A stretch of 37,617 nt of DNA, taken from Membranihabitans marinus (GTDB taxonomy: Bacteria; Bacteroidota; Bacteroidia; Chitinophagales; Saprospiraceae). The notes beneath the pieces are model-generated. The model had not been told where the DNA came from. It did not search any database and saw only the letters and a program-made list of their open reading frames with translations. Both the position numbers and the translations under genes were made by a program. The stretch covers positions 1 through 37,617 of the forward strand of contig NZ_JAJQYA010000044.1 in the NCBI RefSeq assembly GCF_021729155.1, given 5' to 3'. Shown one piece after another: positions 1 to 37,617 of the stretch. Every line of letters begins with the position of its first letter. The first letter of the stretch is position 1.

Positions 1-125
1 TTACTATTTGGGAAACGCTTGTAAAAGTCCTCGATTGATAGGCTTTTAAATTTATCTTCCATGACGTAATAAGTTTTTGTTATTATAATTGAATAATCGC
101 TTATCCTTTAAATAACTAATTATAT
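1..125 (-). mobile_element. Partial IS1595-like element, 5' end, cut by the window edge
   Basis: Read on the minus strand this is the left end of the same insertion sequence that is complete at 18014-18978: the 17-bp terminal repeat (109-125), the short leader, and the transposase start at 62 running to the window edge. It differs from the copy at the right window end by a single base over 125 bp and from the central copy by a few bases. The transposase reading frame is open to the edge. The rest of the element lies outside the window. Confidence 0.9.
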
Positions 126-315
126 CTCCGTCCTTCTAGTTCCTCAATAGTTTCTATATCAATCGACAATCGATGAAGTTGAGAGCTTTTATTAAAGTTA
201 TTACCCAAGGTCTATTCGTCAAGACTTTATGCTTTTGTCATACTTTAATCTTGTAAATAATACTGCATTAGGAAAAATACCTCCTCACTTTGGCAATGAT
301 AATTTGTAAAACCAT

Positions 316-1191
316 TTACTTCATCATATTGGATCTATAGGTCTTCGTCATATTGTCTGGAATGCAGATAATATAATCAGCCTTGCCTAAGTGGTCTTTG
401 TCCAATTTGCTAATATCCTGCTGACTGACGGAGGATATGGTCTTCATTTTTAAATTTGGTGCAGATAATTGAATATAATAAAGTATTCCTTCTCGAAAAT
501 CTGAATGATATGATCCATTGATGTGATAAAACAATTCACCTTGCCGATGATTCTGTAGAATAAAATAAGCCATTGTAGCATCTTTAATGGCTTGGGCCTT
601 GGGAAGATTGTCCCCTCCATGTCCTCCCATCATTGATTTCATTTTTACATAACTCGGTAATTCAGGGTCGTATGCAATCGGTAAAGGGGGAAGAAAAGTC
701 AATTCCTTTTCACTCAAGGAATTTAATACGGAAAAACCACCCTTGTAAACTTGATTGGCATATCTCCGAGGACTATTGGTCGCTACGACGGGAATTTGAT
801 GATCCATAGCAAACTTGACCAGTGGATCGTAATCGGTGTCGTAATTCGACCATAAATCTGTAACGGCATTGAATTCTTGAAACGAAACCTCACCCGATGT
901 GTATTTGTCCACCGCTTCTTGCTGATCTGATTCAAACATCTCCAATCCCAAACTCAGTTTTCTTTTGTCATTTAAATCGGTAAAAACTTCCAACTCTAGC
1001 CAGTGGGCTATGGGATTGTCGTGATATTCTCCAAAAAATACAATATCAGCTCCTGTCAATTTCTTAATCATCTTGCGGTATGATGTTTTTTTGCCTTTGT
1101 TATTGTAGATGATATAGCTTGGATTTTTACTTTGACTATACAGGTTTACCGTCCATATGGTCAACATTATGATGAGGATGTGTCGGAACAT
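316..1191 (-). CDS. ChaN-like secreted haem/iron-binding family protein
   Basis: The 291-residue protein has an N-terminal hydrophobic signal peptide ending near LYSQS, with no lipobox cysteine, so export to the periplasm is likely. The signature FFGEYHDNPIAHWLE (about residues 51-65), followed by an LGLEMFE segment, matches the ChaN family, whose better-known members bind haem or take part in iron uptake. Other family landmarks are the PVVATNSPRRYA segment and a late NGSYHSDF segment carrying a conserved histidine. It stands alone; nothing nearby shares its strand until the IS end. No clear promoter was seen upstream. The family call is firm. The haem role is from family knowledge only, and no ligand can be read from the sequence. 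Confidence 0.8.
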   Translation of the reverse strand: MFRHILIIMLTIWTVNLYSQSKNPSYIIYNNKGKKTSYRKMIKKLTGADIVFFGEYHDNPIAHWLELEVFTDLNDKRKLSLGLEMFESDQQEAVDKYTSGEVSFQEFNAVTDLWSNYDTDYDPLVKFAMDHQIPVVATNSPRRYANQVYKGGFSVLNSLSEKELTFLPPLPIAYDPELPSYVKMKSMMGGHGGDNLPKAQAIKDATMAYFILQNHRQGELFYHINGSYHSDFREGILYYIQLSAPNLKMKTISSVSQQDISKLDKDHLGKADYIICIPDNMTKTYRSNMMK

Positions 1192-1570
1192 TTTCTTTGT
1201 TTTTTATAAAAGTATAGGTTTTTTATGAATCATCTTGATTCAAATTTCCTTTTTTAGCTTTGATGTCATATTAAAAAAATCGTTTATTATGCATTTACAG
1301 CTGGCATTCAATGATAACTATGATCAGAATATCAACCAAGCGGGTTTTAATATGTTGTATTCTAAAGTTGAGGACAAAGAGATCGATTAAACTTGAACAC
1401 AATCCGTCATACCTAATTGTATTTTCGGGGTTAGGTTGTTTTGATTGGAAGAAATTTCGGACAAATCATGTGATATAGCGACTAATACCTAGTGGACAAT
1501 AAATTTACTTGTATTTTTGTCGCGGAAATGAAAAGTTGATTTAAAATCATAAATTTAATTTATCAATTCA
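1192..1570. other. Intergenic region between divergent genes
   Basis: This 379-bp A+T-rich stretch separates the leftward ChaN-like gene from the rightward sigma factor. A 33-codon open frame (1289-1390) is present but has no recognisable product and no promoter or ribosome-binding site. The only regulatory element I can propose is a -7-like motif at 1512-1519. Confidence 0.5.
1512..1519 (+). promoter_or_regulatory. Possible Bacteroidota -7 element for the ECF sigma gene
   Basis: TATTTTTG fits the Bacteroidota housekeeping -7 consensus TAnnTTTG and lies about 50 bp before the sigma gene. No TTG is found at the usual 19-nt spacing upstream, so the match is only half of a promoter. Confidence 0.35.
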
Positions 1571-2074
1571 TTGACTATTAACCTGTCAAAACACAGTGAT
1601 TTCGAAAAGTTTTACAAATTGCATTTTGTAAATATGGTCAAGTACTGTCTGGTGAGAACAGAATCACAGTCTGTAGCAGAAGAAATTGTCCAAGAATCGT
1701 TTGTGAAGTTGTGGGAAAATAGACAAAAATCCATTCAGCAACCGCAGTCCTATCTTTTTATGATAGTGAGAAACAATCTCGCTAATTATTATCGCAATCA
1801 CCAACTGCAACAAACTACTTCCATTGAGCAAGCTTATTCTTTGACAGAAAAAAATTCGGATCAAGAAAATAATTTGCCCGACCCTTCACTTAAAATAGCC
1901 ATAGAAGAACTACCTGAAAAATGTAAACACATCGTGGTAATGAGTTATTATGAAGGATTGACCAAAAGTGAAATAGCCCAATATCTGGGTATTTCTTCAG
2001 AGACGGTAAAAAAGCAAAGAACAATAGGTCTTCGAAAATTAAGAGAGAAATTGAGATTAATGAAAAAAAAATAA
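1571..2074 (+). CDS. ECF RNA polymerase sigma factor (FecI-like)
   Basis: This 167-residue protein has the two ECF sigma domains: region 2 (about residues 10-75, with AEEIVQESFVKLWEN) and region 4 (about 105-160, with the helix-turn-helix SKSEIAQYLGISSETVKKQ-like segment ending in a basic tail). FecI-type factors direct polymerase to genes for a TonB-linked receptor once the paired FecR releases them. FecR and a SusC receptor follow directly, which fits. The only usable in-frame start after the upstream stop is TTG at 1571. No ATG occurs before residue 22, inside the conserved region, so a weak start codon seems genuine and may keep the level low. Confidence 0.92.
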   Translation: MTINLSKHSDFEKFYKLHFVNMVKYCLVRTESQSVAEEIVQESFVKLWENRQKSIQQPQSYLFMIVRNNLANYYRNHQLQQTTSIEQAYSLTEKNSDQENNLPDPSLKIAIEELPEKCKHIVVMSYYEGLTKSEIAQYLGISSETVKKQRTIGLRKLREKLRLMKKK

Positions 2075-2136
2075 TTTCTCTTTTTACCCCCCTTTCCTTT
2101 TTTTCTCGTCTTTAAAAAGACAAGACTAAATAAGGA

Positions 2137-3108
2137 ATGAATAATAGGGAAGAAGAAAATATAGATCAGCGTATAGATCGTTGGCTATCGGGACATCAAT
2201 CAGCTGAAGATCGACAAGAGTTGGAGTCGTGGTTGTCTGAATCGCCAGAAAATAAAGAACTACTAGAAGCTTTAGAGGAGGATATTGAAAAAAAGCAATC
2301 GCTATATCGTGACATCGATGTAGATGCAGCTTTTTCAGATTTTCAAAATCGCCTTCCAAGGAAGAAACCAGTTTTATTGCATTATTGGAGAGCTATAGCC
2401 GCTAGTGTTTTGGTGGTCGTTAGTGGAATGGGCTACTATTTTTACTCCCAGCCCAGTGATATCGTTTGGACTACAACCGATGAAGCAAAGACCTTGACCT
2501 TGCCCGATCAATCAATAGTAGAATTGAATAAATACAGTGAATTGAGTTATTCCACTGATTTTAATCAAAATAACAGATCTGTAAAATTAACAGGAGAAGG
2601 ATTTTTTCAAGTGACACCGAATAAGGATTTACCTTTTGAAATCCAAACCTCTATTGGGGAAACAAAGGTTGTTGGAACTGCCTTTAATCTTCAGGCCTAT
2701 CCACAGTTAAAAGAAGAGCAACTCTACGTGAGGGAAGGTAAGGTTCAGTACACAGGGCATGGAATTAGAGGTTCATTAAATCCCATATTGTTGACACCAA
2801 AGCAAGGGCTTGTGTTTCATAGTACCGACACGGTCTATACCAGGATGACAGACGATGCCTATGCCACACTTTGGGCAAAAATCTTTGATTTTGATCGAAC
2901 CACCTTGAAAGAGATAGTCGCCGCATTGGAAAAAGCTTATTCTACAGTAATTAATATAGATCAGCCCGGCATAGAAAAATGTCGATTTACAGGTTCGTTT
3001 CAAGATAAAGAGCTGGCCGAAATATTAAAGGTCATATCTGTTACCCTGGATTTGAAATATGCCGAAGAACGAAATATTATAAGTATCACCGGAAAAGGAT
3101 GTCAATAA
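2137..3108 (+). CDS. FecR-family anti-sigma regulator
   Basis: The 323-residue protein has a cytoplasmic N-terminal segment (1-80), one membrane helix (about 87-107, RAIAASVLVVVSGMGYYFY), a periplasmic FecR domain (about 115-220, with LPDQSIVELNKYSEL and VVGTAFNLQAYP) and a C-terminal DUF4974-type domain (about 245-320). In the family, the periplasmic part senses a loaded outer-membrane receptor and the cytoplasmic part controls the sigma factor. It lies 62 bp after the sigma gene, and its stop codon shares a base with the ATG of the receptor gene, so translation of the two is probably coupled. Confidence 0.93.
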   Translation: MNNREEENIDQRIDRWLSGHQSAEDRQELESWLSESPENKELLEALEEDIEKKQSLYRDIDVDAAFSDFQNRLPRKKPVLLHYWRAIAASVLVVVSGMGYYFYSQPSDIVWTTTDEAKTLTLPDQSIVELNKYSELSYSTDFNQNNRSVKLTGEGFFQVTPNKDLPFEIQTSIGETKVVGTAFNLQAYPQLKEEQLYVREGKVQYTGHGIRGSLNPILLTPKQGLVFHSTDTVYTRMTDDAYATLWAKIFDFDRTTLKEIVAALEKAYSTVINIDQPGIEKCRFTGSFQDKELAEILKVISVTLDLKYAEERNIISITGKGCQ

Positions 3109-6100
3109 TGAAAAATATATACAGCCTAATTATACTCATCATTCTCTGTCCCTTATTCCTATTCGGACAGAATATATTGAAAACCACAGTCACGAATTTG
3201 AGTTTTGAAAATTCGCCATTGGATCAGGTCATCGAAACCCTAGAGCATCGGTATAAAATTCAATTCGCATACAATCCCGACGCCATTCAATTGGATCAAT
3301 TAATATCCCAGAAATTCGACGAAGTTCCATTAAGTTCAGTTCTAGACTATATTTTTGATACCGTGGACTTGTCCGTAACACTACGAGGTGAGCAAATCAT
3401 CATCAAACCCAAAGCAAAAACCGCCAACAAAGTAACTGTAGAGACAAAAAAAATTGAGGCGATAACCGTTTCAGGTACAGTATTGTCTAAAGAGGATGGA
3501 TTGCCCCTCATCGGTGTAAATATTAAAATTAAAAATACCAGTCAAGGTGCATTAACTGATTTTGATGGCAAATTTTCACTGACTGCTAATTTGCCAGAAA
3601 TAACCTTGGTCTTTAGTTATATCGGTAAAATTCCACAAGAACGGACGTTTAAGGCGAGTGAAGAGGTAGAAATTCGAATGGAAGACAATGCGGTTCAATT
3701 GAAGGGACTCGTGGTGACTGGTTATGGAACGACAGCTAAAAAAGAAGATTTAATTGGTAGTGCAGACCATGTGACTACTGAACAGTTGGAAATGAAACCA
3801 GTGGGACGGGTAGACGCTCTATTGGATGGTATTGTTCCTGGATTACAGTTTGAAGTGCAAAGTGATGATGCTTCGAGTGCCAGACCGCGATACCAGACGA
3901 GAATAAGAGGTGAAGCTTCTTTTTCTGCTTCGAATGAACCGTTGTGGATCGTAGATGGAGTACCTATTTATACGGGTAATAAAACCAATTTGATTCCCGG
4001 TATGCAGACATCTATTAGTCCATTGTCCTACCTCAATCCCAAAGACATAGAAAGTATGACTGTGCTAAAAGATGCCGCCGCAACCTCCATTTACGGGGCC
4101 AATGGAGCCAACGGGGTTATTTTGATTACCACTAAGAAAGGCAGCTATAACAAAGAAACCATTCAATTTAGCACTAGACACGGCTTAAATAGACCATCAG
4201 AAAATCATTTTCAAGTATTGGATGCCGATCAATATAGAGAATTGGCATTGGAAGCCTATATCAATTCGGGCAGGGATTTGGCTGATTATCCCTTTGGCAA
4301 CGAAAACGATGATGCCAATACCGACTGGTATGATTTGTATTTTCAAAATGGATTAAATAGTCAGTACGATTTAAGTTTTTCTGGGGGTAATGACAGAACT
4401 AACTATTACGTGTCAGGAGGGTATTATCGTTCAGAAGGAACTATAATTCAGAATTTAACCAACCGTTATTCTGCCAGAATTAATCTAAATCAAAAGTTGG
4501 GAGAAAAGGTTAAGGTGGATTTTAGATTTGGAATGTCATACAACGACAACAATTTGTTTACACCTAATTACGATTATTTTGAGACCAGACCCAATATTGA
4601 TCCCTACAATGCCGATGGCACCTTTGCTCTGTACGACGATGTTACTGGGTTGAAATTTTTTAATAAATTGGCAGAAGCCTATCAAAATGACGATCATCAG
4701 ACCACATTTGCTACTACTGGAAACATCGCATTGACTTATAATATCATGGAGGGTTTGACTTTTACCTCTCAAAATGGTATCGACAATCTCGGTTCTACAG
4801 AAGATCAGTATGATTCTCGCAACAATTGGTCTGGCCGTGATTTGAGTGGGACGCCTGTAGGATATGCTTATCGAGCCCAAAACAATATCCTTAAATGGAT
4901 ATCAATCAATCGATTAAATTTTGTGAGAGAATGGGGGCGGAATCGATGGGATGTATTGGTCGGTACAGAAGCTACAGATCAAATTAGACGCAGTGTCTCA
5001 GGATCAGGATCTAACTTTGCCAACGACTACATTCGAGAAATTTCATACTCCCCTTCAGAAACCCAAAGAGCTTCTAGTAGCCGAGAAGAAGAATCCGCTT
5101 TTTCATATTTTGGTCGGGTAGTCTATAATTATGATAGTCGATATGGATTGTCTGTCAGTTATAGACGCGATGGAAATTCTCGTTTTGGTGACGATGTTCG
5201 TTATGCCAACTTCTTTTCTACCGGGGCATCGTGGAAGATACACAATGAAAAGTTTTGGAAGAGTGATTATATTGATTTCTTGTCTTTAAAAACTTCCATA
5301 GGGACCAATGGAAATTCTAGAATCGGCTTGTATGATTTCAAAGGCCTCTATAGTTTTTCAGACGGATATGCCTACAATCAACAACCGGGAACCATTATTA
5401 CTACAGGTGCCAATCCCGATTTTAGTTGGGAAACAACACTGATGTTTAATACCGGAATTGAAATAGGATTGTGGGATAAAATTGACCTTTCCTTGGAGTA
5501 TTACAACAACACGACAAGGGATTTAATCGACAATGTAGATGTGTCGAGAACTACCGGAGATACTCGGATTTTACGAAATATAGGTAGGGTGAGAAATAGT
5601 GGGGTAGAAGCTACTATTAACACTATTAATATAGAAACTGAAGATTTTAAGTGGACTACTTCTTTTAATATAGCACATAATGCAAATAAAATATTGGAGC
5701 TGTATAATAACAATGACAAAGTTTTGGACAAGACCATTCGTAGAGTGGGTGAAGATTCTAGGACATTATACTTAATTCGATGGGCAGGTGTAGATCCACG
5801 AGATGGAGCGCCGCTGTGGTATGATGCGGGAGGAAATATTACCAGAGAGTTTAGTACGGACAATAGAGTTGCTGTGGGTACAACGAATCCTACTTTCTTT
5901 GGAGGAATGACGAATCAATTGTCTTATAAGAATTTGAATCTTCGATTTCTAGTAAATTATACCTATAAAGGGTATGCCTTTAGCAGTCTTCGAAGAAATG
6001 CCGAATCAGATGGTCTATATATATTGTCTCAGAATGATTCAAAAAATTTACTGGATCGATGGCAGAATCCAGGAGATCTAGCACTCGTACCCAAATTGAT

Positions 6101-6374
6101 CTATGGGATTACTCAATCGGGAAGTAGAAATTCAACCCGTTATATACACGACAAAACCCATCTGCGCTTGCAAAACATTAGTTTGGGCTATAACATCAAG
6201 GGACCCAAACTCCAGAAGTGGGCCATAGACAGGATCAACGCCTATATCCAGATGGATAATGTGGGGATTTGGACGCCTTACAACGATGCCAAAGACAGAA
6301 ATACGTATAGAAACTCATTTTCACCCTATCCTATAGAACAGACTTATTCTGTAGGTATTGATGTTACATTTTAA
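3108..6374 (+). CDS. SusC/RagA-type TonB-dependent receptor with STN domain
   Basis: A signal peptide (MKNIYSLIILIILCPLFLFGQ) precedes an STN secretin/TonB N-terminal domain (about residues 25-105), a carboxypeptidase-D-like beta domain (about 120-200), a plug (about 205-345, with LVVTGYGT and the SIYGANGANGVILITTKKG end motif) and a long outer-membrane beta-barrel that ends in a SVGIDVTF strand. SusC proteins import large ligands with energy from TonB. The STN domain marks it as a signal transducer that can talk to the FecR next door. I chose the ATG at 3108 because the signal peptide follows at once; an ATG at 3099 (MSI...) is also possible. The substrate cannot be read from the sequence. 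Confidence 0.95.
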   Translation: MKNIYSLIILIILCPLFLFGQNILKTTVTNLSFENSPLDQVIETLEHRYKIQFAYNPDAIQLDQLISQKFDEVPLSSVLDYIFDTVDLSVTLRGEQIIIKPKAKTANKVTVETKKIEAITVSGTVLSKEDGLPLIGVNIKIKNTSQGALTDFDGKFSLTANLPEITLVFSYIGKIPQERTFKASEEVEIRMEDNAVQLKGLVVTGYGTTAKKEDLIGSADHVTTEQLEMKPVGRVDALLDGIVPGLQFEVQSDDASSARPRYQTRIRGEASFSASNEPLWIVDGVPIYTGNKTNLIPGMQTSISPLSYLNPKDIESMTVLKDAAATSIYGANGANGVILITTKKGSYNKETIQFSTRHGLNRPSENHFQVLDADQYRELALEAYINSGRDLADYPFGNENDDANTDWYDLYFQNGLNSQYDLSFSGGNDRTNYYVSGGYYRSEGTIIQNLTNRYSARINLNQKLGEKVKVDFRFGMSYNDNNLFTPNYDYFETRPNIDPYNADGTFALYDDVTGLKFFNKLAEAYQNDDHQTTFATTGNIALTYNIMEGLTFTSQNGIDNLGSTEDQYDSRNNWSGRDLSGTPVGYAYRAQNNILKWISINRLNFVREWGRNRWDVLVGTEATDQIRRSVSGSGSNFANDYIREISYSPSETQRASSSREEESAFSYFGRVVYNYDSRYGLSVSYRRDGNSRFGDDVRYANFFSTGASWKIHNEKFWKSDYIDFLSLKTSIGTNGNSRIGLYDFKGLYSFSDGYAYNQQPGTIITTGANPDFSWETTLMFNTGIEIGLWDKIDLSLEYYNNTTRDLIDNVDVSRTTGDTRILRNIGRVRNSGVEATINTINIETEDFKWTTSFNIAHNANKILELYNNNDKVLDKTIRRVGEDSRTLYLIRWAGVDPRDGAPLWYDAGGNITREFSTDNRVAVGTTNPTFFGGMTNQLSYKNLNLRFLVNYTYKGYAFSSLRRNAESDGLYILSQNDSKNLLDRWQNPGDLALVPKLIYGITQSGSRNSTRYIHDKTHLRLQNISLGYNIKGPKLQKWAIDRINAYIQMDNVGIWTPYNDAKDRNTYRNSFSPYPIEQTYSVGIDVTF

Positions 6375-6385
6375 TGATTATCCAG

Positions 6386-7801
6386 ATGAAAAAAATATTC
6401 AGTAGTATAATTATCCTAGGTTTTTTGTTTAGCTGTAACGATTTCTTACAAAAGGAGCCCGTTGGGCGAATATCAAAGGATCAATTATTTGTAGATATGG
6501 ATGGTATTCGAGCTGCTATGGCTGGCGCCTATAATCGAACATCTTATTACTACGCTAGAGAAACATTACTTTACCCCGATATCGCAGGCGATCAATTGGT
6601 GATGAAGACGGTGGGATCTGGTCCAGATCAAGATTTGATTTTGTGGAATGAACACAATTTTCAAAGTTTGTCCGATGACGAAACTGGTGCTGTGGGTCAT
6701 ATTTGGCTCAATATCTATGAGGCATTGGCCAATATCAATAATATTTTGGAGGCCATTCCAGAATTGAGGGTTTTAGAGCCAGATTTTCAATCGGAGCTAT
6801 CTGATATTGAGGCTCAAGCGTATTTTTTACGAGGTTTGGCACATTTTCACTTGTGCAATACCTATGCACAGACCTATAGTTTTTCTTCTGGGGCCGATCA
6901 TCTAGGCATACCCATTGTTACCGAAACTCCGGGAGCCGATGCCAATTTGTCTCGATCAACGGTAAATCAAGTGTATCAGCAAATCATAAATGATCTAAAT
7001 CGATCGATTGAATTGCAATACAATACCGTCAATCCCTATTATGCTTCCACCGCAGCTTGTGAGGCCTTGTTGTCCCGAATTTATTTGTATATGGAAGATT
7101 GGGAGGAGTCGGTAGCATTTGCGGAAAGAGTATTGGCCAAGAATCAGTATTCTTTGGTAGATAGTGCGGACTACCTAGATATGTTTATAACCAATGAGGA
7201 GAGCCCAGAAATTATTTTTCAACTTTACAATCGCAGTTTGGGAGCGGGTACCTTGAGCTCTGTCTATTCTATTTCCACTTTTCAAGCATATGCCTCAGAA
7301 AGTTTTTATGAAGAATTCGACAGTGCCGATGTTAGAAAAACAGTGTTTGGCAACAATAATGGACAGCATTATTCTCTAAAATATGCCAAGGATGACAACA
7401 TCAATCAAGAAGATTGGCCGATGAATCCCATCGTAGTTCGATTGGCCGAAGTTTATTTAAACTATGCTGAGGCTGCATGGCAGATGACAGATTATTCTAA
7501 AGCAAGGGAAGTTTTAGCGCTTATTAAACAAAGAGCCAATCCATCTTGGGTAAATAACCTCAATGTATTAACTGTGGGTGAATTGCTCAAAGAAATATAT
7601 GACGAACGCAGTAAAGAATTGTGTTTTGAAGGACATCGGCTCTTGGATATTGCCCGTCGTCACGAGTCCATAGATCGGGGGAGTAATTGCAATTCAAGCA
7701 TCTGTACTTTAACCTATCCCAACGATAGATTTATTTTACCTATTCCACAAAAAGAACTAGATGCCAATGTAAATATGGAACCCAATCCCGGCATTAACTA
7801 A
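6386..7801 (+). CDS. SusD/RagB-type outer-membrane nutrient-binding lipoprotein
   Basis: The protein starts with a lipoprotein signal (MKKIFSSIIILGFLFSC) with the lipid-modified cysteine followed by NDF. Typical SusD landmarks are FLQKEPVGRIS near the N-terminus, TPR-like helices in the middle (AQAYFLRGLAHFHLCNTY, LSRIYLYMEDWEESV), and a C-terminal half with RLAEVYLNYAEAA and ERSKELCFEGHRLLDIARR. SusD proteins sit as lids on the SusC barrel and capture ligands. It directly follows the SusC gene. An ATG at 6374 also exists, but the signal peptide suits the one at 6386. Confidence 0.95.
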   Translation: MKKIFSSIIILGFLFSCNDFLQKEPVGRISKDQLFVDMDGIRAAMAGAYNRTSYYYARETLLYPDIAGDQLVMKTVGSGPDQDLILWNEHNFQSLSDDETGAVGHIWLNIYEALANINNILEAIPELRVLEPDFQSELSDIEAQAYFLRGLAHFHLCNTYAQTYSFSSGADHLGIPIVTETPGADANLSRSTVNQVYQQIINDLNRSIELQYNTVNPYYASTAACEALLSRIYLYMEDWEESVAFAERVLAKNQYSLVDSADYLDMFITNEESPEIIFQLYNRSLGAGTLSSVYSISTFQAYASESFYEEFDSADVRKTVFGNNNGQHYSLKYAKDDNINQEDWPMNPIVVRLAEVYLNYAEAAWQMTDYSKAREVLALIKQRANPSWVNNLNVLTVGELLKEIYDERSKELCFEGHRLLDIARRHESIDRGSNCNSSICTLTYPNDRFILPIPQKELDANVNMEPNPGIN

Positions 7802-7813
7802 CAAAGAAATACT

Positions 7814-8275
7814 ATGAAAAATATACTTTTTTTAGCCTTTATTATTTCATTGACGTGGACCTTAAGCAGTTGCAATAAGGAGGAATACGAGGTCTTCGAC
7901 CAAGCTTTTTTTCATATACACAGCAATAATCAGGATACTTTGCAGATCCGGTTTAATCGAAGAGATACGGTGGAATACAATGTGTATTTGAGTTCAAAAC
8001 TACAATTTGATCCCATTCAAGTAAACTGGAATTTTTCTGTTGAAAATCTTCAGGAAAATGTTGACTTTAAGATCTTAAATACGGATAGGACTCTGGTATT
8101 TAATCCAGGTATTTTTGAAATGCCCATTCGCATTGCATGGCTGGAAAACCCTGTGGATGAATCCAAAGTTAGCAGTCTTACTTTAATCATTGAGTCAAAT
8201 TCAGCGAATATTCCCATCGGTTTGCCAGGTCCAGATAAGAATCAACAATCCATGACTATATTAAAAGTTAAGTAA
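7814..8275 (+). CDS. Small surface lipoprotein, DUF4843/DUF1735-like
   Basis: A 153-residue protein with a lipoprotein signal peptide (MKNILFLAFIISLTWTLSSC) and a single beta-rich domain. It lies 12 bp after the SusD gene and 49 bp before the M16 protease. Proteins of this size and pattern (Y/F-V-x-L-S segments, a predicted Calx-beta-like fold) are common directly after SusD in Bacteroidota, where they are thought to be surface lipoproteins helping ligand capture. The exact family is uncertain: the pattern 'NFSVENLQENVDFKI' resembles DUF4843/BT_3987-type domains. Function is inferred from position only. Confidence 0.7.
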   Translation: MKNILFLAFIISLTWTLSSCNKEEYEVFDQAFFHIHSNNQDTLQIRFNRRDTVEYNVYLSSKLQFDPIQVNWNFSVENLQENVDFKILNTDRTLVFNPGIFEMPIRIAWLENPVDESKVSSLTLIIESNSANIPIGLPGPDKNQQSMTILKVK

Positions 8276-8324
8276 AATAATCAGACACCAACAAGGTCGT
8301 AATTGAAGTTTATATTAAAGTACA

Positions 8325-11132
8325 ATGATGAATTATAAATATATATTTTTTTCCCTTTTTCTTTTAATTAGCCCATTTGTACAGGGACAAATCTTAGAAG
8401 CTGATTCTAATTTATTAAGTGGTCGTCTCGACAATGGTTTGCAATATTACATATATCCTCATGGTTATCCAGAGGATTTGGTGACCTTGCGTTTGTACAT
8501 TCAAGCTGGGAGTATTTTAGAGAAAGAAAATCAGTTGGGATTGGCCCATTTTGTTGAACACATGGCATTTAATGGGACGAAGAATTTTGAAAAAAATGAG
8601 TTGATTACTTATTTGGAATCCAAGGGAGTGACTTTTGGCAGTGATTTAAATGCACACACTTCCTTTGATGAAACGGTGTACAAATTGCAGATTCCAGCCT
8701 ATGATTCCACAGCCATCGATACTGCCATGATGATATTGGCAGACTGGGCTCATAATATAACTTTTGATAGTCTAGAAATAGAGAAGGAAAGGGGAGTAGT
8801 GATTGAAGAATGGCGATCGGGGCAAGGGCCAGGATCTAGGATGCGGCAAGCTTATTTACCTAGGATGTTGAATTATTCCCGATATGCAGAGCGATTGCCC
8901 ATTGGAGATACTGCGATAATCAAGAATTTTGTCAAACGAGATTTGGTATCGTTTTACGAGGATTGGTATCAGCCTCAATTGATGGCTGTGGCTGTAACCG
9001 GAGATATTTCGGCCAATTATACCATGAAAAAAATAAAAGAGAATTTTGGAGACCTTAAAAATAAAAAGGATTTACCGAGACTTTACTATCCTATACCTCC
9101 AAGTGTTGAAGACGACTTAATAATAGTAACTGACGCTGAGGCCGTAAATGTTGATTTTAGTTTGTATAATATTACTAATACCTCGAATGTTATCCGGACT
9201 GAAAACGATTATCTACAATTTTTAACCGCTCAAGTATATAATCGATTAAATCAGAATCGATTTAACGATGTAGAGGATACCACGACATTGTTTCGATCTG
9301 CAGATTTAGGATTTAAAGGGCTATTTGAACATTCGAGCGGTTTAATGGGGGGAGTGTCGTTGTATGGAGACAAAATAGAAGAAGGCATTCGAGGGTATTT
9401 GACAGAGGTGGAAAGAATTCATCGATATGGATTTACAACTTCGGAAATCGATATTATTAGAAAAAATTTGCTGTTACAGTTTAAATCTTCTTTCGAAAAT
9501 CAAAGTAAGTCTTCTTCAGCTACTTATTTAAATGATATCAAATCCCTATATTTCAAGGGATATCAAATGGTAAGTAAAAAGGAAGAATATCGGTTGGCTA
9601 AAAAATACCTGCCTTTGATCGATTCCACCAGATTGATGGATTATCTACGGCAATTGCCGCTCAATCGATACAATACCTATATGATTACTGGTCCAGATTC
9701 ACTTCGCGCCGATATGCCGACGAAAAATGAAGTATTGGAGTGGGTGTCAGCTATTCAGTCCTCTGATCTTCATCCCCCATTGAATAAAACTATGGAATCG
9801 GATCGGTTATTGAATTCTGAAATCATGGCAGGTCAAATCACGAGGGAAGTGATAGATACGACCATTGATATTGAAATATTGACTTTGGACAATGGAGCTC
9901 GAGTGATATTGAAGCCCACTGAATTGGACAACAATCAAGTTCTATTGTCGGGATTTAGGAATGGAGGCTTGATGGCTTTGGATTCTACAAAGTATTTAAC
10001 TTCTCTTTTTGTTAAGTCCATAGTGGCAGCCAGTGGATATGGCGATTTTTCAAGGGATGGATTGAGTCAGTATTTAGCGGGTTCTTCAGCTTCGGCGATT
10101 TTTGTTATGGCAAAAAATAGAAATGGTATCGCTGGAAATGCGAAGTCGGAAGAATTGGAGCAAATGCTTGAATTGATGTATTTAAAATGGCATTATCCAC
10201 GATTGGATACTTCATTGATAGAGAATATATTAAATAAGACCATTGAATCGGTTGAAAATTCAAAAAAATCACCGAGTTATCCCTTTAGTATTGCATTGAA
10301 TCAAAGGATAGCTGGTCACAACTATACTACAGAACCGCTGAGTGAGCAACGCATTGTGGATGAATTCAAAGCCGAAGATGTAACCTCACTTTATCACCAG
10401 TCTTTTGGGACAGCGGACGGATTTACTTTTATCCTAGTAGGAAATTTTGATGCAAAAGAAGTTAAACCCTTGATAGAAACCTATATCGGAGGCATTAAAG
10501 GTGAAAAATGGGAAGATCCGGGTTTATCTGTGGTGATACCCGCTATAGAAAAAACGGATTCGTTGATCATGTATGCCGGAGAAGCCGACAAGAGTAGGGT
10601 CAACATATTTTTTCAGAATAGTGAATTTGATTATTCTTCAGAATGGAGTTTAAAATTGGAGATGTTGGAAGAAGTACTCAAAGTGAAATTGAGAGAGAAT
10701 TTACGTGAAGACAATGGAGGGGTATATGGTGTTGGTGTTTCGGCATCGTCAGCGGTATCGCCTTCACCTTTGTATCGGATTCGGATAGCCTTTGGTTGTA
10801 GTCCCGAAAACACGCCTTTACTCGTAGACCAAGTATGGAAGGAAATCGATGCCATATCAAATGATGCAGATTATTTTGCCGTGGAAGTAGAAAATATCAA
10901 AACCCAGATGATGGAACGTCATCGCAAAAGAATAGAAAAAAATTCCTATTGGACCAGTGTAATTAGAGATCACTATTATCAGAAACTGGACAACTGGGAT
11001 TTAATTACACAGTATTCTAATTTGTTGGACTCGATTACGGCATCAGATATTAGAATCATGTGTCAACAATTATTAGTCAATCAACCGTACTTCAAAGCGG
11101 TTCTTTATCCAGAAACATTTGTAAACCAATAA
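8325..11132 (+). CDS. Secreted M16-family zinc metalloprotease (pitrilysin-like, full length)
   Basis: The 935-residue protein starts with a signal peptide (ending near FVQGQ). The inverted zinc motif HxxEH is present as HFVEH (His75, Glu78, His79), and a downstream glutamate cluster (EKERGVVIEEW, about 154-162) supplies the third ligand. A second, non-catalytic M16 repeat (about 520-920) follows, as in full-length pitrilysin-type enzymes that degrade peptides in a closed chamber. Export plus co-location with SusC/SusD suggests it cuts a protein or peptide ligand taken up by that receptor. Other secreted M16 proteases are known to work with TonB importers on imported iron proteins. Start could be the second ATG (8328). 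Confidence 0.92.
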   Translation: MMNYKYIFFSLFLLISPFVQGQILEADSNLLSGRLDNGLQYYIYPHGYPEDLVTLRLYIQAGSILEKENQLGLAHFVEHMAFNGTKNFEKNELITYLESKGVTFGSDLNAHTSFDETVYKLQIPAYDSTAIDTAMMILADWAHNITFDSLEIEKERGVVIEEWRSGQGPGSRMRQAYLPRMLNYSRYAERLPIGDTAIIKNFVKRDLVSFYEDWYQPQLMAVAVTGDISANYTMKKIKENFGDLKNKKDLPRLYYPIPPSVEDDLIIVTDAEAVNVDFSLYNITNTSNVIRTENDYLQFLTAQVYNRLNQNRFNDVEDTTTLFRSADLGFKGLFEHSSGLMGGVSLYGDKIEEGIRGYLTEVERIHRYGFTTSEIDIIRKNLLLQFKSSFENQSKSSSATYLNDIKSLYFKGYQMVSKKEEYRLAKKYLPLIDSTRLMDYLRQLPLNRYNTYMITGPDSLRADMPTKNEVLEWVSAIQSSDLHPPLNKTMESDRLLNSEIMAGQITREVIDTTIDIEILTLDNGARVILKPTELDNNQVLLSGFRNGGLMALDSTKYLTSLFVKSIVAASGYGDFSRDGLSQYLAGSSASAIFVMAKNRNGIAGNAKSEELEQMLELMYLKWHYPRLDTSLIENILNKTIESVENSKKSPSYPFSIALNQRIAGHNYTTEPLSEQRIVDEFKAEDVTSLYHQSFGTADGFTFILVGNFDAKEVKPLIETYIGGIKGEKWEDPGLSVVIPAIEKTDSLIMYAGEADKSRVNIFFQNSEFDYSSEWSLKLEMLEEVLKVKLRENLREDNGGVYGVGVSASSAVSPSPLYRIRIAFGCSPENTPLLVDQVWKEIDAISNDADYFAVEVENIKTQMMERHRKRIEKNSYWTSVIRDHYYQKLDNWDLITQYSNLLDSITASDIRIMCQQLLVNQPYFKAVLYPETFVNQ

Positions 11133-11141
11133 ATATATTTT

Positions 11142-12881
11142 ATGTCAATTATTAAAAGATTATTATTACTACCTCTCGTCCTAATGGTTCTTTTTTCTTG
11201 TGAAAAGGACGATGTGCTTAGTGACGCTAAAGACTTTACAAGTTATACTCTCACTGCAAGTCAGAATGCTGGAATAGATACCGATGTCGTCGGTCAAATT
11301 TCAGGGACAACGATCTCTATTAAGATCCCTAATTCTGCCAATATAACTTCCCTAATACCTAGTTTTGAGACTTCGGGGATCAAAAATATTGTGCGTATCA
11401 ATGGAACGGTTCAAGTTAGTGGACAGACTACGGTTGATTTTTCATCACCAGTTACCTATACCATAGTGGCTGAGGATGGTTCTGAAAAGACCTATACCGT
11501 TCAGGCTTCAAGAAATGCAGCTATTACAGGTTTTGGTTTTTATGCAGCCGACAATCCTTCGGTTTTGTTTAAGGATTATGTAGCTACTGTAACCGGAACC
11601 GATATTTCAGTTGATTTACCAGTGGACGCTGACCGCAGTCAATTGGTTGCTCAATTTACCACTACCACCGGTGCAACGGTTGCTGTTGATGGAGCGGCCC
11701 AGGAGAGTGGAGTGACTGCCAATGATTTTTCTTCAGCACTTACCTATACAGTATCTGACAACGATGGATCTGATGATTTCACTGTTGTCGTAGGTGATTT
11801 AAGTGCTCCTGAGTGGTCTATCATTGGAGCTCAAGGTTTTATTGAAGAGTTTACCGATGTATTGAGCATGGCTATTAATCCAGTAACTCATTTACCATAC
11901 TTGGCATACCAACGCGATGGTTCTATCGGCGGAGAAAGTATACCTAGTGCAGAGGAAAAATTGTCTGTTGTTAAATACGAAGACGGAAATTGGAGCTATT
12001 TAGGTAGTGAAACGGGAGTAACTGAGGGTAAAGTAGATTATGTGTCTATGGCCTTTAATTCAGCGGGAGAACCTAATGTGGCCTACACCGATTATAATGC
12101 TGACCGAAAGGTGTCGGTAATGAAATACAGTGGTGATAGCTGGTCGACAGTTGGAAGTGCTGGATTTACCGAAGGTAGATCAGATTATACCTCTCTCGGT
12201 ATTACCAGTGATGATGCTTTATATGTAGCCATCTCGGATCGTTCAGGTGTAACTTTAGATTCAAGAGGCTTGAATATTTACCATGTACAAGGAAGTGATT
12301 GGACGACGGCTAATCCTCCAGCTGGTGCTCTGACTGGATATTCCCAATTCGACACATACGAAGATCAGCCATATTTGGTTTTTATGGATAGAGCAGGTGG
12401 ATTGAATAGACCTTCAGTGTACACTTATACCAATAATGCATGGGAAGCTGTAGGTAGTCCTCAATTTGGAGCTACAGATGGAAATGGTTATTTAAAAGTA
12501 GAAATAGCTGTGAAAGATCACGATGAAATGTATGTAGCCTACCAGGAGTCCATCGATGGAGTGAGAAGCAACTATGTCATGAAATACGACGGTAGCGATT
12601 GGGCTCTAATAGGTGATCCAATTATGGTTGGTGCAGAAAGAGATAACTTTAATTTAGCCCTTCACCCCAATGGTACAGTTTATTTTGGTTATGTTGATGA
12701 TTCAGGTTTGAATATTAGAACCTTTAATACCAACACGAACAATTGGAATGATGCCGTAAACTTATCTGCAGAGGAAACTGAGGATTTTGATATTCAAGTA
12801 TCAGATATTGGTATTCCATATGTGGCCGCAGTTATTGGCGACGATGACAAAACAGTGGTTTGGGAATACGATATTCCATAG
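11142..12881 (+). CDS. Lipoprotein with two Ig-like domains and a propeller-like repeat region
   Basis: The signal peptide MSIIKRLLLLPLVLMVLFSC is a clear lipobox. Residues about 30-125 and 130-220 form two beta-sandwich repeats of the DUF5018 kind (each closing with a 'V.YTV.A.DGS.KTYTV' pattern). From about 225 to 579 a motif recurs several times: 'P.VAY.D....KVSV.KY....W..VGS.GF', typical of a beta-propeller. The gene lies 9 bp after the protease and is last in the operon before a strong terminator, so it is probably a surface accessory of the uptake system, for example binding the ligand or the protease. No catalytic motif was seen. Confidence 0.72.
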   Translation: MSIIKRLLLLPLVLMVLFSCEKDDVLSDAKDFTSYTLTASQNAGIDTDVVGQISGTTISIKIPNSANITSLIPSFETSGIKNIVRINGTVQVSGQTTVDFSSPVTYTIVAEDGSEKTYTVQASRNAAITGFGFYAADNPSVLFKDYVATVTGTDISVDLPVDADRSQLVAQFTTTTGATVAVDGAAQESGVTANDFSSALTYTVSDNDGSDDFTVVVGDLSAPEWSIIGAQGFIEEFTDVLSMAINPVTHLPYLAYQRDGSIGGESIPSAEEKLSVVKYEDGNWSYLGSETGVTEGKVDYVSMAFNSAGEPNVAYTDYNADRKVSVMKYSGDSWSTVGSAGFTEGRSDYTSLGITSDDALYVAISDRSGVTLDSRGLNIYHVQGSDWTTANPPAGALTGYSQFDTYEDQPYLVFMDRAGGLNRPSVYTYTNNAWEAVGSPQFGATDGNGYLKVEIAVKDHDEMYVAYQESIDGVRSNYVMKYDGSDWALIGDPIMVGAERDNFNLALHPNGTVYFGYVDDSGLNIRTFNTNTNNWNDAVNLSAEETEDFDIQVSDIGIPYVAAVIGDDDKTVVWEYDIP

Positions 12882-12908
12882 TGGAAGATAAATAGATTAA
12901 AATTTTTA

Positions 12909-12945
12909 ACACGTCTGTAAATCAATGATTTATAGACGTGTTTTT
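12909..12945 (+). terminator. Intrinsic terminator of the SusCD-M16 operon
   Basis: A 16-bp inverted repeat (12909-12924 with 12926-12941, one G-U wobble, ACACGTCT...AGACGTGT) is followed by a run of T. It lies 28 bp past the last stop codon of the operon. Confidence 0.9.
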
Positions 12946-13106
12946 CTTGATAGGTGACTGTTTTTAAAAGAAAATAATGGAAGTTAAGGAGTAGATTGCA
13001 AAATATTTAATGAAGGTTTAATATTGATCTATGAAATTGCTAAATTGTCAATATTTTTGGTGTTTTGTTATTAATATTAAATATTTTATTACAAATGTTT
13101 GATATT

Positions 13107-13140
13107 TTGTCAAAGTTTAATATCTATTTTTATATATTTG
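13107..13140 (+). promoter_or_regulatory. Promoter of the tRNA-like RNA gene
   Basis: TATATTTG at 13133-13140 matches the Bacteroidota -7 consensus TAnnTTTG exactly. A TTG at 13107-13109 could be the -33 element, though the 23-nt spacing is longer than the usual 19-20. The predicted start site, near 13147, is about 27 nt before the tRNA-like body, leaving a short leader of the kind RNase P removes. Confidence 0.6.
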
Positions 13141-13173
13141 CTAATGTAATCAGGAAGTTGGTTATTAATTATA

Positions 13174-13337
13174 CTGTGAGGTGACGAAATTGGCAGCCGT
13201 GCCCCCTTGTCTCGGGGGTAGGGATTACGGGATAAACTGGATATAATGGCTTTTTCTTTAGATTAAAGTCTAGGGTTGACCACTAAAATTGTAGCTTAGC
13301 TAACCGCCCTGTGTAGGTTCGAGTCCTGCTCTCACAG
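13174..13337 (+). ncRNA. tRNA-like RNA with a 94-nt block in place of the variable arm
   Basis: The ends form a perfect acceptor stem: CTGTGAG (13174-13180) pairs with CTCACAG (13331-13337). Inside it lie U8 (13182), a 3-bp D stem (ACG 13184-13186 / CGT 13198-13200) with the conserved GG in the D loop, a 5-bp anticodon stem (13202-13206 / 13214-13218) with the 7-nt loop TTGTCTC, and a T arm (GTAGG 13313-13317 / CCTGC 13325-13329, one wobble) with the canonical loop TTCGAGT. The layout resembles class II tRNAs (Leu/Ser-like D arm), but 94 nt (13219-13312) separate the anticodon stem from the T stem. AGGG (13220-13223) and CCCT (13307-13310) can close this block, CGG/CCG can extend the stem, and two inner hairpins are possible (13248-13270, 13292-13302). 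A promoter and a terminator bracket it. The loop reads as anticodon GUC (Asp), which is odd for a class II body; aminoacylation is not shown. Confidence 0.75.
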
Positions 13338-13350
13338 CAGAAAAACAGAT

Positions 13351-13390
13351 AAAAGGGATGTAATTCAATCTGAATTACATCCCTTTTTTT
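13351..13390 (+). terminator. Strong intrinsic terminator after the tRNA-like RNA, probably bidirectional
   Basis: A perfect 17-bp stem (13351-13367 with 13371-13387, core GGGATGTAATTCA) with a 3-nt ATC loop ends in a run of seven T. The 5' arm begins with four A, so it also serves the convergent leftward operon that ends at 13448. Confidence 0.93.
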
Positions 13391-13447
13391 ATTGATTAAT
13401 ATGGTGTAGAAGGTGTGGTTCTTGTATTTCGTATTATTATTTTAAAA

Positions 13448-14203
13448 TTACCGCAGGGGTATTTGTACAATTGATTTAGATAAGATCCCTTCATCTTGAA
13501 TAACCTTTATCACATAGTTGCCAGCGGGTAAATGACTGGTATTTACTTCTACTTGTGTTGAAATATTGGAGTCAAAAGATTGCTGCATGACTACTTGACC
13601 CAAAATATTGGAAAGTGAGAAATGCACTTCGCCTTGATTTTGGGATTCGATTTGTAAGGTAAAGCGATCTACATAGGGATTGGGAAAGGTCTTTATGGTG
13701 AAAGATGTGGTGTTGTCTTGATTAGTTGTAGTGACTACATCGCTATTGGCATCAAGACCAAAGCGAACTTCGCTAATCCCAACACAGGGACCTCCATAAT
13801 TGTCTATCGGGGTAAGGATGACATATCGCGCTTGTTTGCCTTCCCAATCGGTGACTTCTTCTCCCTCATAGACTGATTTTCCCGTAGCCATACTCAAAGT
13901 ATAAGTTCCCAATTCTGTCCACAATTGACCATCCAATGAATAGTCAATAGTAAAAGAACGAAGCCCTGAAGGAAGTTCTTCTGGTATGTTTAAATTCCAC
14001 ATTCTCATGGTGCCCAAACGGTAAACAGAACCAAAATCATAAGCTATCCAATGAGTATTGCCCCGATTATTGTTGGGGTTTTTGCTCTGTTCACAGCTGA
14101 TCCAAGAGTCAGACCATGAAGTGTTGTGACGATCGGGAAAGCACTGAGCAGATAAAGTTAATGGAGATAGTATAATAATATAAATGAGGTATAGGTATCG
14201 CAT
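13448..14203 (-). CDS. Secreted discoidin (F5/8 type C)-like protein with T9SS type A sorting domain
   Basis: A signal peptide (MRYLYLIYIIILSPLTLSAQ) is followed by a galactose-binding/discoidin-type beta sandwich (about residues 25-150; WIAYDFGSVYRLGTMRMWN, FTIDYSLDGQLWTELG and a C-terminal ISEVRFG strand). A type IX sorting domain closes the protein (about 172-251; TFPNPYVDRFTLQIES, LSNILGQVV, LPAGNYVIKVI, ending KSIVQIPLR). It should cross the outer membrane through the T9SS and stay on the surface or be released. Discoidin domains usually bind glycans. It is the last gene of an operon with DUF1501 and DUF1800 genes, 3 bp after the former, and may anchor or target them. Confidence 0.88.
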   Translation of the reverse strand: MRYLYLIYIIILSPLTLSAQCFPDRHNTSWSDSWISCEQSKNPNNNRGNTHWIAYDFGSVYRLGTMRMWNLNIPEELPSGLRSFTIDYSLDGQLWTELGTYTLSMATGKSVYEGEEVTDWEGKQARYVILTPIDNYGGPCVGISEVRFGLDANSDVVTTTNQDNTTSFTIKTFPNPYVDRFTLQIESQNQGEVHFSLSNILGQVVMQQSFDSNISTQVEVNTSHLPAGNYVIKVIQDEGILSKSIVQIPLR

Positions 14204-14206
14204 ATT

Positions 14207-15616
14207 TTATTGATTTAAAAATCCAATAGGAGATGAGGTAGATTGTTGTGCGTAGAAGTTTTTGAGATTGGGAAATATGGAGTGGACTTCCGAGGAAGAA
14301 ACCCCGTACCAAAGAGCCAATTCCGCAAAATATTCATCAGCTGATGTAGTAGGGATAAGTACTCCATTTCCTAAATCTAAGTTGGTTTTTAATGCGAGGT
14401 TGGGGTATTGACCATAGATTTTACCTCCATTTACAGCACCTCCCGCCACTATTGTATTTCCACCCCAGGCATGGTCAGTACCGTTGCCATTGGAAGTCAG
14501 GGTTCGAGCGAAATCGGAAATCGTAAAACTGGTCACTTCATCTTGCTTGTTGATAATTTTGAGGGCTTGCTGAAATTCGTAAAGAGCTTTACTCAATACG
14601 GGTAACATTTCATTTTGTTCTTCAATGACATCGTCGTGATGATCCCAGCCACCAAAATTCACAAAGAATATTTGACGGTTAAAACCCAATTCTGCTTGCA
14701 CTGATATCACTTTGGCTATCATCTCAAGATTTTGAGAGAGATAATGTGAAGAAAATAGGTTGCCAAAATCTTGGGCATGTTCCATACCCTCCTGGAATTC
14801 TAGGGTGGCATTGTGGGCATTTTTAATAGTGTTTACATAGGTTTGCTTAAAAATATCTTCGTATTGGTGGTCCATGAAATTCTTTATCGCATCGGTGCGT
14901 ACTTGTTCAATATTCCAATCGTTGTCGAAGCCATAAATCCCAGTAGCACCGTCTGATCCAATAGAAAATTCAAAGATGCCATTGCCTTGTTGAAATACAT
15001 TATTTCCGGAAAGCGAAATGTTCATGGATATATTTTGATTGGTATTCATGGATTGTATCATTTCTGTGACTCTGGCACCCCAACCCGTAGCTGATCGTTC
15101 GTGTGGCAATCCTGTTTGCCATTGTTGGATTTGATCGGCATGAGAGAGAAGGCCTAAGGGTAATCGATGAGAGTTGTTGTGGAATTGTTCCTTGGTCGTG
15201 GGTTCAATCAGTGTCCCCACATTGGATACAAAAGCCAGTTCTCCATTATTGTACATGGTTTGGACTTCAGTCATTCCGGGATGCACTGCATGGGTGGTTA
15301 ATCCACTGCCTTGGTTTCGAAGGGCTAGTAGATCGCTATGTGGGATGGAGAGATTGGATCGAGTTGTTGCATAGTTTTGATAGGCCGATTGTTCATGAGG
15401 TATCAACATATTGAATGAATCGTTTCCCCCGGACAATAGGATGCATACCATTGCTTTGTAATCCCCAGCCGCTTCCACATCAGAATTGTCAATAGCTGCT
15501 GCATTGAGGGCTTTGAGATTGATGATAGAGGAGTAAAATGTACTGTAGCCCAAGGCTGCACAGCCCATTTGACTTAGAAACTTTCTTCTAGATGTTTGAG
15601 AAATATATTTTTTCAT
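14207..15616 (-). CDS. DUF1501 family protein, Tat-exported
   Basis: The 469-residue protein opens with a twin-arginine signal (TSRRKFLSQMGCAALGYS), so it should be exported folded. DUF1501 landmarks follow: KAMVCILLSGGNDSFNMLIP (about 54-73), a middle LPLGLLSHADQIQQWQTG segment, FFVNFGGWDHHDD (about 320) and FTISDFARTLTSNGNGTDHAWGG (about 365-390). These metal-binding-like D/H positions recall the alkaline phosphatase/sulfatase fold proposed for the family. The biochemical role is unknown. It sits 4 bp downstream of the DUF1800 gene, and these two families are regularly found as neighbours, which suggests joint work on an extracellular substrate. Confidence 0.9.
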   Translation of the reverse strand: MKKYISQTSRRKFLSQMGCAALGYSTFYSSIINLKALNAAAIDNSDVEAAGDYKAMVCILLSGGNDSFNMLIPHEQSAYQNYATTRSNLSIPHSDLLALRNQGSGLTTHAVHPGMTEVQTMYNNGELAFVSNVGTLIEPTTKEQFHNNSHRLPLGLLSHADQIQQWQTGLPHERSATGWGARVTEMIQSMNTNQNISMNISLSGNNVFQQGNGIFEFSIGSDGATGIYGFDNDWNIEQVRTDAIKNFMDHQYEDIFKQTYVNTIKNAHNATLEFQEGMEHAQDFGNLFSSHYLSQNLEMIAKVISVQAELGFNRQIFFVNFGGWDHHDDVIEEQNEMLPVLSKALYEFQQALKIINKQDEVTSFTISDFARTLTSNGNGTDHAWGGNTIVAGGAVNGGKIYGQYPNLALKTNLDLGNGVLIPTTSADEYFAELALWYGVSSSEVHSIFPNLKNFYAQQSTSSPIGFLNQ

Positions 15617-15620
15617 GGTC

Positions 15621-17423
15621 TTATTTTAAAATGGTGAAGTCCGGTGATATTAAAGTCAAATACAAGGCAATGGCTGACCTATATTCCAAGTAGTCGCTTC
15701 CTGTATTGCTGGCGCGAAGTTTTTCAATAGCGGTTTTAATATTATTTCGAGTGAATTCACTCATTTGGCCATGAGTATAGAGGATATCTAATTTGTTGAG
15801 CAAGACTTCTGGATCTTTAGCCAATGGTTCACAGCTATTGTAATCGATAAAGGTAGGTTCCACTTCTGTCCAAGCATTAAGCAAACCCCAATTCATGGTC
15901 CATCGATAGATTTGATTCATCATTTCTATGCTGGTTTTGGCGTGATGTATTTGGAATTCAGGGCCGAATAAGTCGCCTTTTTCCTCAAATGAATAGGGTT
16001 GGTAATCGGGTAGATAGAAATTAAATACCGAAGGTGAGGCCAAGGGGATTTGACCTGTACTTTCCCAAAAACCATATCCTGTATTCCAATAAATGCCATT
16101 GATATTATTGAGATCCATGGTTCGAACGACGTGTAAGTACCGAGAGAAGGGATCTCTTAATTTGCCTTGATAAAGAGATTGAATAGAACTGCATTCTCGG
16201 GCTTCAGAGTCTAAGAGCATGGATTTGATCACAGCAGCGAGGTCTCCTCGTTCTCCTTTTCCATTGTTGTTGAATACAGATGCTACCCGATTGATATATC
16301 CAGGGCTAGGATTGGATTTGACTAGGGTTTGAATCAAACGCCGGGCGATAAATGGACCTACGTTGTCGTGCATAAAAAGTATATGCAGGGCAGATCGAAT
16401 ATCTGTCATTCCATCTTGACCAGCGCTTAAGGTGTGACCTAATATTTGTTTTTCACCGGTATCGTGGTATTCCTCATACATCTTCATAGGCGTGGTATAG
16501 TCATTGAGGTAGATGTCTAGGCCGAATCGCGGTTCATCGACCCATTCATTTTCCATGATATTGCCAGGGCCCAAACCGGTAAATACTCTTGCCATTTCAG
16601 ATATGGTATTCATATCATAGGTGGCAATATCGCGACCTTGGCTGTCTTTTTTGTGGGAGCCATCATTGTTGAGTTCGTAAAGACCTATGGTAAATAATTG
16701 CATGACTTCGCGGGCGAAATTTTCATCGGGGTGGAGGTTTTCTTCAGGGTTGGCCTTTGGATTGTTGTAATGACTCAAATAATAGCCCATGGAAGAGTGA
16801 AGGGCTACTTCATTTAATAAGTCTTCAAAATTGCCCAAACCATGGCGGAGGAAGATGTCATAGTAATCGGCTAATGCAACTCCTCTATCTTGCAGATCTG
16901 AATTGAACGATATCACGAATATTTGGCTTAGCGCCCAAGCTACTTTTTGTCGCAAAAGATCCATGTTCATAATATTGTTTTGCCAGTAGGCATATTGAAA
17001 ATGGATCCAATAAGGTCCGAAGAAGTCATCGGGATCTCCCCCGTCATTTAAATGAATTTGATAGGCTTGATCGAAGATGTCATTCATTTGAGGCAACATA
17101 TAGTTTGGTGGTGTGGCTATTTGCTCTTCAATCCAAGCTTCATATCCCAAATCCAATACTCTTTGGATTTCAATTTCATTTCCTCCAAAGGCTGCTTGGG
17201 AGAGAAATCTAGCGCTCGCTTGCTTTTGGCCGTCCAGTCCACTGCCATTGATGGTATTGTCTGCTGCAGCGATGGCTTTTCTTCCTGGGGGTTGGAAATC
17301 ACTACTGCTATATACGGTCACATTGGGATGCTGTTGATCACCTATGTAAGCATTTGAATCTTGAGCAAATGAATGGAAAGTAAGGATAGATAGCAATATA
17401 ATGAGGTAGGGGTTACTTTTCAT
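15621..17423 (-). CDS. DUF1800 family secreted protein
   Basis: A 600-residue protein with signal peptide (MKSNPYLIILLSILTFHSFAQ). DUF1800 hallmarks are ASARFLSQAAFGGNEIEIQRVLDLG (about 65-90, split by a short helix), the middle ENFAREVMQLFTIGLYELN segment (about 230), FTGLGPGNI, and a late KLRDPFSRYLHVVRTM plus LASPSVFNFYLPDY. The family is of unknown function and is usually paired with DUF1501, as here. First gene of the leftward three-gene operon; no clear promoter of the TAnnTTTG type was found upstream, where a C-rich sense strand lies instead. Confidence 0.9.
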   Translation of the reverse strand: MKSNPYLIILLSILTFHSFAQDSNAYIGDQQHPNVTVYSSSDFQPPGRKAIAAADNTINGSGLDGQKQASARFLSQAAFGGNEIEIQRVLDLGYEAWIEEQIATPPNYMLPQMNDIFDQAYQIHLNDGGDPDDFFGPYWIHFQYAYWQNNIMNMDLLRQKVAWALSQIFVISFNSDLQDRGVALADYYDIFLRHGLGNFEDLLNEVALHSSMGYYLSHYNNPKANPEENLHPDENFAREVMQLFTIGLYELNNDGSHKKDSQGRDIATYDMNTISEMARVFTGLGPGNIMENEWVDEPRFGLDIYLNDYTTPMKMYEEYHDTGEKQILGHTLSAGQDGMTDIRSALHILFMHDNVGPFIARRLIQTLVKSNPSPGYINRVASVFNNNGKGERGDLAAVIKSMLLDSEARECSSIQSLYQGKLRDPFSRYLHVVRTMDLNNINGIYWNTGYGFWESTGQIPLASPSVFNFYLPDYQPYSFEEKGDLFGPEFQIHHAKTSIEMMNQIYRWTMNWGLLNAWTEVEPTFIDYNSCEPLAKDPEVLLNKLDILYTHGQMSEFTRNNIKTAIEKLRASNTGSDYLEYRSAIALYLTLISPDFTILK

Positions 17424-18013
17424 AGTTTTTAATGTCTGGGCTTAAAGAAATACTCAATGATTTTTTAACGAAACTTTTAGGAAAAACATATATAATTTAA
17501 AAAATTTAACAAATGAAATTATTATTCCATGGTGGATAGTGTATTGTCGGGATATGGATTGAATAAAATTGGATTCATTTGGTGAAATAAAGGTGGGAGG
17601 TTAAGGTAGGGACAATTGGGAGTTGAGTGCATAATTGGTTTTCAGCATGGAGACAAAAAAACGACGTCGAGGTATATTGATTTTAAGAAGAAAGTGAGGA
17701 TTATTTTAGAGAAGATAGCGGGCTTGATTTGGGGTAGGTTATAATTGTTAGTGTTTAATGTTGAAATGTTGAAATGTGTAAGGTTATTGTTTTGATGTGT
17801 TGAACGAGAGGGGGGTGTAGAAGAAATTGGTATTTGAGAGAAATGTCAAGACGATATAAATTTTGACTTGGCCATGGTAGGGAATTGAAAGGATATTAAG
17901 ACATGATAAGATGGTTTAGATTTTTATTTTAAGTTTTAAGTTGGAGGTGAATAGGGGCGGTAGGATTTTTAAATGGAGGAATTGGTTAAATGGAGGGAAC
18001 TTGGGGAAGTATT
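17424..18013. other. Intergenic region with extreme G-over-C skew
   Basis: No gene is visible in these 590 bp. Counting by eye from 17521 to 18000 gives about 147 G and 23 C on the plus strand (roughly 31% and 5%). A leftward transcript would therefore be C-rich and G-poor, the composition of Rho-utilisation sites. The skew stops at the insertion sequence boundary (18014). Confidence 0.6.
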
Positions 18014-18030
18014 ATATAATTAGTTATTTA
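18014..18030 (+). repeat. Left terminal inverted repeat of the IS
   Basis: ATATAATTAGTTATTTA, identical to the reverse complement of 18962-18978 and repeated at 109-125 (inverted) and 37493-37509. Confidence 0.9.
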
Positions 18031-18076
18031 AAGGATAAGCGATTATTCAATTATAGTAACGAAAATTTATTACGTC

Positions 18077-18964
18077 ATGGAAGATAAATTTAAAAGCCTA
18101 TCTATCGAGGACTTTTACAAGCGTTTCCCAAATAGTAAAAGTTGCTTAAATTACCTGGCTCACCAAAAGTGGGCATCCGGATTTACCTGTAAACATTGTG
18201 GACATCATCGATATTGTAGCGGCGGAAAGCCGCACATTAGGCAGTGTTCAAAATGCCGATATAAAGAATCGGCCACGGCCAATACCTTATTTCACAAAGT
18301 AAAGTTTGACCTGCTCAAAGCATTCAACATTGTCTACTTAATCGCCACCAGTAAAAAGGGGATCTCATCTTGTGAATTGAGCCGCAAATTGCAGGTGAGA
18401 CAAAAGACTTGTTGGTTGTTCCGGCTCAAAGTTTTGCAGGCCATGAAAAGCCATCAAAAGGTCGGGTTAAGTGGAAAAGTGGAACTTTCAGATTTCAAAA
18501 TCGGCATGAAAAAGACCTTGCAAAACGGCCAAGAAGTACAGTACAAGAAGATCGTAGTCCTTGCCATAGAGAAAAAAGGCAAGGGAATATCTCATGGTTA
18601 TGCTATTTCTACAAATAGTCGAAGCGCCAAAGAAATCAACCGTTTATCAGATAGATGTGTAAATCTAGACGCGAAAATCACTTGTTATAAGAAGCATGGC
18701 TATGACCAAATTTGCCAGAAATATCCGGTAGTGAAAAGAATTAGAAAATCTAAAAAATCGATAATGCCTCTATCGAATAGAATGAAGAATAGTATAACGA
18801 CTTGGTTGAGAGGCACTCATCACCATGCCGAATTATTGCAGTATTATTTGGACGAATTTTGCTATCGTTTTAATCGCAATAAGATGAAGGCTGAAATTTT
18901 CGATCATTTATTGGAGCGCATGGTTCGCCATAGGCCGCGGACCTATTTGGACATTATCCACTAA
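18077..18964 (+). CDS. IS1595 (ISXO2-like) family transposase, possibly with altered catalytic site
   Basis: The 295-residue protein has the family's N-terminal zinc ribbon (Cys38, Cys41, Cys57, Cys60), a helix-turn-helix-like stretch (about 90-120) and an RNase H-like transposase domain (about 130-270) ending in WLRGTHHHAE and LDEFCYRFNRN, both typical of the family. The first catalytic aspartate normally lies in a G-x-VE-[IV]-DE motif; here the segment reads GKVELSDFKIG, so serine (138) takes its place and an aspartate (139) is shifted by one. A later aspartate (198, VNLDAK) and asparagine (234) are in plausible positions. The frame is intact, so either the site is tolerated, the alignment shifts, or this copy cannot move by itself. 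Confidence 0.88.
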   Translation: MEDKFKSLSIEDFYKRFPNSKSCLNYLAHQKWASGFTCKHCGHHRYCSGGKPHIRQCSKCRYKESATANTLFHKVKFDLLKAFNIVYLIATSKKGISSCELSRKLQVRQKTCWLFRLKVLQAMKSHQKVGLSGKVELSDFKIGMKKTLQNGQEVQYKKIVVLAIEKKGKGISHGYAISTNSRSAKEINRLSDRCVNLDAKITCYKKHGYDQICQKYPVVKRIRKSKKSIMPLSNRMKNSITTWLRGTHHHAELLQYYLDEFCYRFNRNKMKAEIFDHLLERMVRHRPRTYLDIIH

Positions 18965-18978
18965 ATAACTAATTATAT
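18962..18978 (-). repeat. Right terminal inverted repeat of the IS
   Basis: Reverse complement of the left repeat over 17 bp. It overlaps the transposase stop codon. Confidence 0.9.
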
Positions 18979-19313
18979 GGGAACAAATCCTCCCCTCGAT
19001 AAAACTCCCAAATTTTTTTGCCGAGGTTCCCTATCACTTCATTTTATATACCTAGATTATCAACAATATCATCGTAGATCAATTCTACTTTGCATACATC
19101 CTGTCTGCTTATAAACTTAAAAATGTCAATCCAAAAATTCAAGGGAAATAATAAATTAACCTCCTTATAGCCCTATACTTCTTCTAAACGTATTATTAAT
19201 ATAAAGCGTTATTAAACATATAATTAACAATGTTTGTATTTAAATACAGTTATTCCCGCTTTGCCGCGAATCTCTTTCTTGATAATTAATAGAATTACAT
19301 TATATTTGTATTT
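18979..19313. other. Intergenic region right of the IS, C-rich on the plus strand
   Basis: No gene is seen in these 335 bp. From 18981 to 19200 the plus strand has about 51 C and 18 G, the reverse of the bias on the other side of the element. An interrupted inverted repeat (GGGAA 18979-18983 with TTCCC 19027-19031; CCTCG 18994-18998 with CGAGG 19022-19026) abuts the IS. The last 35 bp hold the promoter of the metal-handling operon. Confidence 0.55.
19279..19308 (+). promoter_or_regulatory. Consensus promoter of the metal-handling operon, leaderless start
   Basis: TTG (19279-19281), exactly 19 nt of spacer, then TATATTTG (19301-19308): a perfect Bacteroidota promoter. The start site is expected about 5-7 nt later, which falls on the ATG at 19314. 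Confidence 0.85.
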
Positions 19314-19745
19314 ATGATCTTGCAGAAAATAGCCAGTATCGCCCTTTTATCAATCTATGTATTCGTCTCTTCGGGAATACAAGGCGTGGTCTATTTCTGT
19401 AGCGATGAATGGGTCTCAATAAAGATATTCTCGGAAATTGAAGACGAATTGTGTACCGTCATGCCTTGTTGTACAGATTCCGAAGATAGTTGCGAAGAGA
19501 GCGACGACAGCGAGGAGGATTGCTGTGTCGAAGAAATCTTTAGCTTAGACTATGCAGCCGAACGCGTGGTCTCATCTCCATCCACATTTAGTGAATTTGT
19601 CGCTGTAGATAACGCTATTTTTATAGAAAAAATAAGTCTTTTAACTGTACCAGAAATCAATAATTTTGGTACCGTCCTAAAATATCCCCCCGATGGCATG
19701 CCACCATTGTACATCAAGCATCATTCCCTAGTATTTTATGGTTGA
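19314..19745 (+). CDS. HYC_CC_PP-like small cysteine-rich exported protein
   Basis: The 143-residue protein has an N-terminal hydrophobic segment (IASIALLSIYVFVSSGI), then VVYFCSDEWVSIKIF, a Cys-rich acidic middle (PCCTDSEDSCEE and EEDCCVEE, about 58-83) and a proline-containing C-terminus (YPPDGMPPLYIKHHS). This layout matches the HYC_CC_PP family of Bacteroidota, here with YFC in place of HYC. The family commonly precedes an HMA protein and a TonB receptor, as it does here, so binding of copper or another soft metal in the periplasm or membrane is a reasonable inference. The paired cysteines and histidines could ligate metal. No experiment on the family is known to me. The promoter suggests translation from a leaderless mRNA. 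Confidence 0.75.
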   Translation: MILQKIASIALLSIYVFVSSGIQGVVYFCSDEWVSIKIFSEIEDELCTVMPCCTDSEDSCEESDDSEEDCCVEEIFSLDYAAERVVSSPSTFSEFVAVDNAIFIEKISLLTVPEINNFGTVLKYPPDGMPPLYIKHHSLVFYG

Positions 19746-19836
19746 ATCTAATTGATGATTTTTGTTTTCTATGTATTGAATTTCAATGAATTACATAGAT
19801 GGTTTTTATTATTTATCAATTAAATTTTGTTTAATC

Positions 19837-20190
19837 ATGAGAAGAATATTTCAAATAATACTATGTACTGGGTTTTTATATTTCTTTAATTCTGCAGCAA
19901 TTACAGCCCAAAGTGTGGTTACCGATACTCTCACCGTTCAGGGTGTTTGTGGAATGTGTGAAAAAAGAATTGAGAAAGCAGCCTTTGTCAAAGGTGTGAA
20001 AATGGCAGAATGGGATAAAAATGTACAAAAACTGGTCTTGGTTTATAAACCTAAGAAAACCAATTTGGAAACCATATCATCTGCAGTAGCCAATGTCGGT
20101 CACGATACTGAATTGGCCAAGGCACCCCAAGCCGCATACGATGAATTGCCTGATTGTTGCGCCTACAGAGATGGTGTGAAACCTCACTAA
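19837..20190 (+). CDS. Secreted heavy-metal-associated (HMA) domain protein
   Basis: A signal peptide (MRRIFQIILCTGFLYFFN, ending near AITAQ) leads into a single HMA fold (about residues 30-95) with the metal-binding loop GVCGMCEKRIEKA and the beta strand KNVQKLVLVYKP. Two cysteines of GMC-type spacing bind Cu(I), Zn or similar metals in this family. The tail adds a second Cys-Cys plus a histidine (LPDCCAYRDGVKPH). I start the gene at 19837, where the signal peptide begins; an upstream in-frame ATG at 19786 adds 17 residues not typical of a signal peptide. It lies 16 bp before the receptor gene and should act as its periplasmic partner. Confidence 0.88.
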   Translation: MRRIFQIILCTGFLYFFNSAAITAQSVVTDTLTVQGVCGMCEKRIEKAAFVKGVKMAEWDKNVQKLVLVYKPKKTNLETISSAVANVGHDTELAKAPQAAYDELPDCCAYRDGVKPH

Positions 20191-20205
20191 AATAGGTTAT
20201 AAATC

Positions 20206-22449
20206 ATGCAAAAATATTTAAAGTTAAATATCATTCTTCTACTGGTATTGTTTAGTTCTGCTTTGCAGGCTCAGACAATAGCCATAGAAGGAAAGGTCTA
20301 TGAAAATAGTGCTGAAGGGGATAAAATTCCTTTGGTGGGGGCCAATATTCAAGTCCTTGGTGAAGATGTAGGGACTGCTTCAGATATCAATGGTGAGTTT
20401 TCACTTATATGCTCTACTACAGCAACTCATGTCGTTGTCAGTTATACGGGGTATTCTCCAGATACCCTAGGCATAGAGGATCAACAACAACTCAATGTGG
20501 AGTTGGTTCCCAATGTAGCCCTTGATGAAGTACGAGTGGTGTATCGAAAAAAATCAAATGAAATATCCTACTTAAACCCGATTAAAATCGAGGAAATTTC
20601 AGAAGATGAATTGCGGAAAGCCGCTTGTTGTAATCTCAGTGAAAGCTTTGATACTAGTCCAAGTGTGGATGTTTCTTTTACCGATGCCATTACTGGTACT
20701 CGGCAAATTCAAATGTTGGGTTTAGCTGGTCCATATGCTCAAATTACTTCAGAAAATATGCCTAGCGTTCGCGGTTTAAGTGCGATACAAGGACTGGTGT
20801 TTGTTCCTGGAGCTTGGGTCGAAGGAATGCAGTTGAATAAGGGAACGGGTAGTGTGCTCAACGGATATGAAAGTATTTCAGGACAGATCAATATCGAATT
20901 GAAAAAACCTGAAAATACCGATCGTATACATGCCAATTTTTATGGTAATGAAGGAGGTCGTTTAGAAGGCAATCTCAATTTATCCCATAAATTTTCAGAG
21001 GAGTCTTCAACAGCCTTATTTTTGCACGCTAAGCAAAACGTTATTAAACACGATAGAAATGGAGATGGATTTTTAGATCAGCCTATTGGTACTCATTTTA
21101 TGGGTATGAATAGATGGAAGTTTATCCCTAATGAGCGTTTGCGTTTTCAATTTGGAGTAAAGGCCACCGTAATAGATAATCAAGGTGGACAGTTGGATTT
21201 TGACCCTGAAAACAATGAGATAGGCAATACATTGTGGGGTATGACGAATACAGTAGAGAGATTTGAGGCTTGGGCCAAAGTGGGGTTGCTTTCGGCATTG
21301 CCATGGCAGTCTATGGGGTTGCAATTGTCAGCGTCACACCATGATGAAGAAAATCTTTTTGGTCGAAATTTATACAATGCCAATCAAACCTCGCTTTATG
21401 CCAATTATATCTTTCAAACCATATTGTGGAATACACAACACGGTATCAAGATGGGGGCTAGTTTTCAGTACGACGATTTCGATGAAGAGCTGACCGACTA
21501 TCATTTTTTACGGGAAGAAATAGTGCCAGGAGTATATGGTGAGTACACCTTTACACCATCGGAGACTTTTTCTTTAGTTGCAGGTTTGAGATTTGATCAC
21601 CACAATCAATACGGGGGATTTGTTACTCCGAGATTTCATTTGCGAAAGGCATTTAGTGATGAGTCTGTTTTTAGAGCTTCCTTTGGTAGGGGGCAGAGAA
21701 CAGCTTCTGTTATTGCTGAAAATTTTGGGGTTTTGGCCAGTAGTCGCAACTGGTTGTTCTTGGGTGTAGAAGGTGATAATCCTTATGGATTGGCGCCAGA
21801 AATAGCTTGGAATGTAGGTTTGAATTATACAAAACCTTTTCGATTAGACTACAAGGATGGCAGTTTTTCTGTAGATGTATACCGAACGGATTTCACCAAT
21901 CGAGTAGTTGTAGATTTGGATAATAATGCCCAAGAAATTTCTTTTTACAACGTTGAAAATGCCTCGTTTTCCAATACTGTTCAATTACAAGTCGATTACA
22001 ATCTATTGCGACAGTTGGGATTGCGAATGGCTTATCGATGGGTTGATTCTCAGGTTAAATATACCAATGGTTGGGAAGAAGTTCCACTTAATGCCAAGCA
22101 CAGAGCATTTGTAAATCTAGCCTATACCAGCGATAATGAAAAATGGAGAATTGATGCGACTTATAATTGGCAAGGCAGCAAGCGACTTCCTAATACGAGC
22201 GCTAATCCGGCCACTTATCAGTTGTCCTCTAAATCTCCTTCATTTTCAGTAGTTAATACTCAGGTCACCCGAGTATGGGGATCTGCTTTTGAACTCTATC
22301 TAGGGATGGAGAACGTATTTGATTACCGACAACAGGACGCTATTTTGTCACATGAAGAACCATTTGGCAGTTATTTTGATGCATCTATGATTTGGGGACC
22401 AGTCTTTGGTCGTAACACATATTTGGGTTTGCGTTATACCTTGTTGTAA
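20206..22449 (+). CDS. TonB-dependent receptor, putative metal-complex importer
   Basis: The 747-residue protein has a signal peptide (ending near ALQAQ), a carboxypeptidase-D-like beta domain (about 23-110, with GANIQVLGEDVGTASDINGEF), a plug (about 125-230) and an outer-membrane barrel ending in an aromatic strand (NTYLGLRYTLL). The plug contains AACCNLSESFDTSPSVDVSF and GTRQIQMLGLAGPYAQI, a signature of the Bacteroidota receptors that follow HMA proteins; the adjacent Cys-Cys is a candidate metal contact. Copper or another soft metal is inferred from the neighbours, not shown. No regulator gene is adjacent. Confidence 0.9.
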   Translation: MQKYLKLNIILLLVLFSSALQAQTIAIEGKVYENSAEGDKIPLVGANIQVLGEDVGTASDINGEFSLICSTTATHVVVSYTGYSPDTLGIEDQQQLNVELVPNVALDEVRVVYRKKSNEISYLNPIKIEEISEDELRKAACCNLSESFDTSPSVDVSFTDAITGTRQIQMLGLAGPYAQITSENMPSVRGLSAIQGLVFVPGAWVEGMQLNKGTGSVLNGYESISGQINIELKKPENTDRIHANFYGNEGGRLEGNLNLSHKFSEESSTALFLHAKQNVIKHDRNGDGFLDQPIGTHFMGMNRWKFIPNERLRFQFGVKATVIDNQGGQLDFDPENNEIGNTLWGMTNTVERFEAWAKVGLLSALPWQSMGLQLSASHHDEENLFGRNLYNANQTSLYANYIFQTILWNTQHGIKMGASFQYDDFDEELTDYHFLREEIVPGVYGEYTFTPSETFSLVAGLRFDHHNQYGGFVTPRFHLRKAFSDESVFRASFGRGQRTASVIAENFGVLASSRNWLFLGVEGDNPYGLAPEIAWNVGLNYTKPFRLDYKDGSFSVDVYRTDFTNRVVVDLDNNAQEISFYNVENASFSNTVQLQVDYNLLRQLGLRMAYRWVDSQVKYTNGWEEVPLNAKHRAFVNLAYTSDNEKWRIDATYNWQGSKRLPNTSANPATYQLSSKSPSFSVVNTQVTRVWGSAFELYLGMENVFDYRQQDAILSHEEPFGSYFDASMIWGPVFGRNTYLGLRYTLL

Positions 22450-22477
22450 TATAGAATAAAATTTGTAGATAATTTAT

Positions 22478-22516
22478 GAGGGTTTCTTGGTTTCATACTG
22501 AGAAATCCTCTTTTTT
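22478..22516 (+). terminator. Intrinsic terminator after the TonB receptor gene
   Basis: GAGGGTTTCT (22478-22487) pairs with AGAAATCCTC (22501-22510) over 10 bp with one G-U, a 13-nt loop, and six T follow. Confidence 0.85.
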
Positions 22517-22543
22517 GTTAACTAAATCAAAGGGTAATTCATA

Positions 22544-23050
22544 TTAATCTTCTGGTACACTCATCCTTAAATCTACTACTCTAAATCTCCAACCTTTCTC
22601 TTTGACAAAAGGACGATCGAACCACTTTTGAAAAAGGATGGCTAATCCCCATACTGCCGGACCGGGCAAAAGGAGTTCAGGACGTAGTTTCAATTCGTAA
22701 ATCGTTCCGATAATACCTGCTACCGTCCCTGATATACCTAGACTATAAATAGGATAAATAAAAAAGCGTCCCTTGCGATGATAATTGTCGCGGGGAATAA
22801 TATGCTCTATGTCACCGACAAAAAATACTTCTGTAGTGGTGATGATGACAGATTCATCTGGAATGATATTGACTATCTCTTGGTCAATATAATAATCTCT
22901 GTCCTTTAGTTTGACTTTAATCTCAGCCCCTATAGGTATCTTCATGGTTCGAGTAGAACCTATTTTTTCTATTTGTAGATAAATTTGGCCCTGGGCTATA
23001 TTGGGCAATAGGAGGTAGGCTAAAGCCAAGGAAAAGAAAAATAGCTTCAT
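22544..23050 (-). CDS. Unknown exported protein downstream of rnpA
   Basis: I do not recognise this 168-residue protein. A signal peptide (MKLFFFSLALAYLLLPNIAQG) is followed by a beta-rich part (about 22-95; repeated I/V-rich strands such as DESVIITTTEVFFV) and a C-terminal part with two likely membrane-embedded segments (about 96-120 and 127-142). Its ATG overlaps the rnpA stop by four bases, so the two genes are translated together from the rpmH promoter. A link to ribosome or RNA-processing biology is only positional. It could be a small envelope protein carried along in the housekeeping operon. Confidence 0.7.
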   Translation of the reverse strand: MKLFFFSLALAYLLLPNIAQGQIYLQIEKIGSTRTMKIPIGAEIKVKLKDRDYYIDQEIVNIIPDESVIITTTEVFFVGDIEHIIPRDNYHRKGRFFIYPIYSLGISGTVAGIIGTIYELKLRPELLLPGPAVWGLAILFQKWFDRPFVKEKGWRFRVVDLRMSVPED

Positions 23051-23439
23051 GGTTTAGAAAATTTTAATATAAAACGATTGACACTGTCAAATATCACTTT
23101 ATATTCTGGTATTTCTTTTCCGAGATAGAGAACTACAATGCCCATTTGTGAAATATGCTGGGCTTGAAGATTCTGATAGAGGAGATGTTTTTGGAGTCGA
23201 TAGGCCTCACGCATTAAGCGTTTGATACGATTTCGATCAGTGGCCTTTCTAAACTTTCTCTTGGATACGGTAAACGCACATCGATAGTCTGCCTCTACTG
23301 TCTCTGCAGTAGAGGGCAAGGCTCCGTATATAAATAAAAGCGGGTAATGCTGAACTTTTCTTCCATTTTCAAATAAAGATTCTATCGCAGAAGGATCTTT
23401 GAGTTTTTCGTTTTTTCGAAAATGGAAGTCAGCATTCAA
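23047..23439 (-). CDS. rnpA: Ribonuclease P protein component
   Basis: RnpA is the protein subunit of RNase P, which trims 5' leaders from tRNA precursors together with the catalytic RNA. The 130-residue protein has the expected size. It carries the conserved basic RNR-type helix (KRKFRKATDRNRIKRLMREAYR, split here by position about 67-88) and a typical F..R..eklk start. It lies 12 bp after rpmH, the usual bacterial pairing. The gene is in the window with a tRNA-like RNA whose ends would be a substrate of this enzyme. Confidence 0.95.
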   Translation of the reverse strand: MNADFHFRKNEKLKDPSAIESLFENGRKVQHYPLLFIYGALPSTAETVEADYRCAFTVSKRKFRKATDRNRIKRLMREAYRLQKHLLYQNLQAQHISQMGIVVLYLGKEIPEYKVIFDSVNRFILKFSKP

Positions 23440-23451
23440 GATAAATGTCGA

Positions 23452-23607
23452 TTATTTAAGCGTAAACTCAGAAGAAACAGACAACTTATGTCTTCCCTTT
23501 TTTCTTCTTCTATTGATTACTTTACGACCGTTTTTTGTGCTCATTCTGGATCTAAATCCGTGTTTATTTTTTCTCTTTCGCACTGATGGTTGAAATGTCC
23601 TTTTCAT
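23452..23607 (-). CDS. rpmH: 50S ribosomal protein L34
   Basis: The 51-codon frame reads [20 protein letters not shown] then a basic stretch with MSTKNGRKV and [10 protein letters not shown], the L34 signature. L34 is a very small rRNA-binding protein of the large subunit. It is first in the rpmH-rnpA operon and has a strong promoter 58 bp upstream. Confidence 0.97.
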
Positions 23608-23664
23608 GATTCAGTCTTCGTTTTAGTATTGTATAAATTGATTGCCCCTTTTTGAAAGGGTGTG

Positions 23665-23694
23665 CAAATTTAGCAGTTATTTATTAAGAAACAA
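23665..23694 (-). promoter_or_regulatory. Consensus promoter of the rpmH-rnpA operon
   Basis: On the minus strand TTG (23694-23692) is followed by 19 nt and TAAATTTG (23672-23665), matching TTG-N19-TAnnTTTG. It lies about 57 bp before the rpmH start codon. Confidence 0.85.
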
Positions 23695-23728
23695 AACTTT
23701 AGCAACAAATATGATGGCAAATGCTGGA

Positions 23729-25657
23729 TTAGCCGTTCATTGATGATAAAAATTCTTGATTATCGCTGGTATTGAGCATTAATCGACGGATATGTTCCAT
23801 AGCTTCGTCTGGTTTCATATCGGCCAAATAATTGCGTAGGATAAACATACGCTGCAATGTGTCTTTGTCCAATAGCAATTCTTCGCGTCGAGTACTCGAT
23901 TTGGTTAAATCTATGGCAGGGTACAATCGTTTGTTGGCAAGCGATCGATCCAATTGCAATTCCATATTACCAGTACCTTTAAATTCCTCGAAGATAACAC
24001 CGTCCATCTTAGAACCTGTGTCGATCAAGGCAGTAGCCAAAATAGTTAAAGATCCACCGTTTTCGATATTTCTAGCAGCTCCAAAGAATTTCTTCGGTTT
24101 GTGCAATGCATTGGCTTCCACACCACCAGACAACACTTTTCCACTGGCAGGAGCTACCGTATTGTAGGCTCTAGCCAATCTGGTAATAGAATCCAATAAA
24201 ATGACAACATCGTGACCGGATTCAACCAAACGCTTGGCTTTCTCCAATACAATTCCAGCTACTTTTACGTGATTGTCTGCCGGTTCGTCGAAAGTGGATG
24301 CAATAACTTCACCTTTTACACTTCGCTTCATATCGGTAACCTCCTCTGGACGTTCATCGATAAGCAAAACAATCATATAGCATTCCGGATTGTTTTTGGC
24401 GATAGCATTGGCAACATCTTTTAATAAAAATGTTTTACCTGTTTTTGGTTGAGCTACGATTAATCCCCTTTGACCTTTACCTATAGGAGCGAATAAATCG
24501 ATCATTCTATTTCCGATATCTCTACCGGTTGGTGAAGAAGTCAATTGAAATTTCTCCGTAGGGAATAATGGAGTTAAATAATCAAATGATACCCTTTCCC
24601 GAACGAGCTTGGGATCTAATCCATTAATTTTGATAACCTTTAATAAGGCAAAATACTTTTCTCCATCTTTTGGAGGACGAATGGTTCCCACTATGGTGTC
24701 ACCAGTTCGCAAACCAAATAGTTTAATTTGTGATGGAGATACATATATATCGTCCGGAGAAGAAATGTAGTTGAAATCTGCCGATCGCAAAAATCCATAT
24801 CCGTCTGGCATCATCTCCAAAACACCCATCCCCTCAATAGCACCATCTAGATCAATATCAAAATTGGATTTTTTATCCTTGCCATTACCATCATTAGACT
24901 TGTTATTGTTGTGATTGGGTTTGCGTGGATTGTCGTCGTTTTTATCTCCAGATTTTGCATGACCATTGGGTCTGTTGCCACTGTCTTCGACTCTGTCATT
25001 TTGTTTAGATCTGGAAGATTGAGGTCTGTTTACATCGCCTTCTCTCTTGTTATCGCTGTCTCTTTTAGTCGGTGTATCTCTTTTTGATTCAACTTCACGT
25101 TTAGAATCTTCATCCGATTTAGATGAATTATTCTTAGCTTGAACAGGATTTTCTTTGCGGTTATTTTGTTGAGTCGCTACCTCTGCATCTACGGCTTCAG
25201 CATTGTTGGGATTATTCCTATCTCCGACTCTCTTACCTCTTTGTGAGGTATTTTTATTGTTATTAGATCTACTTCGCCTTTGGTTTCTATCTTTCTGAAA
25301 ATTGTTTTTATTTTCATCAGAGTTATTGGCTTTTTCTTGATCGGAATTGGTTTTATTCTCTTCCTTTTCTACCACTTCAAATTTCAATTCACCTTCTTTT
25401 TCCTTAGTGTTGTTGTTGGTATTTTCCTTCCTGCGCCCTCGATTTTGATTTGACCTCGAAGGTCGTTTGTCTACAGTATCTTCTACGAGTTCTACAGGCT
25501 CTTGGTTTTTGGTGTCGGTTTGAACAGCTTGAGCGTCAAGTATTTTATATATAAGGTCTTTTTTATTGAGACGTTTGTATTTTTGCAAACCTAATTTATC
25601 GGCTAGTTCTTTTAGCTCAGGAACGAGCATATCATTTAACTGCAATATATCATACAT
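23729..25657 (-). CDS. rho: Transcription termination factor Rho with long disordered insert
   Basis: Rho is an RNA-dependent helicase that ends transcription at C-rich, G-poor RNA. The 642-residue protein has a Rho N-terminal helical domain (1-50, [22 protein letters not shown]), then about 215 residues of low complexity rich in Asn, Lys, Asp, Glu and Arg (about 55-268), a cold-shock-type RNA-binding domain (about 272-345) and the hexameric ATPase (Walker A AQPKTGKT about 402-409; Walker [17 protein letters not shown]). Escherichia coli Rho has 419 residues; the insert explains the excess. Such inserts are usual in Bacteroidota and have been linked to condensate formation in Bacteroides Rho. 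Confidence 0.97.
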
Positions 25658-25850
25658 ATGATTAAAATTTCTTTAATTCTTGGAACAAATAAAATAAAAT
25701 GATAACGTTGGTTTTAATTTGAGATATATTCAAATACCGTTGATGAAAAAGGCAATTGAACTTAGCAACAAAAGGAGTATATCAATTTAAAAAAAAGATT
25801 ATTTTTTAATCTTCACGCAAAAATAAGGCCTTTTTTTTAAAGAATGCCTA

Positions 25851-25858
25851 TATCTTTG
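25851..25858 (+). promoter_or_regulatory. Possible -7 element for serS
   Basis: TATCTTTG matches TAnnTTTG and lies 30 bp before the serS ATG, but no TTG stands at the expected distance. A minus-strand TATTTTTG at 25825-25818 could serve rho in the same divergent region, with the same weakness. Confidence 0.45.
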
Positions 25859-25887
25859 TGAAAAATTGAAAGAAATAACAAAAAAGT

Positions 25888-27165
25888 ATGCTGGAAGTTA
25901 ATAATATTCGTAAAAACAAAGACATTGCTGTTGCCGGATTGCAAAAGCGAGGGATTGTAAATGCGGAAGAAATATTGGACGAAATAATACGATTGGATGA
26001 TGAACGTAAAAATACACAAACTCAGTCGGACAAAATACTTAACGAGTTAAAGACGGCATCAAAAGAGATCGGAGACCTTTACAAGTCTGGAAAGGCAGCT
26101 GAAGCCAATGCCAAAAAGGCTATGGTTGGGGATTTGAAACAAGAATCAACGGTCTTGGAAGATAAATTGAAATCAGTGGTCATTCAACTGGAAGAAAAAT
26201 TACTAGAAGTTCCCAACGTGCCCAATGAAATAGTGCCTGCGGGTAAAACAGAGGACGACAACATCATTGAGCAAGATTGGACTTCTGAATTGCCCCATTT
26301 GCCCGAATCTGCATTGCCTCACTGGGATATTCTAACTAAATACGATATTGTAGATTTTGATCTAGGAGTAAAAATTGCTGGTTCAGGTTTTCCCTTATAT
26401 AAAGGCAAAGGAGCTAAATTACAGCGTGCATTGATCCAATTCTTTCTAGACGAAGCTATTGCAGCAGGTTGCCTTGAAATATTGCCTCCTCACTTGGTCA
26501 ATGAGGATACGGCTAGAGGCACTGGACAATTACCAGATAAAGAAGGACAGATGTATCATGTGACCAAGGATAATCTATATCTTATTCCCACTGCAGAAGT
26601 TCCTGTAACCAATATATTTAGGAATGAAATATTACAGGAGGATGCGTTGCCCTATAAATTGACGGCTTATACTCCGTGTTTCAGAAGGGAAGCGGGTAGC
26701 TATGGTTCCGATGTCAAAGGTCTCAATCGGGTTCATCAATTTGATAAGGTAGAAATGGTGGTAGTGAGTAAGCCGGAAAACTCTTATGAGATCTTAGATG
26801 AAATGGTGGATCACGTTAAGCAATTGCTTGAAAAATTGAACCTACCTTATCGTATATTGAGACTTTGTGCTGGAGATTTAGGGTTTACATCTGCTATTAC
26901 CTATGACTTTGAAGTATATTCTGCGGCTCAGAAAAAGTGGTTGGAAGTAAGTTCTGTTTCCAATTTTGAAACTTTTCAAAGCAATAGAATGAAAATTCGT
27001 TACAAAAATACAGACGGAAAATCAGAATTAGTTCATACCTTGAATGGTAGTGTGTTGGCTTTGGCTAGAATATTTGCCGCAATACTGGAGAACAATCAAA
27101 CAGAAAATAGTGTAGAAATTCCGGAAATTTTGAAACCTTATACCGGATTTGAGCGTATTAACTAA
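25888..27165 (+). CDS. serS: Serine--tRNA ligase
   Basis: SerS charges tRNA-Ser (and tRNA-Sec where present) with serine. The 425-residue length is standard. The N-terminal coiled-coil arm spans about 25-100 (long charged helices, as in RLDDERKNTQTQ and KLKSVVIQLEEKL). Class II motif 2 is seen as CFRREAGSYGSDVKG (about 262-276) and motif 3 as NGSVLALARIFAAILEN (about 388-404). The ATG at 25888 gives the family start MLEVNNIR. It heads a rightward group with a YugP-like peptidase gene 15 bp downstream. Confidence 0.97.
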   Translation: MLEVNNIRKNKDIAVAGLQKRGIVNAEEILDEIIRLDDERKNTQTQSDKILNELKTASKEIGDLYKSGKAAEANAKKAMVGDLKQESTVLEDKLKSVVIQLEEKLLEVPNVPNEIVPAGKTEDDNIIEQDWTSELPHLPESALPHWDILTKYDIVDFDLGVKIAGSGFPLYKGKGAKLQRALIQFFLDEAIAAGCLEILPPHLVNEDTARGTGQLPDKEGQMYHVTKDNLYLIPTAEVPVTNIFRNEILQEDALPYKLTAYTPCFRREAGSYGSDVKGLNRVHQFDKVEMVVVSKPENSYEILDEMVDHVKQLLEKLNLPYRILRLCAGDLGFTSAITYDFEVYSAAQKKWLEVSSVSNFETFQSNRMKIRYKNTDGKSELVHTLNGSVLALARIFAAILENNQTENSVEIPEILKPYTGFERIN

Positions 27166-27180
27166 AGAAAAAATTTTTAT

Positions 27181-27885
27181 ATGAGTGGATATATGGGATA
27201 TATGGTGATTGCAGGGATCTTTACCCTAATTGGTTGGGTGGTCAGCAATCGTTTGAAATCTAAGTTTAACGAATACAGTAAAGTGCCGATTTCCAGTGGA
27301 TTATCTGGAAAAGAGGTAGCTGAAAGAATGTTGAATTACTACGGAATTTCCGATGTGGTAGTAAAACCAGCACAAGGATTTTTAAGTGACCACTACAATC
27401 CAATGGATCGTACGGTTAATTTGAGTCCGGAAGTATTTCAAGGTAGAAGTGTTATGTCTGCAGCGGTAGCTGCCCATGAATGTGGTCACGCTGTCCAACA
27501 TGCTACGGCATATTCTATGTTGAAATTTCGGTCGGCTGTAGTACCCTTAGTTAAGGTGGCTTCTGGAATGCAAAGTTATTTGTTGATGTTTGCCTTAGGA
27601 GGATTTGGTTTAAATATGAATGGAGTCGGAGGAACACTTCTGATTATTACCATTATCGCTTTTGCGGTAACTACTTTGTTTTCTTTGGTTACCTTGCCAG
27701 TGGAATTCGATGCCAGTAGAAGAGCATTGGTCTGGTTGGATCAGAATCAAATCACAGTAGGTGAAGAACAGGAAAAAGCCAAAGATGGATTGAAATGGGC
27801 CGCAATGACCTATGTCTCCGCAGCTCTTGCTTCTTTAGTGACCTTATTGTATCTGATTATGCAGTTCATGGGTTCTCGAGATTAA
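27181..27885 (+). CDS. YugP-like membrane zinc metallopeptidase
   Basis: The 234-residue protein has an N-terminal membrane helix (MGYMVIAGIFTLIGWVVS), the zinc motif HECGH (AAHECGHAVQHA, about residues 98-109) and two or three further membrane segments (about 120-165 and 205-230). This is the neutral zinc metallopeptidase family typified by Bacillus YugP; the substrate is not known. It lies 15 bp after serS and 29 bp before frr, so it is probably co-transcribed with both. Confidence 0.9.
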   Translation: MSGYMGYMVIAGIFTLIGWVVSNRLKSKFNEYSKVPISSGLSGKEVAERMLNYYGISDVVVKPAQGFLSDHYNPMDRTVNLSPEVFQGRSVMSAAVAAHECGHAVQHATAYSMLKFRSAVVPLVKVASGMQSYLLMFALGGFGLNMNGVGGTLLIITIIAFAVTTLFSLVTLPVEFDASRRALVWLDQNQITVGEEQEKAKDGLKWAAMTYVSAALASLVTLLYLIMQFMGSRD

Positions 27886-27914
27886 TTCAATAAAAATTTA
27901 AATTATATATTATT

Positions 27915-28478
27915 ATGCAAACCGATATTGAAGATGTAATTGATATTCTAACAGGTTTAATGGATGATTCCATCGAGCACTTGAAAACAGAATTGTTAAA
28001 GATTCGCACAGGGAAAGCTTTGCCTGCCATGGTAAGTGGTGTTATGGTCAGTTATTACGGTGCTCCAACACCGTTGCCCCAGGTGGCAAATGTTACTGCT
28101 GTGGATTCAAGAACCCTGGCCATTCAGCCTTGGGATAAATCAATTATCAATCAAATTGAGAAAGCCATTATCGAAGCCAATTTGGGTTATAATCCCATGA
28201 ACGATGGAGAATTTATCCGTATTCCAGTTCCTCCTTTGACTGAAGAGCGAAGAAAACTACTAGTAAAACAGGCCAAAAGTTTGGGAGAAGAGTGTAAAGT
28301 AAGTATCCGAAATGCCAGAAAGGACGGTATGGATATCGTGAAAAAGGCAGTGAAAGATGGTTTCCCAGAAGATGCTGGGAAAAGAATAGATAATGATATT
28401 GAGGCATTGGTTAAAAAATACTACGAAAATGTAGATCAATTAATCGTACTCAAAGAAAAAGATATTTTAACGATTTAA
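27915..28478 (+). CDS. frr: Ribosome-recycling factor
   Basis: RRF, with EF-G, splits the ribosome after termination so it can be reused. The 187-residue length fits the family. Signatures are ELLKIRTGKALPAMV (about 26-40), PLPQVANVTAVDSRTLAIQPWD (interrupted near 55-75), IPVPPLTEERRKLLVKQAK (about 103-121) and the C-terminal VKKYYENVDQLIVLKEKDIL. It is last in the serS group before a terminator. Confidence 0.97.
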   Translation: MQTDIEDVIDILTGLMDDSIEHLKTELLKIRTGKALPAMVSGVMVSYYGAPTPLPQVANVTAVDSRTLAIQPWDKSIINQIEKAIIEANLGYNPMNDGEFIRIPVPPLTEERRKLLVKQAKSLGEECKVSIRNARKDGMDIVKKAVKDGFPEDAGKRIDNDIEALVKKYYENVDQLIVLKEKDILTI

Positions 28479-28507
28479 TTAAAGAGTCATCGTTATAGAT
28501 AAAAAAG

Positions 28508-28536
28508 AAAGAGATGAAGTTCAACTTCATCTCTTT
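28508..28536. terminator. Bidirectional intrinsic terminator between frr and ridA
   Basis: A 14-bp inverted repeat (28508-28521 with 28523-28536, AAAGAGATGAAGTT) is bordered by A-run and T-run, so it can end both the rightward frr transcript and the leftward ridA transcript that converge here. Confidence 0.9.
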
Positions 28537-28543
28537 TTTATTT

Positions 28544-29086
28544 TTATTCGCCTTGTATTTCGACTATCATTTCTATCTCACAGGCCATATCCAATGGGAG
28601 TGAGACCATCCCAACTGCTACTCTGGCATGTTTTCCACGTTCTCCAAAAACCTCTACCATTAAGTCAGAATAACCGTTGATTACGGAAGAGTGCTGGGTA
28701 AAGTCGGCTGGGGCATTCACCATACCTACTACTTTTACGATCCTCACTACTTTGTTTAAATCTCCAATTTCTTGCTTTAAAGAGGCCAATTGAGTTATTC
28801 CCACTTTTCGTGCTGCCTTGTATGCATCCTCAACACTTAGATCTTGACCCACTTTGCCAGTAATGTATTTTTTATCATCGGTTTGAGGTCCTTTACCTGC
28901 AAGAAAAACCAATGAATTACTGGTAACTGCATTTACGTAATTGGCCACTGGATTGCCAGGTGATTCCAATTCTATTCCAAGTTCTTCTAATCGCTTTTCA
29001 ACGTCATAATCATATAGAGCTGGGCTAGTATTCTGCGAGCAACTGGTAAAGAATAGGCCAATGGCCAGTAAATAAATGTACTTCAT
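28544..29086 (-). CDS. RidA-family (YjgF) protein with a lipoprotein signal
   Basis: Most RidA proteins are cytosolic trimers that hydrolyse reactive enamine/imine intermediates. This 180-residue copy begins with a lipobox signal (MKYIYLLAIGLFFTSC), so it should be tethered in the envelope. The RidA domain (about 40-178) shows LVFLAGKGPQ, AARKVGITQLASLKQEIGDL and the final GKHARVAVGMVSLPLDMACEIEM block with the conserved arginine and LP. It is 21 bp downstream of an M24 peptidase gene, in the same direction. The exported location is unusual and the substrate is unknown. Confidence 0.88.
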   Translation of the reverse strand: MKYIYLLAIGLFFTSCSQNTSPALYDYDVEKRLEELGIELESPGNPVANYVNAVTSNSLVFLAGKGPQTDDKKYITGKVGQDLSVEDAYKAARKVGITQLASLKQEIGDLNKVVRIVKVVGMVNAPADFTQHSSVINGYSDLMVEVFGERGKHARVAVGMVSLPLDMACEIEMIVEIQGE

Positions 29087-29107
29087 AAATATTTAATTTG
29101 TTTTTGT

Positions 29108-29791
29108 TTACGTCATTAATTGTTCGAAAAATCCACCAATTTCTAATTCTCGGTTTACAAAATGAATTTCGAGAATCCATTCTCTCGGCTCTCCATTGCT
29201 ATCTGGTGCAAACATGTCCACTGTGTTGTCCGGATGTACATAATGGGTTTTATTTTCATTTTCAAGTTTTTCATGAGGAAAATGACCGATAATATGACCA
29301 GCTATTTCACCTCCAAATTCCCAACCCATGTCTTCTGCTGTTTCTACGGCATATTGGAAGAGATCTCGCCCCGTGATAAAGGATTGTTGGTCAAAATAGG
29401 ATTTGCATCGCTGCCATCCTATTTCTATATCTTCTTTTAACTTGTGTTTTATTGGATCAGAACCCAAAACATAAGTGCGACCAAAGTCGGCTTCCCATTC
29501 ATCGAAGATCGGTCCAAAATCCACAAATAAAATATCGTCTTCCTGAATCATTAAATCAGCGGGGTTCTCTCGATAGGGATATAATGTATTTTTTCCGGCT
29601 CGAATAATTCGTTTATGCCAATATTTTTTGATCCCAAACATCTTGAAAGCTAAATCAAAAATTTCATTGTTAAGCTCCTTTTCCATTTTACCTGGTGTGA
29701 TTAGATGTAGATTCTCCATCTCTTGAAACAGTTCTAAGGCCTTTTGTTCGGCTATTATTAGTTGGGATTTGATATTAGCTGGCATAATCAC
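29108..29791 (-). CDS. M24-family metallopeptidase (Xaa-Pro aminopeptidase-like), single domain
   Basis: The 227-residue protein has the pita-bread fold of methionine/proline aminopeptidases without the N-terminal creatinase domain. The five metal ligands can be placed: Asp in LFVDFGP (about 104) and ADFGRT (about 116), His in GHIIGHFPHE, Glu in ILEIHF, and Glu in ELEIGGFFEQ. There is no signal peptide, so it should be cytosolic. A second ATG (MPANIK, 29785) is as likely as the first. A half-promoter TACTTTTG lies at 29815-29808. Confidence 0.85.
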   Translation of the reverse strand: MIMPANIKSQLIIAEQKALELFQEMENLHLITPGKMEKELNNEIFDLAFKMFGIKKYWHKRIIRAGKNTLYPYRENPADLMIQEDDILFVDFGPIFDEWEADFGRTYVLGSDPIKHKLKEDIEIGWQRCKSYFDQQSFITGRDLFQYAVETAEDMGWEFGGEIAGHIIGHFPHEKLENENKTHYVHPDNTVDMFAPDSNGEPREWILEIHFVNRELEIGGFFEQLMT

Positions 29792-29881
29792 TTTGTTTAA
29801 TGTCGTCCAAAAGTAAACTTTTTTTATTTTATCAGTAGATTATTCTGTGTCCATAGGTGTTTTTAAATCTTAGTCAAAGAT

Positions 29882-31099
29882 CTATTGGTCTCGGTTGAGA
29901 TGTTGAGCCAAATAATGAGCCATGCTGGCACAGCCCTGAAGTAAATATCCTCCAGTAGGTGCATCCCAATTTAACATTTCTCCAATACAATAGTTATTTG
30001 GGATTTTATGAAATTCAAAATCTTCATTCACTTCCGACAATTCAATACCACCCACTGTGGATATGGCTTGATCTATGTTGGTGGGGCGATGAATGATCAA
30101 TTTCAAGCCCTTGATATGATGGGCTATGCGATGGGGGTGGAGAAAGTCATCTTTACTGGTAAAAGTTTTTAAAAGCATTACCTTAATGGGACTCAGTTTA
30201 ATATGTTGACGCAATATATAACTCATTTTTTCCTTGGAATGGGTTTTTATGCGGTGATTGATTTCCTCTTCCGAGAGCTGGGGTTTTAAATCAATTTCTA
30301 TGGTGCAAGGTTGATTATTTTGCAAATATTTGCGGATCGTCGGACTCAAGGCATAAATAGCATTGCCTTCTAATCCATAATTGGTAATGACAACCTCTCC
30401 TTTTTGATTTTGGTCATCGACTGATATTGAAATGTTTTTCAATGGTTGTCCTCCAGCTTTTTCTATAAATGCTACAGGCCATTCTATTTGATAACCACAA
30501 TTTGATGGGTATAATGCTTGGCATTTTACACCTCTTTCTTGGAATTTGGATAGCCAGTCACCAGTAGAACCAGTGATTTTCCAACTCCCACCCCCAAGGG
30601 CAAATACAGAGATGTCGTGAATTACTTTAATTTGGTTCTCAATGTTGGTAGAGGAGGAGGAGGGTGTTTCAAAAATTAATTGACCCTCTAGCCACCCTTG
30701 CCAGCGGTATTGGGTAAATAGTTTTACCTTATTTTCTTGAATTTTTTCTAGAAAGGCATTTAAAACATGAATTGGTTTAATCCCTTCTTTCGGAAACACC
30801 CTTTTACTACTACCGATAAATGTAGGAATACCTATATCACCTAAATATTGTTGAAAATCATTGTTTGTAAATCGGCTTAAGGAAGATTGTAAAAATGATG
30901 ATGGTGAATATCTTTGGATTAACCACTCTAAGGTATCACTATGGGTAAGATTAAATCCTCCATCACCTGCCACTAAAAATTTTCGCCCTAAGGTTTTTTG
31001 TTGCTCATAGAGGGAAATATCCCATTTTTCTGAATCTAGAAAAGTAGCGAGAAACAGACCAGCACTACCACCACCAATGATCGCTATTGATTTTTTCAT
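29882..31099 (-). CDS. NAD(P)/FAD-dependent oxidoreductase, HI0933/BaiN-like (TIGR03862 type)
   Basis: The 405-residue protein begins with the dinucleotide-binding motif IIGGGSAGLFLATFL. The family signatures GRKFLVAGDGGFNLTHSD (about 38-55), TVGGIELSEVNEDFEF (about 345-360) and WDAPTGGYLLQGCASMA near the C-terminus are clear. HI0933-type flavoproteins reduce a range of substrates; the TIGR03862 group lacks an assigned one. It lies 4 bp after the DUF711 gene, so the two are one transcription unit. Confidence 0.92.
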   Translation of the reverse strand: MKKSIAIIGGGSAGLFLATFLDSEKWDISLYEQQKTLGRKFLVAGDGGFNLTHSDTLEWLIQRYSPSSFLQSSLSRFTNNDFQQYLGDIGIPTFIGSSKRVFPKEGIKPIHVLNAFLEKIQENKVKLFTQYRWQGWLEGQLIFETPSSSSTNIENQIKVIHDISVFALGGGSWKITGSTGDWLSKFQERGVKCQALYPSNCGYQIEWPVAFIEKAGGQPLKNISISVDDQNQKGEVVITNYGLEGNAIYALSPTIRKYLQNNQPCTIEIDLKPQLSEEEINHRIKTHSKEKMSYILRQHIKLSPIKVMLLKTFTSKDDFLHPHRIAHHIKGLKLIIHRPTNIDQAISTVGGIELSEVNEDFEFHKIPNNYCIGEMLNWDAPTGGYLLQGCASMAHYLAQHLNRDQ

Positions 31100-31103
31100 T
31101 CCT

Positions 31104-32264
31104 CTAAGTTACCGCAAACACCTTGGATGTCGTTAAATAAGGGTTATCAAAATTTACAATGTCATTTACTTCTGCTTTAGCAATTGGGAGAAGGCGAACA
31201 GATAATGGTTTACTACCATATTTAAGTGAAAGTGTGGCTACATCGCGATATAAATGACTAATGGCAGTAGATGTTGTAAAACCTGGAATTGGGATTACAT
31301 CGAGACCAGTACCACAAACAGTAGAGAACAACAACAATTCTTTGAGACTATATCTATTTTCCATTCCTCGTTGCGCCAATACCAGATCTTCGGTTACCGG
31401 TAACATTAGTCCAGAATAGCCACATGATTTTATAGCTAATTTTTTTAGTGCGCCGGTGATGATGCCACACGCGCTTAAAGTTGGACTTTCTCCGAATGGT
31501 TTTTGACTGAGATGTTCGATGGCTTGACCGATACTGGCATTTAATCCAGGTGCAGGAGAGGTATCCATCCCGGTGTATGCCCAAGGACTTTGTTGTTGAT
31601 AGGAAAGACATAATTTCTCAATGGGTAATAGAAATTGATTTATAGAATCAATAAGGTTTTTTTCAGCGTTGTCCCAATCGCTATTTTTTAGAGTCTCTTC
31701 GACTAAACCCGCTAATTCAAAACCCAAGGAAAAACTTTTTGGTCCACGGTGATAAGCAGCAGGGAAGAAGGGACAATTGGCCGGCATAGAAGTTGTAACC
31801 GCAAACTTAAAATTACCTTCTCCTTTGTTGAATTTTTGTCCTAATTTATAGCAAATATCAGCGGCTATCGGTAGAGTATTGTGGTGTATACCTTGTGAAG
31901 AAGATGCAATAGACATATTGCAGTAGATCTGTGATGTGATCGAGAGTAATTCAACGATCCAGGGTACTGTATCGCTATGGCATGTGGGACCAGTGTTTAT
32001 TTGACCCAATGAGAGCATTACATTGTGGTGACTCAACAGGGAATCGATATCCCGAAATAGGTGGTGAGATAAAGTCACTGGGAAATTAGGCTGTGCAGTA
32101 CCTATAGAATCACATGCAATTCTCAAGGTCTGCACACTGTAGCCCTCATCATGTAATTGTTGTTCCAAGTATTGCAATTGATGAATGGCGTCTTCCAATA
32201 TACTCAAGTCAGTGTATGAAGAAGGTGAGATGCCGACAGTGATAGTGCGAATGTTTGTTGTCAT
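31104..32264 (-). CDS. DUF711 family protein (UPF0210-like)
   Basis: The 386-residue protein opens with the family start IRTITVGISPS and shows NFKFAVTTSMPANCPFFPAAYHRG (split here at about 160-183), FELAGLVEE, GMDTSPAPGLNASIGQAIE and the C-terminal GTGLDVIPIPGFTTSTAISH. DUF711/PFL-like proteins have a fold resembling glycyl radical or pyruvate formate-lyase-related proteins but no settled reaction. No signal peptide. It precedes the flavoprotein gene by 4 bp and follows the CBM9-like lipoprotein by 62 bp, perhaps as one operon. Confidence 0.88.
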   Translation of the reverse strand: MTTNIRTITVGISPSSYTDLSILEDAIHQLQYLEQQLHDEGYSVQTLRIACDSIGTAQPNFPVTLSHHLFRDIDSLLSHHNVMLSLGQINTGPTCHSDTVPWIVELLSITSQIYCNMSIASSSQGIHHNTLPIAADICYKLGQKFNKGEGNFKFAVTTSMPANCPFFPAAYHRGPKSFSLGFELAGLVEETLKNSDWDNAEKNLIDSINQFLLPIEKLCLSYQQQSPWAYTGMDTSPAPGLNASIGQAIEHLSQKPFGESPTLSACGIITGALKKLAIKSCGYSGLMLPVTEDLVLAQRGMENRYSLKELLLFSTVCGTGLDVIPIPGFTTSTAISHLYRDVATLSLKYGSKPLSVRLLPIAKAEVNDIVNFDNPYLTTSKVFAVT

Positions 32265-32326
32265 GGCTATGGTAGCAATGGTTACCTATTTCTCAATTTT
32301 ATTAAATGGAGATTTTAATCTTGGTT

Positions 32327-33031
32327 TTAGTAATTTTCTAATAATAAGGTGCCAAATGATGACGCTATGTGAAAATCTGCCTTGTCTACATTGGGGTCAA
32401 TCCATGTAATCCATTCAAATTCGGCTTTGTCTCCTTCTATAGACAAACATTTTCCTCTGTATAGACCGGCTTCTATGATATTTTCATTGATCAGTCCTAA
32501 ATCGGTCAGAGATGATAGACTGATTCGACCTTTAAAGATGTATCCATCGTCCAACATCGTGGCTTCTACTTGCAATTGATCCTTGGGCCATCTCCAATCG
32601 GTATCCATAATGCGATAGAGCTTGGCTTTATAGTCGTATATTCGACCTAGAGGGTCCATTTCTAAACAATAATATGGATCCATCTCTACATTTTTTCTAA
32701 AAAATATTTCGATTCGGTCAGAGTTTAAAACGTCAAATCTAGTATTCTGGTCGGTATACAATAGGACGTTGTCGTCCGTTACGCGGTATTTAAAATAAAA
32801 ATATTGCCCATCATGAACGGCGACAAAACTGGTTCCATTATTTTGATTATTTGTCCAAGGAGATTTAAATTCGGAGAGTTCATCTCCTTTCGTCCAGTCC
32901 ATAGATACCCAATCATCTGTGGTTGTGGGGTCTATTTGTCGAATCAGATATTGATTGTCTGGAATACTCTGGCAGGATAAGTTCATAATGGAAGCGAAAA
33001 TTACTGCGAAATAAAGGGGAAGTCGATACAT
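32327..33031 (-). CDS. CBM9/DOMON-like lipoprotein
   Basis: A lipobox signal (MYRLPLYFAVIFASIMNLSC) precedes a single beta-sandwich of about 200 residues. The order DDWVSMDWTKGDELSEFKSPW, FVAVHDGQYFYFKYRVTDDN, SDRIEIFFRK and the tryptophan-rich end matches the carbohydrate-binding module 9-like domains of surface proteins. It should be anchored in the outer membrane or periplasm and bind a sugar or haem-like ligand. No partner enzyme is next to it on the same strand except DUF711. Confidence 0.8.
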   Translation of the reverse strand: MYRLPLYFAVIFASIMNLSCQSIPDNQYLIRQIDPTTTDDWVSMDWTKGDELSEFKSPWTNNQNNGTSFVAVHDGQYFYFKYRVTDDNVLLYTDQNTRFDVLNSDRIEIFFRKNVEMDPYYCLEMDPLGRIYDYKAKLYRIMDTDWRWPKDQLQVEATMLDDGYIFKGRISLSSLTDLGLINENIIEAGLYRGKCLSIEGDKAEFEWITWIDPNVDKADFHIASSFGTLLLENY

Positions 33032-33205
33032 TATATATTGTTTATATTTCTAAATATAGTAATGTTTCTATATATTCTGTCCCCAATATACGGCTTAAAT
33101 ATAATTTGGATTAATATGGAGTCTTTAGTTTATTAGGTCTGATAGAGTAAATCAAAGCAATACAATGCCATAGAATTTTGTATGGTCTGTTAATGTAGCC
33201 ATGAA

Positions 33206-33682
33206 CTATCGATCATTCCTCGGTTTAGGGCCTTTATTATTTCCCATAAGTAAAACACCTAAAACTTGATCAACGAAAGCGGGGTATTGATCTAACTGAT
33301 CGCTACGCAGTATATTTTTGACGTCATGAAAATGGTCTGCAGTAACAGTTAATTTTTTATTTTCAAGCTGAGCCAATTGTTTTAGAATTTCCGCTGAATC
33401 TTCACCGTCGGATTCTTTAATTACTGAATTAAAGTAATCATGCGCTAATTTTTGTTGTTCAGAATTAATCGCATTTATTTCTTGGTTATGGGTCATAGCA
33501 AGATTAGAAAACTCTTTGTTTTGGTCTTCATCCAATTTCAAAATGGAGACTATTCGTTCTTTAAAATTATCATCCCTTAATCTTGGTGGTTTGGGTTTAG
33601 AAAATATAATAAAACCAATTAGGGCTAAATTTAGCAATAGGAGGAAGATGGTTGAATATTTGAATATATTATTTTTATTCAT
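33206..33682 (-). CDS. Periplasmic Spy/CpxP-like stress protein
   Basis: A 158-residue protein with an uncleaved N-terminal membrane helix (FLLLLNLALIGFIIFS) and an all-helical periplasmic part (about 35-145) in the pattern of Spy/CpxP/ZraP and of heavy-metal sensor CnrX. It is the third gene of an operon with a sigma factor and a small membrane anti-sigma; the 5' end overlaps the anti-sigma gene by four bases. Members of the family bind metals or chaperone envelope proteins. Role here is an inference from operon structure. Confidence 0.78.
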   Translation of the reverse strand: MNKNNIFKYSTIFLLLLNLALIGFIIFSKPKPPRLRDDNFKERIVSILKLDEDQNKEFSNLAMTHNQEINAINSEQQKLAHDYFNSVIKESDGEDSAEILKQLAQLENKKLTVTADHFHDVKNILRSDQLDQYPAFVDQVLGVLLMGNNKGPKPRNDR

Positions 33683-33966
33683 TCTTCATACATTTTAAAG
33701 TTGGAGTAAAGCGACACATTTTCATAAAGACTGGCCGTATCATTGTATTGTATTTTATTGATTTGTACATCGAAGGCGTAAAAGTTTATGATTAATATCA
33801 AGATAGCCGCTGCAGCAGCCCAATAAACATATTGTTTAGACGATTTTTGATTGACAAATATTTGACTTTCTATTTTATGAAATAAATCGTCTTCGGGTTG
33901 AGCGCGTTGCATGCCTTCCCAACTCGTCAAGATGTCGTTTAATTTTTTTTCATTTTCGGGTTTCAT
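33679..33966 (-). CDS. Small membrane protein, probable anti-sigma factor
   Basis: Ninety-five residues: a charged cytoplasmic part (1-40, with SWEGMQRAQPEDDLFHKIE), one membrane helix (about 45-65, YVYWAAAAAILILIINFYAF) and a short periplasmic tail. It overlaps both the sigma gene before it (four bases) and the CpxP-like gene after it. The position and size are those of Bacteroidota anti-sigma proteins, but there is no zinc-binding (ZAS) motif, so the assignment rests on context. Confidence 0.7.
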   Translation of the reverse strand: MKPENEKKLNDILTSWEGMQRAQPEDDLFHKIESQIFVNQKSSKQYVYWAAAAAILILIINFYAFDVQINKIQYNDTASLYENVSLYSNFKMYEE

Positions 33967-34490
33967 TTCTTTCTTTTTAAGTTAGACAACGATATATCTT
34001 CATTTCCTTCGGTTTCTATATAAGATTTAAGCAATTTTCTTAAATTTTGTTTGCCGCGTTGCAATAATGATTCAATAGACTTTAAACTATTGCCCATAAT
34101 GTCGGCTACTTCTTGCCGTGGTAGTTCTTCAATATAACTCAGGATAAAAGCTGTTTTTTGAGTTTCTGGCAATTGGTAGATAGCTTTAAATAGAGTACTA
34201 GCATTTTCTTTATTTTCAGCGATAATACCGGGGTGTTCGAAATGCGGGATTTGATGAGATATATTCGTTAGATTTAGGAAAGACTTCCTCTGTTTTTTCT
34301 TGAGACGATTCAATGATGCATTAACTGCTATACGATAAATCCATGTACTCAGTTTTGATTCTGTTTTAAATCCATCGATTTTTTGATAAACAGTAATAAA
34401 AACATCTTGAGTTACTTCTTCAGCATCCTCGGTATTTTGCACATAACTTATGACTGTATTATAGACCTTGTCCTTGTATGTATCATACAA
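33963..34490 (-). CDS. ECF sigma factor (RpoE-like), probably starting upstream at a non-ATG codon
   Basis: The frame from the TTG at 34490 gives 175 residues with region 2 (DAEEVTQDVFITVYQKIDGF, WIYRIAVNASLNRLKK) and region 4 (LPETQKTAFILSYIEELPRQEVADIMGNSLKSIESLLQRGKQNLRK, split in two helices). Yet the codons just upstream, in the same frame to 34562, spell the conserved N-terminal part of region 2 (ISGLLNGDRAVFKQLYDTYK). No ATG, GTG or TTG occurs between the stop at 34563-34565 and 34490. An AUC at 34553 (IDDQYFISGLL...) or AUU at 34532 is therefore the likely start. It heads an operon with an anti-sigma and a CpxP-like gene. Confidence 0.9.
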   Translation of the reverse strand: MYDTYKDKVYNTVISYVQNTEDAEEVTQDVFITVYQKIDGFKTESKLSTWIYRIAVNASLNRLKKKQRKSFLNLTNISHQIPHFEHPGIIAENKENASTLFKAIYQLPETQKTAFILSYIEELPRQEVADIMGNSLKSIESLLQRGKQNLRKLLKSYIETEGNEDISLSNLKRKK

Positions 34491-34565
34491 TTGTTTGAAG
34501 ACGGCTCGGTCTCCATTTAATAGTCCTGAAATAAAATATTGGTCGTCGATGATCTTTCTTTTTTA

Positions 34566-34912
34566 ACCGGATAAATGTGTGTCGATAATTTAATTTGCAA
34601 TATAATTAACGCACATAAATCTTTTATGAGATAATATTAAGATTAAATTTTTTGAAATAAAACCATTCCTCTTATTTTTTTACTTAATATATAACACAAC
34701 ACTTAATGTGAATTGCCATTATTTATTTTATTGAAAATGAATAGCCTGGAAAGTATTTGTCCTGTGGCTATTTTAAGTCATATATAATATAAGATATTAA
34801 ACGGTCTTTTGATTTTTTATGGTTTTATAGTTGTAGTGAAAATCTAAATAGATTTAAATATTTTGTTTATTTGATGGTTGTTAGTCATTAATATGGTATT
34901 TGTTTATATTAG
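34566..34912. other. Intergenic region between divergent genes
   Basis: These 347 A+T-rich bases lie between the leftward sigma operon and the rightward GH31 gene. No gene, RNA or full promoter was recognised. Confidence 0.5.
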
Positions 34913-34945
34913 GTGAATGAATGCATTGGTAATAAATTTCTAGCC

Positions 34946-37108
34946 ATGAGAACGAAGCAGCTTTTTTTCTATCCTTATTTCATCTGTACTTTTCTTGTTA
35001 TGATTTACTGCGTCAGAGTTGACAGTCAAAATACACTAATTTCCGAAATGGATATTTTGGAATGGGAAGAAGTATTGCCTGGGGTATGGAAGGCAAAATT
35101 TGGTTCCATGGGATTAAATCCTTTAGATTATGCAAGTCCTCCAAATCACACTGCACTTGACGCATTGAGTCATTCAGATTTTCCCTTTAACCGAGATTCG
35201 ACTTTTAGTTTACTGACCTCTAATCGTGCCAGTATAAGATTGCCATTGGATTCATCAGAGAAAATATATGGTTTAGGACTAGAATTTGAGGGCATTAACC
35301 GGAGAGGCAATGTCTATACTTTAAAGGTGGATCATTACGGTGGGATCAAAGGGTATACCCATGCCCCAGTACCATTCTATATTTCGAGTAAAGGGTATGG
35401 GGTGTTGATTAATTCTGCTCATCGGGTAAAAATTCACGTTGGCGTAGGCAATAGAAAAGACAGTAAGAGACCAGAAGTCATCGATAGAACAACGGGGAAA
35501 AATTGGGCTGCTCGTCCCGTATCCGATGCTATTGAGGCCAGTGTGCAAGGTGGGGGACTGGAAATCTTTGTTTTTACTGGACAAAGTCCTTTGGAAGTGG
35601 TTCAACGATATAACCTTTTTTGTGGGGGAGGGGTTTTGCCTCCTAAATGGGGTTTGGGTTTTTGGCATAGAATGCATACGAAATCCTCGGCCGATGATGT
35701 GTTGAAAGAAATTAGTGATTTTAAAAAGTATGATTTTCCATTAAGCGTGATTGGATTGGAGCCCGGATGGCAAAATTTTGCCTATCCCTGTTCTTATGAT
35801 TGGGACGAAAATCGATTTCCAGATCCAGAAAAGTTTTTGAATACCCTCGATAAAGAAGGGATAAAAGTGAATTTATGGGAAAATCCCTATGTCGCACCCA
35901 GTTCTACTATGTTCAATGATATCAAGCCTTATACTGGTAGCCACACTGTATGGTTAGGAGAAGTTCCAGACTATACAATGATTGAAGCACAAAGGGTAAT
36001 GCTAAACCACCATCAAAAAAATCATCTCGATATCGGAGTGAGTGGATACAAATTCGACGAATTGGATGGTTATGATTTTTGGTTATGGCCTGATCATGCA
36101 ACTTTCCCTTCTGGAAATGATGCGGTTGAAATACGACAAGTATATGGTGTCATTATGCAGAAAATGTTGCGTGACCACTTCAAGTCAGAAAATAAAAGGA
36201 CTTACGGGCTGGTGCGATCTTCTTATACCGGAGCCAGTAACAACAGTTTCGTTTTATACAGTGATTATTATCAACACAAGGGATATGTGACGGCTTTGGT
36301 CAATTCTTCAATGGCTGGAGTGTTGTGGACACCGGAGATTAGATCTGCCAAAAACGCCGAGGAGTGGGTTCGACGGTTCCAATCAGTTTGTTTTTCTCCT
36401 TTGACGATGCTCAATGCGTGGTCATCTGGATTAAAACCGTGGAGTTTTCCTGAGGTTACCGATATTGTCAGAGATAATTTAAAGTTGAGAAATCAACTCT
36501 TGCCTTATTTATACACGGCATTTTTTGAATATTATAGAAAAGGGATCCCTCCATTTAGAGCTATGGTTTTGGAAGAGGGTTATGTAAGTCAAGAATCAAT
36601 AATAGGGGCTGAGTTAGACGATGTCGTCAATCCATATGCAGAGAAAAAACGTATTGAAGTAACGGATCAATATATGATGGGTGAGGCTATTTTGGTTGCA
36701 CCGGTTTTTGAAGGTCAAAAAGAAAGATCTGTAGTTCTTCCTCCGGGAAATTATTACGATTTTTATACGGGGAAATATGTAGGCAACGGGGAAATAATTA
36801 CGGTTAAAACCGATCTTGACCATATTCCCTTATTTGTAAAAGACGGTGGTATTATACCGATGTTGACGTCTAGTAGTCCAAGTTCTTCAAATGATTCTTT
36901 GGAGGTTCGGCATTACGGTAATCGCGAGAATAGGTTATTGATGTACAATGACGATGGATTGAGTTATAATTTCGAAAAAGGAGAATTCACTTTGACGGAA
37001 TTGGTGGTAGAAGAAGATAAAGAAGGCAAGTTACGTGGAAGTTATAATGTCTTGAACAACGATAAATTTAAACCAGAATCCGTTACTTGGAAATGGATGA
37101 CTGAATAA
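34946..37108 (+). CDS. Secreted glycoside hydrolase family 31 enzyme
   Basis: GH31 includes alpha-glucosidases, alpha-xylosidases and sulfoquinovosidases. After a signal peptide (MRTKQLFFYPYFICTFLVMIYC) comes an N-terminal beta-sandwich (about 30-215 of the mature numbering), the barrel and a C-terminal beta domain. Motifs: WGLGFWHRMHTKSSADD, LGLEPGWQ-like IGLEPGW, KFDELDGYDFW with the likely nucleophile (Asp382 counting from the ATG at 34913), and YSDYYQHKGY with the likely acid/base (Asp451). The KFDELDG loop is unlike the usual WxDMNE-type motif, so this is an uncommon subfamily and the substrate is open. The upstream ATG at 34913 is possible, but the signal peptide begins at 34946. Confidence 0.9.
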   Translation: MRTKQLFFYPYFICTFLVMIYCVRVDSQNTLISEMDILEWEEVLPGVWKAKFGSMGLNPLDYASPPNHTALDALSHSDFPFNRDSTFSLLTSNRASIRLPLDSSEKIYGLGLEFEGINRRGNVYTLKVDHYGGIKGYTHAPVPFYISSKGYGVLINSAHRVKIHVGVGNRKDSKRPEVIDRTTGKNWAARPVSDAIEASVQGGGLEIFVFTGQSPLEVVQRYNLFCGGGVLPPKWGLGFWHRMHTKSSADDVLKEISDFKKYDFPLSVIGLEPGWQNFAYPCSYDWDENRFPDPEKFLNTLDKEGIKVNLWENPYVAPSSTMFNDIKPYTGSHTVWLGEVPDYTMIEAQRVMLNHHQKNHLDIGVSGYKFDELDGYDFWLWPDHATFPSGNDAVEIRQVYGVIMQKMLRDHFKSENKRTYGLVRSSYTGASNNSFVLYSDYYQHKGYVTALVNSSMAGVLWTPEIRSAKNAEEWVRRFQSVCFSPLTMLNAWSSGLKPWSFPEVTDIVRDNLKLRNQLLPYLYTAFFEYYRKGIPPFRAMVLEEGYVSQESIIGAELDDVVNPYAEKKRIEVTDQYMMGEAILVAPVFEGQKERSVVLPPGNYYDFYTGKYVGNGEIITVKTDLDHIPLFVKDGGIIPMLTSSSPSSSNDSLEVRHYGNRENRLLMYNDDGLSYNFEKGEFTLTELVVEEDKEGKLRGSYNVLNNDKFKPESVTWKWMTE

Positions 37109-37492
37109 AGTTACGGTTTGAATCAAATCGATGTTTTATGATGGCATTGAGGAAAATAGATTATAATGAGGGGAAAAACTATTCATGGACAAAAGTCGCT
37201 TTGGTTTTGTATTCATCTTTGTTGTAAATATATATTTTTCTTTTAGACAGGGACTTATCGACATTTAAAAATGAATTAAAGGTAGCGAGGTTTTTGAAAT
37301 CTTCCACTAAATGAATGATTAAAGCGTCATTTTATATACTTTATGAAATGATGTTTAGAATAAGAGTGTAATTGATGTAATGATTCAGTCAAATCAATTT
37401 ATTAAATTCCGTTATTTAGTACATTGTTAGACTGTAAAGCCTTTGAGCTGGTTGTTTGATATGGAGCGGTTTGCGGAACTGTCTTGGAGAAA
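37109..37492. other. Intergenic region before the right IS end
   Basis: These 384 bases hold no gene, no hairpin-plus-T terminator and no promoter that I could recognise. The sequence becomes G-richer than C towards the IS. Confidence 0.5.
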
Positions 37493-37617
37493 ATATAATT
37501 AGTTATTTAAAGGATAAGCGATTATTCAATTATAATAACGAAAACTTATTACGTCATGGAAGATAAATTTAAAAGCCTATCAATCGAGGACTTTTACAAG
37601 CGTTTCCCAAATAGTAA
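37493..37617 (+). mobile_element. Partial IS1595-like element, 5' end, cut by the window edge
   Basis: The terminal repeat (37493-37509), leader and first 20 codons of the transposase (ATG at 37556) are present, ending at the same base as the left-edge copy. Three differences separate it from the central copy over 125 bp; the only one inside the coding part (TCA/TCT, serine) is silent. Confidence 0.9.

What the first reader, a model, noticed from the sequence alone, without database searches (positions are those of the whole stretch)
13107..13390. Stand-alone tRNA-like RNA gene with a 94-nt block instead of a variable arm
Seen directly: a tRNA frame (8-bp potential acceptor, U8, D-loop GG, 5-bp anticodon stem, TTCGAGT T loop) closed by a 94-nt segment, behind a TATATTTG promoter and ahead of a perfect 17-bp terminator. 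Class II variable arms in bacteria are usually 10-25 nt. Group I introns in tRNAs sit in the anticodon loop and are far longer, and no intron core motifs are visible here. The intact core, promoter and terminator argue against a dead pseudogene. It could be an expanded-arm tRNA, a tRNA-mimic regulatory RNA, or an RNA matured by RNase P (rnpA is 10 kb away). The anticodon reads GUC with U at 37, which is unusual.
Basis: partly seen in the sequence, partly recalled or inferred. Interest (0 to 1): 0.85.

Follow-up and report, generated by a model that had tools for sequence, protein, structure and literature searches.

The report
Non-decoding tRNA with aspartate-to-asparagine marks
The window holds one copy of an apparently undescribed, conserved tRNA-shaped RNA that looks built to be loaded with aspartate and converted to asparagine rather than to read codons, which would be a new job for a tRNA.

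Summary
Window 13175-13337 is a full tRNA cloverleaf with a 94-nt block in the variable arm, a promoter-like box and a 17-bp terminator. It is one of four copies in this genome and belongs to a conserved RNA family, so far seen only in Bacteroidota and four viral contigs, with no Rfam match. The block is a structured arm of 39-149 nt (213 distinct units); 21 of 33 pairs show compensating changes.

The family keeps the five strong aspartate-identity nucleotides (G34 U35 C36 C38 G73) while decoding positions 33 and 37 drift. It has U1-A72 and no 20a, the published marks for amidating Asp-tRNA to Asn-tRNA. An AsnC-like regulator lies divergently upstream in 57 of 94 testable loci. GatB occurs in 28 of 29 genomes with the RNA and GlnRS, against 6 of 21 without the RNA.

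Best reading: an AsnC-linked, non-decoding tRNA charged by AspRS and amidated by GatCAB to carry asparagine. Charging and amidation are inferred; the fate of the asparagine and the role of the arm are open.

The parts
13133..13140 (+). TATATTTG, Bacteroidota -7-type promoter box (TAnnTTTG)
   Evidence: Sequence; TAnnTTTG lies within 80 nt upstream in 100 of 209 distinct units with enough upstream sequence. The name of the box is recalled.
13171..13174 (+). 5' leader motif ATAC (A-4, A-2, Y-1)
   Evidence: A-4 in 195 of 213 and A-2 in 197 of 213 distinct units; A-4 in 10 of 29 and A-2 in 14 of 29 own tRNA leaders
13175..13181 (+). acceptor stem 5' strand, U1 G2 U3 conserved
   Evidence: U1-A72 212/213, G2-C71 213/213, U3-A70 212/213; pairs 4-7 covary
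13184..13200 (+). D-arm, tRNA-Leu-like, one nucleotide between G18G19 and A21 (no 20a)
   Evidence: 213 of 213
13202..13218 (+). anticodon arm; anticodon GUC at 13209-13211, C38 at 13213
   Evidence: G34 103/104, U35, C36 and C38 104/104 readable loops
13219..13312 (+). 94-nt structured variable arm replacing the usual variable arm
   Evidence: homologous block of 39-149 nt in 213 distinct units
13220..13223 (+). P1 5' strand (pairs with 13307-13310)
   Evidence: 100% of cells paired, 3 of 4 pairs changed on both sides
13228..13230 (+). P2 5' strand (pairs with 13304-13306)
   Evidence: 3 of 3 pairs changed on both sides, 92.2% of cells paired
13231..13236 (+). internal loop GAUAAA, facing CUAA at 13300-13303
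   Evidence: conserved columns in A1 and A3
13237..13243 (+). P3 5' strand (pairs with 13292-13296 and 13299)
   Evidence: 6 of 6 pairs changed on both sides, 82.9% of cells paired; the window copy itself has one A-G mismatch here
13273..13283 (+). conserved distal motif GGGUUGACCAC of the long form
   Evidence: near-invariant in the 49 long units of A3; GACCAC in 123 of 213 distinct units
13313..13329 (+). T-arm with TTCGAGT loop
   Evidence: 99.7% of cells paired
13330..13338 (+). acceptor stem 3' strand, discriminator G73 and encoded C74
   Evidence: GC tail in 213 of 213 distinct units; the 29 own tRNAs printed also encode C74, most without CCA
13351..13390 (+). intrinsic terminator, 17-bp stem and T-run
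   Evidence: terminator-like hairpin behind 46 of 209 distinct units against 1 of 209 with one shuffle of each

Best explanation
A dedicated, non-decoding class II tRNA. It is matured like a tRNA (RNase P; CCA added behind the encoded C74), aspartylated by the ordinary AspRS through G34 U35 C36 C38 G73, and then amidated by GatCAB, which reads U1-A72 and the absence of 20a, giving Asn-RNA. An AsnC-type regulator would tie its supply to asparagine status. Drift at 33 and 37 and the giant arm would keep Asn-RNA from putting Asn at Asp codons. The asparagine is then released, transferred, or read out as a signal; release or transfer is my first choice. SHOWN: the RNA family, its structure, the conserved nucleotides, AsnC linkage, and GatB co-occurrence. 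INFERRED: expression, control by AsnC, charging, amidation, exclusion from the ribosome, and the final step.
For: Family and structure. Asp identity is described as five strong determinants, G73 G34 U35 C36 C38 (PMC9976931, passage). In hits found by BLAST or the covariance model, not by an exact loop pattern, G34 holds in 103 of 104 readable loops, U35, C36 and C38 in 104 of 104, and G73 in 103 of 103, while 33 is not U in 9 and 37 is U/C/G/A in 97/4/2/1. Amidation identity is U1-A72, with G1-C72 and U20a as antideterminants (same paper, passage): U1-A72 in 212 of 213, no 20a in 213 of 213. The host's own tRNA-Asp has G1-C72 and U20a, tRNA-Asn G1-C72, tRNA-Gln A1-U72, and none of its tRNAs found begins with U. 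GatB in 50 GlnRS+ genomes (host included): RNA+ 28/29, RNA- 6/21, Fisher p 3e-7; in the 39 at least 95% complete: 23/23 against 2/16. Same genus: G000 and G002 have RNA and GatB, G001 neither. The host has AsnRS and GlnRS too, so its GatCAB otherwise lacks an obvious tRNA. Divergent AsnC-like gene in 57 of 94 loci; best NCBIfam model is AsnC for 3 of 3 regulators tested. RNA and AsnC-like gene co-occur (27/3/10/20 in 60 genomes, p 5e-6).
Against: No transcript, charging or amidation data exist here. Two further tRNA-Asp features are missing: G10 (here A10) and G1-C72. Class II synthetases approach from the variable-loop side (recalled), so the giant arm could hinder AspRS. The host's four copies do not lie next to asnC. 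The three regulators score below NCBIfam's AsnC cut-off (156-179 against 227 bits). The host has AsnA and an AsnB-type gene, so it does not depend on this for asparagine. GatB could serve a U1-A72 tRNA-Asn by the classical route: PMC4206432 (passages) lists Bacteroidetes among such genera, and I read tRNA-Asn only in the host. RNA+ G022 shows no AsnRS, so there GatB may serve tRNA-Asn. GatB without RNA in two near-complete GlnRS+ genomes (G007, G071) and RNA without GatB in G021 (89% complete). Ten of 60 genomes have an AsnC-like gene without the RNA. Only GatB was tested, not GatA or GatC. Genomes are related, so the p-values overstate. One CM hit has loop CTCTCTC (CUC).
Confidence: 0.55

Rival explanations
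1. A regulatory sensor or decoy. AspRS (and perhaps GatCAB) binds or charges the RNA, but the product is a signal: the charged state or the structured arm controls a target, with AsnC setting the dose. No asparagine flux is meant.
For: AsnC linkage; highly structured, conserved arm; hosts often also have AsnA or AsnB; tandem and dispersed copies. A non-translating tRNA-like regulatory element has precedent in B. cereus tRNAOther (PMC3399842, abstract).
Against: A pure decoy would not need the amidation marks, the encoded tRNA 3' end, or GatB in 28 of 29 GlnRS+ RNA+ genomes. No target is known.
Confidence: 0.25
2. A serine-charged class II tRNA: SerRS, which ignores the anticodon, charges it through the long arm and G73, as it does tRNA-Sec.
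For: The table in PMC9976931 (passage) gives bacterial Ser identity as G73, C72, G2-C71, R4-Y69, C11-G24 and a large variable region; G73, G2-C71 and R4-Y69 (59 of 60 units) fit the family.
Against: C72 and C11-G24 do not fit: the RNA has A72 and U11-A24 in 54 of 60 units. It does not explain the fixed G34 U35 C36 C38, U1-A72, AsnC or GatB. The D-arm is Leu-like.
Confidence: 0.08
3. A real tRNA-Asp isoacceptor with a huge variable arm that decodes GAY codons.
For: Intact cloverleaf and GUC anticodon; in two viral contigs it sits near ordinary tRNA genes.
Against: U33 missing in 9 of 104 loops and a purine at 37 in only 3 of 104. The host has a normal tRNA-Asp(GUC). If amidated it would misincorporate Asn.
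Confidence: 0.04
4. A dead tRNA copy or a tRNA-derived mobile repeat.
For: Several copies in some genomes, in tandem or dispersed.
Against: Changes on both sides in 21 of 33 pairs, near-invariant functional nucleotides, conserved gene neighbour.
Confidence: 0.02

Closest known systems
tRNA-dependent asparagine synthesis (AspRS + GatCAB on tRNA-Asn; transamidosome; D. radiodurans, T. thermophilus, B. bacteriovorus)
   Same: AspRS charges an RNA with U1-A72 and GatCAB amidates it; found in genomes that also have AsnRS and GlnRS (PMC4206432, abstract and passages).
   Different: There the carrier is tRNA-Asn (GUU) and a non-discriminating AspRS is needed. In that paper's Table 2 all 67 genera with AsnRS, GlnRS and GatCAB have a U1-A72 tRNA-Asn. 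Here the host tRNA-Asn is G1-C72 and the proposed carrier is a separate GUC RNA with a giant arm.
tRNA-Leu(GAG), class II tRNA
   Same: Ordinary tRNAs that the family model hits at 53-61 bits are tRNA-Leu(GAG) in 8 of 8 checked; similar D-arm.
   Different: A73 is listed for Leu (table in PMC9976931, passage), here G73; anticodon GUC; arm 39-149 nt.
B. cereus tRNAOther (pseudo-tRNA)
   Same: tRNA-like RNA outside translation (PMC3399842, abstract).
   Different: Described in one species as part of a larger transcript; no aspartate or amidation marks in the abstract, which is all I read.
tRNA-Sec and allo-tRNAs
   Same: Unusual class II tRNAs with a long variable arm (PMC7609411, passages).
   Different: They decode; their arm is far shorter and their acceptor branch differs (recalled).
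tmRNA and YrlA (bacterial Y RNA)
   Same: tRNA mimicry fused to another RNA domain.
   Different: No Rfam match at gathering score on the window copy or on the RNA in 15 further loci; the full anticodon arm is kept; TROVE/Ro protein is missing from 94 of 100 genomes searched, the host among them.

Membership tests
Elongator tRNA | Cloverleaf with acceptor, D, anticodon and T arms plus U8, G18G19, T-loop | tested here: met
Elongator tRNA | U33 and purine 37 for decoding | tested here: not met
   33 not U in 9 of 104, 37 purine in 3 of 104 loops; the window copy has U33 but U37
Elongator tRNA | Recognised by tRNA models (ARAGORN, RF00005) | tested here: not met
   no match on the RNA; in ARAGORN over all held loci the only Asp calls are the host's own tRNA-Asp and the short G168 variant
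Elongator tRNA | tRNA-type 3' end (discriminator plus C74, CCA encoded or added) | tested here: met
   GC tail 213 of 213, as in the 29 own tRNAs printed
AspRS substrate (aspartate identity) | Five strong determinants G34 U35 C36 C38 G73 | tested here: met
AspRS substrate (aspartate identity) | G10 and G1-C72 of bacterial tRNA-Asp | tested here: not met
   A10 in the window copy and 55 A-U pairs of 60; U1-A72
AspRS substrate (aspartate identity) | Aspartylation | not testable with these tools
   needs biochemistry
GatCAB substrate | U1-A72 | tested here: met
   212 of 213
GatCAB substrate | No G1-C72 and no U20a antideterminant | tested here: met
   one nucleotide between G18G19 and A21 in 213 of 213
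GatCAB substrate | GatCAB present in the host | tested here: inconclusive
   GatB present in own genome and in 29 of 30 RNA+ genomes; GatA and GatC not searched
tmRNA | G3-U70 alanine acceptor and mRNA-like tag (recalled) | tested here: not met
   U3-A70 in 212 of 213; no tmRNA by ARAGORN or Rfam in the window
YrlA / Y RNA | Match to the family and a Ro/TROVE partner | tested here: not met
tRNA with group I intron | Intron core, insertion in anticodon loop | tested here: not met
   No Rfam intron match; the insert lies between anticodon stem and T-stem

The most novel reading that the evidence does not exclude
A non-decoding tRNA-like RNA that serves as a dedicated RNA cofactor for asparagine: AspRS loads it, GatCAB amidates it, and it delivers asparagine to metabolism or to a non-ribosomal acceptor under AsnC control. 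The giant arm is a handling domain that keeps it out of the ribosome. In seven of the 30 RNA+ genomes no AsnA and no AsnB over cut-off were found (G011, G013, G028, G033, G036, G061, G076; by hand; three of them are less than 95% complete), so it could be the only asparagine route in some of them.
Probability: 0.35. Interest if true: 0.95.

Novelty: categorically new. Interest (0 to 1): 0.88.

Why it matters
A tRNA relative specialised for amino-acid chemistry instead of decoding would separate two halves of tRNA identity in nature: synthetase and amidotransferase marks kept, codon-reading features lost. It would also explain why many Bacteroidota with both AsnRS and GlnRS still keep GatB, and it would give an AsnC-type regulator an RNA target in the place where E. 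coli has asnA (recalled). I found no description of it: Rfam 15 has no match, and nothing in the listings of ten paper searches describes it. Those searches cover an open-licence library only, and I saw listings and passages of a few papers. Caveat on the rating: if it proves to be a simple variant of tRNA-dependent amidation, 'new variant of a known kind' would be fairer.

Tried and rejected
YrlA/Y RNA: I first thought GGGUUGACCAC resembled a Ro-binding strand. TROVE is in 6 of 100 genomes searched and not in the host, while the DNA search matched 43 of the same 100. Rejected.

Sole asparagine synthesis route in the host: rejected, since the host has AsnA and an AsnB-type gene; AsnA shows no link with the RNA (6 of 30 RNA+, 5 of 30 RNA-).

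Duplicated AspRS: no genome of 60 lists two separate places over the cut-off.

Plasmid or phage element: no match in plasmids or annotated phages by blastn; four IMG/VR contigs carry it.

AsnC binding site: k-mers such as ATTCAAAA are commoner upstream of asnC-linked copies than of others (14 of 65 against 3 of 91); too weak to call a site.

The CM tally of 289 of 296 genomes is inflated by ordinary class II tRNAs. Counting matches of at least 86 bits by hand gives 30 of 296: same family 5/5, same order 8/10, same class 15/58, rest of phylum 2/223. Only ten candidates per genome were scored, so this is a lower bound.

Rows dropped: the 213 distinct units come from a script that demands a loop pattern and an insert of at least 20 nt; truncated and odd units were lost (14 loci had none). 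Loop statistics therefore rest on 106 CM hits in 70 sources (101 full length, 98 of those distinct; some loci overlap), of which 2 lacked the loop. That set was found by BLAST or the CM, whose queries contain the loop too. AsnC linkage was counted on the 94 of 106 named loci with units that have at least 800 nt upstream; those loci came from a pattern that includes the anticodon arm.

Full report
What is there. The window copy spans 13175-13337 on the + strand (U1 to G73). Standard tRNA tools miss it. Alone it does not fold better than shuffles, so the case rests on comparison.

A conserved RNA family. A DNA search matched 43 of 100 genomes (the host included; a few matches are short) and showed three more copies in the host; the four host copies are 75-91% identical. 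The covariance model finds the RNA in 30 of 60 genomes, host included. On 60 diverse units a 33-pair structure has 96.1% of cells paired, 21 pairs changed on both sides and covariation far above shuffled and slid controls. In the phylum survey the model separates family members (86 bits and more) from the next hits (65 bits and less). The eight of those next hits that I checked, at 53-61 bits, are tRNA-Leu(GAG), and the D-arm is Leu-like, so the body probably comes from a class II tRNA-Leu (inference).

The block. It ranges from 39 to 149 nt over 213 distinct units. It begins with P1 (GGGG/CCCC type) and P2, then a conserved internal loop GAUAAA/CUAA closed by a pair that appears as C-G, U-A or G-C, then P3. 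In 51 of 213 units the insert is 60 nt or less; 123 carry a distal GACCAC-containing domain (alignment A3). In the named loci 31 of 106 hold two or more units, often about 130-320 bp apart.

What is held constant. The review PMC9976931 (passages) says that aspartate identity rests mainly on G73, G34, U35, C36 and C38. It also says that amidation of Asp-tRNA-Asn is conferred by U1-A72 and prevented in Asp-tRNA-Asp by G1-C72 and U20a. In hits found by BLAST or the model rather than by an exact loop pattern, G34 holds in 103 of 104, U35, C36 and C38 in 104 of 104, G73 in 103 of 103; position 33 is not U in 9 and position 37 is U 97, C 4, G 2, A 1. U1-A72 holds in 212 of 213 and exactly one nucleotide separates G18G19 from A21 in 213 of 213, so there is no 20a. 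The family thus keeps what AspRS and GatCAB read and loosens what the ribosome needs. Not met for aspartate: G10 and G1-C72.

The 3' end. All 213 units end in G73-C74 and only 37 encode CCA. The host's ordinary tRNAs behave alike: the 29 printed encode C74, mostly without CCA. This fits maturation by the normal tRNA pathway. The leader is unusual: A at -4 in 195 and at -2 in 197 of 213, against 10 of 29 and 14 of 29 in own tRNAs. I read it as an RNase P preference, from recalled work on A-4; untested.

Neighbour. Of 94 named loci with at least 800 nt upstream, 57 have a divergent Lrp/AsnC-family gene within 600 bp; in each of the 77 loci listed with a hit (some loci overlap) the best hit is divergent. 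Three such proteins, one each from three loci, hit NCBIfam AsnC best (156, 163 and 179 bits; next best at most 86), though below its cut-off of 227. In E. coli AsnC controls the divergent asparagine synthetase gene asnA (recalled). The host has an AsnC-like gene elsewhere (G000:C22, 52% identity), not beside any of its four copies. Over 60 genomes, RNA and AsnC-like gene (44% identity or more): both 27, RNA only 3, AsnC only 10, neither 20.

GatCAB. GatB occurs in 29 of 30 RNA+ and 14 of 30 RNA- genomes. Ten genomes lack GlnRS and would need GatCAB for glutamine. In the other 50, GatB is in 28 of 29 RNA+ and 6 of 21 RNA- genomes; among the 39 at least 95% complete it is 23 of 23 and 2 of 16. 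In the host's genus G000 and G002 have RNA and GatB and G001 neither. AsnRS is over cut-off in 57 of 60, the host included; G029 and G074 show partial matches and G022, which has the RNA, shows none, so its GatB may serve tRNA-Asn. PMC4206432 (abstract and passages) reports in its Table 2 that all 67 surveyed genera with AsnRS, GlnRS and GatCAB have a U1-A72 tRNA-Asn, Bacteroidetes among them. The host does not: its tRNA-Asn is G1-C72 and its tRNA-Gln A1-U72, and none of its tRNAs found starts with U. This RNA is the only candidate substrate I can name for the host's GatCAB. I did not read tRNA-Asn in the relatives, GatA and GatC were not searched, and the genomes are related, so the p-values are optimistic.

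Mechanism and limits. Most likely AspRS charges the RNA, GatCAB converts Asp to Asn on it, and an AsnC-type regulator couples its supply to asparagine. The arm and the loss of decoding features would prevent Asn from entering proteins at Asp codons. Against this stand the absence of any expression or biochemistry, the missing G10 and G1-C72, a possible clash of the arm with AspRS, and the presence of AsnA and an AsnB-type gene in the host. In seven RNA+ genomes neither was found over cut-off, against two RNA- genomes (G007, G009; by hand); this difference was not tested.

Phages. Four IMG/VR contigs hold a copy. One of them (L200) also encodes a phage-type DNA polymerase and an endolysin, and two (L201, L202) hold it near ordinary tRNA genes.

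Placement. It is not a decoding tRNA, tmRNA, Y RNA or tRNA intron by the tests listed. It works like the carrier of tRNA-dependent amidation but is a separate, non-decoding RNA.

Noticed in passing
L252:4338-4414 (genome G168): A short relative without the giant arm: U1-A72, G73, C74, loop CTATCTC (AUC). It may be an ancestral or reduced form; no AsnC-like match at E 1e-3 within the 9-kb locus.
   Followed up: partly
L199, L200, L201, L202 (IMG/VR contigs): Viral contigs carry the RNA; L201 and L202 have ordinary tRNA genes near it and L200 has phage-type DNA polymerase and endolysin genes. Why phages carry a non-decoding tRNA is unexplained.
   Followed up: partly
window 13171-13174 and leaders of the family: Leader motif AYAY just before U1, far more conserved than in ordinary tRNA leaders of the host.
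   Followed up: partly
L203 and L205: Loci around TROVE-domain (Ro60-like) genes of two relatives also hold predicted tRNA genes, one in each beginning with U.
   Followed up: no
named loci L081-L198, flanks of the RNA: A TrmB-like gene (tRNA m7G46 methyltransferase, named by eye) lies downstream in 16 of 112 loci, and a mixed cluster of permease-like and glycosyltransferase-like ORFs upstream in 26 of 112; probably shared synteny.
   Followed up: no
window 13451-17423 (-): A DUF1501 gene beside a DUF1800 gene, with a Por-secretion-tail protein next to it.
   Followed up: no
L172:2766-2809 (-): An Acido-Lenti-1 RNA match just over gathering score in a Bacteroidota contig.
   Followed up: no
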